Source: Merdibacter massiliensis (GTDB lineage Bacteria > Bacillota_I > Bacilli_A > Erysipelotrichales > Erysipelotrichaceae). From it: a stretch of DNA of 64,000 nucleotides. The notes below the pieces were generated by a model. The model saw nothing but the letters and a program-made list of their open reading frames with translations, had not been told where the DNA came from and searched no databases. Below are positions 1 to 64,000 of the stretch, piece after piece. A program made the translations under genes and the position numbers. The DNA lies in the NCBI RefSeq assembly GCF_900155395.1, contig NZ_LT699727.1, forward strand, positions 124,001-188,000. Direction: 5' to 3'. Numbering within the stretch: position 1 is the stretch's first letter; the number at the start of each line of letters is the position of its first letter.

Positions 1-378
1 ATCTTTTTCAATGATGTAAGACTGCAGGCTCTTTTTACACCCATTCTTTTCATAAAATTCTTCTATCCCTTGTTGTGAGCCAAAATAAAGCATGGTTGGT
101 GTATGTTCTTTAGCAAGTTCAAGCAGCTTGCTTCCAATTCCCATTTTTTGATACTCTGGCAGGACAAGCAGCTCTGTGATTGTTCCAAAATAATAACCGT
201 CTGTAAGTATTCGTAAACACCCGACAAGTTTATCTTTATCATAGGCAGTTATATTCAAGGTCTTTGATAGAGCATAACTCGTTTTTTCTAAATCATAATT
301 TCCTTTCCAGACTTGATTTACAAAAGAGATAAATTGTGAAGCAGACAGGTTTTTATCGCTGATTTTATATTCTATCAT
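1..378 (-). CDS. GNAT family N-acetyltransferase, C-terminus cut by window edge
   Basis: The frame from an ATG at 378 stays open to the window edge, giving 126 residues without a stop. The translation starts MIEYKISDKNLSASQF and contains LLVLPEYQKMGIGSKLLELA, the acetyl-CoA binding segment (Q/RxxGxG/A) of GNAT enzymes. A small-molecule or protein N-acetyltransferase is therefore likely; the substrate cannot be told. It is the first gene of a run of minus-strand accessory genes and lies 28 bases beyond the VOC gene. Confidence 0.8.
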   Translation of the reverse strand, partial: MIEYKISDKNLSASQFISFVNQVWKGNYDLEKTSYALSKTLNITAYDKDKLVGCLRILTDGYYFGTITELLVLPEYQKMGIGSKLLELAKEHTPTMLYFGSQQGIEEFYEKNGCKKSLQSYIIEKD

Positions 379-406
379 CTTACATATTCCTAACCTTTAT
401 CAGAGA

Positions 407-865
407 TCATCGCATACAGGCATTTACAAATTTCATGGGAACATTCATACGCTCTGCAACCTGTTCTGGCGTCATTCCACTATCCAAGAAACGCTTGCAG
501 ACCACTTTCATGTTTTCGCCCACTTCAATTATGTGCTTGTCTGGGTCATAGAAACGCACGACACGCTGTCCCCATGAATGTTCTATAACAGGGTGAACAT
601 ACTCGATTTGATATTCTTTTAGCTTATCGGTAAATTTATCGAAATTATCCTCTTCAAAGTAGATTTCGAAATTATTTCCTCCAAAAGAAATGTCGTCTGT
701 CCCTATAAATTTACGGTATGTTTCCAGTGTCTGCAACGCTAATCCGCCAGTTAAAGTCTTATTGGCTCCAAAATCCATGATGACATGCAGTCCAAATACT
801 TTTTTATAAAATTCAACGGACTTCTCTATATCAGATACTACCAGCATAGGATTTTTTAATTTCAT
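407..865 (-). CDS. VOC (glyoxalase/bleomycin resistance) family protein
   Basis: A 152-residue protein that starts MKLKNPMLVVSDIEKSVEFY, the usual first beta-alpha unit of a vicinal-oxygen-chelate domain, and contains VVRFYDPDKHIIEVGE, the usual C-terminal metal-ligand strand. It keeps one beta-alpha-beta-beta-beta repeat pair (about residues 1-120) plus a short helical tail (GMTPEQVAERMNVP) resembling a small DNA-binding or dimer helix. Members bind small toxic or antibiotic ligands or act as metal-dependent lyases or dioxygenases. The substrate is unknown. A ribosome binding site (AAAGGAGG) precedes the start. Confidence 0.85.
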   Translation of the reverse strand: MKLKNPMLVVSDIEKSVEFYKKVFGLHVIMDFGANKTLTGGLALQTLETYRKFIGTDDISFGGNNFEIYFEEDNFDKFTDKLKEYQIEYVHPVIEHSWGQRVVRFYDPDKHIIEVGENMKVVCKRFLDSGMTPEQVAERMNVPMKFVNACMR

Positions 866-983
866 TTTTTACAGCCTCCTTTAACTATTTTTATATTCAA
901 ATTATACCAGTTATAATTAAGCCATTCAACGAATTCACAGTATGACTATTTTTCTTTCACTCTAATCTGAAATTTAAGTATAG

Positions 984-1020
984 AAAAAGCGGTTGATCTC
1001 CAAGGGAGTAACCGCCTTTC
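984..1020 (-). terminator. Intrinsic terminator after the alkyltransferase-like gene
   Basis: On the minus strand GGCGGTT pairs with AACCGC across a second short stem (CTCC/GGAG), followed by TTTTTC. It lies about 30 bases past the stop of the 1048-1530 gene. Confidence 0.7.
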
Positions 1021-1047
1021 ATATGAAGCATGAAATTGTAGTAAGAT

Positions 1048-1530
1048 TTACACCTCCAAATCAAAAAGAAATTTTTCGTAGTCCTTTACATAATATCGTA
1101 TGTTTTTACGTCCTTTTTGAATAATAGTGTGTCCCTCTGCTTCCAATTTTTCTTTCTGTGCTTCAATACCATTTGGATATTTAACATTTAGTTCCCCGTT
1201 TGCTTTCAATGTTCTCCAATAAGGTGTTTCATTTTCTGAACGTTGATAACTTGCCCACGCTGCAATAGAAACAAAAATCCCTGCTGTAATCGGTTCTGTA
1301 AAATCTGCACCGCTCAATTTTGCAAAGTATTCTCGTATTTTTCCAACAGTAATTACTTTACCATACGGAATTTTTTTCATTACTGTATCATAGTCGATAG
1401 GTGGAGCAAGGTACATTTTACTTCCGCCATATTTTTCAATGCTTTTCTGGTCTGTAATAGTCTGAAATTTTGGCATATCCTTATTATCGTGCAACATAGC
1501 ATTGAAATCCTTTTTATCTTCATTTGCCAT
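1048..1530 (-). CDS. MGMT-fold alkyltransferase-like protein without the active cysteine
   Basis: A 160-residue protein. The start at 1530 is chosen because GCAGGAGGTGGCAAA sits directly in front of it; a longer frame upstream has no such site. The central part (IPYGKVITVGKIREYFAKLS, then ETPYWRTLKANGELN) matches the winged DNA-binding domain of O6-alkylguanine-DNA alkyltransferases. However, the PCHR active site reads PYWR, so the methyl-accepting cysteine is absent. Such ATL proteins bind alkylated bases and are known to hand them to nucleotide excision repair. Contrast the 31,763-32,059 gene, which keeps PCHR. Confidence 0.75.
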   Translation of the reverse strand: MANEDKKDFNAMLHDNKDMPKFQTITDQKSIEKYGGSKMYLAPPIDYDTVMKKIPYGKVITVGKIREYFAKLSGADFTEPITAGIFVSIAAWASYQRSENETPYWRTLKANGELNVKYPNGIEAQKEKLEAEGHTIIQKGRKNIRYYVKDYEKFLFDLEV

Positions 1531-1551
1531 TTTGCCACCTCCTGCTTTAAG

Positions 1552-1566
1552 GATAATCAGATTATC
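1552..1566. promoter_or_regulatory. Perfect 7-bp palindrome just upstream of the alkyltransferase-like gene
   Basis: GATAATC-A-GATTATC lies 20 bases before the start codon at 1530. A TTGACA hexamer sits further upstream on the minus strand (near 1595). The placement suits a repressor operator, but no cognate regulator is seen. The rest of 1567-1840 is AT-rich with no gene I can support. Confidence 0.4.
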
Positions 1567-1840
1567 TTGACTATGCAATGAGACTGTTTGAAAAATGTCA
1601 ACAATTTCAAATTTTGTATAGATCCGCACAATAATGATTGCTTTTTATTTGGCTATCTCTAAACACCGAGTAATTTAATAAAGTCTTGACACTTCTATAT
1701 CAATTGGTTCAACCATACTCCATTTACCGCCTCAGCAATACTTGTAATTACAACACCTGGGTGCTAATTTTTTAAATATTTTTCTAATATTAAATAACGA
1801 CTGCACCTTTTCTAATTTTAAAAGTACAGACGTTATCCTT

Positions 1841-2992
1841 TTACTTTTTCATTTGTCCTGATTTAAATTTATATTTGCCTTTCCCATATCCAGACACCGG
1901 TTCTATGATTTCTGCCTCCACTAAATTTGCAAGAAATTTAGATGCCCCCGATTCCTTCAATTCAAGAAGTTCCATAACAACACTTCTGCCAAATATTTGG
2001 TCAAAACCAAATTCATCGAAGAGTTTCCTGATATGAGACATAGTTTTAGCAGAAAAATGATTTTCTCTTCCAGAAATCACACTATCAATATCCACTTTTC
2101 TATTTCCAATATCTACTTTTCCATCTTGAATATCCACTTTTTGAGTTTCAACGTGTATTTTCATATCATTTAATATCCCGCTTATATGCAGATTTCTATT
2201 GTGAAGTTCATGTTTCTCGTTTAGAAGCAGATTTCTAAGAAACATCTCAAGATATTCTGTAGTTTCGAAAATACCTTTTTGTAGATTTGTATAGTTAGCA
2301 CGGACAAGTGCATTTCTGAAATACCATGCATTTTCCGCAAATATATCATTCGTCGCCGAAAACCCAAGTGTTCTTAAATATTTAATGAAAAATACTGCTG
2401 TTGTTCTTGTATTGCCCTCACCAAATATATGAATTTGCCACAATCTTGAAATAAAAACGGCAAGATGATGAATAATTTCATCTATTGTAAGACCTTTATA
2501 GCTAAAACCTTTCTCCAAAGACAAGTCATATTCAAGTGTAGCCCTCAATTCTGAGGCACTACCATACATAACTGTTTCACCATCGAGCACCCATTCTTTT
2601 TTCGTAATATTATAATCTCTGATTTCCCCGGCATGTGCATATATTCCCTGAAAGAGTTTGCGATGAATCGAAATATACTCATTTGGAGTCAGTGAAAACG
2701 CTGTTTCTGAAAGTATCTCCACAATACGGGAAGATACCTTATCTGCTTCTTCAGTACGCTCCTCATCTGACAGATGTACAGGTTTTTCCTCATAATAGCT
2801 GTCAATGAGAATTTGTGCTTCTTTCAGAGTAATTTTACCCTCAATATTCTGAATAGCAGTATCAATCAGATATTTTGACGGTTTAAGACCATCTACGTCC
2901 TGAAGTCCGATTGCTGTGCTCCATGCATAACTCTTTCTTACTCTGTCCGGTTCAGATTCTTTCAAATATTCCTTAAACGGATCCTTTTCCAC
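1841..2992 (-). CDS. Fic family protein, putative AMP/nucleotidyl transferase
   Basis: A 383-residue protein with a clear Fic core: the catalytic loop at about 188-198 reads HIFGEGNTRTT, a form of HxFx(D/E)GN(G/T)R. The N-terminus (about 38-60, ending NIEG then KITLKEAQ) resembles the VbhA-like inhibitory helix of self-restrained Fic enzymes, though the S/T of the inhibitory motif is not in its usual place. The C-terminal 80 residues look like a winged helix (KESGASKFLANLVEAEIIEP). Fic enzymes transfer AMP or other nucleotide parts to proteins and serve as toxins or in defence. Odd: a tandem KVDI repeat lies at residues 285-303. The NUDIX gene lies 5 bases upstream, so the two are probably cotranscribed. 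Confidence 0.85.
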   Translation of the reverse strand: MEKDPFKEYLKESEPDRVRKSYAWSTAIGLQDVDGLKPSKYLIDTAIQNIEGKITLKEAQILIDSYYEEKPVHLSDEERTEEADKVSSRIVEILSETAFSLTPNEYISIHRKLFQGIYAHAGEIRDYNITKKEWVLDGETVMYGSASELRATLEYDLSLEKGFSYKGLTIDEIIHHLAVFISRLWQIHIFGEGNTRTTAVFFIKYLRTLGFSATNDIFAENAWYFRNALVRANYTNLQKGIFETTEYLEMFLRNLLLNEKHELHNRNLHISGILNDMKIHVETQKVDIQDGKVDIGNRKVDIDSVISGRENHFSAKTMSHIRKLFDEFGFDQIFGRSVVMELLELKESGASKFLANLVEAEIIEPVSGYGKGKYKFKSGQMKK

Positions 2993-2997
2993 CTCTG

Positions 2998-3402
2998 TTA
3001 CCTCATTTCATAATAATACATTTTTTCTTTTATCTTTTCAATCAATTCCACGTCTGACGGAAGCCATTCTACACTATGCAACTTCTCTTTTGTCAGCCAT
3101 TTAGCTGCTTCATGCTCTTTCAACTCCAATCCACCTTTCACAATCTCACACCAAAAGCAATCCATAGACAGGTGAAAATTGGGATAATCGTATTCGATTG
3201 TATCAATCAGATCTCCTACATTGATATCGGTATCCAATTCTTCTTTGATTTCTCTGGCAAGGGCCTGTTCAGGTGATTCCCCATCTTCAATCTTACCTCC
3301 AGGAAATTCCCATCCATCCTTGAATTCTCCATATCCTCTTTGCGTAGCAAAAATTTTATCATCTTTTCTAATCACCGCTGCTACTACACGTACAGTCTTC
3401 AT
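2998..3402 (-). CDS. NUDIX hydrolase, MutT-like
   Basis: A 134-residue protein with an intact NUDIX box beginning GGKIEDGESPEQAL and running into REIKEELD (GX5EX7REUXEEXGU). The length and opening MKTVRVVAAVIRKDDKIFAT match the (deoxy)nucleoside triphosphate pyrophosphohydrolase group (8-oxo-dGTPase/CTP pyrophosphohydrolase type). Start 3402 (ATG) is preferred over the GTG three bases earlier. It sits between the Fic gene and a ruined DUF3427 helicase. MutT-like genes are often found next to such helicases, so it may be a surviving part of that module. Confidence 0.85.
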   Translation of the reverse strand: MKTVRVVAAVIRKDDKIFATQRGYGEFKDGWEFPGGKIEDGESPEQALAREIKEELDTDINVGDLIDTIEYDYPNFHLSMDCFWCEIVKGGLELKEHEAAKWLTKEKLHSVEWLPSDVELIEKIKEKMYYYEMR

Positions 3403-3450
3403 CACATTTCTCCATTCTGATTCTTTTAGTTATTTTTACGTTTTTTACCA

Positions 3451-4720
3451 TTAATCACTCACAATATAATCATAGATATCACTTCTTACCGGCACGTCTA
3501 ATCGATAGTCTATCTCAAAGGCATTATCCTTTGTTTTTTCCATATAAATTTGTCTCGGATTTCCCTCCGCAAAGATTTCTCCCAAAAAATAGAATTCTTT
3601 TGCCTCATCTTTTCGACTACAGAAAATTAGCCCTTTTACTCGATCTCCGCTAAATCCATAGTAATTTGCTTTCTCGATTACATAATTGACTCGGTCATCA
3701 AAAATCAGATTCGAAAAATTCTTTACACCTGCATTGTCATCGAATACTTCTCCATTTATTTCCAGATCTGTAATTCCAAAATAATGGAAAGGACATAATA
3801 AATCTTCCTCAAGAGCCTGCTGAAGACGTATTTCATAGGCAATATGATGTTCAAAAATCGAATAGATATCATACTGATTGGTATCTGGACTGGCTGTCAT
3901 TCCCAGCCAGAACTTTGGTTTGAAATACCGCATAATCTTCTGGTAACTCTCAGCACCAGCATGATGACACTCATCGAGAATAATCACGTCAAAATCCGTG
4001 GGGCTATAATGGGACAGAATATCTTCTTTCGAGAGCATTTGCATAGTAGCAAACAAGAAATTTGCCTCAAACTCTCTGCTGTTTCCGCGTACGAAACTTT
4101 TTTTCATTCAGATACTCTTGACGATAAGTATCAATAAAATCTTCAAAAGCCAAGGAATGCTCATCTTGCCATAGATCATCGAATTCCCATAAAACTGCCT
4201 GAGTCAGCTCACCCTGTTCTGTAGAGACAATTTTGGTATTCCACTCTTTGTTTTTTGTGATGGCACTGAGTGTCATATTGGAACTTCCGATGATAATCCG
4301 ATAAATTTCTTCTTCACGAAAAATATATCCTTTTGTATGAAATCCACCAGTTTCTAAACTTGCAACAAACATTTTCAATTCAATGTTTTTTAATCCAGCC
4401 AACTTTTCCAAAGCCTCTGGCTCACTGAACATAAGATAATTTGTCGTCAAGATTTTCCCTGGAATATTTTTTTGTTCCAAATCTTTTAAAGTCTGAAGAA
4501 GCGGTGTAATTCCGCTTTTGGTAATAAAAGCGACACTGATACAGAATTCTTCACATCTCTGTAATTCCTCTTCAATTGAAACAAGAACTTTTTTTCCAAG
4601 CTTATAGTTATTTGAAATAAATTCTGGTCGATATGCCAGATTAGAATTTGCAGTATGATCCAGATATGCTGTCTGAATTGCTGTCTGCAATGTTTTTATT
4701 TTGTCATTGTATAACTGCAT
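3451..4720 (-). pseudogene. Collapsed PLD / DEAD-box helicase / DUF3427 gene
   Basis: From the ATG at 4720 (SD GGGAGG) the first frame encodes a phospholipase-D-like domain (EISNNYK-like opening; SNMTLSAITKNKEWNTKIV) and stops near 4067. A second frame resumes at about 4107 with superfamily II helicase sequence (ATMQML, then LDECHHAGAESY as motif II, FWLGMTASPD as motif III). The stretch that should hold Walker A is missing between the two. A second join near 3600 jumps from FCSRKDEAKE straight to a DUF3427-like end (YRLDVPVRSDIYDY), skipping helicase motifs V/VI. Full-length relatives are about 900 residues or more. Two internal deletions and a frame change make it non-functional as a helicase. 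Such proteins are frequent in defence islands. Confidence 0.75.
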
Positions 4721-4917
4721 TACCACTAACCTCCCTGAGGTTTTAAGTTGTATATATTGTATCACAATTTCCCTTTTCTCACTAATGATAGATATTTTGT
4801 TCCTACATAACTTGTCAATGTTTGTTCCAATATTGTTCTTCATTATAATACTTCTCAAAAAGAATCACTTTTAAAATGTCGCTTTCTATTTTATATAATT
4901 GCATAGACTTTAATTCT

Positions 4918-5187
4918 TTATGATGGGTATGGATCTAACCTATTATGTTTTTTCTCTGAATAAAAATCGGAACAAATCCATATATTATTCTCCTTTGAAA
5001 TCCGTATACTTACATTACTCTGTAAATCATTACATTTTAATTTACTTTTTAAATTTTCAAATATTATTTCTTCCACTTCTCTTTGACACTTTGAATCTGA
5101 CAAGTACCTTTTTCCATAAATATCCACTATACCTCTGTGTACCATCAACAACAGATTACCAAAATAACAATTTCGCCCATTCTTCAT
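4918..5187 (-). CDS. Small hypothetical protein
   Basis: An 89-residue open frame that begins four bases after the stop of the Nmad3-like pseudogene. Its composition is protein-like (SDSKCQREVEEIIFENLKSK as an amphipathic helix). I do not recognise a family. The same stretch is also open on the other strand, so the call rests on position and composition only. 4721-4917 holds no gene I can support. Confidence 0.4.
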   Translation of the reverse strand: MKNGRNCYFGNLLLMVHRGIVDIYGKRYLSDSKCQREVEEIIFENLKSKLKCNDLQSNVSIRISKENNIWICSDFYSEKKHNRLDPYPS

Positions 5188-5191
5188 AAAA

Positions 5192-5985
5192 TTAATTTTC
5201 TATTAAAACGATCTCCTTCCTGATTCTGACATAATAGATACCTTCATCAATACTTTTCACAGAATTCTTTCGATTGCTTTCGATGTTATCAGTATCATAT
5301 ACTTTGCAATATTTCCAGGTCGCTTTTGATTTTCCAGGCATCGTCAGCACACGTTTTTTATCATACAGAAATGTGCCTGCACCCGGCATTTCGGGAGCAA
5401 GGGAAAGTTGTTTGCTTGCTGTAAAAATCACATTATTCTTCTCTTCATAAATACGTTTATCACAGGCATGTGGAGCCAGAACAATTTCTTTTGCTCGTCA
5501 GGATCAGTGATAATGCCCCCCAACCTGTAAATATCCCCATACGACCTGCAGCGGCATTCCCAGATAAGTATCCTCTGTTTTATCCGTTCTTCGAACATAT
5601 TCATACTTTCCATGATTCTGCTTTATATGGCGAAAATTGCCAAAGAAAAGAAATAGATCTCCTTCAGAAATATGTTGATTCTTTAGATAAGTTGCAGCTT
5701 GATTAATCTGTCCAAAAGCCGGTGTCACTCACGAATTGATTCCCGCCTTCTGTCTTTCACCAGATCGGGATCCAAATGGCAATGTTCTGCTCCCCGATAC
5801 CCAAGCGCATTCAAAATTGTTTTCATGCAAATTCCATCACAAAACAATTCGTCATATCGAATGTTGTCCTTCTCCACATCTTTACTTGGGATAGGGAATG
5901 AAACCATTGTCCCATCTTCAAAAATAGGACTCATGATACCGCCATTAGCGCTATCAAATCCTTTACGACTTAAAACTACTTTCAT
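5192..5985 (-). pseudogene. Nmad3-like nucleotide-modification associated protein, frameshifted three times
   Basis: Starting at ATG 5985 the product reads MKVVLSRKGFDSANGGIMSP, with CHLDPDL further on: the opening of Nmad3 (putative nucleotide modification associated domain 3) proteins. The same protein continues in another frame (PAFGQINQAATYL, GDLFLFFGNFR, VVWGYLQVG), then another (GIITDPDEQKKLFW), then another (VIFTASKQLSLAPEMPGAGT). Single-base changes explain each join: loss of one G near 5727 (GAGTG for GAGTGG), one extra G in the G6 run near 5516-5521, and one lost base near 5475. Intact, it would be about 265 residues. It sits upstream of a small unknown gene and downstream of a methyltransferase. 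Sequencing error at homopolymers is an alternative to real decay. Confidence 0.7.
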
Positions 5986-6003
5986 TGCTCTCACCGCTTA
6001 TCA

Positions 6004-6597
6004 TTAAGAGTTATTTCTTCTCAATCTTAAAACCGCATTCAGCCACCGAAATCCCCGTCTCCCTCTTACATCTTCGGTATACCACAGCTGCTCCAGCTTC
6101 AATTGTTTATTTACCGTCAGGATTTTCTCTACCAGCTGTTCAGTAAACTCAAGAAAAAAACGTCCATCCTCCACTTTTCCCGTGGGAATTCCATTTTTCC
6201 CAGAAATGTATATAATTCCATTGTCATCCAGATACTGATCGATCTTTTCAAAAAACTGCAGTACTTCTTCTTCCTGCAGATGAATCAATGATGCACACGC
6301 CCAGATCCCATCGTACCGTTCCGTCGGCCGATAGTTTTGGATATCTGAACATATAATTTTTCCTGAGAAAACTTTCCGGATTTCTCTGCCTAGATTCTTC
6401 GACGGTTCCAATGCAGTCACCTGATATCCCTGTTTCTGGAAATAACATGCATCACGTCCGCTACCGCTTCCCACATCCAGAATCTTGACCCCATTTTTTA
6501 ACAGGGGAAGGAATCTTTGATACTGTTTTGACATATCAGCGGAAAATGTTTCTGCCACATAGCGTTCTGCATTGCTTTCGTAATAGTTACTCATCAT
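6004..6597 (-). CDS. Class I SAM-dependent methyltransferase
   Basis: A 197-residue protein with the Rossmann SAM-binding motif I (KILDVGSGSGRDACYFQKQG, about residues 38-57), an acidic end of strand 2 (VTALEPS) and motif IV-like GIWACASLIHL. It resembles small UbiE/Tellurite-type methyltransferases rather than DNA methylases, as no (D/N)PPY is present. The target is unknown. It is tightly packed with the upstream HNH gene (stop at 6599) and followed after 18 bases by the Nmad3 remnant. It therefore probably belongs to the same accessory operon. Confidence 0.8.
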   Translation of the reverse strand: MMSNYYESNAERYVAETFSADMSKQYQRFLPLLKNGVKILDVGSGSGRDACYFQKQGYQVTALEPSKNLGREIRKVFSGKIICSDIQNYRPTERYDGIWACASLIHLQEEEVLQFFEKIDQYLDDNGIIYISGKNGIPTGKVEDGRFFLEFTEQLVEKILTVNKQLKLEQLWYTEDVRGRRGFRWLNAVLRLRRNNS

Positions 6598-6598
6598 C

Positions 6599-7702
6599 TT
6601 ATGTCCTCAAGCTCCAACTGGAAAATCCCATACTTTTTGCCGACTGATAGACCGGAAACATAATCTCTTCCAAACGCCCGGAAAACTCCGTTTCCGTCAG
6701 ACCTCTCTGATAAAGTCTATGCCTGATCTCCTGATTGTTCAGATGCTCCTTCGCACATTTTTCAAAGGCTTTATGTACTTCCGGATATTCCCACATCAAT
6801 TCATAGGACAAATATTCCATTTTACATAATAATGGGAAATACATATTCCAGTCTGGAAGGCTGTTGCTTTTACTGCTGTTGATACTCCGGGTTGTAGGCG
6901 TCAGATTCCACAATTCATCATGTGCCACATACGACCAGGGTACAAAATGATCAATGGATAAATTGTTTTCACTGAGTCGATTTTCCCCATAGATTTCACA
7001 AATAGGTTTTATGGAGACAAGCATTTTCCAATATTTTTTTACCTTTTCCAGATTCCGTTCTTTTGGCGGATAAAGCTTGTCCACAATTCCCGGAACACTG
7101 GGATTCCTTTTCTGAAGATACTGGATCAGATTCAATTCCACCCATCCCTGTATGATTTCATAATTGCGGTCAATATAATCCGCCCATTCTTCCTGTATCT
7201 GGATTTGGGTATTTAGGCCACTGAATTGCAGGAAATAATACATCAGTCTTTGTTCCTGGTTGATTCTTTTCGCAAGATTTTCCCCGGATCTGTTCCATTC
7301 TTTTCCTTTCATAGATTCCATAAAAGGCGCCTGTAAACGATAGGGAACATTATAAGATAACGTCCGTTTCATGGCTAAAACTTCTTTATCTTTACATGTC
7401 TTCACATACTCCAGAACAACGTCTTTCTTCTCACAGGATTTCATATTACTGATCTCACCCAGCCGGTGAACCAACCGTTCCAGTGCATCATTAGGGCCAA
7501 GATTCAACCGGTACTCCAAAACCATATACCAGGCATCTGCGATCATTTCATCAATCAACGTTTCAAATGTAATTGTTTTCTGTCCTTCTTTTATTTTCCG
7601 TGCGATTGCCTGAAACCAAAATAATTTGTAACACTCGCTTTTGTTATCAAACAATCTGGAAAAATGGGCAATATCCAATATATCAGAATGTGGCAGCTGC
7701 AT
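6599..7702 (-). CDS. HNH endonuclease domain protein
   Basis: A 367-residue protein. The first two thirds are helical and I do not recognise them. The nuclease part at about 240-285 shows IDHFVPWSYVAHDELWNLTP followed by N-S-S-K-S-N-S-L-P, the H-N-N/K pattern of HNH nucleases (DHxxPWS...ExxNL). It probably cuts DNA. It starts two bases after the MazG-like gene and runs to the methyltransferase, forming part of a MazG/HNH/methyltransferase operon behind the GIY-YIG/DUF2075 helicase. Defence or DNA processing is inferred from this context only. Confidence 0.75.
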   Translation of the reverse strand: MQLPHSDILDIAHFSRLFDNKSECYKLFWFQAIARKIKEGQKTITFETLIDEMIADAWYMVLEYRLNLGPNDALERLVHRLGEISNMKSCEKKDVVLEYVKTCKDKEVLAMKRTLSYNVPYRLQAPFMESMKGKEWNRSGENLAKRINQEQRLMYYFLQFSGLNTQIQIQEEWADYIDRNYEIIQGWVELNLIQYLQKRNPSVPGIVDKLYPPKERNLEKVKKYWKMLVSIKPICEIYGENRLSENNLSIDHFVPWSYVAHDELWNLTPTTRSINSSKSNSLPDWNMYFPLLCKMEYLSYELMWEYPEVHKAFEKCAKEHLNNQEIRHRLYQRGLTETEFSGRLEEIMFPVYQSAKSMGFSSWSLRT

Positions 7703-7703
7703 G

Positions 7704-8042
7704 TCATTCTCCCAGTTCCGTATATTTCTCTTTATGTCCGTATGCTTTTTCTACCGGATATTTTTCTGCATTCCGCTTTACCTTTTCCTGAATGATTTCA
7801 TCTAAGTCCAATCCGCAGGTATCTGCCATTAAAATACAGTAATTCAGTACATCCGCCAGTTCTTCCCTGACCTTGTCTTTTTTCTCCTCGCACCAGACAT
7901 CATCTGCACTCCACTGAAATATTTCCAGCAATTCCGCCGCCTCCAGGCTGATGGAAATAGCCAGATCTTTCGGGTTATGGAACTGTTTCCAGTTCCTATC
8001 ATCTCTAAACTTCAATACTTCATCTATTGTCTCCTGTTTCAT
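7704..8042 (-). CDS. MazG-like nucleotide pyrophosphohydrolase
   Basis: A 112-residue all-helical protein. ATG at 8042 is chosen for its GGGGAGGTCTAT ribosome site; an earlier in-frame start would overlap the helicase gene. Metal-binding acidic motifs are visible: ISLEAAELLEIFQW, then EELADVLNYCILMAD (the EExxE...ExxD signature of the MazG superfamily). Members hydrolyse (d)NTPs to monophosphates and clean or deplete nucleotide pools. Pairing with a DUF2075 helicase suggests a nucleotide-depletion or surveillance role, which is inference. Confidence 0.85.
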   Translation of the reverse strand: MKQETIDEVLKFRDDRNWKQFHNPKDLAISISLEAAELLEIFQWSADDVWCEEKKDKVREELADVLNYCILMADTCGLDLDEIIQEKVKRNAEKYPVEKAYGHKEKYTELGE

Positions 8043-8061
8043 ATAGACCTCCCCTTTTTTC

Positions 8062-9645
8062 TTACTGTACATCTATATACTGTGAAAAATATTCTCTCAA
8101 ATCAGGATCACATATATAAAGATATGTGCCTTGAATTCCTCTGGTCATCAGTACATAATAAATATGTTGAATATACTCTAATAGTTCTCCATAATCTGCT
8201 GTTTTTTTACCGTTTTGATCAAAATACTCTTGTGGTCGAATGATGATACGTTTTTTATCTGTATCATAGCCTATTTCATTTCCCATAATTATAAAGCCAT
8301 AATTCAAATCGTATCCCTGAGTAGAATGTATACAGCCCACTTCATCAACGGCTTCTTTCGAAAGGACCCATCCCTCTGTACAATGATTCCATTGTTTTTT
8401 TATTCCCTGAATTTCAATATCGTATAATGACTTATTTTTTTTACTGATCCAATCCCAGGCATATCCTGCCGCCATTCTTACTAACTGAACTTCTTTTTCT
8501 TTCTGATACATCAGCTGATTAAATTTTTTAAAGTCTGTCACTATTTTCAGATCATAATTTGAGAAATTCTTCTTCTCTTTCACAGTTCCAGATAATAATT
8601 CTTTGACATAAGAAATATAGTCATTTCCACCTCTTACTCTCATCTGGGTAAGGAGATTAAAATACGTTAAAATACGTTTTGATTGATCATTCTTCATCTT
8701 CCTACGAAATCTTTGTACATCAATTCCCGATGGTCCTACCACTTGCATTTCGTCATAAAATAGTATGGGACATTTGCATTGGTGCAGAATCCAGTCTAAT
8801 TCGTCACTTTCTGTAGTTAATCCTATACGCTCACAACATGCCTTAAAGGGGCCCATATATGAAATATTCTTATATTGATGAAGCCTATGCGCTTCATCCA
8901 CAAGCAAAATATCGTAATACTGTTTTGTTACATCCGATGGAGATAAAATATCTGATGCTTTTAATCCATAAATACTTTTAAAAATCCCTTTCAGTGTTTT
9001 TCTTAATGAAGTCTGAGGAACTACAAAACCAATTTTCTTTTCTCTGAATTCTTCACTGTCTTTCAGATATTTCATTAAAAAAATTGCAACGATTGTCTTT
9101 CCACTTCCAGGCATCCCATTTACAACAATTGTTTGGTTATCTTCCTTTTTTAAGGATTCCATAATTTTGTCCACCGCTGCTCTCTGATCATTATTCAGCT
9201 CCTTGAACGGTGAATATTTAAACAAATCAGAATTTTCAAGTTCTTCCAAAGAATGCTTAACTAATTTTGATCTCTGGAGACTTCGCCACAAAACATGGAA
9301 TTTTTCATCATATTCTTTTTTCCCGTAATATTCTTTATCAGCCATCCCAGCATTTTTATTACGAACCTCATATAGTTCATCCGCAACAATATACTGAATG
9401 AGTTTCGATTCATAATCGAACGTAACTGATTGATTAAATTTGGAAGAATAGATGAAATGTACTTTATCAAAAATGCGCTTATCTATAGAATGATAATGTT
9501 GAGACATACGATTTATCACATGATTAGATTGCCCGATATATGCCTGTTTGCCATTTTCTAATATGTAAAGCATTGGCCAGTTTGACAGATAACTTTCGTC
9601 TCCATATTTTTGCTTTTTAAAATCACCTTCTGTTATCTTAAACAT
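8062..9645 (-). CDS. GIY-YIG nuclease fused to DUF2075 helicase
   Basis: A 527-residue protein; ATG 9645 has AAGGTGG five bases upstream. Residues about 25-110 form a GIY-YIG-like domain (MLYILENGKQAYIGQS, then NRMSQHY). From about 150 it is a superfamily I DUF2075 ATPase: Walker A VNGMPGSGKTIVAIFL, Walker B DILLVDEAHRL, then STQGYDLNYGFIIMGNEI and YYVLMTRGIQGTYLY as C-terminal helicase motifs. It heads an operon with MazG, HNH and methyltransferase genes. The nuclease-helicase fusion suggests recognition and cutting of foreign or modified DNA, but the exact role is not known. Confidence 0.85.
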   Translation of the reverse strand: MFKITEGDFKKQKYGDESYLSNWPMLYILENGKQAYIGQSNHVINRMSQHYHSIDKRIFDKVHFIYSSKFNQSVTFDYESKLIQYIVADELYEVRNKNAGMADKEYYGKKEYDEKFHVLWRSLQRSKLVKHSLEELENSDLFKYSPFKELNNDQRAAVDKIMESLKKEDNQTIVVNGMPGSGKTIVAIFLMKYLKDSEEFREKKIGFVVPQTSLRKTLKGIFKSIYGLKASDILSPSDVTKQYYDILLVDEAHRLHQYKNISYMGPFKACCERIGLTTESDELDWILHQCKCPILFYDEMQVVGPSGIDVQRFRRKMKNDQSKRILTYFNLLTQMRVRGGNDYISYVKELLSGTVKEKKNFSNYDLKIVTDFKKFNQLMYQKEKEVQLVRMAAGYAWDWISKKNKSLYDIEIQGIKKQWNHCTEGWVLSKEAVDEVGCIHSTQGYDLNYGFIIMGNEIGYDTDKKRIIIRPQEYFDQNGKKTADYGELLEYIQHIYYVLMTRGIQGTYLYICDPDLREYFSQYIDVQ

Positions 9646-9903
9646 CCTTACCACCTTGATTCATCATTTTTCGGTTAAAAAATATCAGCCCACCTGTAAT
9701 AATTTCCCTGAATGCCCTTCTCGATGAACATATATTTTAAATTTTATCATAATACCCATTATTTTTCTATATAACTAAATGCTATATTATCCCCCTCCTA
9801 TTGCCCATATTATTCTTCACCCTTATGCTCCTTAGATTGTGAACCCCATTCAATATATACAGTAAACCACATACATATTTAACACTTCCAAGGAAAACTC
9901 AAA

Positions 9904-9940
9904 AGCCCGTAAAGCCTTGTAAAATAAGGCTCTACGAGCT
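9904..9940. repeat. Cassette-boundary palindromic repeat, copy A
   Basis: Imperfect hairpin AGCCCGTAAAGCCTT / AAGGCTCTACGAGCT with an AT-rich loop. A downstream CAAAACGAGC box (about 9,976) is shared with copy C. It lies 232 bases past the ATPase stop and about 260 bases upstream of the GIY-YIG/DUF2075 start. Copies B and C are at 15,089 and 17,962. The rest of 9646-10171 is AT-rich and holds no gene I can support. Confidence 0.65.
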
Positions 9941-10171
9941 TTAACAACGCAGAAAAAATCATACAAAACGAGCTAAAATTTAACACCAGATGTTTCTAAG
10001 CTCCATGAATTCATTCGGATCTTCCCCATTTTTTCCAATGCAAAACTGCCTCATTCGCGCTTGCTTTATTCACGAAATGGGGCACTATGAATTTTTTATT
10101 TCTAACATACAAATATTCTAATCTGATTAGCAATACGAAAATATTCTATACTAAAGCACTTTTTGAATAAC

Positions 10172-12580
10172 TTATCCATATATTTCTTCCTTTACATTAA
10201 ACGATTGTCCTACTTGATTATATTTATAAAATTTATATAAAATATAGTTCTCTTTATCTATTTCGTGTGTCGATAAGATTATTTGTTTATCCGAAAAATC
10301 GTTTCGAAGCACTTCTAATAAAGAAGAAATATTTATATCATCCATAGTTTGTACTGGATCATCAATAAGAATAAATCCAATGTCATCCGAAGACGCTTTA
10401 ATATACTGTTTGTTCATAGCAAAAAGGAACGCTAAGACAAAACCAGAAAGCTGACCCGAGCTAAAAGTGTTTAATATATCATGTTTAGCATCCCCCTTTG
10501 AGACAAATCTCATTTCATCCTTACTTACAAATACACCTAGTCCACTTTGATAATCTTGAAGTATTTTTCCTGTATATATCAATAAAGGTACTCTTAATTG
10601 CTTTAAAGTAAAATTTTTATATTCTTCCGCCGCTTTTTCATATGCTTTACCTAATTTATGTAGCTGTTGACGAATTTTTGTTACTTTTGCTTTCCTGATA
10701 ATTAATTCCTGCATTTCTTTCCTAATTGTATATTTTTCGATGTTCTCCTTTTCCAAAACAATTCCTTCAAGATATTTGCATTTCTTTTTTACGAGATCTA
10801 TCGGGAGCAATTTCTTCATCTCAGCAACATCTATACCATAAAGTTTTTCTATATTATCATATTTATATTCATCATATAAACTTTCAAATTCCGTATTCTG
10901 AATATTTTTAATCAGTCCAGATAATACTCTTTGTATATCTACCACCATTTTATTCCTGTCTGTTTGCGGCACATAATCTGTATTAGCTAAGTATTTTGCA
11001 ACTTTCTCAACATTTGCTATCCTCCCTAAATCACTGATAAACCCTTTTAATGATGTTTTGCTTTGAGCAATTAGGTTAATTGTATTTTTGTCTAATCCAT
11101 CCATGTATGGATGAATTATTTTCTTTACCCGTTCAACTTCACTATCCAGCTCATTTCTTTTTAGTGCAATCCTTTCCCCTGTACTTCCACTTTCATTTTG
11201 CAATAATTTTTCTACTTCCTCAAAGCCATCATTTAAAAAAGTTACATTTGTAAATTTTGTATTACAAAACGGACATGATGTTCCCTGTTTATCATACTCA
11301 TCTTTCGCATTTTTCAACGCATTTCGAGCACTTGATAGTCTATCTATTATTTTTTGACTAGTAGAAAGTGTATTTCTTAAGCTAAGTATTTCATTGGATA
11401 TATTTTTAATTAATGAAAAGTCATATTCCTTCAATTCTGGAATTAATTTTTTTAGCACAACAACATCTTCGTCTTTGTAATTAGACGCATCTGGAGTGGC
11501 CTGTCTAAACATCAAGGTACTATTATATATCTGTATCATAGAATCCCACTTTTCCAGTTGTTGCTCTGCTTTTTGCCTTGAAACAAGATTGTCAATTATA
11601 TACTCTCTATTATCTACATAATCTCTTATCGAATTCCCTTTAAGTATTTTCAAGATATCTTTATTCCATCTATAATTTCTATAATCACTTTCATTCTCCC
11701 AAAAAGAAATTATACCATCTAATATATGCAGGCCCCTTTTAATCTCAGAAATATTTGCTTGCGCAATATCCTCTCTATCCCAAAAATATAAATTTGAATC
11801 TTTCTTGTAAAGACCCAAATCCACGTACTGGGACTTTTCTGTCTCGTCTTCCGAGTTATTATTTAACAAAACTTTTAGTTTTATTGCCTTATTTTTCAAT
11901 TCATTTTCCAAATTCCTAATCTCATCATTAACCAAATGCCCGCTTGTTCCATTTTTATTTCCAATAAGATCTGTTACAACATTTTTTCTCCCATCTATAA
12001 AATCCGTTTTTAGCAAAACATTCATTGCATTTTTCCTATCAGTAATAGTTCTTTTTAAAAAATGCACCGATTCCGCCTGTGAAACATAATAATATACATT
12101 AAAATTGTCTGCTCTATATTTTAATGATGTTTTATTATCTAAAGTATCGTTCCAATTATCGTAACTATGAAGAAACTGATCCAATTCTTCTGTAAAAATA
12201 AATTTGTTAATATTTCCATAATATATTGAATTTTCAATCTCTAATTTATGAGAATTATTTGATATTTTTGCAAATAGTGTAAGGAACTCATTTTCTTCTC
12301 TTTTTAAAGTTAAAACTACATATCCGTCCACATCTGCTTTATTAAGCAATATATTTTTCCCCAGATTCGTTTTCTTATTCTCAATTGCTTTATCAAGACG
12401 TGTAATATTCTTGGAAAATATTAATTCGATTGCATCAAAAAAAGTAGTTTTTCCAAAACCATTTGGCCCAGATAAAATAATAGGATTTTTTTCATAATCA
12501 ATACAGAATTCATAAAACTTTGCATTATCAAAACACTTAAAGTTTTTCACACGTAAATTAACAATTTTATATTGCATCAT
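10172..12580 (-). CDS. SMC/RecF/Rad50-like AAA ATPase, ATPase of a putative ABC-three-component system
   Basis: An 802-residue protein. Walker A GPNGFGKTTFFDAIEL is at about 38-53; a long coiled-coil middle carries CPFC at about 436-439 (a single CxxC, like the Rad50 zinc hook); the signature-like FSSGQLSGFVLAFLFAMN precedes Walker B FILIDDPVQTMDD and the H-loop STHEID. This is the split-head layout of ABC ATPases acting on DNA. It overlaps the preceding gene by four bases (ATGA) and is last in a three-gene set, the order known for ABC-3C conflict systems (effector, middle component, ATPase). Confidence 0.8.
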   Translation of the reverse strand: MMQYKIVNLRVKNFKCFDNAKFYEFCIDYEKNPIILSGPNGFGKTTFFDAIELIFSKNITRLDKAIENKKTNLGKNILLNKADVDGYVVLTLKREENEFLTLFAKISNNSHKLEIENSIYYGNINKFIFTEELDQFLHSYDNWNDTLDNKTSLKYRADNFNVYYYVSQAESVHFLKRTITDRKNAMNVLLKTDFIDGRKNVVTDLIGNKNGTSGHLVNDEIRNLENELKNKAIKLKVLLNNNSEDETEKSQYVDLGLYKKDSNLYFWDREDIAQANISEIKRGLHILDGIISFWENESDYRNYRWNKDILKILKGNSIRDYVDNREYIIDNLVSRQKAEQQLEKWDSMIQIYNSTLMFRQATPDASNYKDEDVVVLKKLIPELKEYDFSLIKNISNEILSLRNTLSTSQKIIDRLSSARNALKNAKDEYDKQGTSCPFCNTKFTNVTFLNDGFEEVEKLLQNESGSTGERIALKRNELDSEVERVKKIIHPYMDGLDKNTINLIAQSKTSLKGFISDLGRIANVEKVAKYLANTDYVPQTDRNKMVVDIQRVLSGLIKNIQNTEFESLYDEYKYDNIEKLYGIDVAEMKKLLPIDLVKKKCKYLEGIVLEKENIEKYTIRKEMQELIIRKAKVTKIRQQLHKLGKAYEKAAEEYKNFTLKQLRVPLLIYTGKILQDYQSGLGVFVSKDEMRFVSKGDAKHDILNTFSSGQLSGFVLAFLFAMNKQYIKASSDDIGFILIDDPVQTMDDINISSLLEVLRNDFSDKQIILSTHEIDKENYILYKFYKYNQVGQSFNVKEEIYG

Positions 12581-13362
12581 TCCACCTCCTTTATTAATTG
12601 ATTTATAATTTCATCAATCTCTTTTTCGCTAATGTTCTCTTCTTCTAAAGATATTAATTCTTCCAATGCAATTCTATTTTCTTTAATCGCTTCGTCATAC
12701 TTTACTAAATCATCGGTCAAAGACTCTTTGACTATTTTTTCCAATGAAATATCATCAGATGTTGCTTTAAATCGGTATTGTAAAAAAGGTATCTTTGAAA
12801 ACAGCCTAATTACAAACTCATAGACGCTATTATTATTTGTTCCATTCATAAGAGAATAATAATTCTCCTCTACATCTGCCAACTGAGAAAGTATCTCAAC
12901 AATATTTTTATCACTATAATCAGCTAAAACATTTTTCAATCCAGCAACTTGCTTTTTTGTATATGGGAGAATATATCTTTTGAAATAATCCGGAGATTCT
13001 TCAATTGAATAAATCAGATTCCTATATTTAGACAAAATATTTATTTCCGAAAATTCAACAAGATATATTGCGGATGTATTTTTATCAATCTGCGACACCT
13101 CCTGCTTATTTTCAAAGGAGTTAATTATGGAATACTTGATTCCTTTGTTTTCATTCCTACCATTAACATATTCCTCCTCCAATTTACTTAATTCTTTTCT
13201 TATCAACTCTTCATCATCTGAGATATTAGTACAGTCAATGAAATTTAAAATAAAATAGCTTACAATGTTTTTGTCTGCATTAATAAAAAACATTTTGTTA
13301 TTTTCTTCCCAGGTTTTTATAAAGTTGTATTCTCCAAAAAGCTTAATCATTATATCTTTCAT
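12577..13362 (-). CDS. Putative middle component of an ABC-three-component system
   Basis: A 261-residue acidic, mostly helical protein. I recognise no catalytic motif. Visible features are a strand-rich N-terminal half (FINADKNIVSYFILNFIDC) and a charged helical tail (EEENISEKEIDEIINQLIKE) of the kind that docks on partner coiled coils. Its ends overlap both neighbours, by one base with the 517-residue gene and four with the ATPase, implying translational coupling and a complex. The middle-component call is inferred from position and size, not from a family motif. Confidence 0.5.
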   Translation of the reverse strand: MKDIMIKLFGEYNFIKTWEENNKMFFINADKNIVSYFILNFIDCTNISDDEELIRKELSKLEEEYVNGRNENKGIKYSIINSFENKQEVSQIDKNTSAIYLVEFSEINILSKYRNLIYSIEESPDYFKRYILPYTKKQVAGLKNVLADYSDKNIVEILSQLADVEENYYSLMNGTNNNSVYEFVIRLFSKIPFLQYRFKATSDDISLEKIVKESLTDDLVKYDEAIKENRIALEELISLEEENISEKEIDEIINQLIKEVE

Positions 13363-14915
13363 TACTTCAATTCTCCTAATGCCGTCTTTCTATCTACAAG
13401 TCTGATAACTTTAGGTCTATTACAGTCCTTTTTCATCTTCTCAACTGTAGAAGAAGTTATTCCACTTATCTCCCTTAATTCGCTTCCTCTTAACACATTT
13501 ATATCTCCCCCATTAAAGAATAGATTTTCCTCACATAGACGATCTGTAATCAAAACATCACATTCATATAATAATGATCTATCTGTTTCTTTTTCTAATT
13601 CCTTTCTCAAATTTCTCTGAAATTCATCTATGTCATAACTACTATCTAATGTTAACCTGTATGTCTTATTTCCATCTTTTATCGTTTCATAGGCATTATT
13701 TCTACTAAGCCCTAACGTTTTAATCTCATCCAAAAGATTCAGAAACAAATGAGAAACTAAACTATCTTGTGGTAAATTGTTATTTTTACCTATTTGCGGG
13801 GTTCTTAATAATAAATTATGTATTATCAAGTTTTTATCAGATTCTGGTTTACCATTCAAAATACTAATCTGTTTAAATAAATTGCAGACATCAGAATCTG
13901 CACAATCACCACAATTACTTTCAACACAATTATTCCACGGTTCACTTGGATACTCTGCATAAGCATCCCGAATACTTCTCAATACTTGAAAATACTGATA
14001 TTCAATTGTGTCTATTCTTTCATGATAGTCTATCACTACCTTTTTTACTATCTCATCAAATGTTAATATACATTTCCCTCTTCGATTTCCCTTAATATAA
14101 AAGTCTGTTATTATTTCTTTCATATACAGAAATATGCTGTCATATACTAATGCAGCATAACCGACATCAACAAATGTATAGTGAAGGCATTTTATTTTTA
14201 ATATATCAATTATGATATCATATGCTTTTAGACGAATCTCTTTTGTATTATCATATTTTTCTTTATATACACACAAATATGCTTCATCTTCAGACAAAGA
14301 TGGATTGTCCTTTTTAAACGTTGCTATCTTTTTCTCTATGATTTCTTTATATGTTTTTAAAGCATTATCAATCTCACTAACTGCCCATTCTATTTTTGCT
14401 ATATCTTTTACATTTCCAGACACAAACTTTATTATGCTGTAAATATCTGCCTTTTTATGGTTGCCAGACACTTTATCGCAAATAATATAATCGTCTTCTT
14501 TATCCATCGGCGGAATATCTTTTTTTAAAATAACCTTTTGCCTCAACTTTTGCTGTAGCGTATTAATATAAGCCAGTGTTGTTGAAACAAAATCTGATGG
14601 GATTTTCTTACTTTTTGATATATGAAAATACCCATATTCTGCTTTATTCTGAAGAATCCCTATTATAAATGAAAATTTATCACTCGCATCTACATTTACT
14701 GCTCCTGCCTTAACTTGATGTAAGGAAACGTATTTATCGTTTTTTCTTATAGAAAAATCTTCTTCTCCCTCAATTTGCAAGTCATATTCAGAAATACTTT
14801 TTCCACTCTGTAATAAATCATATATATTTTTTAAAGCAATGTACAACGCTATATGCCCTTGATATTCATAGTTCTCCCATGAAGTAATTGCGTTAAAAGG
14901 CTCAACTAATATCAT
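13362..14915 (-). CDS. Putative nuclease/effector component of an ABC-three-component system
   Basis: A 517-residue protein. The N-terminus (YQGHIALYIALKNI, then LQIEGEEDFSIR and YVSLHQVKAG) has the E-x(n)-D/E-...-Q/HxK spacing seen in restriction-endonuclease-like domains that attach to defence proteins (DUF4297-like). A cysteine cluster (CVESNCGDCADSDVC, about residues 325-339) could bind zinc or an Fe-S cluster. The C-terminal part (FQRNLRKELEKE, then VLRGSELREIS) is unknown. First gene of the operon. Nuclease effector is a reasoned guess. The gene is markedly AT-rich compared with the core chromosome further right. Confidence 0.5.
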   Translation of the reverse strand: MILVEPFNAITSWENYEYQGHIALYIALKNIYDLLQSGKSISEYDLQIEGEEDFSIRKNDKYVSLHQVKAGAVNVDASDKFSFIIGILQNKAEYGYFHISKSKKIPSDFVSTTLAYINTLQQKLRQKVILKKDIPPMDKEDDYIICDKVSGNHKKADIYSIIKFVSGNVKDIAKIEWAVSEIDNALKTYKEIIEKKIATFKKDNPSLSEDEAYLCVYKEKYDNTKEIRLKAYDIIIDILKIKCLHYTFVDVGYAALVYDSIFLYMKEIITDFYIKGNRRGKCILTFDEIVKKVVIDYHERIDTIEYQYFQVLRSIRDAYAEYPSEPWNNCVESNCGDCADSDVCNLFKQISILNGKPESDKNLIIHNLLLRTPQIGKNNNLPQDSLVSHLFLNLLDEIKTLGLSRNNAYETIKDGNKTYRLTLDSSYDIDEFQRNLRKELEKETDRSLLYECDVLITDRLCEENLFFNGGDINVLRGSELREISGITSSTVEKMKKDCNRPKVIRLVDRKTALGELK

Positions 14916-15088
14916 CTATATTCTTTTTAACAAATTGCTTGTTAAAAAATCCTCCTCCCTGTTTCTCATAAAAAATTTAATACTTCCACATTATAAATCA
15001 TAAAGACAAATATCTCCAAAATCAACATTTTACTATACCATTTTCATAAAATGTGACTATTGGAGACATGCCAGATAAAAAGTAAGAA

Positions 15089-15123
15089 CTCGCAAAATCC
15101 TTATTTTATAAGGATTTTGCGAG
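15089..15123. repeat. Cassette-boundary palindromic repeat, copy B (perfect)
   Basis: Perfect 15-bp arms CTCGCAAAATCCTTA / TAAGGATTTTGCGAG around a 5-base loop. It is preceded by about 70 bases matching copy C (ACCATTTTC, then AAAAAGTAAGAACTCG), so the whole repeat is near 15,025-15,125. It lies 244 bases past the RT stop and about 170 bases upstream of the 14,915 start. The rest of 14916-15366 holds nothing I recognise. Confidence 0.7.
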
Positions 15124-15366
15124 CACAAACATCTGCCCTACGAGCTACCGAAATCCCGGAAATGATCAATATCATCTGGACTTCCGTTTCCTGTTCTGTA
15201 ATAAAAGGCAACATTCTAGTCGGTTAATACGTGAACAATAACTAGGAAGTAGCTGTCGTAACATAACCATTAAATTCCTTTATGAACAACAAAATAATTT
15301 CACCCTGTTTATATGTGCAAAGTAAAACTGCTAAATCTAAAAAAGATAATCTCAATTTATTTTCCA

Positions 15367-16989
15367 TCACTTACTTTTTTTAAATAAATACTTTAACCAT
15401 ACATCATCTGTATATATTTCAACATCCTTGTAAAACGGTCTCTTTTCTCCAGATGAAAAACCTTCATCGATTAATTTTACAATCTGACGGCGTTCCCAAT
15501 TATCTGCTCTATAAAAATACTCTCGTATTTCTAACAATTCTCCTCTGCTAAGCTTGCCTTCTAATGCCTCTAGCAAGGCTCTCCCTATATAATCACCTGA
15601 ATTTCTTTTAAGATTTCTAAACAAATTTAATAAAATCTCTTTATTATTAAACATTTTCGAAGCAAATAATCTTACTAAATACACTTGAATATATTCTGGT
15701 GTATCTTCAATAAACCATTTTTCAAACTCTTCTTGTATAATTTTTCTATCTTGTTCAACAATATTTTCTCCTGTCTTTAGCATCACATCTACAAAATAGG
15801 GAATAAATTGTGGGAATTTCTTTAATATCAATGGTAACTTTACTAAATGCTCATATTTTTCTTGTGCTACTATAGTTTTAATTAATTCTGTTACCTCTTC
15901 AGGTTCTATTAGCAAACTATTTTGTGCTTTAGTAATCAGTTCATCTATATTATTTTGTAATAATTTTTGTTTTTGACTTTCTGATAACTTTCGAAATTTT
16001 GTGGGTATCAGACCCGAATATCCCCTTATAATTTTAGCTCGCTCTTTTTGAAACTCATCCTTCCTTTCATCGAACACATCAGAATTTTTTTGAGCAGTTG
16101 TATCTTTAGCACTTTCATTTTTATGATTTATACGAATTTTATCGGAAATATCCTTAATTTTGGTTTTTTGCGTATTTAAACAAATGCCCTCTCTGCTCAA
16201 ACAATGAACTAAAATGGCTAAATGGCTATGTGCCGTATATGCATCCTTTGCAAAAATCCGATAATCATCTACGAAACGACAAAAATCAATTTTTTTAGAA
16301 ATCAAATAATTATCTACTTCTATCAATGAAGCTTCTGCCAAAATTCTGGATGCATTAGATCCCACTGGCAAACCATATGAATCTCGATTTGCCCAAAATA
16401 ATAAAACTTCATTGATTAATCTTACAATATCCTCATCTATACTATTCGAAGATAACAGAATTGATTCAACTCTATGTATATTTAAGCGATCATAAAAATT
16501 GGCAAAATCACATTCAACCATTACTTTATTTTTATTTATTTCACTTTTCTTGACGATTTCATCACGAAAAGCTGAATAATTATACTGATTATCAAATAAC
16601 CTGCCATTATCTTGTGGTTTAAATCGATAAGAGAAAACTCTTTGTTTACTTTTATTAATACGCAAACATTCAACTTCGGCAGCAACAATTAGGGTCAGTG
16701 TTAAAAAAACTATTTCATCATAAATTTCCGTCAAGGCACACTTACGATAATCAGACAAACTTTTTTTAGGAATCAGCACATGTCCTAATTTATGTAATTT
16801 TAATTCTGATAATTTTCCAGTTAGAATAGATCTCGTAATATTACTACATAGCTCATTTGCAAGTTTTTCATGTTTTAATAAATCTATTTCAAAAGGTCTA
16901 TTAAACAACTCTACATCTGTAGTTCCTTCATATAGTATATTTTTGATTGCCATACGACAATATTTCTTCACAATCTCTTTTTTAACCAT
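15367..16989 (-). CDS. Orphan reverse transcriptase, probably defence-associated
   Basis: A 540-residue protein with an SD (AGAGGAG) before ATG 16989. RT motifs are in order: VECDFANFYDRL (first catalytic Asp, about 161), GLPVGSNASRILAEA (motif B, about 206), FCRFVDDYRIF (the YxDD site read as FVDD, about 239-242), then NTQKTKI. No maturase domain X, HNH endonuclease or group II intron RNA follows. Instead there is a helical, HEAT-like C-terminal 250 residues. That layout fits the abortive-infection/unknown-group RTs (DRT/Abi type) rather than introns or retrons. I cannot assign the exact class. The upstream partner is the small coiled-coil gene at 17,335. Confidence 0.8.
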   Translation of the reverse strand: MVKKEIVKKYCRMAIKNILYEGTTDVELFNRPFEIDLLKHEKLANELCSNITRSILTGKLSELKLHKLGHVLIPKKSLSDYRKCALTEIYDEIVFLTLTLIVAAEVECLRINKSKQRVFSYRFKPQDNGRLFDNQYNYSAFRDEIVKKSEINKNKVMVECDFANFYDRLNIHRVESILLSSNSIDEDIVRLINEVLLFWANRDSYGLPVGSNASRILAEASLIEVDNYLISKKIDFCRFVDDYRIFAKDAYTAHSHLAILVHCLSREGICLNTQKTKIKDISDKIRINHKNESAKDTTAQKNSDVFDERKDEFQKERAKIIRGYSGLIPTKFRKLSESQKQKLLQNNIDELITKAQNSLLIEPEEVTELIKTIVAQEKYEHLVKLPLILKKFPQFIPYFVDVMLKTGENIVEQDRKIIQEEFEKWFIEDTPEYIQVYLVRLFASKMFNNKEILLNLFRNLKRNSGDYIGRALLEALEGKLSRGELLEIREYFYRADNWERRQIVKLIDEGFSSGEKRPFYKDVEIYTDDVWLKYLFKKSK

Positions 16990-17334
16990 AAATCTCCTCT
17001 AAATTCATTAAATTTTCCTTCACCACAACCAATTTTTTCTTCTATTATAACTACCCATACTGATTCTAAAATACGTTTGCATTTCCAACAAAATAAAGTG
17101 TACAAGAGAAGTAACTTTAACACTTTAATTTTTTAATGTCCTCTTCTTTATGCATATATTTTATCAAATGAGATAGAAATTATCACTTTTTAGAAAGCAA
17201 GTTTTTATTTATTACCTCCAGTGTGTTTCTTGCACTCCGCCGGAATTTCTTGTTTAATGATAAAAATCCACCTGCTCCTAGAATACAGAGAACTATTCCC
17301 GTAATCTTTCTAGTGGAAGATTCTCTTTCAGAAC

Positions 17335-17589
17335 TCAGAAACTCGTTATTTTTTCAATTGCTTTCTCCATGATACAATCCAATTCTTCAAGTCGCTTATA
17401 TGCTCCATTAATTTTTTCCGCATCATCGCTTGTTTTAATTATTTCGTAAAGCTCCATACGCTTAGATTTTTGAGAATCCGATACAATTTTTGCATATTCA
17501 TTTGAAGCTTTCACTGTTTGTACATGAATTCTTCCTATAGAATCCATCCCTTTTTCCGCCCTTTCTTTAACAGTGGCCAGCTTATCCAT
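17335..17589 (-). CDS. Small coiled-coil protein next to the RT, probably truncated by a frameshift
   Basis: 84 residues, nearly all charged helix (VKERAEKGMDSIGR, then DDAEKINGAYKRLEELDC), stopping at KITSF. Just before the stop is an A6 run (plus-strand T6 at 17,349-17,354). Shifting frame there gives a further open frame to a TGA at 17,183 with NNEFLSSERESSTR, a hydrophobic segment ITGIVLCILGAGGFLSL and a basic tail ending NLLSKK. The longer form would be about 134 residues: coiled coil, one membrane helix, cytoplasmic tail. The RBS is poor (GAGGTGATAAGG lies 14 bases or more away). It precedes the RT on the same strand and may be its membrane partner. Confidence 0.5.
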   Translation of the reverse strand: MDKLATVKERAEKGMDSIGRIHVQTVKASNEYAKIVSDSQKSKRMELYEIIKTSDDAEKINGAYKRLEELDCIMEKAIEKITSF

Positions 17590-17961
17590 AAATTTTAGAT
17601 GGGCCTTATCACCTCGTGTTAGTTTAGTATTATTTGTAAATTATTTTGCCATAAATAATCCTCCCCTATTTTGTTTGGTTATAAAAACTCAATCCTAAAA
17701 ATCAGCTCTATTATTTTGAATGTCATTATATTCTTTTATTCAATTATACCATCACTAATTAAATTACAAAGATTTCCTTTTTAGGTTCACATCGTTATTT
17801 TAATGTAAATCTATTAAAATAATTTTACCAGATTTCCGTACTTTCTCCAATTTCTATTTTTAATTACTTATTCTGAGTTTTATATCTTTCCCACTACACC
17901 ATTTACTACACCATTTTCTTTCAAAATGACGATTTTTGACGCTCTCAGACAAAAAGTAAGA

Positions 17962-17998
17962 ACCCGCAAAAACCTTATAAAATAAGGCTTTACGGGCT
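17962..17998. repeat. Cassette-boundary palindromic repeat, copy C
   Basis: Hairpin arms ACCCGCAAAAACCTTA / TAAGGCTTTACGGGCT. Flanking sequence on the left (CTACACCATTTTC, AAAAAGTAAGAACC) matches copy B, and on the right CAAACGAGCC (near 18,025) matches copy A. It marks the right edge of the accessory island; the next gene to the right is chromosomal in style. 17590-17940 otherwise holds only a minimal ORF (see findings) and AT-rich sequence. Confidence 0.65.
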
Positions 17999-18115
17999 CT
18001 GACACCACAGGACAAAACCACCCCAAACGAGCCAAGAGGTGAGTGCTAAATTTCTCGCTTTATTTTGTTGATTATTTATCATTCATGATATACTGATTCA
18101 AAGGAGGAATGATCG

Positions 18116-18505
18116 ATGTTAAAAGAAAAAGCAGAAAGCTATTATTTATCAGGATACAACTGTGCAGAATGTATTCTCCGCGCGGCTAATGATCTCTACG
18201 TATTAGGTCTTGATGAAAATGCACTTCATTTAGTATCTGGATTTGGCGGCGGTATGCAAGTTGGCGATGCTTGTGGTGCGCTTTGTGGTTCAATCAGTGT
18301 AATTTCCCGGCAGCTTGTCAAAACGAAGGCACATGATACCGCTTCATTACAACCAATGATCCAAAAAATGGTTTCCGATTTTGAAACCCAATTTCATACC
18401 ATTCGCTGCAGAGAGATAAAACCGCAATGTTTTGACCCGGACACTCGATGCTTGAAGACCGTACACATAGCTGCCGATATACTTGAGAAAATCATCACAC
18501 AGTGA
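18116..18505 (+). CDS. C_GCAxxG_C_C family protein
   Basis: A 129-residue protein with the diagnostic cysteine pattern: YNCAECILRA, then GGGMQVGDACGALCG, then C at RCREI and the late cysteines QCFDPDTRC. The family (C_GCAxxG_C_C) is found near membrane or redox proteins and its cysteines probably bind metal or form disulfides; the function is undefined. It has an SD (AAAGGAGG) and a likely -10 TATACT about 30 bases upstream. It is convergent with the PTS operon and shares its terminator. It is the first gene right of the accessory island. Confidence 0.85.
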   Translation: MLKEKAESYYLSGYNCAECILRAANDLYVLGLDENALHLVSGFGGGMQVGDACGALCGSISVISRQLVKTKAHDTASLQPMIQKMVSDFETQFHTIRCREIKPQCFDPDTRCLKTVHIAADILEKIITQ

Positions 18506-18521
18506 AAAGAAAAGAATCTAT

Positions 18522-18562
18522 AAAAAATGTGACAGCCCGATTGATCAGCCGTCACATTTTTT
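18522..18562. terminator. Bidirectional terminator between convergent genes
   Basis: Perfect arms AAAAAATGTGAC / GTCACATTTTTT with a 17-base loop, T-tailed on both strands. It serves the gene at 18116 and the PTS operon. Confidence 0.9.
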
Positions 18563-18569
18563 AGTGTTT

Positions 18570-19394
18570 TTATAAAATACCAAAGAACGCACAAATACAA
18601 GATAGAATGATCAAAAATACAAGAATGGTAGTCGTTTTAATGTTTTTTCCTAACAGCCAGTACATAATGCCAAATGTAAGCAATGGCAATAAACAAGGCA
18701 TGATCTGATCAATGTACTTTTGCAATGGTTCACTTGCTCCCGATACACCAATTTCTAAAGGGATAGTAATGTTCACTGTCGAAGCAATCATTGCCCCAAT
18801 GACCATAAGGCCTAAAATGGACGCTGCTTTTGTTAAATTTTCAACAATTCCAGATTGACTCATGTCGCCAAAAAACTTGACCCCATAACGCATCCCTGCT
18901 TTCAAGCAATAGAATCTAGCTAAAAATCCAGGGATATTGATAATTAGCAAAAATGCAATTGGACCAATGATGCTTCCTTGTTGTGCAAACGATACGCCAA
19001 CACCAATAGCGATAGTTAATAAGGTTCCCCAAAAAAACGAATCGCCAATCCCTGCCATCGGCCCCATCAAGGAAGTTTTCACAGCACTGATGCTGGAAGC
19101 ATCAAAATTTTCATCTTTTGCATTTTCTTCTTCCATAGCCGCTGTGATTCCAGCTAACAGTGAAACAATATGTGGAGTACAGGACATAAATTCCAAATGT
19201 CGCTGTAAGGCTGCTGCCATCTGCTCCTTATCATCTTTGTACAATTTTTTTAATACTGGAATCATCATATAACAATACATCAAATTTTGTTGTCGTTCAT
19301 AATTCCATCCTGCATCCAAAGTACAGGAACGAGTAAAGACTTTACGAAGCTCTTTATTCGTGATCAATGATGTCTGGTTAAAATTCGTTGTCAT
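18570..19394 (-). CDS. PTS mannose/fructose/sorbose-family IID subunit
   Basis: A 274-residue membrane protein, the last gene of the PTS operon. The N-terminal cytoplasmic part (TRSCTLDAGWNYERQQNLMY) and the loop SLMGPMAGIGDSFFWGTL are hallmarks of IID (EIID-Man) proteins; several hydrophobic helices follow, ending at the C-terminus. With IIC it forms the sugar channel. It overlaps the end of IIC by 17 bases with an AAGGAGG site inside IIC, so the two are coupled. The sugar cannot be told from sequence. Confidence 0.92.
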   Translation of the reverse strand: MTTNFNQTSLITNKELRKVFTRSCTLDAGWNYERQQNLMYCYMMIPVLKKLYKDDKEQMAAALQRHLEFMSCTPHIVSLLAGITAAMEEENAKDENFDASSISAVKTSLMGPMAGIGDSFFWGTLLTIAIGVGVSFAQQGSIIGPIAFLLIINIPGFLARFYCLKAGMRYGVKFFGDMSQSGIVENLTKAASILGLMVIGAMIASTVNITIPLEIGVSGASEPLQKYIDQIMPCLLPLLTFGIMYWLLGKNIKTTTILVFLIILSCICAFFGIL

Positions 19395-20151
19395 CGATTA
19401 AAACCTCCTTCTGTTTCTTGTTATCAGAGAAAAATCCCAAAGCTGCAATGACCAAGCCTGCCAACGCAACGCCAAATACAGGAATCTGTAGATAAGCAGC
19501 TAACAAGAAACCTGCTAACAAATACGGAGACAGTTCTTTTGTCACGATCATTTTTGCCAACATTGCAAAACCAACTGCCGGCAAGATACCTGCAGCTACA
19601 TCCATGCCATGGGTAATAAATTGTGGAATCATAGCTAACACATCTTCAATGACAGGGACTCCTAAATAGAAAGCGATACCTACCACAACCGACAATACGA
19701 TCTTATTGCCGATACCAGCAAACCGTGCGATCCATTCTACTTTTTTATAATCTCCTAAAGCTGCATATTTATCTGCTAAATGTGTTGCCCAGGTTAGTAA
19801 AAACATCATCTGCAGATTATCAAACAGAAGAACCAAAGTTGCTACCGGTACCGCCAATGCTACCGCTGCACCTACTTCTTGGCCGGTCAAAATCACAAAA
19901 GATGTACCAATAATCGCACCGGAAGTAATATCAGGAGGATTGCTCGCACCGATAGGGACCGCACCTAAGAAAATCAATTCCAAAGAAGCACCAACCATGA
20001 TACCTGTTTTTAGATCCCCCAGTACGAGACCCACTAAGGTGGCTACTACAATAGGGCGATTATTCATCGTTGATCCCCAATAACTATGCATGTAACCAAC
20101 AAATGCTACCAATGTGATCAATAATGACTGCATCAATAAATTTTCATTCAT
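19378..20151 (-). CDS. PTS mannose/fructose/sorbose-family IIC subunit
   Basis: A 257-residue membrane permease. The natural start is ATG 20151 (MNENLLMQSLLITLVAFVGY). A GLVLGDLKTGIMVGASLELIFLG segment is typical of IIC. Its own ribosome site has been split by the IS110 copy that begins seven bases upstream. The remaining leader before the ATG is IS sequence with no good SD, although an in-frame start inside the IS (ATG 20190, adding 13 residues MLRQGTFVSYKKY) exists. Expression may be lowered or depend on that fused start. Confidence 0.92.
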   Translation of the reverse strand: MNENLLMQSLLITLVAFVGYMHSYWGSTMNNRPIVVATLVGLVLGDLKTGIMVGASLELIFLGAVPIGASNPPDITSGAIIGTSFVILTGQEVGAAVALAVPVATLVLLFDNLQMMFLLTWATHLADKYAALGDYKKVEWIARFAGIGNKIVLSVVVGIAFYLGVPVIEDVLAMIPQFITHGMDVAAGILPAVGFAMLAKMIVTKELSPYLLAGFLLAAYLQIPVFGVALAGLVIAALGFFSDNKKQKEVLIDDNEF

Positions 20152-20229
20152 ATATTTCTTGTATGATACAAATGTACCTTGTCGTAGCATTCATATCACT
20201 TTTCCTTTCCAACCTTTTATATAATGTAG

Positions 20230-20370
20230 ATAGAACCTTAGTACTCTTATATATTTATGTGGTTTATCTACTCAAAGGAGAGTGAATCTATAGGATCTTA
20301 TTACATCTGTTTATAGCTGGATAGGTTTTGATATCTTCATGTCACGCAAGTTTACACTAGTAAGACCACT
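20230..20370 (+). ncRNA. Candidate bridge RNA of the IS110 element, copy 1 (approximate limits)
   Basis: IS110 relatives express a bridge RNA from the noncoding left end, with a target loop followed by a donor loop. Here, in that order: TATATATTTAT (20,248-20,258), resembling the left target half CATATATTT; CAAAGGAG (20,273-20,280), complementary to the right target half CTCCTTTG; TATAGCTGG (20,312-20,320), matching the element's right end CATAGCTGG; and TCACGCAAG (20,342-20,350), pairing with the element's left end CTTGTATGA with one wobble and one mismatch. The RNA itself and its borders are inferred. Confidence 0.55.
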
Positions 20371-20402
20371 ATAGAATGACAAGGTTCTAGAAAGGTGGTC
20401 TT
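20362..20402 (+). promoter_or_regulatory. Hairpin hiding the transposase ribosome binding site
   Basis: AAGACCAC (20,362-20,369) pairs with GTGGTCTT (20,395-20,402). The 3' arm contains the GGTGG Shine-Dalgarno of the transposase (ATG 20,406). Transcripts reading in from outside would keep this hairpin, so translation of the transposase should be held down. The same hairpin is present in copy 2 at 40,777-40,817. Confidence 0.6.
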
Positions 20403-20405
20403 TTT

Positions 20406-21575
20406 ATGTCTAAACTGTTTTGTGGTATCGACGTTGCTAAATTTGAACACGTCGCAAGTATCTATGATCCTTCTACTGGTGAAATGATTCTTGATTCACT
20501 TCATTTTGATAATAACGATAAAGGTTTTAAAACATTATTATCTTCTCTTTCTAAATTGAACAAACGTTGCGAAATACTGATTGGTTTTGAATCAACCGGT
20601 CACTATCATCAGGTCTTATTCAATTTTCTAACTTCCAAGAAATATAAGTGTTTTTTAATCAACCCTTATATGACCAGTAAGTTTAGATCTATTTCTTTGC
20701 GTGATGCCAAGAATGACGATATCGATTCCAGAGCCATCGCAAAGTTCTTATCGTTTGAATATAAATCTTTGATTGAACAAGAATTCTTAAGCAGCGAATT
20801 GAAAGAGCTGGTTAATCAAAGACATTTCTTAATAATCGAGTCTTCAAAAATGAAAATCAAGCTAAAATCATATCTCGATAGAACATTTCCTGAACTTGAA
20901 TCCATTGTTGATATCAACACAGCTGCTATTCGAGCTATTTTAAAGGAGTATCCAACCGCTAATTCTATATCTGAAGCTAGAATAGATAAACTAAAGAATC
21001 TAGCTAAAAAGGCTTCTAAAGGTAAATATTCTCTATCAAAAGTTGAAGCTGTTAAAGAAGCAGCTAAGACTTCAATCGGAATTCACTCTTTAAGCATTGG
21101 TTTGAATATCATTCAATGTATTGAAACTTTAGAACTAAAAGAAAGGCAGATTGATAGAATCGAAAAAGAAATCAAAGAACATCCTACTGTGCTTGATTCT
21201 CCTTTACATCAGTTAATTGGGATTAACGATATAGAAATCGGTTATATCATGTCTGCCATTATTAGTATAACTCGTTTTAGCTCTCCAGAAAAGATAGTAG
21301 CTTATGCAGGTTTAGATCCAAAGGTTAGACAATCCGGTACATGGAAGGCAAATACGACTAGAATGTCCAAAAGAGGAAACAAACTATTAAGATATGCTTT
21401 GATATGGACAGCTTTCAATATGACCAGAAGACCTGGACCTATGAAAAACTATTTTGCGCTAAAGAAGTCTCAAGGAAAGTCTCACTACAACGCCTTAGGA
21501 CACTGTGCAACAAAACTTTGTCGTTACATTTTCTGGATACTTAATCATCCTGATTCAAACTTTGAATACCAATAA
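20406..21575 (+). CDS. IS110 family transposase (copy 1)
   Basis: A 389-residue protein. The N-terminal RuvC-like DEDD domain starts KLFCGIDVAKFEHVASIYD (first Asp) and includes LIGFESTGHYHQVLFNFL (Glu) and LRDAKNDDIDSRAIAKF (the Asp pair). The C-terminal Transposase_20 domain has the catalytic serine region, YAGLDPKVRQSGTWKAN, then RMSKRGNKLLRYAL. It recombines DNA under bridge-RNA guidance, using a CT core. Intact and identical to copy 2, so recently active. It is transcribed against the PTS genes that flank it. Confidence 0.97.
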   Translation: MSKLFCGIDVAKFEHVASIYDPSTGEMILDSLHFDNNDKGFKTLLSSLSKLNKRCEILIGFESTGHYHQVLFNFLTSKKYKCFLINPYMTSKFRSISLRDAKNDDIDSRAIAKFLSFEYKSLIEQEFLSSELKELVNQRHFLIIESSKMKIKLKSYLDRTFPELESIVDINTAAIRAILKEYPTANSISEARIDKLKNLAKKASKGKYSLSKVEAVKEAAKTSIGIHSLSIGLNIIQCIETLELKERQIDRIEKEIKEHPTVLDSPLHQLIGINDIEIGYIMSAIISITRFSSPEKIVAYAGLDPKVRQSGTWKANTTRMSKRGNKLLRYALIWTAFNMTRRPGPMKNYFALKKSQGKSHYNALGHCATKLCRYIFWILNHPDSNFEYQ

Positions 21576-21750
21576 TTTCAAACAATATTTTCATAAAACA
21601 AACTTTTTTATATAAATATATCATTTATAGCTATTCGTTATTTAAGACTACTTATATAACTGAGCTTTCGTATACCCTAAATATACTTTATTGAATTTTG
21701 ACAATTCTTATCTTTTTTTACTTGACAGATTCATAGCTGGTCTCCTTTTC

Positions 21751-22221
21751 CTATAGCAGATCCATAACATCTTGTTTGGAATCACCTGGAACCAAACGTA
21801 CTTCTAACTCAATTCCCTGCTCTCTTATCGCTCGTAATTTTTGTTCATCTTCTTTACTGATGAACACGGCCTTTGCAATTTGTCTTCTGCCTTCCATCTG
21901 TTTCATACCACCGATATTGATCGTATCGATGCATTTTGTTTCTTTGCTTAATCGATAAGCATCCTCTACACTACCGACGATAATAAATAATTTATACTTA
22001 TCTGTTACATTGCTATTCAACGCCTTGATGGAATCATCGATGGATTTCATCACTAATTTGACTCCAGTCGGTTTCGCCATCCGCATGGCGCTCATCTTTA
22101 ATTCATCTTCCATCAATTCATCATTGGCAATCAAGATACAATCCGCATCTAGAAATTTTGTCCAAGAAAATGCAACCTGTCCATGCAGCAATCGATGATC
22201 GATTCTCATAAGTTTTATCAT
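21751..22221 (-). CDS. PTS mannose/fructose/sorbose-family IIB subunit
   Basis: A 156-residue cytoplasmic protein. MIKLMRIDHRLLHGQVAFSW carries the phosphorylated histidine of the IIB-Man family (D-x-R-[LFY]-[LIV]-H-G-Q-V). It passes phosphate from IIA to the incoming sugar. The start at 22,221 has GGAGAG upstream and overlaps the end of the BtpA-like gene by four bases. Its stop lies only seven bases from the IS110 right end, so the IS cuts the operon directly after it. Confidence 0.93.
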   Translation of the reverse strand: MIKLMRIDHRLLHGQVAFSWTKFLDADCILIANDELMEDELKMSAMRMAKPTGVKLVMKSIDDSIKALNSNVTDKYKLFIIVGSVEDAYRLSKETKCIDTINIGGMKQMEGRRQIAKAVFISKEDEQKLRAIREQGIELEVRLVPGDSKQDVMDLL

Positions 22222-22967
22222 GCTTCTCTCCTCCTGATTCTTTCTGCGGCCTCCACAATGGCCTTAACATGCTCACCGCTGACTTCCCCATCATCTTTAT
22301 AAGTATCTTTAAAATAACTTCCTACAATTGCTCCATCTGCATAGGCAAATTGTTTTTCCATGTTTTCTGGCGTAATTCCTGCTCCAACGATCAATGGGAA
22401 ATTTCCGATTCCTTTTCGAAATTGTTGAATTTTTTCTAAAGATGTTTCTTGTCCTGTGGCATCTTGTGTCACGCAAATTGCATCACAACGCTGCATTGCA
22501 ATCTTCAAATCTTCTTCTAAAGTATTGGCTGATAAAACCGGCTGATATTTAAATCGGACTCCACCTAGAATCTTTCCTGTATATTTACTTCTGCATAGTT
22601 TGAAAAAAGCATCCAAGGTATCTTCATCCCGAGGTTTTACATGTCCAACCACGGAATCCAATTGTACAAATGAAGCTTGATATTTTTCTGCCAAATAAAA
22701 TCCCATTGCATCCACATTCAAACAATTTACACCGTAAGGAATGCTGAGATTCAAGTTTTTCACATATTGCAATGCTTTTTCCATATTGTGATACTGACCA
22801 AAGTAATTTTCTATAATGATGCAATCTACTCCATTTTCTACATATAGATCAATTTCTTTTTTCATCCTTTCTTCAATATCTGCATCCGTATCACCTTTTA
22901 GATGCAGCATTGCTAATATAGGTTTTTTCTTGCGAAAAATAGATAAAAAATCTCTTTTGTCATCCAT
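22218..22967 (-). CDS. BtpA/SgcQ family TIM-barrel protein
   Basis: A 249-residue protein. ATG 22,967 is used (GAGGAGAG site). The sequence ILAMLHLKGDTDADIEER at the start, GVDCIIIENYFG, LGGVRFKYQPVLSA and LIVGAGITPENMEKQFAYADG fit the BtpA/SgcQ beta-alpha barrel family. BtpA was first linked to photosystem I accumulation in cyanobacteria, while SgcQ lies in an enterobacterial sugar PTS cluster, which is the relevant parallel here. The position between IIA and IIB suggests it acts on the imported sugar phosphate. The reaction is unknown. Confidence 0.85.
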   Translation of the reverse strand: MDDKRDFLSIFRKKKPILAMLHLKGDTDADIEERMKKEIDLYVENGVDCIIIENYFGQYHNMEKALQYVKNLNLSIPYGVNCLNVDAMGFYLAEKYQASFVQLDSVVGHVKPRDEDTLDAFFKLCRSKYTGKILGGVRFKYQPVLSANTLEEDLKIAMQRCDAICVTQDATGQETSLEKIQQFRKGIGNFPLIVGAGITPENMEKQFAYADGAIVGSYFKDTYKDDGEVSGEHVKAIVEAAERIRRREA

Positions 22968-22978
22968 AAATACTCTCC

Positions 22979-23392
22979 TCAAAAATCTTCTTCCTCTAAT
23001 TTTGTAATACCAACAGATTTTATACCTTGTTGTGCATCAGATTGGATCTGCATTACTGCTCTTTCATCCAAAGCATTTGGATATTCCAGACATAACGACA
23101 GCAACATATTGATATTCATTCCTGTAAATAACCAAACATTTTTCAAAGCGGACAGTGGATACATGGCTGAAAACACGCTTGCTCCATATAAATCTGTTAA
23201 GATTACGAATTCTCTTTGCGGATGTGCTATAATTTCTTGTGACAATTCTCTGCTAAAATCTTCTGCTAATCTTCCGGGCTGCAATTCATATGTAACAGCC
23301 TCATAAGCAATTTCACCAATGATCATCTTTGCTGTATCAAGCAATCCTTCCGCTAACTTTCCATGAGATGCCAATACAATAGTTCTTTCCAT
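22979..23392 (-). CDS. PTS mannose-family IIA subunit
   Basis: A 137-residue protein, first gene of the operon. ERTIVLASHGKLAEGLLDTA contains the phosphoacceptor histidine (SHG) of EIIA-Man, and FVILTDLYGASVFSA is the second conserved strand (DxxGGSP-like). It takes phosphate from HPr. ATG 23,392 follows AGGAGGAAATTG. Transcribed from the promoter at 23,435-23,463 and divergent from a GntR regulator that probably controls it. Confidence 0.9.
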   Translation of the reverse strand: MERTIVLASHGKLAEGLLDTAKMIIGEIAYEAVTYELQPGRLAEDFSRELSQEIIAHPQREFVILTDLYGASVFSAMYPLSALKNVWLFTGMNINMLLSLCLEYPNALDERAVMQIQSDAQQGIKSVGITKLEEEDF

Positions 23393-23403
23393 CAATTTCC
23401 TCC

Positions 23404-23423
23404 TAACTTGTATTAACTTGTAT
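23404..23423. promoter_or_regulatory. Possible GntR operator, direct repeat
   Basis: Two copies of AACTTGTATT-type sequence in tandem between the PTS promoter and the IIA start codon. A bound repressor would block the transcript. The pairing with the adjacent GntR regulator is inferred. Confidence 0.4.
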
Positions 23424-23434
23424 TTTCTAAATAC

Positions 23435-23463
23435 ATCTTAACATGTTATGTAACCGCTGTCAA
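23435..23463 (-). promoter_or_regulatory. Promoter of the PTS operon
   Basis: On the minus strand, TTGACA (23,458-23,463), 17 bases, TAAGAT (23,435-23,440). It lies 43 bases upstream of the IIA start codon. Confidence 0.7.
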
Positions 23464-23466
23464 TTC

Positions 23467-23494
23467 TTGCAAGTACATTTTTTTTTACTATAAT
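23467..23494 (+). promoter_or_regulatory. Promoter of the GntR regulator
   Basis: TTGCAA (23,467-23,472), 16 bases, TATAAT (23,489-23,494). It is back to back with the PTS promoter, so a single bound regulator could affect both. Confidence 0.65.
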
Positions 23495-23522
23495 TATTAC
23501 TATAGAATATAGGAGCTGAACG

Positions 23523-24248
23523 ATGAAACCATTAAAGCAATTCTGTGCTGTTACACTACAAGAACAGCTGCATGATGAATTATTTGAACAAATCCAAAGT
23601 GGAAAATATCAACCAGGAGAACGTATCCCTTCTGAAATGCAATTAAGCCAAATGTATAATATAAGCCGGGTAACTGTTCGCAATGCCATTCAACAATTAG
23701 TAGATGAGAACATTTTGGTCAAACGGCATGGCAAAGGTACATTTGTAAAAGTAGAAGTACATACCGAAGGCGTTTTCACTGGCGGCAGCTTTACCGATAC
23801 TTGTTTGCGAATGAATGCCACACCTTCCACAACGATCATCGAATGCAAGATCAATAAGATAGAAAAAGAGGTTGCTTCTTATTTTCAAGACCATCCTTCT
23901 CACTGTATCGAAATCAAACGTGTTCGTTTTGTAGACAAAGACCCCTGCATCATTGAACTGGACTATTTTCCAACTAAATATGATTTTCTATTAACAAATG
24001 ATTTAAAAGAGCTCTCTCTTTTAAAATTCGTCTCTACACAGACAGGTCTAAAGCCGTCAAATTTTGAAGATCATTTTACAATTGTTTATGCGAATAAAGA
24101 ATTTGCTGAATTATTAAATTGTACAATAGGTACACCTTTGCTCGAAGTACAGCAAAGAGTCTTGACATTGGATGATACAACTATCTATGTTAATAAACAA
24201 TATATTTTAACCAGCAAATATATTTATGCCGTTCGTTCATCTAAATAA
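23523..24248 (+). CDS. GntR family transcriptional regulator (HutC subfamily)
   Basis: A 241-residue protein. Residues about 12-75 form the GntR winged helix (GKYQPGERIPSEMQLSQMYN, then SRVTVRNAIQQLVDENILVK, then HGKGTFV). The remainder is a UTRA effector domain (KRVRFVDKDPCIIELDYFP, then PLLEVQQRVLTLDDT), which typically binds a sugar phosphate. Divergent from the PTS operon, of which it is the likely local regulator. Followed by its own terminator. Confidence 0.93.
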   Translation: MKPLKQFCAVTLQEQLHDELFEQIQSGKYQPGERIPSEMQLSQMYNISRVTVRNAIQQLVDENILVKRHGKGTFVKVEVHTEGVFTGGSFTDTCLRMNATPSTTIIECKINKIEKEVASYFQDHPSHCIEIKRVRFVDKDPCIIELDYFPTKYDFLLTNDLKELSLLKFVSTQTGLKPSNFEDHFTIVYANKEFAELLNCTIGTPLLEVQQRVLTLDDTTIYVNKQYILTSKYIYAVRSSK

Positions 24249-24260
24249 TTATTTAAACAT

Positions 24261-24302
24261 AAAAAAGGATGATTCCTGCATGTAGAGAAACCATCCTTTT
24301 TT
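24261..24302 (+). terminator. Terminator of the GntR gene
   Basis: AAAAAAGGATG pairs with CATCCTTTTTT, with a 20-base loop. The following stretch 24,303-24,600 has no gene I can support; short frames there have no ribosome site. Confidence 0.85.
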
Positions 24303-24617
24303 CGCACTTATTATTTTTCTACCTGGATATACATCACTGCATATCCATTAATGAATCCACAGGATGCGCCTTGTCCTTTCTAATACATTTTTCAATTTGC
24401 ATCACCTTCCTTGTGTTATGCTTTCTGCTTATATTATGTCACATATTGCTATCTATACAAGCATTGTGGAAAATTTGGATACATTCCTGGTAAAATGGGC
24501 AAATCTGACTATCCAAATTATTCACATTATGCGAAATTATGTGAATAAGTGCAAAAAGCGTGCAACCTTTCCTGATTTCTGTATAATAATATTATCAAAG
24601 AAAGGTAAGGTGACCAC

Positions 24618-24842
24618 ATGTATCTGTTATACTTTTTTGCAATCATTTCCATCCTGCAGTTGGTTATGTTCCGCATGCCAATGCTCTTGCTGTTCCTTGT
24701 GGTCGCATATGCCGTTTATTCCCTGATTCAATCACGAAAGGCACATCAAAGTGCAGGCCCCGCTTATACGCAGCAAACATCGTCCTCTCGATCCTCGAAA
24801 AAAGATGTCATTGATGTAGAATATACAGAGCATGAACTTTAG
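24618..24842 (+). CDS. Small single-pass membrane protein
   Basis: 74 residues: a very hydrophobic N-terminal half (YLLYFFAIISILQLVMF, then MLLLFLVVAYAVYSLI) likely forming one or two membrane helices, then a polar serine-rich tail ending DVIDVEYTEHEL. The family is not recognised. An AAGGTAAGGTG ribosome site precedes it, and a strong terminator follows, which supports a real single-gene unit. Confidence 0.7.
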   Translation: MYLLYFFAIISILQLVMFRMPMLLLFLVVAYAVYSLIQSRKAHQSAGPAYTQQTSSSRSSKKDVIDVEYTEHEL

Positions 24843-24867
24843 AAGCAGAATACTGCTTCTTTTTTTA
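24841..24867 (+). terminator. Terminator of the small membrane protein gene
   Basis: AGAAGCAG aata CTGCTTCT followed by seven further T. The hairpin begins at the stop codon. Confidence 0.9.
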
Positions 24868-24872
24868 TGAAA

Positions 24873-24930
24873 AAGATCCCGCTTTTAACTGTGTAATGAA
24901 TCGTTTCACAGTACCTCTTTGCGGGATCTT
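24873..24930 (-). terminator. Terminator of the ABC exporter gene
   Basis: Outer arms AAGATCCCGC / GCGGGATCTT with an inner ACTGTG / CACAGT stem; the T run follows on the minus strand. It starts just past the stop at 24,938. Confidence 0.85.
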
Positions 24931-24937
24931 ATTTGTT

Positions 24938-27514
24938 TTATTCGCTGCGAAGTGCTTCCACCGGATCTTTCTTTGAAGCGATACGAGAAGGAATCAGACC
25001 AGCAATCGTTGTCAGCAATAATGAAATCAAGATCAAGACAATTCCACCGGCAAGCGGCAATGATGCGATATTCGGCACATCTGTTAAATTCTCAACGATG
25101 ATGGAAATCGGAAGATTTAACAATACTGTCACACCAATACCTAACAGACCGGAAATGAGACCAATGATGAAAGCCTCTGCATTGAATACATGCGAAATAT
25201 CCTTTTTGCTTGCACCAATCGCACGCAGGATACCGATTTCTTTCGTTCTTTCCAACACAGAAATGTACGTGATGATACCGATCATGATGCTGGAAACGAT
25301 CAAGGAAACACTGACAAACGCCATCAATACATAACTGATCATGTCAATGATCGATGTGATGGATTCCATCATGGTTCCTACCATATCATTGTAAGTGATG
25401 ACATTGGCATCATTTCCGCTTTCCTGTTGTTGTAAATTATAGTCATCGATCAAATTAGAAATCGTTTCTTTATCTTCAAATGAATTTGCATAAATGCTGA
25501 TCGTATTAGGAGAATCTAAATCAATTGCTCCTAATTTATTCAAATTGCTCTCATATGTTGCATTTTTATTTTCGCTGTAGTCAGCCATATATTGTGCAAG
25601 CTCTTGCTGGCTCATCGTAGCAAACTGCATTTGCTGCTGCGGAGAAAGAGAAGTGATGTCAAATTCACCATCATCGCCAAATTTTGTTTGAGTGAACACA
25701 TTGATGTCTGGATCTGCTTTTTGCTGTTTAACGATTTCTGAATCTTCCACCTGATCGATCACATACTGCTGCAGATCCTTTGTGTAATAAATGCCTCCAG
25801 TTTCTCTTTTAGAAGAATTTTCACTTGGCATAATGATACCAACGACACGAATGGTCTCTCCCTGATCAACCGCCTTTTCAAGAAAATCTTCATCTTCGCT
25901 CATATCGATCCACAAACCGTTCACATTTTCATAAAGGTCGCTATTTAATACTAATTGAAATTCCATCCCTAAAAGATCTTTTGGCTCATAGCTCACGCTT
26001 TCTCCTAATTCTACTTTTCCGCCGTCTTGCAAAGCCTGAAACCCGTCAATGACTTCCTGCTGATCCAACAGACCTAACGAATAAAGAGCAAAGTCGGTAA
26101 TTTCACGATTTTCATCCACTGCCAACACGACTTCATTATATGCTGTCGGCCATTTTCCTTCGACCAGTTCATACTCTTCATCCCGCAGCGTTTCACTGTC
26201 TGGAAGCTTGTTCCAAACTTCATTTTGTGCAGTCGATATGCTGCCCATGAAAGATTCACTCAATTGGGTCATCGTAGAAAAACCGATTTTATCTAACAAT
26301 GTATTGGGAGAAACTTGTACCAATCCGGCATCACTATTCTTATTGTAAACATTTAACTGCAGATCATATCCATATTCGATAGCCTTTGCATAGGTATCAA
26401 AAGTGGAAGCATCACTGTCTAGGAATTCTTTAAATGCAGCTAGATTATTTTTTTCCATCTTGTCAGACATCGTTTCCAAGATATCCTTGATCATGGCTTT
26501 TGAATAAATTTTGTCATCTTTATGTGTTTTGCTTTCCTCATTCAATCCCATCATGGTCTGCATCATCACGCTCATATCCATTGAACTGTCTTCTATGGTG
26601 AGCGGATAAGAAGACAAGGTATCTTTTTCCACACTGTTAATATAAGACTGCACTCCATTTGAAAGCGATAAGATCAAAGCGATTCCAATGATACCGATAC
26701 TTCCGGCAAACGCCGTTAAAAAAGTTCTGGCTTTTTTGGTCATCAAATTATTTAAGCTCAAAGAAAGAGCAGTGACAAACGACATAGAAGGTCTGCGCTT
26801 GTTTTCTTTCTTTTTTATCTCTTTTTGTTCATCGATCATAAACGGATCGCTGTCATCTACGACATTGCCATCTAATAAACGGATGATCCTAGTGGAATAT
26901 GTATCCGCGAGCTGTGGATTATGGGTAACCATGATCACCAGTTTATCTTTTGCAATCTCTTTCAACAGATCCATGATCTGTACGCTGGTGGCGGAATCTA
27001 GCGCTCCTGTTGGTTCATCAGCGAGCAGTATATCCGGATCATTGACCAATGCACGCGCTATGGCAACACGCTGCATTTGCCCGCCGCTCATTTGGCTTGG
27101 CTTTTTATGCAGCTGATCTGCCAATCCTACTTTTTCCAGGGCTTCTTTTGCCCTTGCTCGCCGTTCTTCCTTTGAAACTCCCGATAATGTCAATGCCAGC
27201 TCAACATTGGATAACACATTTTGATGCGGAATCAAATTATAACTTTGAAAAACGAATCCAATCGAATGATTACGGTATTCATCCCAATCGCGATCTGTAA
27301 AATCTTTCGTGGATTTTCCATTGATGATCAGATCTCCTGTTGTATAGTGGTCCAAACCACCAATAATATTTAATAATGTCGTTTTCCCGCAACCGCTTTG
27401 TCCTAAAATGGAAACAAATTCACTTTCACGAAATGATAAAGAAATTCCTTTTAATGCATGCACCACTTCATTTCCGCTGCTATAATCTTTTGTTATTTGT
27501 TTTAACTCAAGCAT
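24938..27514 (-). CDS. ABC exporter, ATPase fused to FtsX-type permease
   Basis: An 858-residue single-chain exporter of MacB-like design. The ATPase occupies about 1-225 (Walker A LGQSGCGKTTLLNIIGG, signature MSGGQMQRVAIARALV, Walker B ILLADEPTGALD, His of MVTHNPQ). The first membrane helix is at about 265 (AFAGSIGIIGIALILSLSNG), followed by a long extracellular domain and three C-terminal helices with the FtsX signature (ILRAIGASKKDISHVFNAEAF). Such proteins export peptides or sense and remove cell-wall antibiotics. It is divergent from a LiaF-like gene, consistent with envelope stress. The substrate is unknown. Confidence 0.93.
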   Translation of the reverse strand: MLELKQITKDYSSGNEVVHALKGISLSFRESEFVSILGQSGCGKTTLLNIIGGLDHYTTGDLIINGKSTKDFTDRDWDEYRNHSIGFVFQSYNLIPHQNVLSNVELALTLSGVSKEERRARAKEALEKVGLADQLHKKPSQMSGGQMQRVAIARALVNDPDILLADEPTGALDSATSVQIMDLLKEIAKDKLVIMVTHNPQLADTYSTRIIRLLDGNVVDDSDPFMIDEQKEIKKKENKRRPSMSFVTALSLSLNNLMTKKARTFLTAFAGSIGIIGIALILSLSNGVQSYINSVEKDTLSSYPLTIEDSSMDMSVMMQTMMGLNEESKTHKDDKIYSKAMIKDILETMSDKMEKNNLAAFKEFLDSDASTFDTYAKAIEYGYDLQLNVYNKNSDAGLVQVSPNTLLDKIGFSTMTQLSESFMGSISTAQNEVWNKLPDSETLRDEEYELVEGKWPTAYNEVVLAVDENREITDFALYSLGLLDQQEVIDGFQALQDGGKVELGESVSYEPKDLLGMEFQLVLNSDLYENVNGLWIDMSEDEDFLEKAVDQGETIRVVGIIMPSENSSKRETGGIYYTKDLQQYVIDQVEDSEIVKQQKADPDINVFTQTKFGDDGEFDITSLSPQQQMQFATMSQQELAQYMADYSENKNATYESNLNKLGAIDLDSPNTISIYANSFEDKETISNLIDDYNLQQQESGNDANVITYNDMVGTMMESITSIIDMISYVLMAFVSVSLIVSSIMIGIITYISVLERTKEIGILRAIGASKKDISHVFNAEAFIIGLISGLLGIGVTVLLNLPISIIVENLTDVPNIASLPLAGGIVLILISLLLTTIAGLIPSRIASKKDPVEALRSE

Positions 27515-27543
27515 AAATTCGTTCTCCTTTTTATCTACATCTT

Positions 27544-27579
27544 ATGATACCATTTTTTGCTATGAAAAAATGGTATCAT
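27544..27579. promoter_or_regulatory. Perfect 15-bp inverted repeat between divergent genes
   Basis: ATGATACCATTTTTT gctatg AAAAAATGGTATCAT, in the gap between the ABC exporter (start 27,514) and the LiaF-like gene (27,765). It could be a dimer-bound operator serving both genes. It is less like a terminator, since neither strand has a T run after the stem. Confidence 0.55.
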
Positions 27580-27764
27580 TGTCCTATCAAAAAAACAATA
27601 GCGCCCTTTCCTGCATTTTTCCCTTTTCAATCGAATTTTAAAACATCTTTCTCATAGAAAGTTTACAGATGTCAAAAAATATGTTTATCTATGTTATGGA
27701 AAACAAGTTAAAAACAATGAAGGATCCAAAACCCTTGTTTTCCAACAGAAAGGAGATTTCTACC

Positions 27765-28439
27765 ATGCAGAATAAAAATAAATTATGGGGATTCTTATTT
27801 CTTTTTGCCGCAGTCCTCGTTTTATTAAACCAGTTTTCTATTTTTCAAGATATTTCTATTTGGCGTATTTTATTTACCATAGCTTTGATCATCTGGCTGC
27901 TGCAATCCATTTTTTATCGTTCGATGACCGGTATCTTATTTTCCATTGCTTTTCTATATCTTCTTTATGATGAATGGATCCCGCTTCCGCCGATACGCCC
28001 GTTTCCTTTGTTGTTTGCAGCCATGCTGGGCAGCTTAGGATTTCATTTTCTCTTTCCTAAAAAGCAGCCTGTGATCGATAAAGATCCAGCTGGCGGAGAA
28101 ACAGTATATGGTTCTTATATACAGATAAAAACAACGATGTCCAGGCAGACAAAACATATTTATACAGATGATTTCAAACAGGCAAATATCGATTGTTCCA
28201 TGGGTTCATTAAAAGTCTACTTTGATCATGCCACAATGTTGAACACAGATGCTTATCTGCATATTTTGGCAAACATGTGCAGCATAGAATTGTATGTTCC
28301 TAAAGAGTGGAAAATCCAGACAAATTGCCAGCATACTTTCAGTTCTATTCAAGAAACAGGAAATCCGCTAAACACTGAAAAATGGATTCGGATCGAAGGA
28401 AATCTATCCTTCAGCAGCATCAAAATATACTATCTGTAA
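27765..28439 (+). CDS. LiaF-like membrane protein
   Basis: A 224-residue protein. The start at 27,765 is chosen for GAAAGGAGATTTCTACC directly upstream; a longer frame lacks a site. Residues about 5-100 contain four hydrophobic segments (LWGFLFLFAAVLVLLNQF onward). The C-terminal half (NIDCSMGSLKVYFDHATML, then IELYVPKEWKIQ) is the beta-rich domain of LiaF/cell-wall-active antibiotic response proteins. LiaF inhibits the LiaRS envelope-stress kinase in Bacillus, but no LiaR or LiaS gene lies nearby here. Confidence 0.8.
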   Translation: MQNKNKLWGFLFLFAAVLVLLNQFSIFQDISIWRILFTIALIIWLLQSIFYRSMTGILFSIAFLYLLYDEWIPLPPIRPFPLLFAAMLGSLGFHFLFPKKQPVIDKDPAGGETVYGSYIQIKTTMSRQTKHIYTDDFKQANIDCSMGSLKVYFDHATMLNTDAYLHILANMCSIELYVPKEWKIQTNCQHTFSSIQETGNPLNTEKWIRIEGNLSFSSIKIYYL

Positions 28440-28479
28440 AAAGAGTTCATTCAGCTTAAAACTGAATGAACCTTTTTTA
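28439..28479. terminator. Bidirectional terminator
   Basis: GTTCATTCAG cttaaaa CTGAATGAAC, with A and T runs outside, between the convergent LiaF-like and flavin-binding genes. Confidence 0.9.
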
Positions 28480-28932
28480 ATCATACGGCTTATATTCCAC
28501 TTCTTCTTTGTCAAAATCAAGAAATAACTGGAATGCATTGCGGTTTTCATCTTCATCCCAAATTTCAACAAACTTTGGTGTTACTTCGATCAAGATCTCA
28601 CTGTCTACATGAGAATAGGCATTATAGCTCTGCCATAGATATTCTTTGTATTTTTTTTCAAACACGCGTCCTTCTTCCTCAATGACCAATCCTTTGTTTT
28701 TTGCAATGCCTTCCACTTGTACTCCGTTAAAACACATGGCTACCCGATTATTCTCAAACAGCTGCTGCGTCTTACGGAAGTTTTTATCTGTCTTAAAATA
28801 GATCTTGTCATTGTAAAAAATACAGCTTACATTACGCACCATGGGATAATCATGAACACAGCTGGCAAGTGCCATGATCTTATATGCACCTAATTTTTGA
28901 TCCATGATCTTTTTTGCTTCTTCAAATGTCAT
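28477..28932 (-). CDS. Pyridoxamine 5'-phosphate oxidase-like flavin-binding protein
   Basis: A 151-residue split-barrel protein (MALASCVHDYPMVRNVSCIF, then DKIYFKTDKNFRKTQQL, then NNRVAMCFNGVQVEGIA) of the PPOX-like fold that binds FMN. The usual role is a flavin-dependent reductase or oxidase; the substrate is unknown. It starts 12 bases after the riboflavin transporter gene with a strong AGGGAGG site. It therefore falls under the same FMN riboswitch, a neat match with a flavin-using protein. Confidence 0.8.
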   Translation of the reverse strand: MTFEEAKKIMDQKLGAYKIMALASCVHDYPMVRNVSCIFYNDKIYFKTDKNFRKTQQLFENNRVAMCFNGVQVEGIAKNKGLVIEEEGRVFEKKYKEYLWQSYNAYSHVDSEILIEVTPKFVEIWDEDENRNAFQLFLDFDKEEVEYKPYD

Positions 28933-28944
28933 CTTCTTACCTCC

Positions 28945-29598
28945 CTAAATGATCCCTTGAAATCCAAGCACAAAACAAACAGCAGTGATAAATAAGAACA
29001 AACCGATAATGGCCATTGTTTTTCCATTGGAAACGATTTGCTGGCTGTGGCTTTGCTCAACCAAATTGCCGTTTCGAAACAAAGTAACCAATGGTTTGTA
29101 AAGAAATAATGTAACACCCGCATTCATTGCACACTTTAACAAATTAAAAGGTACGATTCCCGGTACCAGAATAGCTACGACAGCTTCTCTAGGCATTCCA
29201 AAGTAAATCGGCGTTACGATATAATTCCATAATACCATGCTGCACACACAGCAAACAGTTCCAAGTCCCAGGCCGATCAAAGCACCATTGCGTGTATGTC
29301 TCTTTTTATAGATCCATGCCGCAACACACGCAAATGTACAAGTAGAAATCACATTCATCAGCACATCTAACAATGTTCCTCCGCGATACATGATCTCCAA
29401 AAAAGAAGTGATCACGCTCATGATAAAAGCGGTCATTCCTCCATATATGAACCCGCCGATCACGATGATGATATCTTTTGGATCATAGCTCAGGAAACTG
29501 ACAGCAGGAACCATCGGGAAATGGATGAGAAGATTAACGATCACCGAAAGCGCACAAAGCATTCCGACCGTTGTGATTTTCTTTGTATTTGTATTCAT
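28945..29598 (-). CDS. ribU: Riboflavin ECF transporter S component
   Basis: A 217-residue, six-helix membrane protein (MLCALSVIVNLLIHFPMV, then SYDPKDIIIVIGGFIYGGM, then LKCAMNAGVTLFLYKPLV) typical of ECF S components. The FMN riboswitch directly upstream fixes the substrate as riboflavin. ATG 29,598 follows AAAGGATGTGGTGAAG. It would use a shared ECF energy module encoded elsewhere. Confidence 0.9.
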   Translation of the reverse strand: MNTNTKKITTVGMLCALSVIVNLLIHFPMVPAVSFLSYDPKDIIIVIGGFIYGGMTAFIMSVITSFLEIMYRGGTLLDVLMNVISTCTFACVAAWIYKKRHTRNGALIGLGLGTVCCVCSMVLWNYIVTPIYFGMPREAVVAILVPGIVPFNLLKCAMNAGVTLFLYKPLVTLFRNGNLVEQSHSQQIVSNGKTMAIIGLFLFITAVCFVLGFQGII

Positions 29599-29624
29599 CT
29601 TCACCACATCCTTTCAAAACAAAG

Positions 29625-29660
29625 AAAACGTGCCTAAAATATACTTCTAGACACGTTTTT
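29625..29660 (-). terminator. Expression-platform terminator of the FMN riboswitch
   Basis: On the minus strand AAAACGTGTC pairs with GGCACGTTTT, followed by a T-rich tail, between the aptamer and the ribU start. FMN binding should favour this terminator. Confidence 0.8.
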
Positions 29661-29696
29661 TCCGATGGACACATAACGAATATTCCAATAAGAAAA

Positions 29697-29805
29697 ACAA
29701 CTTCTTCCATCCAGACTTTCACTGTTGCTATCGGAATTTCACCGATTCGGCCCGAAGGTTCGCGGAGTTTACCGCCAGTCGAGAATTGCACTCTGCCCCG
29801 AAGTT
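29697..29805 (-). ncRNA. FMN riboswitch (RFN element)
   Basis: The minus strand reads CTTCGGGGCAGAGTG, then ATTCTCGACTGGCGGTAAA, then TCCGCGAACC, then GGTGAAATTCCGATAGCAAC, then AGTCTGGATGGAAGAAG: all conserved blocks of the RFN aptamer in order. It controls ribU and the flavin-binding gene behind it. Confidence 0.97.
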
Positions 29806-29822
29806 ATATTTTATGCGTTTTC

Positions 29823-29851
29823 ATCATATACCTCATCGGCTCAATTGTAAA
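29823..29851 (-). promoter_or_regulatory. Promoter of the FMN riboswitch/ribU transcript
   Basis: Minus strand TTTACA (29,846-29,851), 17 bases, TATGAT (29,823-29,828), about 18 bases before the aptamer begins. Confidence 0.7.
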
Positions 29852-29859
29852 GACCTTCA

Positions 29860-29888
29860 TTGCAACTGTTACAGACTTCTAGTATAAT
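29860..29888 (+). promoter_or_regulatory. Promoter of the GDPD gene, possibly leaderless
   Basis: TTGCAA (29,860-29,865), 17 bases, TATAAT (29,883-29,888). Transcription should start near 29,895, next to the ATG codons at 29,890 and 29,896. Confidence 0.7.
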
Positions 29889-29889
29889 C

Positions 29890-31758
29890 ATGAATATGAA
29901 AAACGAAAAAAAGAGAACTTATTCCAATCATTATTTTCTGCTGTGGATCCGCAATACGATCCGCTTTGAATGTATGTATCGTCTGATCATGATCATCATT
30001 GTGTATCCCCTGACCAATGCATTGCTCAACTATTATATCAGTCAGGTAAATTATCAATCTTCTTTGACCAATTATACGATCTTTTCCGCTTTTCTTACTC
30101 CCTTTGGAATCTTTGTATTATTGATCATTGCCTTGACCGCTGTGTTATCCATTGTATTTGAATTATTGACAATGCTCGCCATGACTTATTGTATGCTGCA
30201 CAAAATAGAATATACGACATCTTCGCTTTATTCGACCACTTTTGCCATGCTGCGATCATTGCGTCATCCTTCCTCTTTTTTTGCACCCATTTATTTTGCC
30301 GGATTGCTGCCGTTTACCCATATCGGTTATCTATCCACATACTTAACAACCTTGCGCATTCCGAATTTTATTACAAATGAACTGTCTATGACGACTTCTG
30401 GAAAAGTATCGGTGCTGTTCTTTTTCATCTTAGCTTTTATTCTATATGGACTCTTCGTCTTTGTACCCGTGCATTTTTTCAAACAGGAAACTTCTTTTTG
30501 GAAAGCATGTAAAAAAAGCATTTGCGAAGTACTTCATTCTTCCATCCGCACAAAGATCAAATTATCCTTTCTCCTTTTAGTAGGCTTTATAAGCAACATC
30601 ATCGTATTGCGCTGGCTACAGGTACCTGTGTTAAAAAACAGCGATTTCAACATCTACCTCTTTCGTTATCTTTTTCATTCGTATCATTTTCGGATACAAT
30701 TCATCTGTACGATTTTCTTTTGGATCTTCCTGTATGTCCTTTCACTGTTCTTCCTTGTATGTATCTTAAAAATGTATGAACAGGATCAAGAAACAATCAA
30801 CTTTACATTGAAAAAAGAAGACCGTCCTTTTTTTGCCTATCGAATATCTTCTTTATTTAAACATTCAGCCAAACATGTTCGCCGCTATTTTTTAGAATAT
30901 TATACGCATGCCCCTCACCGGAAGATCGTGATCCTCATTTTATGTCCGCTCATGCTGTTGGTCATGTTTCAATATTTAAATCAAAAACCGCTTTTGCATT
31001 CACCTTGGATCATTGGGCATCGAGGAGATAACAGTGCTCCTGAGAACTCTTTGCTCGCCATACAAAGAGCACAGCAGCACGGTGCCAATTACGCCGAAAT
31101 CGATATTCAATTAACAGCAGATGGGCAGCTGGTTGTCTTTCATGACAGTTCGACCAAACGCCTGGCAGCACAAGATCTTTCGATCCATGATCATACTCTT
31201 CAAGAACTGCAGAAAGTACAATTATCCTCTCATGGACAATCCTATTATATGCCTTCTTTGCAAGAAGCCATTCAAACAGCAAAGCAGACAGATCCGTCAT
31301 TTGGGTTATTGATCGAATTAAAGCCAAAAAAAGGAGAAGAGCAAAAAATGGTCAATCAATTGATTGAACTGATTGAAAAAAATCATTTTGAAGAAAGAGC
31401 GATTTTTATGTCCATTGACTATGAGGCTGTGACCTTATTACAGCATCTTCGGCCAGAATGGTGGATCGGATATTGTGTCTTTGGTTCTCTGGGAAAGATC
31501 GATTATCATCTGGATGTCGACTTTTTAGCAGTGGAGGAAGAACAGATCAACACCAGATTTTTGGAACAGGCAAGAAAAAATGGTATTCCTGTCTATATAT
31601 GGACCGTCAATAATTATTATGATGTTTTGAATTATCTTCGCATGGGCGTCAGCGGTATCATCGGCGATGATGTCAAAGAGATGCATCGGGCAATGGAAGA
31701 TTATCAACGATACGATGAACAAACATATTTTTATGAAGGAGAAGGATATCCTCACTGA
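29890..31758 (+). CDS. Membrane-anchored glycerophosphodiester phosphodiesterase
   Basis: About 622 residues. The first 350 hold six to eight membrane helices (the GDPDase membrane domain). The catalytic TIM barrel starts at about 372 with IIGHRGDNSAPENSLLAI (His and metal ligands), continues AEIDIQLTADGQLVVFHDS (second His), and ends VYIWTVNNYYDVLNYLRMGV. It releases glycerol-3-phosphate from glycerophosphodiesters or lipoteichoic acid. No Shine-Dalgarno precedes either ATG (29,890, 29,896); the likely transcription start is at the codon itself. Confidence 0.9.
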   Translation: MNMKNEKKRTYSNHYFLLWIRNTIRFECMYRLIMIIIVYPLTNALLNYYISQVNYQSSLTNYTIFSAFLTPFGIFVLLIIALTAVLSIVFELLTMLAMTYCMLHKIEYTTSSLYSTTFAMLRSLRHPSSFFAPIYFAGLLPFTHIGYLSTYLTTLRIPNFITNELSMTTSGKVSVLFFFILAFILYGLFVFVPVHFFKQETSFWKACKKSICEVLHSSIRTKIKLSFLLLVGFISNIIVLRWLQVPVLKNSDFNIYLFRYLFHSYHFRIQFICTIFFWIFLYVLSLFFLVCILKMYEQDQETINFTLKKEDRPFFAYRISSLFKHSAKHVRRYFLEYYTHAPHRKIVILILCPLMLLVMFQYLNQKPLLHSPWIIGHRGDNSAPENSLLAIQRAQQHGANYAEIDIQLTADGQLVVFHDSSTKRLAAQDLSIHDHTLQELQKVQLSSHGQSYYMPSLQEAIQTAKQTDPSFGLLIELKPKKGEEQKMVNQLIELIEKNHFEERAIFMSIDYEAVTLLQHLRPEWWIGYCVFGSLGKIDYHLDVDFLAVEEEQINTRFLEQARKNGIPVYIWTVNNYYDVLNYLRMGVSGIIGDDVKEMHRAMEDYQRYDEQTYFYEGEGYPH

Positions 31759-31762
31759 TTCA

Positions 31763-32059
31763 TCATTGTTTCCATTGATCAACCGCAAGATCTACGCATC
31801 CATTCCTTTGAAACTGTACGCCTTCTTCTTCTAACAAAAGACGCTGTTCTTCCCAATTCGGTGCAGTCCTTCCTTTGCTGTTGACCACACGATGACATGG
31901 ATAATTACCATATCGATTGGCATTTGCCAAAATACGGGCAACTAATCGCGCATTCTTGTCTCTGCCCGCCAATCGGGCAATCTGTTGATAAGTAGCCACT
32001 TTCCCATAAGGTATTTCTTCCACAATGGAAAGAACCAGATAAACAAAATGTTCTTCCAT
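31763..32059 (-). CDS. Methylated-DNA-protein cysteine methyltransferase, C-terminal domain only
   Basis: A 98-residue protein that consists only of the DNA-binding/active-site domain: IPYGKVATYQQIARLAG, then YPCHRVVNSKG with the acceptor cysteine at about 55, then LLLEEEGVQF. Full-length Ogt/AdaB enzymes carry an extra N-terminal domain of 70-80 residues. Short forms with PCHR are known in bacteria as MGMT-family repair proteins. ATG 32,059 is preferred over a GTG nine bases earlier. Convergent with the GDPD gene, four bases apart. Confidence 0.85.
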   Translation of the reverse strand: MEEHFVYLVLSIVEEIPYGKVATYQQIARLAGRDKNARLVARILANANRYGNYPCHRVVNSKGRTAPNWEEQRLLLEEEGVQFQRNGCVDLAVDQWKQ

Positions 32060-32106
32060 ATTTCTCACATCCTATAAACAGTATAAATCAGAAAGGAGAT
32101 CTTGCG

Positions 32107-32688
32107 ATGAGCGAAAAAGAAAAAATGCAAAAAGGTGTATGGTATGATGCCAATAATGATGAAGAGTTATGCAAAGAAAGAGCACAGGCAGAAGAGCTTT
32201 GCTTCTTATTGAATCATCTGCATCCAGGCAACTGTGAAGAAAAAGCGCGCTGTATCTCAAAACTGCTGCCAAATGCAGATTCTGATATAACGATCTTATC
32301 CCCTTTTTATACCGATTACGGGTATAATTGTTTTATTGGAAAACATACATTTATCAATCGCAATGCGTATCTGATGGATGGCGCCAAGATCACGATTGGC
32401 GAACATTGTTTCATCGGACCCAATTGCGGCCTTTATACAGCAAACCATCCTCTGTGCTGGCAAGACCGCAACAAAGGATATGAGAAAGCTGAACCAATCA
32501 CGATTGAAAAAAATGTATGGATCGGTGCGGATGTAACCATCCTGCCAGGAGTGACGATCCGTGAAGGCGCCGTGATTGGCGCAAAAAGTGTTGTTGCCGA
32601 AGATATTCCTGCACATGTTATTGCTTTTGGAAATCCCTGTAAAATAATTCGGACAATTACAGAAAAGGATGCGATCAAGTATGATTGA
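32107..32688 (+). CDS. Sugar O-acetyltransferase (maltose/galactoside type)
   Basis: A 193-residue protein. The N-terminal helical cap (EKEKMQKGVWYDANNDEEL) is the Mac domain of maltose acetyltransferases. The rest is a left-handed hexapeptide-repeat helix (ITIGEHCFIGPNCGLYTANHP, with the catalytic His, then KNVWIGADVTILPGVTIREGAV). It transfers acetyl from acetyl-CoA to sugars and is usually a detoxifying step. SD AAAGGAG. The gene is monocistronic. Confidence 0.92.
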   Translation: MSEKEKMQKGVWYDANNDEELCKERAQAEELCFLLNHLHPGNCEEKARCISKLLPNADSDITILSPFYTDYGYNCFIGKHTFINRNAYLMDGAKITIGEHCFIGPNCGLYTANHPLCWQDRNKGYEKAEPITIEKNVWIGADVTILPGVTIREGAVIGAKSVVAEDIPAHVIAFGNPCKIIRTITEKDAIKYD

Positions 32689-32789
32689 ATAAAGCATCCC
32701 TTCATAAAATAAAAGAAAAATATAGACTTTTTTTTATGTTGTAGTAAAATGTAGGCGCATATATCAACATTTAGAAAGATGGGGACAGG

Positions 32790-34148
32790 ATGAAAATCGT
32801 AATTATCGGGGATGGAAAAGTCGGTTTTGCAATTGCTAAACAATTGAGTCATGAAGGTTATGATATCACGATCATAGAAAATAAACCGCAGGTATTGAAT
32901 TTAACAATGAATTTATTAGATGTTGTCGGTATTCAGGGAAATGGCGGCAATTACGATGTATTAAAAGAAGCAAAAGTCCATCAGGCAGATCTGGTGATTG
33001 CTGTTACCTCCAGTGATGAAATCAATATCATCAGCTGCTTATTAGCTAAAAAACTAGGAGCAGATCATACGATTGCCCGTATTCGCAATCCCGAATATGT
33101 CCATGGCATGCGCATGCTGAAGGAAGACCTTGGTTTAAGCATGCAGATCAATCCTGAACTGACTGCAGCAAGAGAGATCCTGCGCTCTTTGAGTTTTTCC
33201 AACGGCATCAAAGTCAGCTCTTTTGCAAAAGGAAGGATGGAATTAGCGGAAATCAAGATTTTTGAAGAAAGCCCTTTGTGCAATCAAACCATCCATCATA
33301 TCGACAGTGCTTTAAAATCTTCTATCCAATTTGTAGCCGTCCAACGCGGAGAAGAAGTAGTCATTCCTGAAGGCAATACCACATTGCAAAAAAATGATAA
33401 AGTTACGCTGACTGCCACTGCCAAACAGTTAGAAAAGTTCTTATGCGAAGTAGGTATCATAGAACATAGAGCTATTCATGAGGCAATGATCATCGGAGGT
33501 GGAAAGATTACCTTTTATCTTGCACCGATGCTGATGGAAATGGGAATCGATGTAAAAGTAATTGAAATCAAACGGGAACGGTGTGAAGATCTGGTAGAAC
33601 GGTTCCCTAAACTGACCGTCATCCATGGAGACGGAACGGATCATGAACTCTTATTATCCGAAAATTTAGAGGAGATGGATGCATTTATCGCGCTCACCGA
33701 TAATGATGAAGAAAATGTCATCATTTCCATGTTTGCTTCCAATCATGGCGTACCGCGCGTCTTGCCAAAAGTAAACCGTATGGCGCTTGGTTTCCTGTTA
33801 GAAAAACTAGGTTTGGAAAATACGATCACACCTAAAAATCTGACTGCCAATCAGATTGTACAGTACGTACGCGCCATGCAAAATACGCTAGGCAGCAGCG
33901 TAGAGTCTTTAACAAAAATTGTGGATGATCAAATCGAAGTCTTAGAGTTTCGCGTACGTGAAAATTGTCGGTTCATCAATAAGCCGATCAAAGAAATCCA
34001 GTTCAAAAAAGGAATATTGCTCAGCAATATCTTACATAAAGGAAAAGCTTCTATCGCAAGCGGCAGCTCTCGAGTTGAATTAGGCGATACAGTGATCATC
34101 ATCAGCCAGTTACAAGGCTTAAGGGAGATCAATGATGTTCTCGCTTAA
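32790..34148 (+). CDS. trkA: Trk potassium uptake regulatory subunit TrkA
   Basis: A 452-residue protein with two RCK units: GDGKVGFAIAKQLSHEG (NAD-binding, residues 7-23) with an RCK-C after it, then GGGKITFYLAPMLMEMGIDV (about residue 232) and a second RCK-C. It binds the cytoplasmic face of TrkH and gates potassium uptake in response to nucleotides. It overlaps trkH by 17 bases, so the two are coupled. SD GGGGACAGG. Confidence 0.95.
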   Translation: MKIVIIGDGKVGFAIAKQLSHEGYDITIIENKPQVLNLTMNLLDVVGIQGNGGNYDVLKEAKVHQADLVIAVTSSDEINIISCLLAKKLGADHTIARIRNPEYVHGMRMLKEDLGLSMQINPELTAAREILRSLSFSNGIKVSSFAKGRMELAEIKIFEESPLCNQTIHHIDSALKSSIQFVAVQRGEEVVIPEGNTTLQKNDKVTLTATAKQLEKFLCEVGIIEHRAIHEAMIIGGGKITFYLAPMLMEMGIDVKVIEIKRERCEDLVERFPKLTVIHGDGTDHELLLSENLEEMDAFIALTDNDEENVIISMFASNHGVPRVLPKVNRMALGFLLEKLGLENTITPKNLTANQIVQYVRAMQNTLGSSVESLTKIVDDQIEVLEFRVRENCRFINKPIKEIQFKKGILLSNILHKGKASIASGSSRVELGDTVIIISQLQGLREINDVLA

Positions 34149-35628
34149 GCGTCATCTCCATAAATTGAACTGGAAAATCATTGGAAGCATCATTGGCTAT
34201 GCTTTGATCATTGAAGGCTGTTTGCTCTTTCTTCCTGTAATCGTCGACTTTTTATATAAAGAAGGTCATGCCTCTGCTTATCTTTTTACCATCGTGCTCT
34301 GTTTCCTATTTGGCTTTGCTTTAGCCTCTTTAAAAACGAAGCATTCTTATTTTGCTAAAGACGGCATGTTCGCAGTCGGACTGACCTGGATCACCATCTC
34401 TATATTCGGAGGTCTTCCTTTCTTTTTCACCAGAGAAATTCCTTCTTTTGTAGATTGTTTTTTTGAAACCGTATCTGGCTTTACTACCACCGGATCCAGT
34501 ATCCTTACAGATGTAGAAGCACTGTCTCATGCGTCCTTGTTTTGGCGAAGCTTTACTCATTGGATCGGCGGAATGGGCATCCTCGTCTTTTTATTGGCAG
34601 TTGTTCCACGCTCCAATGGACGTATGATGCATATCATGCGCGCAGAAGCACCTGGCCCTGTCATTGGAAAGCTGGTTCCCCGGATACGGGAAAGTGCAGC
34701 GATCCTTTACAAGATTTATTTAGCGCTGAGCGCTTTGATGCTGCTTTTCCTGCTTCTTGGCGGCATGCCTTTATTTGATGCATTATGCACGACATTTGGC
34801 ACCGCTGGAACAGGCGGCTTTGGAATCAAAAACAACAGTATTGCTTTTTACGACAGTGTCTATCTCGAGATGGTCATTTCATTCTTCATGTTGTTATTTG
34901 GCATAAACTTCAACTTATTCTATTTTATGCTGATCAAAAATGCACATTCTGTTTTACACAATGAGGAAGTGCGCATGTATCTACTGGTAGTAACATTCAG
35001 TATAGTAACTATTTCACTCAACATTCAGTCTATGATGGATGGTTCGCTGTTATTATCGCTGCGCTATGCGATCTTTCAAGTCGCGTCGATCATCTCTACG
35101 ACCGGCTTCACAACTGCAGACTTTAGTCAGTGGCCCTTGTATTCAAAAACGATCCTGTTGATCCTCATGCTGATCGGTGCCTGTGCCGGCAGTACTGCAG
35201 GAGGTTTGAAAATCAGCCGGCTTTTGATTTTGTTAAAACAAACCAAACTGGACCTGCAGCGGCTGATTCATCCGCAAAAAGTAGATGTGATCACCATGGA
35301 TGGAAAAAAGGTAGACCATAACATTGTTCATCAGATCTGCAGCTATTTCTTTTGTTATCTTCTCATCCTGGTCATTGTCGTATTGATCGTTTCTTTAGAC
35401 AATTTCGATTTAGAATCGACCATTGGTGCATGCTTTGCTTGTTTAGGAAATGTTGGCCCCGGTTTAGGCATAGCGGGTCCATTAGGCAATTTTGCGTTAT
35501 TTTCCGATCTTTCCAAGATCACCTTGTCTTTTGCCATGTTGATCGGGCGGCTGGAAATTTACCCAATATTGATCTTTATAGCTGCATTTTTTCAACAAGA
35601 CAAGAGGAAATATGCCATGAAAAAATAA
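34132..35628 (+). CDS. trkH: Trk potassium transporter membrane subunit TrkH
   Basis: A 498-residue membrane protein with four selectivity-filter loops: SGFTTTGSSIL, GTAGTGGFGI, STTGFTTADF and LGNVGPGLGIAG, the four-fold glycine filter of Trk/Ktr channels. The helix pattern is continuous and the length normal. It imports potassium together with TrkA from the same operon. A terminator follows after about 10 bases. Confidence 0.95.
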   Translation: MMFSLKRHLHKLNWKIIGSIIGYALIIEGCLLFLPVIVDFLYKEGHASAYLFTIVLCFLFGFALASLKTKHSYFAKDGMFAVGLTWITISIFGGLPFFFTREIPSFVDCFFETVSGFTTTGSSILTDVEALSHASLFWRSFTHWIGGMGILVFLLAVVPRSNGRMMHIMRAEAPGPVIGKLVPRIRESAAILYKIYLALSALMLLFLLLGGMPLFDALCTTFGTAGTGGFGIKNNSIAFYDSVYLEMVISFFMLLFGINFNLFYFMLIKNAHSVLHNEEVRMYLLVVTFSIVTISLNIQSMMDGSLLLSLRYAIFQVASIISTTGFTTADFSQWPLYSKTILLILMLIGACAGSTAGGLKISRLLILLKQTKLDLQRLIHPQKVDVITMDGKKVDHNIVHQICSYFFCYLLILVIVVLIVSLDNFDLESTIGACFACLGNVGPGLGIAGPLGNFALFSDLSKITLSFAMLIGRLEIYPILIFIAAFFQQDKRKYAMKK

Positions 35629-35636
35629 GTTTTATC

Positions 35637-35661
35637 ACTCCTTCGCCAAGGAGTTTTTTTA
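35637..35661 (+). terminator. Terminator of trkA-trkH
   Basis: ACTCCTT cgcc AAGGAGT followed by a run of T. Confidence 0.9.
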
Positions 35662-35686
35662 TAAAGAAAAAGTGGACCTTCGTCCA

Positions 35687-36637
35687 CTAATGAAACATAT
35701 CTTTCTTGATAAAGATCCAAGTTGCAATTCCCATTGCAATCAAAGCCACGATCATTGGAGCAAGCCATGTTTGCGCCAACGGCAGCCCGTTTACATTCAT
35801 TCCATAAAAACCAAATACGATATTCGGAATAGCCATAACGATCGTGATGACCGTTAACACCTTCATGACGATATTCAGGTTATTCGAAATAACGGAGGCA
35901 AAAGCATCCATCGTACCGGATAAGATATTGGAGTAAATATTACACATCTCTATCGCCTGATGAATCTCGATCAATACATCGTCCAACAGATCTTGATCCT
36001 CTTCATACAATTTGATCAACTTTCCGCGCATGATCTTGTTCAGAACGATCTCATCGCTTTTTAATGACGTCGAAAAATAAACTAACGATTTTTCCAAACC
36101 AAGCATCTGGATCAATTCTTCATTCTTCATCGACTGATGCAATTTCTGTTCCGTACGAGATGACAGGCGGTCGATCTGGCGCAGATAAATCAAATAACGT
36201 TGTGAGATGCGCAAAAACAACAGCAATAAAAACCTTGTTTTCATATCCGTGCGTACACCGCGCACAACCCCGCTGGCCATGTCCTCAATATTCAAATTTT
36301 CATGTAGGCTGATCGTGATGACATACCCCTTCATGATAACGATACCTAATGGCAATGTCGTATATTGCAAGGTATTTTCATCATATTTATCCTCTCGCTC
36401 TTCCGCACTAGGATAATCAACGATGATCAATGTCTGATTTTCATCATCGTCATAATCGATATGGGAACTTTCTTCTTCATCTAACGAAGACTTTACAAAC
36501 TCTGGCAAAACACCCACTTTGTGAACCAAAAAATCAACTTCTTCATCACTTGGAGATACGGCATTGATCCAGCAGCCTGGTTCTGGCTGCACAATGTGTT
36601 TGGTTTCGTTGTCCAATGTCTTGTAAAACTCAAGCAT
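35687..36637 (-). CDS. corA: CorA family magnesium/divalent cation transporter
   Basis: A 316-residue protein. The long cytoplasmic helical domain (DRLSSRTEQKLHQSMKNEE, then ETMCNIYSNILSG-like helix) ends in two membrane helices (VLTVITIVMAIPNIVFGFYG, then WLAPMIVALIAMGIATWIF) joined by the conserved YGMN motif (YGMNVNGLP). CorA pentamers import Mg2+ down its gradient. A short leader ORF and alternative hairpins lie upstream, suggesting translational control. SD AAGGAGG is at 36,645-36,651. Confidence 0.92.
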   Translation of the reverse strand: MLEFYKTLDNETKHIVQPEPGCWINAVSPSDEEVDFLVHKVGVLPEFVKSSLDEEESSHIDYDDDENQTLIIVDYPSAEEREDKYDENTLQYTTLPLGIVIMKGYVITISLHENLNIEDMASGVVRGVRTDMKTRFLLLLFLRISQRYLIYLRQIDRLSSRTEQKLHQSMKNEELIQMLGLEKSLVYFSTSLKSDEIVLNKIMRGKLIKLYEEDQDLLDDVLIEIHQAIEMCNIYSNILSGTMDAFASVISNNLNIVMKVLTVITIVMAIPNIVFGFYGMNVNGLPLAQTWLAPMIVALIAMGIATWIFIKKDMFH

Positions 36638-36644
36638 TATTCTT

Positions 36645-36685
36645 CCTCCTTATTGACAGGAGGATTATTTTGCATATACCTCCTG
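36645..36685 (-). promoter_or_regulatory. Mutually exclusive hairpins over the corA ribosome site
   Basis: In the mRNA, CAGGAGG (36,679-36,685, inside the leader ORF), CCTCCTG (36,657-36,663, just after its stop) and AAGGAGG (36,645-36,651, the corA Shine-Dalgarno) follow one another. The middle segment can pair with either neighbour: 7 bp with the first, 6 bp with the SD. Translation of the leader ORF would decide which forms. Confidence 0.65.
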
Positions 36686-36739
36686 ATACTCATTTTTACT
36701 TTTATTCTTACGGTAATTCGCTTCGGGCTCAGGAGCCAT
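36665..36739 (-). CDS. Leader peptide ORF upstream of corA
   Basis: 24 codons encoding MAPEPEANYRKNKSKNEYQE followed by VYAK and a stop. SD-like AAGGTG lies 8 bases before the ATG. The alternating proline/acid start (APEPE) resembles the enterobacterial MgtL leader peptide (MEPDPTPLP), in which such a sequence destabilises ribosomes when Mg2+ is low. The ORF ends 27 bases before the corA start and overlaps a hairpin arm. A regulatory uORF is inferred from this arrangement. No homology search has been done. Confidence 0.6.
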   Translation of the reverse strand: MAPEPEANYRKNKSKNEYQEVYAK

Positions 36740-36767
36740 ATACAACACCTTCTTTCATTCCTTGGCT

Positions 36768-36776
36768 ATTATAACA
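36768..36776 (-). promoter_or_regulatory. Extended -10 promoter for the corA leader
   Basis: On the minus strand TGT-TATAAT (36,768-36,776), an extended -10; a GACATT-like -35 lies 17 bases upstream of the hexamer. The start would be near 36,761, about 20 bases before the leader ORF. Confidence 0.55.
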
Positions 36777-36826
36777 CAAATATAGGAAGCAATGTCTATG
36801 AGAAAATAAAATTTGAGTAAAAAACA

Positions 36827-39457
36827 TCATTTTTCTTTATCCTGCCATTTTCGCAAATCCGCCAACGGCTGAGACAATCCATTTCCTTGGTAATCCAGCG
36901 CTCGCTGTGTCCCTTTGCCGTGTTCCCGCATCACTTCTTCATGAAAGCCGCGGGCAGAAATACGGATGGCACCATGACCGCCGGCTATCAATTGTTCCAA
37001 GCCATCCGATGTTGCTACCGTAACGCGATATTCTTTTGCTAAATGGTGTGTTGCTTGTTCAATATAACTGTCTGCCGTTTGTGCTGTCTTTGTATAAACC
37101 ACATAAATATTATCTATTTTTTGTACGCTGCCGTTTTGATCTTTGACCTTATACGCATCAAAAACAAGAATCAATGTACATTTGCGATATCCTTGGTAAT
37201 TGCACATTAGATTGATCAACGCATGACGTGCCGCATCCAGATCTTGATGAGCGGTCTCCCGCAGTTCTTCCCAATCATGGATGATATTATAACCATCGAC
37301 CAATACACATTCGGGCAGGAACGATACCGTTTCCATTTTTCTTTGCTGTTCATGTCTTTCATAGGTTTCACGGTCTTGTATCTTTTTCTTCTTTGACTTT
37401 GACCCATATGTTTTCTCAAAAATAGCTTGCAATTGTGCATCTTCTTTGTCCGAATCTTGTTTTTCTTTCAAAACACGTGGAAGCGAAACAACTGTCTGTT
37501 CTTCCTTTTTCTCATTGAGCTGGTAAGGAAGATGCATATATTTTTCTACTTCGTCCCAAGGTACATAAAAACCTGCTCCATGCGTACAGAAAATAGACCC
37601 GCATGGATGTTGCAAGTCACGGTCACAATCATATGCCTTTTCTTCTAAAACGGTTTCTGCATGCTGGCAGGGATGATAATTTTCAAATGTATAGTAGATT
37701 CTTCCCTTGCCTTTCGTATAAGAAGGCAGTTCCTTTGCACATTGTTGAATGCCGCACAGAGGCGCATTGCCTATGACTTGACTCATTCCCTCTTGCGCAT
37801 CCTTTAATTGAAATGTCCCGTTGATCTTTTCGATATCATAGATCACTCGTCCGATATTTTCTTGCGGTACTTCTATTCGAAAATTTCCATATGGTTCCAA
37901 TAAGATGCTTTTTCCACGACGCAATCCATGGCGGATCGCACGATAAACGGCTTCGCGAAAATCACCGCCTTCCGTATGTTTTAAATGTGCTTTCCCATTT
38001 AATAACGTGATTCGGATGTCAGTTACAGGAAAACCGCCAAGCACGCCGACAGGCTCTTCTTCCTGAATATGGGATAAGATCAAACGCTGCCAAGAGGGAG
38101 CCAAGTCCTCTTGTGCACATTGATTGGCAATCTGAATGCCGCTGCCCGCTGGCAAAGGTTCCAACATGAGATGTACTTCCGCATAATGACGCAATGGTTC
38201 AAAATGTCCGACACCTTCAATTGCTTCCGCCAAAGTCTCTTTATATAGAACACCGCCTTCATCTAAATCAACTTCCAGAGCAAAGCGTCTGACTAACTCT
38301 TGTTGCAATATTTCTCCTTGAATTTCCCCCATCAGTTGAACATGCAGCTGTTGCGTGCTGGAATCAAACTGCAGATGTAATTGAGGATCCTCTTGCGCCA
38401 ACTGTTTACAGGCTGTATATAGCTGAGTGATATCACCTCCTGCAACAGGATGCAGCTGATAGGTCATAAAAGGAGCCAGTGCAGGCTCAATTTTTTTCTT
38501 TTCAAACCCCAGTCCCTCTCCTGGATATAATGTCTGCACCCCTTTGATTGCACAAACCATTCCAGCAGAAGCAACATTGAGCAATTCAAAATGTTTTCCA
38601 CAATAGCGGCGGATCTGGTCTGCCTTCTCATCCTTCCCTATTTTTTCTTTGACTTTGAGCATTCCCCCAGTGATCTTTACAAATGTTAACCGATTTCCCT
38701 GTTCATCTTGATTCACCTTAAAGACACGTGCACCAAAATCATCCGGATACGCAGGCATTTTGGTATACTGGTCGATCGTATCCATCAATAAATCAATACC
38801 TTGCATTTTTAAAGCAGATCCGAAAAGGACAGGAAACACTTTCCGTTCTTGAATCATCTGCATGATCCTGTCTTCTGATACATGTCCGCAAGATACATAT
38901 TGTTCCAAAGCTTCTTCATCGCACAAAGCAATTTCTTCATCCCTGCGTGCAGGATCAAGATGAAAACAGATACAATGCGGATCCAGTTCTTTTTGAACCT
39001 GCAGTAAAAGCTCTTCTTGAGTCATATGCGTCAGATCCATCTTATTGATGAATAAAAAAGTAGGTACCTTGTATCGTTCTAATAAACGCCATATCGTTTG
39101 GGTATGCGACTGTACACCATCCAATGCACTGACAACGACCAGTGCATAATCCAATATTGCGAGCGTGCGTTCCATTTCTGAAGAAAAATCCACATGTCCC
39201 GGTGTATCCAACAAAGTATAGCCATTTTCATGATACGTGATATAGGCTTGTTTAGAAAAGATCGTAATTCCACGATCCGTTTCCTGTTGGTAAAAATCTA
39301 AAGCGGCATCTCCATGATCCACTCTTCCGCGTTTTCGAATAGCACCGGCAAGATACAATAAGTCTTCGCTCAATGTCGTTTTTCCAGCATCAACATGAGC
39401 AAGCAGACCTAATGTTATTTGTTTATTGCTTCCTATTTTCATTTTTGACTCCGGCAT
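36827..39457 (-). CDS. TetM-like ribosomal-protection GTPase fused to a YacP/Rae1-type NYN nuclease
   Basis: An 876-residue protein. The N-terminal two thirds is an EF-G/TetM-type translational GTPase: G1 AHVDAGKTTLSE, switch TDRGITI, G3 DTPGHVD, G4 NKMD, then domains II-V with a C/H-rich insertion (CQHAETVLEEKAYDC, then CGSIFCTHG). From about 715 it is a NYN/PIN domain (LVDGYNIIHDW, then LVFDAYKVKD, then TADSYIE, then VATSDGLEQ) like YacP/Rae1, a nuclease known in Bacillus to cut mRNA in the ribosomal A site. The fusion suggests a factor that enters the A site and cleaves or rescues. Whether it gives tetracycline resistance cannot be told. Confidence 0.88.
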   Translation of the reverse strand: MPESKMKIGSNKQITLGLLAHVDAGKTTLSEDLLYLAGAIRKRGRVDHGDAALDFYQQETDRGITIFSKQAYITYHENGYTLLDTPGHVDFSSEMERTLAILDYALVVVSALDGVQSHTQTIWRLLERYKVPTFLFINKMDLTHMTQEELLLQVQKELDPHCICFHLDPARRDEEIALCDEEALEQYVSCGHVSEDRIMQMIQERKVFPVLFGSALKMQGIDLLMDTIDQYTKMPAYPDDFGARVFKVNQDEQGNRLTFVKITGGMLKVKEKIGKDEKADQIRRYCGKHFELLNVASAGMVCAIKGVQTLYPGEGLGFEKKKIEPALAPFMTYQLHPVAGGDITQLYTACKQLAQEDPQLHLQFDSSTQQLHVQLMGEIQGEILQQELVRRFALEVDLDEGGVLYKETLAEAIEGVGHFEPLRHYAEVHLMLEPLPAGSGIQIANQCAQEDLAPSWQRLILSHIQEEEPVGVLGGFPVTDIRITLLNGKAHLKHTEGGDFREAVYRAIRHGLRRGKSILLEPYGNFRIEVPQENIGRVIYDIEKINGTFQLKDAQEGMSQVIGNAPLCGIQQCAKELPSYTKGKGRIYYTFENYHPCQHAETVLEEKAYDCDRDLQHPCGSIFCTHGAGFYVPWDEVEKYMHLPYQLNEKKEEQTVVSLPRVLKEKQDSDKEDAQLQAIFEKTYGSKSKKKKIQDRETYERHEQQRKMETVSFLPECVLVDGYNIIHDWEELRETAHQDLDAARHALINLMCNYQGYRKCTLILVFDAYKVKDQNGSVQKIDNIYVVYTKTAQTADSYIEQATHHLAKEYRVTVATSDGLEQLIAGGHGAIRISARGFHEEVMREHGKGTQRALDYQGNGLSQPLADLRKWQDKEK

Positions 39458-39556
39458 GGTGAATCTACCCTTTCTATCTTTTTATACATGCATTATGATA
39501 GCACAGACTCGCTTTTCCGTCGATAAAGATGCAGAGCTCTTTTCTTCATTCAAAAT

Positions 39557-39580
39557 AAAAAGACCGAAAACGGCCTTTTT
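39557..39580. terminator. Terminator between pflA and the GTPase gene
   Basis: AAAAAGACCG aaaa CGGCCTTTTT. It serves the minus-strand pflA transcript. 39,581-39,809 holds no gene I can support. Confidence 0.8.
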
Positions 39581-39809
39581 ATCTGGTTGTAAAGTTTGCA
39601 AGCTGTAAAGTGTTATCCAAGTGCTGTATGGGAGGAAGTTTCGTATATGTAATCATTTGGTTGAGGTTATTGAGAGGATTTCATCATACGAATAATGGCT
39701 GTAATCTCCAATACATCAGTTACCCTTGTCTAACTGATTATAGGATAACATACTTTATTGCAAAAAGCCAGTATTTTTATGAAAAAAAGTTAGTTATTGC
39801 TAATAAATG

Positions 39810-40565
39810 TCATGAATTCCGAAATTCTTGATAATCTGCTGTATGCAATATGGCATTGGCATGATCGATCAATTCCTGAGAAGGAGGATCGATTCCTTCT
39901 AACGGATAAGGAATGCCCAGCTCTTTCCATTTATAGACCCCTAACGTATGATATGGAAGTACCTCAAATCGTTTTACATTGTGCAAGGAACGCACAAAGG
40001 TGTCTAATTGATACAGATCTTCATCTTGATCATTTCTTTGCGGTACTAATACATGACGGATCCAGACTGGTTTATTGATATCCGATAGAAAACGTGCACA
40101 TTCCAAAATATTAGCATTGGATTTTCCTGTTAATTGGATATGTTTTTCATTGTCCATTACTTTAATATCCAGCAAAACAAGATCTGTTACTTGCATCAGC
40201 TGTTGAAATTTAGAAAAAAATGGTTCGTCTTTGGTAAATGGTTGACCACAGGTGTCGATCACCGTATGCACGCCTTCTTTTTTTGCCAATGTAAACAATT
40301 CTAACAAAAAATCGATCTGCAGCAGAGGTTCGCCGCCGCTCACGGTGATGCCTCCTTTATCGCGCCAGTAACTTTTATAGCGTAAAGCCTTCTTTAATAC
40401 TGTCTGTGCACTCTCCGTTCCTTCTTTTCTCTGCCAAGTATCCGCATTATGACAGAACTGACAACGCATCTGACATCCTTGCAAAAAGATCACATAGCGT
40501 ATGCCCGGTCCATCCACCGATCCAAAAGTTTCAATTGAATGCAAGGCGCCTTTCTTGTTTTCCAT
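39810..40565 (-). CDS. pflA: Pyruvate formate-lyase activating enzyme
   Basis: A 251-residue radical-SAM enzyme. ATG 40,565 opens MENKKGALHSIETFGSVDGPG, and the 4Fe-4S motif CQMRCQFC follows; GGITVSGGEPLLQ is the SAM-binding GGE motif. It makes the glycyl radical on PflB. IS110 copy 2 begins eight bases before this ATG and has removed its Shine-Dalgarno; only an alternative TTG in the IS extends the frame upstream. The promoter and terminator in front (42,168) suggest it was once read weakly from pflB. Confidence 0.93.
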   Translation of the reverse strand: MENKKGALHSIETFGSVDGPGIRYVIFLQGCQMRCQFCHNADTWQRKEGTESAQTVLKKALRYKSYWRDKGGITVSGGEPLLQIDFLLELFTLAKKEGVHTVIDTCGQPFTKDEPFFSKFQQLMQVTDLVLLDIKVMDNEKHIQLTGKSNANILECARFLSDINKPVWIRHVLVPQRNDQDEDLYQLDTFVRSLHNVKRFEVLPYHTLGVYKWKELGIPYPLEGIDPPSQELIDHANAILHTADYQEFRNS

Positions 40566-40644
40566 ATAAATCCTTGTATGATACAAATGTACCTTGTCGT
40601 AGCATTCATATCACTTTTCCTTTCCAACCTTTTATATAATGTAG

Positions 40645-40785
40645 ATAGAACCTTAGTACTCTTATATATTTATGTGGTTTATCTACTCAAAGGAGAGTGA
40701 ATCTATAGGATCTTATTACATCTGTTTATAGCTGGATAGGTTTTGATATCTTCATGTCACGCAAGTTTACACTAGTAAGACCACT
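40645..40785 (+). ncRNA. Candidate bridge RNA of the IS110 element, copy 2 (approximate limits)
   Basis: Identical to the copy 1 left end. The CAAAGGAG guide (40,688-40,695) is fully complementary over 8 bases to this target (CTCCTTTG), against 7 of 8 for copy 1. Existence and borders are inferred from position and pairing only. Confidence 0.55.
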
Positions 40786-40820
40786 ATAGAATGACAAGGT
40801 TCTAGAAAGGTGGTCTTTTT

Positions 40821-41990
40821 ATGTCTAAACTGTTTTGTGGTATCGACGTTGCTAAATTTGAACACGTCGCAAGTATCTATGATCCTTCTACTGGTGAAAT
40901 GATTCTTGATTCACTTCATTTTGATAATAACGATAAAGGTTTTAAAACATTATTATCTTCTCTTTCTAAATTGAACAAACGTTGCGAAATACTGATTGGT
41001 TTTGAATCAACCGGTCACTATCATCAGGTCTTATTCAATTTTCTAACTTCCAAGAAATATAAGTGTTTTTTAATCAACCCTTATATGACCAGTAAGTTTA
41101 GATCTATTTCTTTGCGTGATGCCAAGAATGACGATATCGATTCCAGAGCCATCGCAAAGTTCTTATCGTTTGAATATAAATCTTTGATTGAACAAGAATT
41201 CTTAAGCAGCGAATTGAAAGAGCTGGTTAATCAAAGACATTTCTTAATAATCGAGTCTTCAAAAATGAAAATCAAGCTAAAATCATATCTCGATAGAACA
41301 TTTCCTGAACTTGAATCCATTGTTGATATCAACACAGCTGCTATTCGAGCTATTTTAAAGGAGTATCCAACCGCTAATTCTATATCTGAAGCTAGAATAG
41401 ATAAACTAAAGAATCTAGCTAAAAAGGCTTCTAAAGGTAAATATTCTCTATCAAAAGTTGAAGCTGTTAAAGAAGCAGCTAAGACTTCAATCGGAATTCA
41501 CTCTTTAAGCATTGGTTTGAATATCATTCAATGTATTGAAACTTTAGAACTAAAAGAAAGGCAGATTGATAGAATCGAAAAAGAAATCAAAGAACATCCT
41601 ACTGTGCTTGATTCTCCTTTACATCAGTTAATTGGGATTAACGATATAGAAATCGGTTATATCATGTCTGCCATTATTAGTATAACTCGTTTTAGCTCTC
41701 CAGAAAAGATAGTAGCTTATGCAGGTTTAGATCCAAAGGTTAGACAATCCGGTACATGGAAGGCAAATACGACTAGAATGTCCAAAAGAGGAAACAAACT
41801 ATTAAGATATGCTTTGATATGGACAGCTTTCAATATGACCAGAAGACCTGGACCTATGAAAAACTATTTTGCGCTAAAGAAGTCTCAAGGAAAGTCTCAC
41901 TACAACGCCTTAGGACACTGTGCAACAAAACTTTGTCGTTACATTTTCTGGATACTTAATCATCCTGATTCAAACTTTGAATACCAATAA
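40821..41990 (+). CDS. IS110 family transposase (copy 2)
   Basis: The 389-residue product is identical to that of 20,406-21,575, with the DEDD RuvC-like domain and the Transposase_20 domain intact. The same SD-hiding hairpin precedes it. It is transcribed opposite to pflB and pflA. Confidence 0.97.
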   Translation: MSKLFCGIDVAKFEHVASIYDPSTGEMILDSLHFDNNDKGFKTLLSSLSKLNKRCEILIGFESTGHYHQVLFNFLTSKKYKCFLINPYMTSKFRSISLRDAKNDDIDSRAIAKFLSFEYKSLIEQEFLSSELKELVNQRHFLIIESSKMKIKLKSYLDRTFPELESIVDINTAAIRAILKEYPTANSISEARIDKLKNLAKKASKGKYSLSKVEAVKEAAKTSIGIHSLSIGLNIIQCIETLELKERQIDRIEKEIKEHPTVLDSPLHQLIGINDIEIGYIMSAIISITRFSSPEKIVAYAGLDPKVRQSGTWKANTTRMSKRGNKLLRYALIWTAFNMTRRPGPMKNYFALKKSQGKSHYNALGHCATKLCRYIFWILNHPDSNFEYQ

Positions 41991-42167
41991 TTTCAAACAA
42001 TATTTTCATAAAACAAACTTTTTTATATAAATATATCATTTATAGCTATTCGTTATTTAAGACTACTTATATAACTGAGCTTTCGTATACCCTAAATATA
42101 CTTTATTGAATTTTGACAATTCTTATCTTTTTTTACTTGACAGATTCATAGCTGGTCTCCTTTGGAT

Positions 42168-42198
42168 AAAAAGGTCTGTTCCACAAAACAGACCTTTT
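42168..42198 (-). terminator. Terminator after pflB
   Basis: AAAAAGGTCTGTT / AACAGACCTTTT, between pflB and the IS. Before the insertion it separated pflB from pflA and would have limited pflA expression. Confidence 0.85.
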
Positions 42199-42210
42199 AT
42201 GATTATTTTT

Positions 42211-44466
42211 TTATAGATGATCGTGGCACGTACGTGCGATAACATCTAATTGTTGTTCGCGTGTTAAATCAATAAATTTGACAGCATAACCGGAAACACG
42301 AATCGTAAAGTTTGCATACTCTTCTTTTTCTGGATGTTCCATCGCATCTTTTAATTTTTCAACGCCAAATACATTGACATTCAAATGGTGTGCTCCTTGA
42401 TCAAAGTAGCCATCCATTGCTCTTACCAGATTTTCTACACGCTCTGCTTCATCATGACCCAAAGCACCCGGGTTGATCGTCTGCGTATTAGAAATTCCAT
42501 CCAATGCATACTCATAAGGAAGTTTTGCTACCGAGTTCAAAGATGCCAGCAATCCGTTTTGTTCTGCTCCGTAAGAAGGATTTGCTCCTGGAGACAACGG
42601 TTCTCCTGCTTTACGGCCATCAGGCATAGCACCTGTTGCCTTTCCATATACCACATTGGATGTAATCGTCAAAATAGAAGTCGTCGGTTCTGAATTACGA
42701 TATGTATGACGTTTTTCAATTTTTCCCATGAAGGTCTTCAACAGCCATACGGCAATATCATCCGCACGATCATCATCATTACCATAGCGTGGGAAATCTC
42801 CTTCCACTTCATAATCCACTACCAAACCATCTTCGTCACGAATTGTTTTTACTTTCGCATATTTGATTGCGCTTAAAGAATCAACTACGTGAGAGAAGCC
42901 TGCGATACCTGTCGCAAACGTACGTCGAACATCTGTATCGATCAGTGCCATCTGCGTTGCTTCATAATAATACTTATCGTGCATGTACTGGATCAAATTC
43001 AAGATATTGACATAAAGATCCGCCAGCCATTCCATCATGACATCATAACGATGCATGACTTCATCATAATCCAAGTATTCACTTGTAATTGCTTTGTATT
43101 CTGGACCAACCTGTGTCTTGGTTCTTTCATCCACGCCGCCATTGATCGCATATAATAAACATTTTGCCAAGTTTGCACGTGCTCCAAAGAATTGCATTTC
43201 TTTTCCTGTCTGTGTAGCAGACACACAGCAGCATACAGAATAGTCGTCGCCCCATACCGGACGCATCACATCATCATTTTCATACTGCACAGAACTTGTC
43301 GCAATAGAAATCTTCGCTGCATATTTTTTAAATGTTTCCGGCAAACGGGATGAATAAAGAACTGTCAGGTTCGGCTCAGGTGAAGGCCCCATATTTTCTA
43401 ATGTATGCAAGAAACGGAAACATGTTTTTGTAACTTGATGACGTCCATCCATTCCTAAACCTGCAACATCCAAAGTTGCCCATACAGGATCTCCAGAGAA
43501 CAATTGATTATAAGAAGGAATACGGGCAAACTTCACCATACGGAATTTCATTGTCATATGATCGACCAATTCCTGTGCTTCTGCCTCAGTCAAGATTCCT
43601 TTCTCCATATCTCTTTCAATATAGATATCCAGGAAAGTAGACACACGTCCAACGGACATTGCTGCGCCGTTTTGTGTTTTGATTGCTGCTAGATAAGCAA
43701 AATATAACCACTGGAATGCTTCATGGGCATTTTTTGCCGGCTGCGAAATGTCATAACCGTAGATGGCTGCCATTTCCTTCATTCCATGCAATGCTTTGAT
43801 CTGCTCTGCCAGCTCTTCACGCTGACGAATGATATCATCGCTCATCGTTCCGCAGCCGCAATTTGCTTTATCTTTTTCTTTTTCCTGAATCAAGAAATCG
43901 ATACCATAAAGAGCTACACGGCGATAATCACCAACGATACGCCCGCGTCCATATGTATCTGGTAATCCGGTGACGATCTTGTTGCGTCTTGCCAAACGCA
44001 TTTCAGGTGTATATGCATCAAATACTGCCTGGTTATGTGTTTTATGATATTTTGTAAAGATCTCGTGTAGTTTTTCACTCGGTGTATAACCATACGTCGT
44101 ACAAGCTTCTTCCGCCATCTTGATACCGCCATATGGCATAAATGCACGTTTCAATGGCTTATCTGTCTGAAGACCAACAACTTTTTCCAAGTCTTTTAAT
44201 TCTTCTTTGATATAGCCTGGACCATAAGATGTTAAAGAAGAAACAACTTCCGTTTCCATATCCAGAACGCCGCCTTTGGCACGTTCTTCTTTCTGCAATT
44301 TCTGCAATTCACTCCAAAGCGTATTTGTTGCCTCTGTAGGTCCAGCTAAAAAGCTTTCATCCCCATCGTAAGGTTTGTAGTTATGTTGAATAAAATCGCG
44401 GACATTGACCTCTTCTTTCCAGATTCGTCCACTGAATCCTTCCCATTCTTTACGTTCAATATTCAT
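42211..44466 (-). CDS. pflB: Formate C-acetyltransferase (pyruvate formate-lyase)
   Basis: A 751-residue glycyl-radical enzyme converting pyruvate and CoA to acetyl-CoA and formate. The start at 44,466 ([20 protein letters not shown]) follows AGGAGGTGCTTCAAGCAA. Catalytic cysteines lie in [16 protein letters not shown] (three cysteines where two are essential), and the radical glycine in [15 protein letters not shown] near the C-terminus. Length is as usual. Its activase is the next gene, now split off by IS110. Confidence 0.96.
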
Positions 44467-44491
44467 TTGCTTGAAGCACCTCCTGATTGAT

Positions 44492-44552
44492 ATTATAAGG
44501 AAAAATTTCGACAGAATCAACTAATTCAACCAGAACTTCGCAAAACGAAGTT
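44492..44552 (-). promoter_or_regulatory. pflB promoter with upstream inverted repeat
   Basis: Minus strand TTGATT (44,515-44,520), 17 bases, TATAAT (44,492-44,497). Fourteen bases upstream of the -35 hexamer lies AACTTCG ttttg CGAAGTT (44,534-44,552), which could be a regulator site or the weak terminator of the kinase gene. Confidence 0.65.
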
Positions 44553-44578
44553 AGTATAAGCTAACTATTGTTGAGGAA

Positions 44579-45286
44579 TCACTTCTTTTCAATGAGATCC
44601 TTTTTTAATTCCAGACAGCTCTGATATCTATTTTGCGGACGATATTGTGTACATCGATCCAAAATATCCCATAATCTGCCATCTCTTTCTTTATCCCATA
44701 ACCGATACATAAGTACTCCTAAAGAATAAATATCGCATCTTAAATCACTTTGTCCCATACCTCCATATAATTCAGGTGCTGCGTATCCTTTACTGCCTAA
44801 TAAAAATGTATCCTCCTTTTTATCTGGCTGATATCTTCGAACAGCTCCAAAATCAATCAAAACCAAAGTATCCTGTTTTGTTACCATGATATTTTGCGGT
44901 TTTAGATCTCGATAAACAAGCGGCTGTTCCTGAGAGTGCAAATAATGCAATACTTCGCACAAGGAGATTCCCCAGCTTCTTATCAGCGAAAATGGAAAAG
45001 GACCTTCCTTTCGCCATTTTTTGTCTAAGGTCTCTCCATGTATATATTCCATTCGAAAGGAAGTTTTTCGCTGATCGAATCCCTTACAAGCCGGAATCAT
45101 CGAATGTGACAGCATAGAGAGTAATGCACATTCCTTTCGAAGCAAATAAACAGAGAGCGGATCCTGCTTGTATGCGCGTTTTACAACAAAAAATTCCTTT
45201 TGCTGCGTATCCCAAAACAATTTTGTCGTTGCAAATGGATTTTTTCCCAAGATGCGAATCAATTGATGGTGCTTTTTTCTATACAT
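44579..45286 (-). CDS. Hanks-type serine/threonine protein kinase, kinase domain only
   Basis: 235 residues; start 45,286 (AAAGGGGATTTTTGATGT upstream). The C-lobe is complete: VYRDLKPQNIMV (catalytic Asp), LIDFGAVRRY (DFG), LGSKGYAAPEL (APE) and DIYSLGVLMYRL. The N-lobe has the lysine in FFVVKRAY, but the glycine loop is poor (LGKNPFATT). There is no membrane helix or PASTA domain, unlike PrkC/StkP. The target is unknown. The 45,287-45,555 gap holds divergent promoters only. Confidence 0.85.
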   Translation of the reverse strand: MYRKKHHQLIRILGKNPFATTKLFWDTQQKEFFVVKRAYKQDPLSVYLLRKECALLSMLSHSMIPACKGFDQRKTSFRMEYIHGETLDKKWRKEGPFPFSLIRSWGISLCEVLHYLHSQEQPLVYRDLKPQNIMVTKQDTLVLIDFGAVRRYQPDKKEDTFLLGSKGYAAPELYGGMGQSDLRCDIYSLGVLMYRLWDKERDGRLWDILDRCTQYRPQNRYQSCLELKKDLIEKK

Positions 45287-45555
45287 CAAAAATCCCCTTT
45301 TTTTAATGTATACGCCCAAATATCCGTTTTGCGCTAAATTATCACGAACCTGCTTTCGTTTTGAATGGATCTGTGTTATCATTTTCTACGGTGGTATTCC
45401 CATATATAGGAAACTGCACAGAAAAAGAAAAAACGATAAAGGCTGTATTCAGGAGAAACAGTACTTTGCTCAAGATGCAATGATTCCTTTTTGGAATGCT
45501 TTTTCTGTGCTGCTCATGCAGCTTTTTTATTTACCATTCGAATGGAGGGAAAGAT

Positions 45556-46518
45556 ATGAAAGAAATTACCATCTCTCAGATGCGCCATGTGCAGGTAGGA
45601 CAAGCACAAGATGAGGTAAATGCAACCGGTTGTACAGTCATTCTTTGTAAAAGAGGTGCAACTGCCGGAGTAGATGTCCGCGGAGGCGGTCCAGCTACAC
45701 GCGAAACAGACTTATTGAATCCGAAGAACATGGTGCAGCAAATACATGGTGTCATTCTTTCAGGCGGCAGTGCATTTGGCTTGGATGCTGCTGGCGGTGT
45801 CATGCGCTATTTAGAAGAAAAAGAATGCGGATTTGCCATTGCCGGCCAACATGTCCCTATTGTTTGCGGAGCATCTCTGTTTGATCTTTGCGTCGGTAAT
45901 GGAAAGATCCGTCCAGATGCTGCCATGGGGTATGCGGCATGTCAAGCCAGTGAACAAAACCTTTTCCTGAATGGAAATTATGGAGCCGGTACAGGTGCAA
46001 GCGTCGGAAAACTGTTAGGCAGTGACTATGCGATGAAATCTGGTCAAGGCATGTTTGGGGTGCAGTGTAACGATCTGCAAGTGTGTGCAATTGTAGCAGT
46101 CAATGCATGCGGCAATGTAAGGGATGTTGCAACCAGACAATACATTGCTGGAGTCTATAAAGATGAACAGCTATTGGATTCTCTCTCCGTGATGGAACAC
46201 ATGCAGGCAGCAGATCAGTTGCCGCAAGGCAATACGACCATTGGCTGTATCCTGACAAATGCCAAATTGGATAAAGCACAATGCAACAAGATTGCCAGTA
46301 TTGCACACAACGGCTATGCCGATGCCATCTTTCCTGTACACACGATGAGCGATGGTGATACGATCTTCACGTTGGCTTTGGATGAAGTAGATGCCATGCC
46401 AGATGTCGTCGGTACACTTGCTGTTTATGCGATGGGAAAAGCTATCAATCGTGCCGTTTTGTCCGCCCAAAGCGCTTATGGGCTGCCATCGGCCACATCC
46501 ATACGCCGTATCCGTTAG
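45556..46518 (+). CDS. P1 family peptidase (DmpA-like N-terminal nucleophile aminopeptidase)
   Basis: 320 residues; ATG 45,556 follows GGAGGGAAAGAT. GVDVRGGGPATRETDLLNP and VILSGGSAFGLDAAGGVMRYL are conserved blocks of the P1/S58 family. The cleavage site that frees the catalytic Ser/Thr should lie at the TTIGCILTNA segment (about residue 230). These enzymes self-cleave and act as D- or beta-aminopeptidases. They are followed here by an ECF S component, and may supply or process its substrate. Confidence 0.88.
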   Translation: MKEITISQMRHVQVGQAQDEVNATGCTVILCKRGATAGVDVRGGGPATRETDLLNPKNMVQQIHGVILSGGSAFGLDAAGGVMRYLEEKECGFAIAGQHVPIVCGASLFDLCVGNGKIRPDAAMGYAACQASEQNLFLNGNYGAGTGASVGKLLGSDYAMKSGQGMFGVQCNDLQVCAIVAVNACGNVRDVATRQYIAGVYKDEQLLDSLSVMEHMQAADQLPQGNTTIGCILTNAKLDKAQCNKIASIAHNGYADAIFPVHTMSDGDTIFTLALDEVDAMPDVVGTLAVYAMGKAINRAVLSAQSAYGLPSATSIRRIR

Positions 46519-46542
46519 GAACGACAGTAGAAAGGAATTTAT

Positions 46543-47139
46543 ATGAAAAACACAAAAACAAAAAAAATGGTCTTATTTTCTATGCTGTTAGCAATCGAGG
46601 TAGTACTTTCTTTCACACCCCTTGGGTTTTTACGTGTTGGTTTTCTAAGCATTACCATGCTGCATATCCCAGTCATCATATGTGCCATGGCATTAGGAAA
46701 ACGATATGGGGCAGCACTGGGCTTTGTCATGGGATTTTGTTCCTTTTACAATGCAACCTTTTCACCGACGATCACCAGCTTCTGCTTTACACCATTCTTC
46801 TCTATGGGAGGGGTACAGGGCAGCTGGACATCACTGCTCATCGCATTTGTCCCTCGTATTGCTTTGGGTTATGGCAGCGGCTGGTTCTATGAGAAACTAT
46901 CTGCCAAAAATGAAAAAGCTGCACCGATAGTAAGCGGCCTATCCGGTGCTTTGATCAATACGATCGGTGTTCTGGGAGGCATCTGGATCTTCTTTAAAGA
47001 ACCCTATGAAACCGTATTAGGAAATACGATCGTTACTTTATTATTAACGACGGTAGGAATCAACTCAATTGCAGAAGCAATCGTTGGTATGATCGTCGCT
47101 ATTGCTATACATGCCGTCTTAAAACACAAGACATTATAA
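46543..47139 (+). CDS. ECF transporter S component, substrate unknown
   Basis: A 198-residue membrane protein (VLFSMLLAIEVVLSFTPLG, then LGKRYGAALGFVMGFCSFY, then TVGINSIAEAIVGMIVAIAI) with the six-helix plan of ECF S components. The N-terminal SMLLAIEVVL(S/x)FTPLG segment is common in pantothenate- and folate-type members, but the substrate cannot be fixed. In an operon with the P1 peptidase (24-base gap). A terminator follows. Confidence 0.75.
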   Translation: MKNTKTKKMVLFSMLLAIEVVLSFTPLGFLRVGFLSITMLHIPVIICAMALGKRYGAALGFVMGFCSFYNATFSPTITSFCFTPFFSMGGVQGSWTSLLIAFVPRIALGYGSGWFYEKLSAKNEKAAPIVSGLSGALINTIGVLGGIWIFFKEPYETVLGNTIVTLLLTTVGINSIAEAIVGMIVAIAIHAVLKHKTL

Positions 47140-47148
47140 TGGATCGTT

Positions 47149-47184
47149 AACAGGGGCTTACATGCTCCTGTTTCTTTTTTTTTG
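47149..47184 (+). terminator. Terminator after the ECF S component
   Basis: AACAGGGGC ttacat GCTCCTGTT, then a T-rich run. Confidence 0.85.
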
Positions 47185-47247
47185 TTTTGTTTGATTTTCA
47201 AACTTTCTTTTGCTATAATCACTTCAACACAAAAAAAGGAGTACTTT

Positions 47248-47781
47248 ATGCAAACAAAAGAATTGACCTGCTGCGCATTTTCAGCAGCATGCATCACATT
47301 ATGCTCATGGATCTCGATACCCCTGACTATCCCCTTTACATTGCAAACATTGGCAATTTTCTTTATCTGCGGTGCACTGGGAGGAAGAATTGCTACTTTC
47401 AGCATCATTCTATATTTATTGTTAGGCTGTATTGGAATCCCTGTATTTTCAGGCTTTCGCCAGGGGTTTTCGACACTGTTTTCGATGACCGGCGGTTATA
47501 TATTTGGATTCTTGCTTAGTTCCTTGTTATTGTGGAGCTTGGAAAAATGGTGGAAAGATCACACGGTCCGTTTCTTTTTTTCATGCCTTTTTGCGCTGAT
47601 GATCTGTTACTTATGCGGCACTCTGTGGTTTGCCTTTCTCAATATGCAAACCACAGAGCCTCTTGGGATCCTGTCGATCATAGCTCTATGCGTATTGCCG
47701 TATCTCTTGCCTGATCTCTTAAAGATCCTGATTGCCATCTATTTGATCAAACGTCTTCGCATCTTTTTCATCACAAAATAA
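47248..47781 (+). CDS. bioY: Biotin ECF transporter S component BioY
   Basis: 177 residues; ATG 47,248 with AAAAAAGGAGTACTTT upstream. SIPLTIPFTLQTLAIFFICG and FSGFRQGFSTLFSMTGGYIFGF are the BioY signatures (P-x-T-x-Q-T and the GGY block). It takes up biotin, with or without an ECF energy module. A terminator-bounded single gene. Confidence 0.93.
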   Translation: MQTKELTCCAFSAACITLCSWISIPLTIPFTLQTLAIFFICGALGGRIATFSIILYLLLGCIGIPVFSGFRQGFSTLFSMTGGYIFGFLLSSLLLWSLEKWWKDHTVRFFFSCLFALMICYLCGTLWFAFLNMQTTEPLGILSIIALCVLPYLLPDLLKILIAIYLIKRLRIFFITK

Positions 47782-47860
47782 ATATTATATTGGATATTTC
47801 TGGATCGAAGCAGTTCTATCTATGCCGATTGATTTGCTGTGTTTTCCCTGCTTCAAATAT

Positions 47861-47936
47861 AAAAAAGCGATTCCTCTTTATTTGTACGGTATCCACACTT
47901 AGATACTCGGCAACATTTTTATAGAATCGCTTTTTT
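47861..47936. terminator. Long-loop terminator between bioY and the orphan OrfA
   Basis: Arms AAAAAAGCGATTC (47,861-47,873) and GAATCGCTTTTTT (47,924-47,936), 50-base loop, T runs on both strands. The loop also reads as a 36-residue open frame on the minus strand (RFYKNVAEYLSVDTVQIK), which I do not treat as a gene. Confidence 0.65.
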
Positions 47937-47938
47937 CA

Positions 47939-48304
47939 TCATCTGGTTTCCATCTTTTTCGGACGTCCCCGTTTATGTTCGATCACAGTATTGCCATTTC
48001 TTATATAGTCCTTTATCCATTTTGTTAAAGCGGTCTTGCTGGATAAACCGTATTTGATAGCAGTGCTCCCGATGCTTTTGTTCTCGTTTAAGACCTCGCG
48101 TATGGCCTGCTCTTTTAACTCTACAGGATAATGGCGGCTCCTGCCATTTCTTAAGATGTCGTAACCATGCACATCAATTAATCGAATCAGGTATTTTACT
48201 CCTTCTTTGCGCAATCCATATTCTTTTGCCAGTGCATTGATCGTTGTTCCATCTTGCCGCTTTTCATAGAGCTCTATTTTCTGCTCTCTAGACAATTTTC
48301 TCAA
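47939..48304 (-). CDS. Orphan IS3-family OrfA (helix-turn-helix protein)
   Basis: 121 residues with two helix-turn-helix units: REQKIELYEKRQDGTTINALAKEYG, and ELKEQAIREVLNE followed by GSTAIKYGLSSKTALTKWI. This is the plan of IS150-group OrfA. No OrfB integrase follows, and no terminal repeats are seen, so it cannot transpose. It may be a remnant or a domesticated DNA-binding protein. SD GGAGGA upstream. Confidence 0.75.
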   Translation of the reverse strand: MRKLSREQKIELYEKRQDGTTINALAKEYGLRKEGVKYLIRLIDVHGYDILRNGRSRHYPVELKEQAIREVLNENKSIGSTAIKYGLSSKTALTKWIKDYIRNGNTVIEHKRGRPKKMETR

Positions 48305-48367
48305 TATATCCTCCTCCTATATGACAAATAAAGGCAGCTAGGATCAGCTGCCTTTTGAACATTCGTA

Positions 48368-50749
48368 TTATTTATTCAGTCTACGCTTTGTCAATGTTGC
48401 AGCAAATCCAACCAGCGACACAGATGCAAGCAGCATCCATAAAGAGGTCACGCTGGAAGAAGAGGTATGTACATCTTCTTCCTCTGCTGCATCTTTGTTC
48501 GGTGATGTATGATCTTCCTCCTGTTCTTCTCCCGTCGAAACAGGAATATACGTATTGGTAATGATGAAACCTTTATCCATATTGCCTGTAATCTCTGTCG
48601 TATAACCGCTTACTGCATCTTCCGTGATCGTGTATGAAATGGGCTGTCCATTTTTATAGGCAGGAAGTGCATCAAACACCCAGGTCCAATCGTTTTGTGC
48701 ACTGAGCACTGCTTGTTTTGCTTCGGTTCCATCCGCGTAAAGATGAACAGTCACTGTTTCAGGACGAATTCCATTTTTATCATTTTCATCCTTCCATATT
48801 TTCTCCACTGTTACGTTCACTGGCAGCATCTCATTTGTCACTTGCACCTGGTAAGTTGCCGTCTCTTCATTCAATGTTGTTTCACTGACAATGGATTGCA
48901 TGTCATCTGGAACATTCAGTTCTTTGACAGTGTAATTTCCTTTCGGCAATCCTGTAAAAGCGGCTGTCCAGTTATTCTCTTTGTTTAAAGTAACACTGTC
49001 CAGCGTATATCCGTCACAAACTAAAGCTGCTTCAATTTCCTGTTTTGCTGATGCAGGAACGTCGGCAGACCATTTTTTTGTTACTTCTAATGTATATTCT
49101 GTAGTCTCTTCTCCTGTATTTGGCGCATCCCCGATAATGACACTGCCATTTGCACCGATGCCAGCACCGCGATTTGCCTTATTTTGCGTAATGAGCAGCT
49201 GTGCTTTTTCTTTTGATAAAGATTTAGCATTTTCAGAAATCACAGATTTCAGTGCATAGCTGCCAGAAAGCAGATCAATGCTGCTGATTGCTTTTCCCGG
49301 CTGATCCGCATCATAGCGGGCACTTCCATCTGCTGTTCCTAAATAATAGGCACTTGTTCCGTCCGTACCTTCTCCGCCGTTATCTTCTTCTACATACACA
49401 CCGCCATCTTCGTAGTAATGGACCTGTCCTCCGCCAAGTGCACGCTGTGCGAGGAAAAAATCCGGTTCACTATCTTTATGCTGAACAAATGCCAAATCAT
49501 CCCCAGCGGATCCATCCTCTGCGCCGGCAGCCATATTATCAAAAACAGCACCGCCATTGGTAATATACATTTTTAGATTGCCGGTTGAACAAGTCCAAAT
49601 ACCGCCGCCAATGATCGAAGCCGCATTTTCATAAATGGCCGCATTTCGCAATTGCACTTCTTGTCCTTTGACGACATAGATGCCGCCGCCTTGTCTGCTC
49701 ACCTCATTTTCAGCAATCAATCCTGCATTTAACTGCACATCTGCTTTCCAATCCTTGCCTTGAATACTGCTAACAAAAATACCTGCACCATACATCGACT
49801 GATTTTGAATGATCGAACCGCCATTCATGATCAATACAGCTTCTGGATTAGAAACCAAAGCAATGCCGCCGCCATAATACTTCCCTGTATTGCCTTTAAT
49901 TGTACCGCCATTCATCGTGACTTCGCCATCCACGATATAGATACCCCCTGCATAAAATGATTCTCCACTATCATTGTTGCGAATCATGCCGTCATTCAGT
50001 GTCATGATGCCTTTTCCATCGACAGATGCATTGCCGGAATTACTGCCTACATATACAGCACAGCTCAAATTTTCTGCAATTTCTCCGCCTTCCATTATGA
50101 AAGTGTTTTCCCCGCCATTATTCGATACATACACAACTCCTGAGGCACCCTGAGGATCTGCCACTTGATTTTTACTGATCATTCCGCCATTCATCGTGAA
50201 TGTTCCACCATTTTCTAAAAAGACGATTCCATGATAATATCCTGTTTTTAATACATTCTCTGAAATGGTGCCTCCATTCATCACAAAAGAGCCTCCGTCT
50301 ATTAATAATAGATGACTATGGCTGCTTGTACTGGTGCTGATGAAATTTTGGATATTTCCATCCATAAAAATAAATGTTCCTTCTACATCTAAGAAAGCTG
50401 CAGAATTTTTACCATATGCCAATGTTGCCTGCTTTCCATCAAAACAAACACTGTCTAATGTGAATGTCGCATTTTTCTTCACTGTGATTGGCGAAGCAGC
50501 AGTTTCGTTCCACGCAGACGATAGCTGAATAGTAGCACTGCCGGTTAATGTTACATCTTTTTCGATTACCAAAGGTTCTTCTAAAGTTATGTCAGAAATA
50601 ACATTTACCGTACCTCCTTTTGCAATTGCATCTGCTAATTCTTGGTAAGTTTTAACATTTTGTTCACCAGAAGCAAAGATCGTCACTGGCAATAATATAA
50701 GAACCAACAAAAAAAACAGCAGACATGCAATCATTTTTTTTATTCTCAC
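48368..50749 (-). CDS. Large secreted cell-surface protein with parallel beta-helix and Cna-B-like domains
   Basis: 793 residues. A GTG start at 50,749 is chosen (AAAGGATAG upstream); it gives a signal peptide (RIKKMIACLLFFLLVLILLP, cut near FASGEQ). Residues about 100-440 are many short MNGG(T/S)I-type repeats, typical of a right-handed beta-helix. Then come two Cna-B-like units (LEVTKKWSADVPASAKQEIE and VTVEKIWKDENDKNGIRPET). The C-terminus has a membrane helix and RRLNK tail, but no LPxTG before it; the aligned position reads VHTSS. It is presumably an adhesin. A serine recombinase gene lies directly upstream. Confidence 0.85.
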   Translation of the reverse strand: MRIKKMIACLLFFLLVLILLPVTIFASGEQNVKTYQELADAIAKGGTVNVISDITLEEPLVIEKDVTLTGSATIQLSSAWNETAASPITVKKNATFTLDSVCFDGKQATLAYGKNSAAFLDVEGTFIFMDGNIQNFISTSTSSHSHLLLIDGGSFVMNGGTISENVLKTGYYHGIVFLENGGTFTMNGGMISKNQVADPQGASGVVYVSNNGGENTFIMEGGEIAENLSCAVYVGSNSGNASVDGKGIMTLNDGMIRNNDSGESFYAGGIYIVDGEVTMNGGTIKGNTGKYYGGGIALVSNPEAVLIMNGGSIIQNQSMYGAGIFVSSIQGKDWKADVQLNAGLIAENEVSRQGGGIYVVKGQEVQLRNAAIYENAASIIGGGIWTCSTGNLKMYITNGGAVFDNMAAGAEDGSAGDDLAFVQHKDSEPDFFLAQRALGGGQVHYYEDGGVYVEEDNGGEGTDGTSAYYLGTADGSARYDADQPGKAISSIDLLSGSYALKSVISENAKSLSKEKAQLLITQNKANRGAGIGANGSVIIGDAPNTGEETTEYTLEVTKKWSADVPASAKQEIEAALVCDGYTLDSVTLNKENNWTAAFTGLPKGNYTVKELNVPDDMQSIVSETTLNEETATYQVQVTNEMLPVNVTVEKIWKDENDKNGIRPETVTVHLYADGTEAKQAVLSAQNDWTWVFDALPAYKNGQPISYTITEDAVSGYTTEITGNMDKGFIITNTYIPVSTGEEQEEDHTSPNKDAAEEEDVHTSSSSVTSLWMLLASVSLVGFAATLTKRRLNK

Positions 50750-50921
50750 AATTTCACTATCCTTTCTCTTAAAATGTGTAGGTTTTGACAGTGAAAATAG
50801 TAAGTGAAAAAAACTGCAAAATCTGTCATATAATATCGATTTTCTATGTATTTTTTGTCTTGAAAGTAAAAAAATATGGTGTAAAATAAAAATGAAGTGA
50901 TACTCAAATAGTACACTTTTT

Positions 50922-51611
<690 letters not shown>

Positions 51612-51741
51612 CAAATATATAAGAAAAATGAAAAACTACCTACTGTCCTTTATATTTGAAGAAGTACAGCAAGTCAAGCAATTATATTTTCACCCCCCCT
51701 TTCACGCCCACTTTTTTATAACAGGAGGAATATATAGAAAA

Positions 51742-51766
51742 AAACTAATGACTGAGATCATTAGTT
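51742..51766 (-). terminator. Minus-strand terminator, possibly the old gltD terminator
   Basis: AAACTAATGA / TCATTAGTTT, then TTTTC on the minus strand. It lies 460 bases past the gltD stop, with the IS3 scar between the two. 51,612-51,741 shows no gene. Confidence 0.55.
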
Positions 51767-51797
51767 TCTATAAAAAAGCCCTGCAGGTAAAATGAAG

Positions 51798-52135
51798 TGA
51801 ACCCCAAAGTTTGGACACCAGAAAAACATATGAATTCGTTTCAAAAGTTATTGCGTGTAATTCTAAAACGAATGTGGCGCTAAAAGCTGTTATTAGTACT
51901 CAGTACCAAAATGTTATATCAATGGTTTCGCAAATATAAGATCTATGGATATAATGACCTTATAGATAAGAAGAAAGGTCGTAAGTATAAGAATTTGGAT
52001 ATGAAAAAGATTATTCGCCCTTTGAAAAGTTTTCAATAGCACTTGAAGAATATATAGATTACTGCAATAATGAGAGAATTCAGGTAAAAACAAAAATGGA
52101 TGCCTCCTATAAAATACAGAATAGCATCCATATGC
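51798..52135 (+). pseudogene. IS3-family transposase scar
   Basis: It begins with an IS3-like end (TGAACCCCAAAGTTTGGACA). Translated fragments follow: KMLYQWFRKYKIYGYNDLID and KKKGRKYKN from OrfA, then after a large deletion EEYIDYCNNERIQVKTKMDA from the C-terminus of OrfB, with stops and frame changes between. An 8-bp inverted repeat (ATGGATGC/GCATCCAT, 52,096-52,131) ends the scar. About 338 bp of a normal 1.2-1.5 kb element remain. Confidence 0.75.
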
Positions 52136-52228
52136 TCTGTTTAGTTCATAAATATGTGCCCAGGATTCTAGGTACATATCATCGAACAATTACTTTTTTC
52201 TTTTTTTTATATCATGTACAATCCATCT

Positions 52229-53704
52229 TTATGATCCGATTTGTGTATATCCCATCAAGTAATGATCTATCTCACGAGCACATTCTTTTCCTTCTGCAAT
52301 GGCCCAAACGACCAAAGATTGTCCGCGTCGGGCATCTCCTGCAACGAATAAATTGCTATCCTCGATTTGATGACCATTAGCTTTTGCAGCGATCGTATGA
52401 CGTTTGGTCAATGGCAATTTACCTGCATCACTAACATAGGATTCACAACCTACAAAACCAGCCGCAATCAGCACCATATCTGCTTCCAGCACTTGTTCGC
52501 TGCCGGCAACTTCGACCATCTGACCATCTTTTCTTTCCAAACGGACGGTTTCAACAGCACTTAATTTTCCATCTTTCTGAATGAAACGTTTTACCGTTGT
52601 TTCATAAATACGAGGATCTTTTCCAAACACAGCTGCACATTCTATTTGTCCATAATCCGTTTTGCAGACACGCGGCCATTGAGGCCAAGGATTGCCTGGT
52701 GTTCTCTGCAGCGGCGGTTGCGGCATCATTTCCAATTGGATGACAGATGTGCATCCTTGACGTATACAGGTAGCTACACAATCATTTCCAGTGTCTCCCC
52801 CGCCAACCACAATTACTTTCTTGCCTTTTGCCTGAAAAGCATCTTCTTTAATCTCTGTATGATTTAATAAAGCTTTTGTTACCGTGCTTAAATAATCCAC
52901 TGCGAAATGAATATAAGGATTGTCTCTGCCTTCTACAGCAAGATCACGCGGCTGTTTGGAACCGCAGCAGATCGCTATTGCATCATATTCCTTTTCTAAT
53001 GCTGCAAATTTGATATTTTTGCCTACATCACTGTTGAAGTGAAAGACGATGCCTTCTTCCTGCATTAATGCAATACGGCGTTCCACAATTTCTTTATCCA
53101 GCTTCATATTCGGAATGCCATACATCAAAAGTCCGCCTGCACGCTCTTCTCGCTCATATACATGGACTTCATGTCCTCTTTGATTCAAAGTATATGCTAC
53201 GCTCAAGCCGCTGGGCCCGCTTCCGATCACTGCTACTTTTTTTCCGCGGTGACCCGTATTTTTATGCGGCTGCATCCAGCCGTTGGCAAATCCTTCCTCA
53301 ATGATAAAACGCTCATTGTCATGAATCGTAACCGGTTCATCATTCATGCCGCACACACAGGCTTTCTCGCACAAGGAAGGACAAACCCGACCTGTAAATT
53401 CAGGAAAGGGATTTGTCTTTAATAAGCGAATGAGTGCATCCTGCATATGACCATGATACAGTTCGTCATTCCATTCTGGAATCAAATTATGCAATGGGCA
53501 CCCAGTGACCATTCCCGCTAATTCCATAGCAGACTGGCACAAAGGTACGCCACAATTCATACAGCGTGCTGCTTGCTGTTTTCTTTGCTCTCTTTGAAAA
53601 GGTTCATACAATTCTTCAAAATCAGCAATACGTTTTGCTGCCGGGCGCGGTGTCATATCCACACGTGCATATTCTAAAAATCCACTTGGCTTACCCATGA
53701 TCAT
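52229..53704 (-). CDS. gltD: Glutamate synthase small subunit
   Basis: 491 residues. The N-terminal 4Fe-4S part has ARCMNCGVPLCQ, GCPLHNLIPEWN and CPSLCEKACVCG. The two nucleotide-binding folds are VAVIGSGPSGLSVAYTLNQRG (FAD) and KVIVVGGGDTGNDCVATCIRQ (NADPH), ending in FVAGDARRGQSLVVWAIAEG. It feeds electrons to GltB. It overlaps gltB by four bases. Confidence 0.96.
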   Translation of the reverse strand: MIMGKPSGFLEYARVDMTPRPAAKRIADFEELYEPFQREQRKQQAARCMNCGVPLCQSAMELAGMVTGCPLHNLIPEWNDELYHGHMQDALIRLLKTNPFPEFTGRVCPSLCEKACVCGMNDEPVTIHDNERFIIEEGFANGWMQPHKNTGHRGKKVAVIGSGPSGLSVAYTLNQRGHEVHVYEREERAGGLLMYGIPNMKLDKEIVERRIALMQEEGIVFHFNSDVGKNIKFAALEKEYDAIAICCGSKQPRDLAVEGRDNPYIHFAVDYLSTVTKALLNHTEIKEDAFQAKGKKVIVVGGGDTGNDCVATCIRQGCTSVIQLEMMPQPPLQRTPGNPWPQWPRVCKTDYGQIECAAVFGKDPRIYETTVKRFIQKDGKLSAVETVRLERKDGQMVEVAGSEQVLEADMVLIAAGFVGCESYVSDAGKLPLTKRHTIAAKANGHQIEDSNLFVAGDARRGQSLVVWAIAEGKECAREIDHYLMGYTQIGS

Positions 53705-56700
53705 CGCACTCCTTTCTTTTTCTCAAAAGCTCGTAATTTTGCTTCTTCTTCATTAAATCCATGCTGCTGCAGCTGATGGATCGTGTGCAGCATCCAACGA
53801 TAGTCCCTAGGTATGATCTTTTTGAAGTTTTCTTTCACATCTTCAAAATGATCCAGTATCCATTGACCATGTTCGCTTTGAGTCGCATCTACATAATCCA
53901 CGATCATTTCCTTCAAACGTTGGAAGTCGCTTTCCTCATGGATTTCTTCCAAATCCACAAGATCTTTATTTACCCGCAAATAAAGGTCATGATGCTCATC
54001 TAAGATATACGCAATACCGCCGCTCATTCCGGCAGCGACATTCTTTCCTGTAGGTCCTAAGATCACGACACAGCCACCGGTCATATATTCCAAGGCATGA
54101 TCGCCGCATCCTTCTACAACGGCGATTGCCCCGGAGTTTCTTACCGCAAAACGTTCTCCGGCCACACCATTGATATAGGCACTGCCGCTTGTTGCTCCAT
54201 ACAGTGCAACATTTCCAATGATGATATTTTCATTTGCACGGTAATTTGCTTCCTTTGGAATCGTAATGCTTAACTTGCCTCCTGAAAGTCCTTTGCCAAA
54301 ATAATCGTTGGCATCCCCTTGCAAGTGGATCGAGATCCCTTTTGGCAAGAATGCGCCAAATGACTGTCCGCCGCTTCCGCTGCAAGCAATCTGACAAGTA
54401 TCATCTTTTAATGTTTTGCCATAATGCGAAGTAACATAAGATCCCAATAAAGTACCAAAGGTACGATCTGTATTATCTAGACGCAATGTACAGTGATAGG
54501 TCTCTTTATTTTCCATCGCCTTTTTAAATCCAGGAATCAAAATCTTTGCATCTTTTGTTTGATCCAAATGGAAATCATAAACATCCTTTTGGTCAAAATG
54601 CTTCTTCTCTTCACTTGGATGCAGCTGCAGTAAATTATCGATTTTTAAACGATGTTCTTTTGCTTCATCGCTTACTTTCAAACACTCTTTATGTCCAATC
54701 ATCTCTTCCAATGTATGGAACCCCAACTGTGCCATGATCTCACGCAACTGCTGTGCAACAAACATCATAAAATTAATGACATGTTCTGGTTTTCCCTGGA
54801 AACGACGACGTAAGCATTCATTCTGCGTAGCAATACCGACCGGGCAAGTGTCCAGATTGCAAACACGCATCATCATGCAGCCCATCGCTACCAACGGTCC
54901 GCTTGCAAAGCCAAATTCTTCAGCTCCTAATAATGCTGCAACTGCTACATCTCTGCCGCTCATCAGCTTTCCATCCGTTTCCAGACATACACGGCTGCGC
55001 AATCCGTTTTGAACTAATTGTTCATGTGTCTGAATAACGCCAAGTTCCCACGGCAAACCTGCATGATGGATCGAACTTTGCGGTGCAGCCCCGGTACCGC
55101 CGTCAAATCCTGAGATCAAGATGACTTGTGCACCCGCCTTGGCAACACCACAGGCAATCGTGCCGACACCATCTTCACTTACCAGTTTGACTGAGATGCG
55201 TGCTCTTGGATTTGCATTTTTCAGATCATAGATCAACTGTGCCAGATCTTCGATCGAATAAATATCATGATGCGGCGGCGGGGAAATCAGTGTCACACCC
55301 GGTGTTGAATAACGCGTGGTAGCAATCCAAGGATATACTTTGGTACCAGGCAGATGTCCGCCTTCTCCCGGTTTCGCACCTTGTGCCATTTTGATCTGGA
55401 TCTCTTGTGCACTATTCAAATACTCGCTCGTAACGCCAAAACGCCCGCTTGCCACCTGCTTGATGGCACTGTTTCTTTCCGTACCTAAACGTTCTGGTTT
55501 TTCTCCGCCTTCTCCGCTGTTGCTCTTTCCATGCAAACGGTTCATGGCGATTGCCAAACAAGTATGCGCCTCTTCTGAAATGGAACCATATGACATAGCG
55601 CCTGTCTTAAAGCGGCGAACGATATTTTCTGCACTCTCTACTTCCTCTAACGGAATCGGTTTTCGTTTACTATCATCAAATTCCAACAATGAACGAATCG
55701 TAAACGGCTGATGCTCTTGATGAATCAAATCTGTATAGCGTTTAAATTCCTCATAATCACCGTTACGTACTGCATTTTGCAAAGTAACGATGGTTTTTGG
55801 ACTATACAGATGGCGTTCTTTTCCTTCTCCGCTGCGCAAGCGATGGAAACCGATCGTATCAAGAGAATAATCGACACCCATTCCTAGCGGATCGAAGGCA
55901 CGGTCATGATACCAGCGAACATCCCGTTCGATATCTTCCAGACATACACCGCCGACTTGAGAACGTGTATTAGTAAAATAACGATCGATGACGCTGCGAT
56001 CCAAGCCGATTGCTTCAAAGATTTGCGCAGACTGATAAGACTGCAAAGTCGAAATGCCCATCTTAGCTGCTATCTTTACGACGCCATGCAGAATAGCATC
56101 ATTATAGTCGCGTATAGCTGCGCTGCTTTCTTTATCCAGTACATCTTTTTCGATCATCTCTCGAATGCTTTCATGTGCTAAATATGGATAGATCGCACCT
56201 ACCCCATAACCTAATAATGTCGCAAACTGATGTACATCGCGCGGTTCTCCGCTTTCTAAGACGATCGATACCGTGCTCTTCTTTTTCGTCTGTACAAAAT
56301 GCTGTTCCAAAGCTGCTACTGCAAGCAAGGAAGGAATTGCTAAGTGTTCTTCATCCATTCCGCGATCGCTTAAAATCAAGATATTTGCTCCATGCTGGCA
56401 GGCATGATCACAAGTGACAAATAAAGTCTCTAAAGCCTCCTCCAGACTCATCCCCTGATAAAATAACAATGAGATTTCTTCTACATGGAATTTTGGATGC
56501 TGCAGTGAACGGATCTTATCCATATCGCGACCATCCAAAATTGGATTATGTACTTCCAATACCGTACAATTATGATCTTGATCTTCTAACAGATTCCCCT
56601 GCGAACCTAAATATACAGAAGTATCCGTAACTACTTTTTCTCTTAGTGAATCGATCGGCGGATTAGTAACCTGTGCAAACTGTTGTTTGAAATAATGAAA

Positions 56701-58215
56701 CAATAACGGATGACAGTCACTTAAAGAAGCCAATGGAATGTCACTGCCCATAGAAGCTGTCGGCTCAACACCGTTTTTGGCCATCGGCAAGATCTGTTCA
56801 CGCAGATCTTCATATGTGTAACCAAACACTTTGTATAACAGGTTGCGCTCCTCTTGCTTCATGATAACAGTCTTCTTTTCCGGAGCAGGCAAATTCTTTA
56901 ATTTTAATAAACAGCGGTCCAACCATTCTCCATACGGATGACTATTGACATAATACTTTTTGCATTCTTCATCACTGATCAAACGTTTTTCTTTCGTGTC
57001 CACCAGCAGCATTCTGCCTGGATGCAAACGGTCTTTTTGTACGACATGCGCTTCATCGATCTCTAACACACCAACTTCGGATGACAAGGTCAATGTATTA
57101 TCGTCGGTTAACCACCAACGCAGCGGGCGCAAACCATTTCGATCCAAGACAGCGCCTAATTTCACACCATCAGAGAATAAAATAGCAGCTGGACCATCCC
57201 ATGGTTCCATCATAGTTGCATAATAATGGTAAAAATCTTTTTTATCCCTCTCCATAAAGTCATTGCGCCAAGGTTGCGGAATCGTGATCATCACTGCTTT
57301 TTCCATCGGCACGCCATTCATGCGCAAAAACTCTAATGTATTGTCTAACATAGCAGAATCGGAACCAGATGGATCAATAACCGGAAGGATCTTTCTTCCG
57401 TATTGTTCCATAAACGGAGAATGCATATTCTCTTCTCTGGTCAGCATCCGGTTGCAGTTTCCGCGAATCGTATTGATCTCCCCGTTATGAGCGATCATAT
57501 GATTCGGCTGCGCTCTTTCCCAGCTTGGCTGTGTATTGGTAGAAAAACGCGAATGCACGATTGCCAAAGCACTCTCATATTTATCGCTATGCAGATCTTC
57601 ATAGAAAGCGCGAAGCTGATTGACCAGAAACATTCCTTTATACACGATCGTTCGCGATGACAAAGAGACCACATAAGTATCTGGACAACTCTTTTCATAT
57701 TGTCTGCGAATGACATACAACCGTTGTTCAAAGGCATCTCCTGCCTCTACATCTTTTGGACGGGAAAGAAAACATTGACGGATCATCGGCATGCATTCTC
57801 TCGCTTTTTCCCCTAATATTTCTGGTCGACAAGGTACATCGCGCCAGCCAAGAACGGTTGCCCCTTCATGTACGCTTATCGTTTCAAATAACTGTTCGCT
57901 TTTGCGGCGAGCAAATGTTTGTGTAGGCAAAAAGAGCATAGCAATGCCGTAATCCCCTTCTTTCGGCAAAGCAAAGCCCTCTTTTTTTACTGCTTTTGTG
58001 AAAAAACGATGAGCAATCTGCAACAAGATTCCCACACCATCTCCAACTTTTCCACTGGCATCTTTTCCTGCACGATGCTCCAGACGCTCTACGATAGAAA
58101 GAGCTTGGTCAACGATTCGATATTCCTTTCGGCCGTCGATATTTACCAAGGCTCCGATACCGCAGGCATCATGTTCTAAGACCATGTCTGTTTTTCTTCG
58201 TACTTCCTTGCACAT
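53701..58215 (-). CDS. gltB: Glutamate synthase large subunit
   Basis: 1504 residues, normal length. An N-terminal nucleophile glutaminase (EHDACGIGALVNIDG; the cysteine becomes the new N-terminus) is followed by the central domain and the FMN/2-oxoglutarate synthase domain (SISEEAHTCLAIAMNRLHGK, then GEGGHLPG, then ISGFDGGTGAAPQSSIHHAG). Next are the 3Fe-4S cysteines (MRVCNLDTCPVGIATQ) and the C-terminal GXGXG beta-helix. It converts glutamine and 2-oxoglutarate to two glutamates. It is between asnB and gltD in the operon. Confidence 0.97.
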   Translation of the reverse strand: MCKEVRRKTDMVLEHDACGIGALVNIDGRKEYRIVDQALSIVERLEHRAGKDASGKVGDGVGILLQIAHRFFTKAVKKEGFALPKEGDYGIAMLFLPTQTFARRKSEQLFETISVHEGATVLGWRDVPCRPEILGEKARECMPMIRQCFLSRPKDVEAGDAFEQRLYVIRRQYEKSCPDTYVVSLSSRTIVYKGMFLVNQLRAFYEDLHSDKYESALAIVHSRFSTNTQPSWERAQPNHMIAHNGEINTIRGNCNRMLTREENMHSPFMEQYGRKILPVIDPSGSDSAMLDNTLEFLRMNGVPMEKAVMITIPQPWRNDFMERDKKDFYHYYATMMEPWDGPAAILFSDGVKLGAVLDRNGLRPLRWWLTDDNTLTLSSEVGVLEIDEAHVVQKDRLHPGRMLLVDTKEKRLISDEECKKYYVNSHPYGEWLDRCLLKLKNLPAPEKKTVIMKQEERNLLYKVFGYTYEDLREQILPMAKNGVEPTASMGSDIPLASLSDCHPLLFHYFKQQFAQVTNPPIDSLREKVVTDTSVYLGSQGNLLEDQDHNCTVLEVHNPILDGRDMDKIRSLQHPKFHVEEISLLFYQGMSLEEALETLFVTCDHACQHGANILILSDRGMDEEHLAIPSLLAVAALEQHFVQTKKKSTVSIVLESGEPRDVHQFATLLGYGVGAIYPYLAHESIREMIEKDVLDKESSAAIRDYNDAILHGVVKIAAKMGISTLQSYQSAQIFEAIGLDRSVIDRYFTNTRSQVGGVCLEDIERDVRWYHDRAFDPLGMGVDYSLDTIGFHRLRSGEGKERHLYSPKTIVTLQNAVRNGDYEEFKRYTDLIHQEHQPFTIRSLLEFDDSKRKPIPLEEVESAENIVRRFKTGAMSYGSISEEAHTCLAIAMNRLHGKSNSGEGGEKPERLGTERNSAIKQVASGRFGVTSEYLNSAQEIQIKMAQGAKPGEGGHLPGTKVYPWIATTRYSTPGVTLISPPPHHDIYSIEDLAQLIYDLKNANPRARISVKLVSEDGVGTIACGVAKAGAQVILISGFDGGTGAAPQSSIHHAGLPWELGVIQTHEQLVQNGLRSRVCLETDGKLMSGRDVAVAALLGAEEFGFASGPLVAMGCMMMRVCNLDTCPVGIATQNECLRRRFQGKPEHVINFMMFVAQQLREIMAQLGFHTLEEMIGHKECLKVSDEAKEHRLKIDNLLQLHPSEEKKHFDQKDVYDFHLDQTKDAKILIPGFKKAMENKETYHCTLRLDNTDRTFGTLLGSYVTSHYGKTLKDDTCQIACSGSGGQSFGAFLPKGISIHLQGDANDYFGKGLSGGKLSITIPKEANYRANENIIIGNVALYGATSGSAYINGVAGERFAVRNSGAIAVVEGCGDHALEYMTGGCVVILGPTGKNVAAGMSGGIAYILDEHHDLYLRVNKDLVDLEEIHEESDFQRLKEMIVDYVDATQSEHGQWILDHFEDVKENFKKIIPRDYRWMLHTIHQLQQHGFNEEEAKLRAFEKKKGVR

Positions 58216-58230
58216 TCCATATTCCTCCCT

Positions 58231-59811
58231 CTAACAGCCGCTATCGCCATAATTTGAGAGGACGCGAGCACTTGGATCGTTTACATCACAGCCTTCCCAT
58301 TCGCGATTCGGCATCCAGAAACCAGCGACCATTTGTGCTTGGTTTGGATAAAATGATTCAAATAATTCTCGATATAACAGCGATTCCTTGCTGAAAGGTT
58401 TCGCAAAATCATACTTTTCACTTTTCTCTTTGAATTCTTGATCTGTGTAATACTTTTCAGCATACAGTTGCAATTCATCACGCAGTGAATGCCCCACAGC
58501 ATCTGAAAAAGCTGCTTTCTCTCTCATCAAGATATTCTGCGGCAAATAGTCTCCTTCAAATGCATGACGCAATAAATATTTTCCTTTTCCATAACGGTTC
58601 AATTTTTTTTCTGGATCGATGCTCATAACGTATTCAACAAAAGCGAGATCTCCAAAAGGCACCCTGGCTTCCATCGAATTCACGCTGATACAACGATCGG
58701 CGCGCAGGACATCATACATATGCAATTCACGAATGCGCTTTTCACTTTCTTTTTGAAATGCCTCCGCATTTGGTGCAAAATCCGTATACTTATAACCAAA
58801 TAACTCATCCGAGATCTCTCCGGTCATCAACACACGGATATCGGTATTTTCATGAATCCATTTGCATAACAAATACATACCGATCGAAGCACGGATCGTT
58901 GTGATGTCATAAGTTGCTAAGGTCTTGACAACTTCCGGCAATGCATGAATGACATCTTCCTTCGTAATGATCACTTCATGATGATCACTGTGCAGATATT
59001 CTGCAACTTCTCTTGCATATTTGAGATCAATTGCATCTGTTGCCATTCCAATTGCAAACGTGGGAATTGGCTTTTTCAATAATTTTGCTGAAATTGCACA
59101 GACCAATGAAGAATCCAGCCCGCCGCTTAACAAAAAACCTAAAGGGGCGTCTGCATCCAAACGTTTCGCTACACCGTCAACCAAGCGGGCATGGATTTCT
59201 TCACAGACTGTATCCAGATCTTCCTTATGCACCCGGCTTACCTTTGTCATATCACGATAACAATGAAATTCTCCATCTGCATAGTAGTGACCTGGTGGAA
59301 AAGGGTAGACCTTTTCACACAGTGAAGTCAAATTCTTTGGTTCACTGGCAAAAACGATCGACCCTTTTTGATCATATCCATAATACAAAGGACGTATACC
59401 AATCGGATCACGGGCAGCAATAAACTGATACTTTTTCCCATCGTAGAGGATCAAAGCAAATTCTGCATCCAATTGTGCAAACATCGCTGTTCCTAATTCC
59501 TCATATAATGGCAATAATATTTCACAATCACTATCGCTTATAAAAGAATATCCCTTTTCTTCTAACTGTTTGCGCAATGAACGAAATCCATAGATTTCTC
59601 CATTGCAGACGACCATGGAATCATCCTTTATAAAAGGCTGCATTCCGCGCTCATCCAATCCCATGATTGCAAGACGATGAAATCCCAGGATCCCCTCCCC
59701 AGTATCTAAGATCCTTGTATCGTCTGGTCCTCTTGATTTTGTTTTTGCAAAAGCTTCCTCAAATGCTTTCAAAGAAGCTTCTTTGCGACAATACCCCATG
59801 ATCGAACACAT
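58231..59811 (-). CDS. asnB: Asparagine synthase (glutamine-hydrolysing)
   Basis: 526 residues. Cys2 after the initiator Met (MCSIMGYC) is the glutaminase nucleophile. GFHRLAIMGLDERGMQPF and VVCNGEIYGFRSL are glutaminase blocks, and LGFLLSGGLDSSLVCAISA is the PP-loop of the AMP-forming synthase domain. It makes asparagine from aspartate, glutamine and ATP. Fifteen bases upstream of gltB and 45 downstream of glnN, so cotranscribed. Confidence 0.95.
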   Translation of the reverse strand: MCSIMGYCRKEASLKAFEEAFAKTKSRGPDDTRILDTGEGILGFHRLAIMGLDERGMQPFIKDDSMVVCNGEIYGFRSLRKQLEEKGYSFISDSDCEILLPLYEELGTAMFAQLDAEFALILYDGKKYQFIAARDPIGIRPLYYGYDQKGSIVFASEPKNLTSLCEKVYPFPPGHYYADGEFHCYRDMTKVSRVHKEDLDTVCEEIHARLVDGVAKRLDADAPLGFLLSGGLDSSLVCAISAKLLKKPIPTFAIGMATDAIDLKYAREVAEYLHSDHHEVIITKEDVIHALPEVVKTLATYDITTIRASIGMYLLCKWIHENTDIRVLMTGEISDELFGYKYTDFAPNAEAFQKESEKRIRELHMYDVLRADRCISVNSMEARVPFGDLAFVEYVMSIDPEKKLNRYGKGKYLLRHAFEGDYLPQNILMREKAAFSDAVGHSLRDELQLYAEKYYTDQEFKEKSEKYDFAKPFSKESLLYRELFESFYPNQAQMVAGFWMPNREWEGCDVNDPSARVLSNYGDSGC

Positions 59812-59856
59812 GGTACATCCCTCCTCGTATTTATTCCTATCGACGTTCCTTATTGA

Positions 59857-61950
59857 TTATAAAATTCCAAATAAAAGCTTTCCATAAGTTGGGAATGGCC
59901 AGTATTCTGGTGATGTCATCGTTTCTAATTCATCACAAGAACTACGCAGCGCATCCATAGCAGCCAAGATCACATCACGATAGTAAGCTGCTACTTCTTC
60001 GTAATCCATTTTTTCTGCAGCTTTGACTGCATCTTCTAATTTCTCCAAGCTTTCAGCCGCCTGTGCTTGCAACTCGCTCGCACGGGCAACCACTTTTTCT
60101 TCATAAGTGGTATTGATAGAAGTACTTACCTGGCGTTTGCTGCAAACCGTATCGCTCCATGCTTTGATCTGTGCACTTGTTGCAGGCAAGATCAATTTAT
60201 GTGCCATATCGATCATCGTTCGAGCTTCGATGTGAATTGTCTTCACATATTCTTCCATCAAGATCTCATAACGCGAACGCATTTCTTCTTCGCTGAATAC
60301 ACCATGACGCTCAAACAATGCAATATTTTCATCATGAATGAAATAAGGCAAAGCGTCCGGTGTCGTACGCAGATTCAATAAACCGCGTTTTTCTGCTTCT
60401 TCGATCCATGCATCATCATAACCATTGCCATTGAAGATAATACGTTTATGCTGATGGATCGTATCTTTGATAATAGCATGCAATGCACTTGGCAGATCTG
60501 GCGCAACTTCCAATACATCTGCAAATTGTTTTAATTCATCCGCAACTACTGTATTCAATACAATATTGGCACCTGCAATGGAAGAAGAACTTCCCGGCAT
60601 ACGGAATTCAAATTTATTTCCGGTAAATGCAAATGGTGAAGTACGGTTACGATCAGTCGTATCTTTAGGGAATTTCGGCAATACATGGGCACCGATCTTC
60701 ATCAATTCTTTTTCTTTGCCGCTGTATGCGCGATCTTCTTCAATTGCATCCAGAATTTCTGTCAGCTCGTCTCCTAAGAACATGCTCAAGATAGCCGGCG
60801 GAGCTTCATTTGCACCCAAACGGTGGTCATTTCCGGCTGTTGCAACGCTTAAACGCAATAAATCCTGATGTTCATCTACTGCTTTGATTACTGCACATAA
60901 GAACAATAAGAATTGTGCATTTTCATATGGAGTATCCCCTGGCTCTAGTAAGTTTACTCCCGTATCTGTAGAAATGGACCAGTTATTATGTTTTCCACTA
61001 CCGTTGATGCCTTCAAATGGTTTTTCATGCAATAATGCAACCAGATCATGTTTTTTAGCTATACGCTGGATCAATTCCATGGTTAACTGGTTATGATCTG
61101 TCGCAATATTTGTTGTTGAGAATACAGGTGCGATCTCATATTGTGCAGGCGCAACCTCATTATGTTCCGTTTTTGCTGCGACACCTAATTTCCACAATTC
61201 TTCATTCAATTCATTCATGAAAGACTGTACTCTGGATTTGATCGTTCCAAAATAATGATCTTCCATTTCTTGACCTTTTGGAGTAGGAGCACCAAACAAT
61301 GTACGTCCTGCATAGATCAAATCTTTTCTTTGACGATAATATTCTTTATCTACCAAGAAATATTCTTGTTCACTGCCGACTGTTGTTTTTACTGAACGTA
61401 CATCTTCATTGCCGAACAGCTTCAAGATACGCATCGCTTGCTTATTAATTGCTTCCATACTGCGAAGCAATGGTGTTTTTTTATCTAGTGCATGTCCGCT
61501 GTAAGAGCAAAATGCTGTTGGAATGCACAAAACGTGATTCTTTATGAAAGCATAGGATGTTGGGTCCCAGGCAGTATACCCTCTTGCTTCAAAAGTAGCG
61601 CGCAATCCGCCACTTGGAAAAGATGATGCATCTGGTTCACCTTTGATCAGCTCTTTACCAGAAAATTCCATCATCACTTTGCCATGTCCGTCTGGATTGA
61701 TGAAACTATCATGTTTTTCTGCTGTAACGCCTGTCATTGGCTGGAACCAATGTGTATAATGGGTAGCTCCTCTTTCTACTGCCCAGTCTTTCATCGCATT
61801 CGCAACTGCATTGGCAATTTTGATGTTAAGTGGTCGTCCATCTAAAATGGTTTTCTGTAATTCTCGATATGTGTCTTTTGGCAGACGTTCACGCATAACG
61901 CCTTCATCAAAAACCATAGAGCCGAACAGCTCTGTAACCTGTGTTTTCAT
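59857..61950 (-). CDS. glnN: Type III glutamine synthetase
   Basis: 697 residues, the length of [23 protein letters not shown] and [18 protein letters not shown] are active-site blocks, [19 protein letters not shown] lies between them, and the GSIII-specific opening is [24 protein letters not shown]. It makes glutamine from glutamate and ammonia. First gene of glnN-asnB-gltB-gltD, behind a leader with a strong terminator hairpin. A second, class I enzyme (glnA) starts at 63,843. Confidence 0.95.
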
Positions 61951-61970
61951 AAAATTTCACTCTCCTTAAC

Positions 61971-62030
61971 AAAAAAAGAACGGCAGAGGCGAACAGTATC
62001 TAAAAAGATACACGACGCCTTTGCCGTTTC
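61971..62030 (-). terminator. Attenuator terminator in the glnN leader
   Basis: Minus-strand arms AACGGCAAAGGCG / CGCCTCTGCCGTT around GTATCTTTTTAGATAC, then CTTTTTTTG. The T run ends a few bases before the glnN Shine-Dalgarno (AAGGAGAG), so the gene cannot be read unless this hairpin is bypassed. Confidence 0.85.
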
Positions 62031-62120
62031 TAGATGCATTTCGAGGAAGGAATTCATGGAATGCGGCGGGGATGTCCACGCGTACATGATCGCCTCCATC
62101 GTTCATGCTATGCATTATGA
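62031..62120 (-). promoter_or_regulatory. Structured leader upstream of the glnN attenuator
   Basis: A hairpin at 62,056-62,099 (ATGGA/TCCAT, GGCG/CGCC, ATGT/ACAT, loop ACGCGTGG) is framed by ATGCAT on both sides (62,034-62,039 and 62,110-62,115), which can pair. It matches none of the glutamine riboswitch consensus I know. It may bind a ligand or protein that decides read-through. Confidence 0.5.
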
Positions 62121-62185
62121 AACAAAACAAGAAAAATGTCAAGTGTTTTGTTGAAAATAATTTCAAATGATGAAACTTTTTTTCT

Positions 62186-63562
62186 TTAATCTTTTAACTT
62201 TTCAGCATAATCATAAAGTTTCGTGACATATTTTCCGTCAAAACAAGCTGTACACAGACCGCCTTTACAAATCGTGGTCATATCTTCAATGCTCAAAAAG
62301 CGCAAAGAATCTGCCTGGATATAGGTGCACAATTCTTCACAGCTCTTATGTGCGGCAATCAATTCCTCCCGCGTGGAAGTATCTACACCATAAAAACAAG
62401 GATATTTGATCATAGGGGAAGCAATGCGCATATGAATTTCTTTTGCACCTGCTTCTTTCAACAATTGAACGATCCGTTTGGATGTGGTACCGCGAACGAT
62501 GGAATCATCGATCAATATGATTCGTTTGCCCTCCACGATGCTGCGGATAGCAGACAGTTTCATACGTACACCGCGATCACGCAATTGTTGTGTTGGCTGG
62601 ATAAACGTACGTGCAACATAACGGTTTTTGATCAAACCCATTTCATAAGGGATACCGCTCGCTTCCGCATATCCGCTTGCGGCACTGATAGAAGAATCCG
62701 GTACACCGATAACGATATCTGCTTCTATGCCTTTGTCTTTTTTTGCCAGTAATGCACCGCTTGCTTTTCGGAACAAATGCACATTGATACCGTCCAATGT
62801 ACTGTCTGGACGAGAAAAATAAATATATTCCATCGCGCACATGGCATGTTGTTTCGCCGGGGCAAAGCGATAATGCTCGACACGGTCGTCACAGAATTTA
62901 ACGATTTCGCCAGGTTTTACATCTATAATATCGCTACCGCTGATGACATCATATGTACAAGTCTCCGAACTGATGCAATAGCCATCTTGAACCTTTGCAT
63001 ATGACAAAGGACGAAGTCCATAGCAATCACGTACTGCGTAAATACTGTTGCCGCTCATGATCAAAAAAGCAAATGAACCTTCCAATTGTATCGCTGTCTT
63101 TTTGATTTTCTCTAACAAAGAGCCTTTTTCTCTTTGAATGAGATGAAGGATGATCTCGCTGTCACTAGTTCCTTGAAAGATGCTTCCTGCATCTTCCAAA
63201 GCATTACGTAATTGTGTTGCATTTACGATCTGACCATTATGGACCATGGCCAAAGTTCCCTGATGAGAAACAGATAACATGGGCTGCACATTTTCCAGGA
63301 TGTTCCCCCCTGCAGTTGAATACCGCACATGCCCTACTGCTATATTTCCTTTTAAGGATTGCAACTGTTCTTCTCCAAATACTTCAGCGATCAAACCGCG
63401 CCCCTTATAACTTTTCACCTGTGTCCCATCACTGACAGCAATACCGCACCCTTCCTGTCCGCGATGTTGTAATGCATGTAAACCATAGTATGTCAAAGAC
63501 GCCGCTTCTTCCACATGGTAGACGCCAAAGACACCACATTCTTCATGCAATTCATCCCACAT
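62186..63562 (-). CDS. purF: Amidophosphoribosyltransferase
   Basis: 458 residues; ATG 63,562 (GGAGGGG upstream). The cysteine of MWDELHEECGVFGVYHVE is exposed after removal of the short propeptide. YYGLHALQHRGQEGCGIA and GTLAMVHNGQIVN are glutaminase blocks; GKRIILIDDSIVRGTTSKRI is the PRPP loop; C-terminal cysteines (GLCTACF) are of the Fe-S type found in Bacillus. First committed step of purine synthesis. No other pur genes lie nearby; it groups instead with glutamine enzymes. Confidence 0.95.
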   Translation of the reverse strand: MWDELHEECGVFGVYHVEEAASLTYYGLHALQHRGQEGCGIAVSDGTQVKSYKGRGLIAEVFGEEQLQSLKGNIAVGHVRYSTAGGNILENVQPMLSVSHQGTLAMVHNGQIVNATQLRNALEDAGSIFQGTSDSEIILHLIQREKGSLLEKIKKTAIQLEGSFAFLIMSGNSIYAVRDCYGLRPLSYAKVQDGYCISSETCTYDVISGSDIIDVKPGEIVKFCDDRVEHYRFAPAKQHAMCAMEYIYFSRPDSTLDGINVHLFRKASGALLAKKDKGIEADIVIGVPDSSISAASGYAEASGIPYEMGLIKNRYVARTFIQPTQQLRDRGVRMKLSAIRSIVEGKRIILIDDSIVRGTTSKRIVQLLKEAGAKEIHMRIASPMIKYPCFYGVDTSTREELIAAHKSCEELCTYIQADSLRFLSIEDMTTICKGGLCTACFDGKYVTKLYDYAEKLKD

Positions 63563-63590
63563 CAAAACCCCTCCATTTCTTAATGCATGC

Positions 63591-63620
63591 ATATTACATC
63601 ACCTCGCCCTTTTCTGTCAA
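63591..63620 (-). promoter_or_regulatory. purF promoter
   Basis: Minus strand TTGACA (63,615-63,620), 18 bases, TAATAT (63,591-63,596), about 30 bases before the purF start. Confidence 0.65.
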
Positions 63621-63711
63621 TGCTCAATTGTGATGATTTCCCGAAATCAAGCGCATTTTTCTTGCTTATTGTCATTTCTTTCATGCCCCCTGTAAAAATA
63701 CAAAATGTTCA

Positions 63712-63740
63712 TTGACTTTTCATTTCATATTTTGTATAAA
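63712..63740 (+). promoter_or_regulatory. glnA promoter
   Basis: TTGACT (63,712-63,717), 17 bases, TATAAA (63,735-63,740). The leader of about 95 bases contains a possible 8-bp stem, CGTTCATC / GATGAGCG, one pair being a wobble. Confidence 0.7.
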
Positions 63741-63842
63741 TATTATGTTAATTCATGAGATTTGAGCAATGGCGTTCATCTAAAGGAAGGAGTGTCTTTT
63801 CTTATACGATGAGCGTTTTCATTTTAGACAGGAGGGTTATAC

Positions 63843-64000
63843 ATGTATTCACAGGAAGATGTTCTTACATTTGTTGAAGAAGAAAATGTGAAATTTATCA
63901 AACTCGCTTTCTTTGACGTATTCGGTGTACAGAAAAACATCTCTATTCTTCCTCAAGAACTTCCTCGTGCTTTTGACGAAGGTATTTCTTTCGATGCAAG
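63843..64000 (+). CDS. glnA: Glutamine synthetase type I, 5' part only
   Basis: The frame from ATG 63,843 (SD CAGGAGG) runs off the window. The opening (EENVKFIKLAFFDVFGVQKN, then ILPQELPRAFDEGISFDA) is the beta-grasp N-terminal domain of class I glutamine synthetase. Divergent from purF. Two different glutamine synthetases therefore lie within 2 kb. Confidence 0.93.
   Translation, partial: MYSQEDVLTFVEEENVKFIKLAFFDVFGVQKNISILPQELPRAFDEGISFDA

What the first reader, a model, noticed from the sequence alone, without database searches (positions are those of the whole stretch)
20158..20405. IS110 left end carries bridge-RNA-like guides aimed at Shine-Dalgarno sites
Both IS110 copies (20,158 and 40,573) sit inside an AAAGGAG ribosome binding site, with a CT core at each junction. 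The noncoding left end, in order, holds TATATATTTAT (left target half), CAAAGGAG (complement of the right target half CTCCTTTG), TATAGCTGG (matches the right donor end CATAGCTGG) and TCACGCAAG (pairs with the left donor end). That is the target-loop then donor-loop order described for IS621-type bridge RNAs. If right, this element's guide selects Shine-Dalgarno sequences, giving insertion just before start codons genome-wide. The pairings are seen; the RNA and its targeting rule are inferred.
Basis: partly seen in the sequence, partly recalled or inferred. Interest (0 to 1): 0.82.

Follow-up and report, generated by a model that had tools for sequence, protein, structure and literature searches.

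The report
Jumping gene guided to ribosome-binding sites
A bacterial jumping gene of the IS110 family appears to carry a guide RNA that spells out the ribosome-binding site and start codon, so its copies land just in front of genes; the guide-to-site pairing holds across dozens of relatives, but no RNA or movement has been shown in the laboratory.

Summary
The genome has five identical copies of this IS110 element; all five sit in an AAAGGAG Shine-Dalgarno (SD), with a CT core, 6-8 nt from the ATG of a 184-467 aa ORF, antisense to the gene. Orthologous unbroken sites exist in the genus. The left end has a two-loop consensus fold with compensatory changes across 14 sequences. Over 33 elements and 48 sites the right target guide follows the target: 3.58 of 4 non-core bases against 2.00 when guides are shuffled (0 of 20,000). 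The left guide tracks the bases beside the start codon (3 of 10,000). Donor guides covary too. The likeliest mechanism is bridge-RNA-guided insertion into translation-initiation sites. It is not wholly new: IS900, an IS110 element, has the target motif CATGNNNNNNTCTCCTT (PMC8141618, passage). What seems new is the RNA explanation, guides that change with SD variants, and a second family in the same genome that lands beside ATG and brings its own SD. RNA expression and activity were not testable.

The parts
20149..20151 (-). ATG start codon of the PTS sorbose-type IIC gene (ORF continues to 19378), 6 nt from the core
20158..20159 (.). left core CT, copy 1
   Evidence: present once in orthologous unbroken sites of other species
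20160..21741 (+). IS110 element, copy 1 (1582 bp between cores)
20162..20167 (+). TATGAT, -10 half of the predicted circle-junction promoter
   Evidence: sequence match only
20226..20390 (+). predicted bridge RNA (ends approximate): closing helix about 20232-20237/20383-20388, target loop, donor-loop helix 20288-20293/20369-20374
20248..20258 (+). left target guide (LTG) TATATATTTAT
   Evidence: 5' part tracks the bases beside the start codon
20259..20271 (+). hairpin GTGG-TTTAT-CTAC between LTG and RTG
   Evidence: double changes in L038 (GCGG/CTGC) and L063 (ATGG/CCAT)
20272..20280 (+). right target guide (RTG) TCAAAGGAG, itself an SD sequence; complement of target CTCCTTTGA
20312..20322 (+). 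left donor guide (LDG) TATAGCTGGAT, matches right end CATAGCTGGT
20342..20350 (+). right donor guide (RDG) TCACGCAAG, pairs with left end CTTG
20406..21575 (+). IS110 transposase/recombinase, 389 aa (PF01548 + PF02371)
21722..21727 (+). TTGACA, -35 half of the predicted circle-junction promoter
   Evidence: sequence match only
21732..21741 (+). right donor end (LD) CATAGCTGGT
21742..21748 (-). right core CT + CCTTT, the displaced SD (AAAGGAG) of the PTS IIC gene
40563..40565 (-). ATG of a radical SAM gene (activase-like by recall; ORF to 39810), 7 nt from the core
40575..42156 (+). IS110 element, copy 2 (identical to copy 1); LTG 40663-40673, RTG 40687-40695, LDG 40727-40737, RDG 40757-40765, tnp 40821-41990
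42157..42163 (-). right core CT + CCTTT, displaced SD of the second gene

Best explanation
An IS110 element whose left end encodes a bridge RNA. Excision to a circle joins right and left ends and makes a promoter (TTGACA-18-TATGAT) that drives the RNA and the transposase. The donor loop (LDG, RDG) holds the element's joined ends. The target loop holds a translation-initiation site: the RTG, itself an SD sequence (AAAGGAG), pairs with CTCCTTT on the strand opposite the gene, and the LTG pairs with the start-codon side (UAUAU against CATAT). Recombination at the shared CT puts the element between SD and ATG, antisense to the gene. Shown by sequence: sites, orientation, core, guide-target and donor covariation, conserved fold. 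Inferred: transcription, RNP formation, recombination, and lower translation of the host gene.
For: 5 of 5 own copies; unbroken SDs at the orthologous genes in same-genus genomes. RTG-target: 33 elements, 48 sites, positions 3-6 match 3.58/4 vs 2.00 shuffled, 0/20,000; 35 of 48 sites match all six bases (core + 4); correct register 0.93, slid registers at most 0.52; five elements not used in the first test give 3.4/4 vs 2.0 (315/20,000). Retargeting in step: RTG AACGGAG/target CTCCGTT (L046), TTTAGAAAG/CTTTCTAAA (L043), AGGGAG/CTCCCT (L036). LTG: 3 nt beside CAT 1.89/3 vs 1.23, 3/10,000. Donor guides: 0/20,000 and 2/20,000. Fold: 97.8% of cells paired, 7 pairs changed on both sides vs 2.3 shuffled (0/500). 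Circle-junction promoter-like boxes with spacer 17-18 in 16 of 20 elements. Known mechanism with the same parts: Durrant 2024, PMC11208160 (passages).
Against: No RNA data. The single-sequence fold is not better than shuffles (52 of 200 fold as well); no Rfam family reaches its gathering score. One of the five fold measures, further pair types, does not exceed shuffles (354/500), and the structure was derived from the same alignment. L044 sits at CTTGTATTT although its guide predicts CTCCTAAAA, and its ATG opens only 13 codons. 13 of 48 sites miss at least one of the six RTG bases; RTG positions 7-9 add nothing (3012/20,000). The LTG over six bases or anchored at the core is weaker (158 and 306 of 10,000), and it does not spell the CT core. 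Guide registers outside the closest clade, those of the five added elements included, were set by eye; shuffles do not correct for relatedness. Selection against insertions inside genes could enrich SD sites. Distant relatives fit less well: of six copies in G314 all have CTTTCT on the right but by eye only three have CAT within about 14 nt on the left, and L155 (Lactococcus lactis) is not beside a start codon.
Confidence: 0.9

Rival explanations
1. The transposase protein alone recognises CTCCTTT; the left-end matches are incidental and the region is a regulatory leader.
For: All five own copies share one guide and one target, so they cannot separate protein from RNA specificity by themselves.
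Against: Among nine elements whose transposases are 61-100% identical to the window's, guide and target agree at 5.07 of 7 positions vs 3.47 shuffled, 0/20,000, in one register only.
Confidence: 0.05
2. The element inserts widely and only copies in SD regions survive because insertions inside genes are purged; the guide has little to do with it.
For: About 40% of AAAGGAG sites are SD-like anyway (107 of 267), and gene-disrupting insertions would be selected against.
Against: It explains neither a fixed 7-bp target and fixed core in 5 of 5 copies, nor ATATG in 5 of 5, nor guide-target covariation. Insertion at the SD is itself likely to harm: calculated anti-SD pairing falls from -10.2 to -3.8 kcal/mol over 13 sites.
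Confidence: 0.04
3. AAAGGAG in the left end is simply a ribosome-binding site of a leader peptide, and its likeness to the target is coincidence.
For: GTG-AAT-CTA-TAG follows AAAGGAGA in the window (sequence).
Against: Relatives carry AGAAAG, ACGGAG, AGGGAG at the same place, each matched by its own target; the variable bases lie in a loop flanked by conserved helices.
Confidence: 0.02

Closest known systems
IS621 and other IS110 elements with bridge RNA (Durrant 2024, PMC11208160, passages seen)
   Same: Two-domain recombinase, left-end RNA, target loop then donor loop, CT core, promoter formed at the circle junction
   Different: IS621-type elements are described at REP elements; here the target is SD plus start codon. 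The RTG match runs about 4 nt past the core; the LTG lacks the CT core letters
IS900 (IS110 family, Mycobacterium avium subsp. paratuberculosis; MEME motif and the title of Doran 1997 seen in PMC8141618)
   Same: Target motif CATGNNNNNNTCTCCTT: same layout of CAT, about 8 nt, CT, CCTT
   Different: IS900 has a long antisense ORF (hed); no antisense ORF of 80 aa or more lies inside this element. IS900's own sequence and guide were not looked at here
IS1111-type elements with seekRNA (Siddiquee 2024, PMC11187229, abstract and passages seen)
   Same: RNA with matches to both target strands selects the site
   Different: IS1111 usually has the RNA region downstream of tnp and the order of matches reversed; here it is upstream and in IS110 order

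Membership tests
IS110 family | DEDD_Tnp_IS110 (PF01548) and Transposase_20 (PF02371) domains | tested here: met
   118.4 and 62.3 bits, above the cut-offs 29 and 21.3
IS110 family | insertion at a short core without further target duplication | tested here: met
   CT on both sides of filled sites, once in orthologous unbroken sites of two other species
IS110 with bridge RNA | left-end structured RNA with target loop then donor loop | tested here: met
   consensus fold and pair counts, 14 sequences
IS110 with bridge RNA | guides covary with target and donor | tested here: met
IS110 with bridge RNA | promoter rebuilt across the joined right and left ends | tested here: met
   TTGACA-18-TATGAT in the window; loose box patterns with spacer 17-18 in 16 of 20 elements, 20 in two, one box missing in two; sequence match only
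IS110 with bridge RNA | RNA expressed and bound by the recombinase | not testable with these tools
   no RNA-seq or binding data
IS900-like SD-targeting elements | target CAT, 6-9 nt, CT-CCTT in front of genes | tested here: met
   5 of 5 own copies against the published motif
IS900-like SD-targeting elements | long antisense hed ORF | tested here: not met
   no antisense ORF of 80 aa or more inside the element
IS1111 type | RNA-coding region downstream of tnp | tested here: not met
   guides lie upstream of tnp
IS1111 type | subterminal inverted repeats | not tested
   -

The most novel reading that the evidence does not exclude
A broad branch of IS110 elements has settled on the translation-initiation signal as a universal target. 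Their bridge RNAs read start codon and SD together, so that every bacterial genome that uses SDs offers very many sites and the target cannot be lost by the host; guides drift between SD variants (GGAG, AGAAAG, ACGGAG) in step with their sites; and some lineages spare the host gene by bringing or keeping an SD at the left end.
Probability: 0.6. Interest if true: 0.75.

Novelty: new variant of a known kind. Interest (0 to 1): 0.63.

Why it matters
It links two separate facts: IS110 elements are guided by bridge RNAs, and at least one (IS900) lands in translation-initiation signals. If right, IS900's old target rule has a ready explanation to test. A guide that spells the SD has a target that a host can hardly mutate away, which suggests how such an element can spread across species. 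The natural guide-target pairs are a set of retargeted bridge RNAs for the study of programmable recombinases. Insertion between SD and ATG also predicts a defined effect, lower translation of one gene, and the second family suggests selection to soften it.

Tried and rejected
Rfam gave only matches far below the gathering scores. Single-sequence folding was uninformative. One scan of viral contigs found no relative. An alternative helix GTAGA/TCTAC around the LTG appears in several single folds; it needs shifted registers between sequences and was set aside in favour of the consensus fold, not disproved. I considered a hed-like antisense gene (none of 80 aa or more inside the element). The right-end start codon after the captured SD (AAAGGAGACCAGCTATG) opens only an 8-codon frame in the window, and by eye the CAT is absent from the right ends of several other clades, so I treat it as a by-product of donor and target halves looking alike. 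Rows left out of the RTG test: L047 (broken gene, right end degraded), L067 (core reads GT), L053 (no left end), L038, L045, L051, L056 (no right flank; used for the LTG test only), L039, L040, L048 (the same contigs as L036-L038), L054, L065, L066, L070, L075-L077, L082, L086, L094-L096, L098 (a side missing or register unclear), the eight plasmid copies, and copies listed that I did not fetch or read. Guide registers outside the closest clade were set by eye. In one search, L046's left target was entered one C short; this does not touch the three-base measure.

Full report
OBSERVATION. The window holds two identical copies of an IS110 element, 1582 bp between CT cores. The 389-aa transposase has both IS110 domains. 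The whole genome (2.47 Mb, 23 contigs) has five copies at 100% identity. All five junctions read ...CT|TGTATGATACAA ... CATAGCTGGT|CTCCTTT. In each, the gene strand of the left flank has ATG 6-8 nt from the core, opening ORFs of 257, 211, 184, 467 and 251 aa: PTS sorbose-type IIC and a radical SAM protein, a flavin reductase, a methyladenine glycosylase and an ATP synthase alpha/beta subunit. So every copy splits an AAAGGAG SD from its ATG, antisense to the gene.

UNBROKEN SITES. Two same-genus genomes carry the second gene with an unbroken SD (AAGGAGGAAATATATG in one, AAAGGAGGAAACAATTATG in the other), and one of them carries the first with AAAAGAGGGAACAGATATG (71-78% DNA identity, so these are other species and not exact pre-insertion sites). 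CT is present once there.

CHANCE. In 859,046 bases of this genome there are 267 AAAGGAG on both strands; 107 have a start codon with an ORF of at least 60 aa 5-13 nt on, 94 of them ATG, and 25 of those read ATATG. All five insertions are of that last type.

RELATIVES. Transposase relatives, own genome counted: 18 of 272 family genomes (E <= 1e-60), 19 of 315 order genomes (E <= 1e-60), 22 of 395 class genomes drawn (E <= 1e-50), 15 of 295 phylum genomes drawn (E <= 1e-45); these sets overlap. In the closest clade 19 left junctions could be read (5 own, 14 relatives): 18 have an ATG 5-9 nt from the core with an ORF of 83 aa or more (some cut by the locus end), and one, L044, does not. Genes hit include a ribosome recycling factor (L038), a class I (C) tRNA synthetase (L056) and a semialdehyde dehydrogenase (L036). 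Of 20 class-level loci printed, 18 have a readable left end and by eye all 18 have CAT shortly before it (no ORF test); L066 and L070 have none. In G314 (36% identity, six copies) the right flank is CTTTCT in 6 of 6, but by eye CAT lies within about 14 nt on the left in only 3 of 6.

GUIDES. The left-end alignment shows two hypervariable stretches inside conserved sequence: the LTG and the bases of the RTG before its last AG. For 33 elements with 48 sites, RTG positions 3-6 match the target in 3.58 of 4 bases; shuffling guides gives 2.00 and none of 20,000 shuffles reaches it; with identical guides merged (27) the result stands (3.48 vs 1.83, 0/20,000). Sliding the register drops the match from 0.93 to 0.52 or less. 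Positions 7-9 are near chance (3012/20,000). 35 of 48 sites match core plus four. Within nine elements of at least 61% transposase identity, 5.07/7 vs 3.47, 0/20,000. Five elements not used in the first test give 3.4/4 vs 2.0 (315/20,000); their registers too were set by eye. The three bases beside the start codon follow the LTG (15 elements, 1.89/3 vs 1.23, 3/10,000); a best-offset match gives 23/10,000, six bases from CAT 158/10,000, and the core as anchor 306/10,000. LTG begins UAU in 10 of the 16 sequences, which can pair with the ATG strand by one G-U. Thus the target loop seems to read start codon and SD together.

DONOR AND PROMOTER. In 20 elements the right end matches its own RNA better than others' (longest shared word 7.15 vs 5.56, 0/20,000), and the left end likewise (5.15 vs 4.74, 2/20,000). 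Joining right and left ends makes a promoter-like TTGACA-18-TATGAT in the window; 16 of 20 elements have such boxes, by loose patterns, with a 17-18 spacer, two have 20 and two lack one box. Durrant et al. describe such a promoter for IS110 circles and a left-end RNA of about 177 nt for IS621 (PMC11208160, passages).

FOLD. The consensus of 14 left ends has a closing helix, a target-loop helix with a hairpin between LTG and RTG, and donor-loop helices. 97.8% of 446 cells pair, 7 pairs change on both sides (shuffled 2.3, 0/500), and slid versions pair at most 49.9%; the count of further pair types does not exceed shuffles (354/500), and the structure came from this same alignment. The hairpin is kept by double changes in L038 and L063; a simple search found no such hairpin, or another one, in several distant elements. 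The single window sequence is not unusually stable (z -0.63).

CONSEQUENCE. Calculated pairing to the anti-SD falls from a mean of -10.2 to -3.8 kcal/mol over 13 sites; 400 random 24-mers of the window average -2.0 (anti-SD letters recalled). Where the host SD continues past the core a part is kept (L046 -10.3, L004 -6.0, L056 -5.8, L038 -4.1). Reduced translation is therefore likely but uneven, which may be why essential-looking genes tolerate it. This is inference.

SECOND FAMILY IN THE SAME GENOME. Twenty copies of a distant IS110-type element (28-29% identity) were examined. In 18 of 20 the left junction was read (L026 and L030 not), and in all 18 it follows CAT-NNN, with the element supplying TTCCTCC, i.e. 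a GGAGG SD 5 nt before the ATG (calculated -12.6 kcal/mol each); SD-like sequence lies beyond the right end. 16 of 18 open ORFs of 80 aa or more; L025 gives 50 and L031 8. Two subgroups differ in the bases after CAT (mostly TTT or ATA), and the one copy of each whose left end I read has a matching stretch (TATTTTTATAAG in L016, TATATATATAAG in L027). Eight of the 81 plasmid records were read (Lactobacillales): in 7 the left junction, set by eye, lies within about 25 nt of an annotated start codon and in L155 it does not; in L151, L152, L154, L156 and L158 an SD-like GGAG stays on the gene side.

KNOWN AND NEW. IS900 has the motif CATGNNNNNNTCTCCTT, and a 1997 paper is titled 'IS900 targets translation initiation signals...' (PMC8141618, abstract, passages and reference list; the 1997 paper itself was not read). 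My searches on IS110, IS900, bridge RNA, seekRNA, Shine-Dalgarno, ribosome binding site and start codon (several listings were capped and I went by titles and abstract starts) showed no paper that ties a bridge RNA to SD targeting; the library lacks most subscription journals and preprints. I therefore file this as a bridge-RNA IS110 element, with a target known in principle from IS900, and as a new variant for its guide-encoded reading of SD and start codon.

Noticed in passing
L016-L035 (own genome): Twenty copies of a distant IS110-type element; in 18 of 18 readable left junctions it sits directly before an ATG and brings its own GGAGG SD, in two subgroups (CATTTT, CATATA).
   Followed up: partly
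L012, L013 (own genome): A third IS110 family, reading frame broken, also at CAT...CTTTC sites; its two copies differ by one RTG base (TTTCGAAAG, TTTGGAAAG).
   Followed up: partly
window 20151-20190 (-): The left end read toward the host gene holds ATGAATG; the ORF finder fuses 13 codons to the PTS IIC frame in copy 1. It might serve as a substitute start; by eye the ATG is absent in L036.
   Followed up: no
window 21708-21748 (-): The captured SD plus the right end makes AAAGGAG-ACCAGCT-ATG, a recreated initiation site opening an 8-codon frame; the donor half CATAGCTGGT mimics the target half CAT-N7.
   Followed up: partly
L044: Exception: inserted at ATTTGTTATT-CT-TGTATTTTGG, whose right half resembles the element's own left end rather than its RTG.
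   Followed up: no
L155, L158 (Lactococcus plasmids): Two elements with very similar left ends have RTGs AAAAAAG and CAAAAAG and targets CTTTTTTCA and CTTTTTGAT: guides drifted away from the SD but still match their sites.
   Followed up: partly
L004, L038, L056: Insertions directly before an ATP synthase alpha/beta, a ribosome recycling factor and a class I (C) tRNA synthetase gene, which suggests that translation survives in some way.
   Followed up: partly

Follow-up and report, generated by a model that had tools for sequence, protein, structure and literature searches.

A proline/acid leader ORF and alternative RNA pairings upstream of corA in Merdibacter massiliensis and related bacteria suggest translational control of a Mg2+ channel

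corA codes for a main Mg2+ channel and is often regarded as constitutive. In the stretch of Merdibacter massiliensis DNA analyzed here (64,000 nucleotides, referred to below as the window), the gene is preceded by a short ORF and by complementary segments that include the corA Shine-Dalgarno (SD) sequence. The locus raises the question of whether access to this SD is controlled by ribosomes translating the leader and, if so, which signal these ribosomes read. An earlier note on the window had listed a 24-codon ORF, the motif CAGGAGG within it, the motif CCTCCTG next to its end, and the corA SD AAGGAGG; all of them are present on the minus strand where the note had placed them (Table 1). In 24 of 24 relatives, a TATAAT or TACAAT box precedes the leader ATG by 29-37 nt, and the transcript therefore probably begins with the leader. 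A generic promoter scan at the locus did not find a -35/-10 pair.

Table 1. Features of the corA leader and neighboring elements (positions in the window).
Feature	Position	Strand	Remarks
-10 element TATAAT with TG extension (TGTTATAAT)	36768-36773	minus	probable start of the corA transcript unit
Leader-ORF SD AGAAGGTG	36753-36746	minus	AGGTG invariant in 23 aligned relatives
Segment A GTATATGGCTCCTGA	36743-36729	minus	spans the leader start codon plus codons 2-4; partner is B; helix of the MFE fold
Leader ORF MAPEPEANYRKNKSKNEYQEVYAK, then stop	36739-36665	minus	24 codons; P-E-P-E near the start, basic residues after
Segment B TCAGGAGGTATATGC	36686-36672	minus	partner is A or C
CAGGAGG, within segment B	36685-36679	minus	
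Segment C, CCTCCTG, anti-SD	36663-36657	minus	partner is B or the corA SD
Segment D, corA SD AAGGAGG	36651-36645	minus	pairs with C
Second small ORF MQNNPPVNKEEE, then stop	36637-36675	minus	TAA overlaps the corA ATG (TAATG); judged incidental
corA, CorA-family Mg2+ channel	35687-36637	minus	316 aa, YGMN motif; Pfam PF01544, E 4e-50
EF-G/TetM-like GTPase gene	36827-39457	minus	directly upstream of the corA leader (Pfam); EF-G domains III, IV, and C-terminus, plus a C-terminal YacP-like NYN nuclease domain
trkA-trkH K+ uptake pair	32790-35628	plus	convergent with corA
FMN riboswitch RF00050	29695-29809	minus	101.9 bits

Alternative pairings in the corA leader

The 141-nt leader was predicted to fold with an energy of -33.6 kcal/mol, compared to -21.1 +/- 3.4 kcal/mol in shuffles (z -3.64), and was more stable than all of its 200 dinucleotide shuffles. 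The MFE fold combines helix A:B, its longest, with helix C:D, and corresponds to the predicted OFF state. An RNA switch consisting of four segments with three mutually exclusive pairings (A:B, B:C, and C:D) is strongly supported by computation. The two competing pairings of CCTCCTG on which the earlier note had built its proposal are part of this switch, while the longest helix, A:B, had been overlooked.

Maintenance of the pairings was evaluated by comparing duplex energies of segments taken from the same species with those of segments taken from different species; hand-defined segments were used, since the MAFFT alignment placed C and D wrongly for several sequences. The within-species duplexes were more stable in each case: -17.3 kcal/mol versus -14.4 kcal/mol for A:B, -14.1 kcal/mol versus -11.4 kcal/mol for B:C, and -10.3 kcal/mol versus -9.4 kcal/mol for C:D, with none of 2000 permutations, which ignore relatedness of species, being as good for any of the three. 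Six of seven B:C pairs carried compensatory changes, with both sides altered. Compensation in A:B was also observed 5' of the start codon, as in TGATATG:CATATCA (L007), ACTATG:CATAGT (L009), and GATGATG:CATCATT (L019). Both pairings proposed for CCTCCTG, with segment B and with the corA SD, are thus upheld in relatives.

The leader peptide and its association with corA

A CorA scan of the genome collection yielded 80 loci. Upstream of corA in Erysipelotrichales relatives, an SD of the form (A)AGGTG is followed by an ORF that begins with M-(S/A/T)-P-(E/D)-P (24 loci). Proline at codon 3 is present in all 24 leaders and is encoded by every synonymous codon (8 CCT, 6 CCG, 7 CCA, and 3 CCC), and the equally invariant proline at codon 5 is encoded by 10 CCC, 13 CCG, and 1 CCA. 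Codon 4 specifies Glu or Asp in 22 of the 24 leaders. Glu or Asp occupies codon 6 in 15 of the 24, and from codon 7 on the 24 sequences vary freely. The leader stop is likewise variable, ranging in location from 5' of B (L016) to 3' of C. Codons 4 and 5 mostly lie outside the A:B helix, and RNA pairing therefore does not explain their conservation. The leader ORF is under peptide-level selection, and its expected conservation upstream of corA is borne out at the level of the peptide.

A DNA pattern describing the leader start had 34 matches in 295 genomes of Erysipelotrichales, versus none for the reversed pattern, so the combination of elements is not a chance find. Applied to the same genomes, a covariance model of the leader produced 40 matches with E < 1e-9. 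Of these strong matches, 37 were newly fetched, and each is followed directly by corA (tblastn E < 1e-56); the remaining three come from the window itself and two congeners and likewise precede corA. Weaker matches (E above 1e-6) were also fetched, and ten of ten precede unrelated genes and not corA. No similar leader was seen by eye in the regions read upstream of actinobacterial corA relatives (Collinsella, Olsenella).

Searches with Rfam 15 (4227 models, which may not include the gammaproteobacterial corA motif) returned no match to the leader of the window or to 20 leaders. The M-box, RF00380, had no match in the window or anywhere in the M. massiliensis genome, while the B. subtilis and L. 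lactis controls were positive; the idea that this corA is controlled by something other than an M-box agrees with this result. MgtE was searched for in the same genome and was not found. The genome has two CorA genes, the second of which, at G000:C23:324491-325222, is diverged (PF01544, 148 bits).

These data bear on the possibility that the leader is a device made of RNA only, i.e., a riboswitch or a Mg2+- or temperature-responsive structure whose helices respond directly to the ion, with the ORF being incidental. The strength and conservation of the alternative helices fit such a device, and a corA motif of Gammaproteobacteria has been proposed as a riboswitch candidate (PMC6429828). Yet codons 4-5, mostly outside A:B, are kept as amino acids with synonymous third bases, the spacer outside of segments A-D varies in sequence and length with no compact conserved aptamer core, the Rfam match is absent, and leaders of other lineages are enriched in early acidic residues and proline in an unbiased test (see below). 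We consider an RNA-only device quite improbable.

Ribosome position and access to the corA Shine-Dalgarno sequence

To relate leader translation to the pairings, we used a footprint scan in which each leader codon in turn was placed in the P site and the RNA was blocked from ~12 nt on its 5' side to 15 nt on its 3' side. The output of the scan is the energy cost of opening the corA SD, obtained by thermodynamic folding with an assumed footprint. For the window, the predicted cost was 7.4 kcal/mol without a ribosome, 1.2-1.7 kcal/mol with the P site at codons 1-7, and 7.2-10.9 kcal/mol with the P site at codons 8-21. The means for 23 Erysipelotrichales followed a similar course: from 6.6 kcal/mol without a ribosome, the cost fell to 2.3-2.5 for codons 1-6 and then rose to 3.4 for codon 7, 7.0 for codon 8, and 9.2 for codon 17. 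The difference between codons 9 and 4 averaged 4.8 kcal/mol and exceeded 2 kcal/mol in 21 of the 23 leaders, while leaders with dinucleotide-shuffled spacers gave -0.06 to 0.74 kcal/mol and exceeded 2 kcal/mol in 10.7% of cases. The effect of an early ribosome was weak in L023 and L025. The zone in which the SD is predicted to be open spans the Pro/acid motif (codons 3-6) and closes just past it. As shown computationally, the position of a ribosome on the leader would switch access to the corA SD, and the modeling points to SD sequestration, i.e., translation initiation, as the likely output. The direction of the proposed effect, with an early ribosome freeing the SD and read-through masking it, agrees with this calculation.

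In the same 23 Erysipelotrichales, the mean opening cost was again ~2 kcal/mol with the ribosome at the leader stop (codons 22-25), which implies that efficient termination would give some corA expression too. This reopening, together with the TAATG overlap present in the window, could be taken to mean that corA is simply coupled to translation of the leader or of the second small ORF, MQNNPPVNKEEE, with no sensing involved. The second ORF is not conserved, however: most relatives lack its ATG, and its frame enters corA in L003; it was rejected as a coupling device. Nor is the geometry expected of coupling through the leader stop maintained, since the stop varies among leaders as described above, while the N-terminus of the peptide is kept. 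Plain coupling appears very unlikely, slightly more so than an RNA-only device.

We favor, with a probability of roughly 0.7, the reading that the leader attenuates corA translation in cis, with a leader peptide as its readout, and would turn corA on at low Mg2+. In the resting, ribosome-free state, A:B and C:D would form, the corA SD would be hidden, and corA would be off. A ribosome on the first leader codons would cover A, allowing B:C to form and the corA SD to be exposed. Once the ribosome moved past approximately codon 7, A would be freed and B would then be covered, so that C could shut the SD again. The proline and acidic residues lie exactly where holding a ribosome would keep the switch open. 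From the nature of the controlled gene and from the peptide motif, we infer that Mg2+ may be the signal, and that the ribosome may pause or drop off at codons 3-6. At low intracellular Mg2+, intrinsic ribosome destabilization at the Pro/acid codons would cause the pause or drop-off, which would be followed by re-initiation, and repeated initiation would hold A occupied and keep corA on. Alternatively to re-initiation, B:C formed while A is occupied may persist, since no ribosome passes through. At high Mg2+, ribosomes would elongate on and corA would be switched off. The earlier note had ribosome drop-off itself releasing the SD. While an early ribosome is indeed predicted to open the SD, early drop-off alone is not, as the ribosome-free RNA hides the SD through A:B and C:D; because this RNA is predicted to be OFF, drop-off without re-initiation (or without a trapped B:C) would be insufficient.

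Leaders outside Erysipelotrichales, known systems, and meaning

SD-led ORFs starting with M-x-x-(D/E)-P were found in 62 of 90 Oscillospirales corA upstream regions; the reverse strand had none, and shuffles averaged 0.75. Consensus starts were MSPEP, MSPDP, MSGDP, MNPDP, MSADP, and MTADP; most of these leaders contain one proline only, which always follows Asp or Glu at codon 4. The predicted cost of opening the SD was 3.1 kcal/mol with the ribosome at codons 1-4, versus 6.0 kcal/mol without a ribosome, and rose to 5.7 kcal/mol by codon 8. This position dependence was lost in shuffles, and switching was slight or absent in four Oscillospirales leaders (L147, L204, L207, and L212).

In a phylum-wide sample of Clostridia, the strict motif was present in 13 of 87 regions, and variant starts included MDDP, MDGSP, MDGAP, MDSGP, and MDSDG. 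When SD-led short ORFs were counted with no peptide criterion, 91 of 176 distinct corA regions from Clostridia contained one; the corresponding counts were 6 for the reverse strand and 15 for shuffles. In 79% of these ORFs, codons 2-6 include an acidic residue as well as a proline, compared to 6% in shuffles, and codons 7-11 of clostridial leaders are Lys/Arg-rich. MDGDP, MDDP, MDGSP, and MDGAP starts occur in L230, L233, L242, L254, L264, L268-L271, and L280-L283, and possibly represent a natural series of ribosome-destabilizing N-termini.

Long leaders of 170-215 nt with a GTG-started M-x-x-D-P ORF were observed in Oscillospiraceae (L071-L081, L138-L151). In these, A is GTGCGCC, B is GGCGCAC, C is a copy of A, and D forms the 3' side of a hairpin with a U tail. 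We suspect that they are a transcription-attenuation (intrinsic-terminator) version of the switch. The average predicted cost of opening the terminator was 6.5 without a ribosome and 5.6-6.5 with a ribosome at codons 1-13; L077, L138, and L139 are among the few whose terminator responds to the footprint.

The leaders from other orders also bear on what the ribosome may sense. The same position switch could be driven by translation of the proline codons, reporting charged tRNA-Pro or EF-P activity, as has been proposed for mgtP. The prolines at codons 3 and 5 are invariant in all 24 Erysipelotrichales leaders, and EF-P or Pro effects have been documented for Mg2+ genes of Salmonella (PMC5299641, PMC6460261). 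Most Oscillospirales leaders, however, keep a single proline, and one Pro codon by itself would sense starvation poorly; clostridial variants (MDDP, MDGSP) retain the early acids; and the shared feature is acid plus proline, with a Mg2+ channel as the controlled gene. A Pro-codon signal is unlikely, although it is the least improbable of the three alternatives, and a Mg2+-dependent leader-peptide readout remains our preferred explanation.

The leader had originally been likened to MgtL, whose EPDP motif causes ribosome drop-off at low Mg2+ (PMC11282234). Pro3-acid4-Pro5 of the corA leader is in the register of the early EPDP, and both systems, likened here by motif register and layout, have mutually exclusive leader structures with a Mg2+ importer downstream (mgtL of mgtA in E. 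coli and Salmonella; PMC11282234; PMC11552253). The likeness does not extend to the output, which is Rho-dependent transcription termination in the case of MgtL and, as predicted, anti-SD/SD pairing in the case of the corA leader; in addition, MgtL has an acid at position 2, where the corA leader has Ser, Ala, or Thr.

The nearest mechanistic match is mgtQ-mgtB of Salmonella Typhimurium, a translational switch between 1:2 plus 3:4 and 2:3 (PMC8092293). There, too, a short ORF with early acidic codons precedes a Mg2+ transporter gene. The segments correspond (1:2, 2:3, and 3:4, with region 1 within the leader ORF and region 4 being the transporter RBS), and a ribosome on region 1 leads to 2:3, a free RBS, and a translational output, which for the corA leader are predicted. 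mgtQ differs in its length of 8 codons, its intergenic position within an operon, and the P-type ATPase under its control, whereas the corA leader has an ORF of ~12-31 codons and a Pro-acid-Pro motif, is located at the transcript start, and belongs to another phylum. Region 1 of the corA leader also includes the leader start codon, and the likeness to mgtQ is one of anatomy, the peptides being of 8-24 residues.

Two other comparisons concern corA itself. corL is a short ORF 5' of corA in E. coli and Salmonella, with a reported Mg2+ response in E. coli (PMC11552253); it shares with our leader the presence of a short ORF in the corA 5' region, but has fewer Pro and acidic residues and acts through Rho. 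The published corA motif (PMC6429828) is confined to Gammaproteobacteria. The M-box (ykoK, RF00380) also provides Mg2+ control of Gram-positive transporters, but as a direct Mg2+-binding aptamer. A mycobacterial M-box with a uORF (PMC12810186) represents a different mechanism.

In the literature searched, whose coverage left subscription journals largely outside, we found no report of such a corA leader in Bacillota; Mg2+ leader peptides were described only in enterobacteria, and E. coli and Salmonella were the only bacteria in which sensing through unstable translation had been elucidated. The corA leader is widely distributed, and this distribution is apparently unreported. We lean, by a small degree, towards the view that ribosome failure on early acid/Pro leaders is a general bacterial means of Mg2+ sensing. 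Most corA genes of this kind in Erysipelotrichales, and many of those in Oscillospirales and other Clostridia, would be under such control, with a shared four-segment switch either inherited from a remote ancestor or repeatedly evolved, and MgtL, MgtQ, and CorL would be the enterobacterial members of a far broader class.

If this is true, a Bacillota counterpart with dozens of natural variants would make ribosome instability a widely used Mg2+ sensor. The PEPE, PDP, GDP, ADP, DDP, and GSP variants would provide a ready mutational series for the study of ribosome-destabilizing nascent sequences, and gut anaerobes like Merdibacter massiliensis, which has neither an M-box nor MgtE, would have a means of regulating corA.
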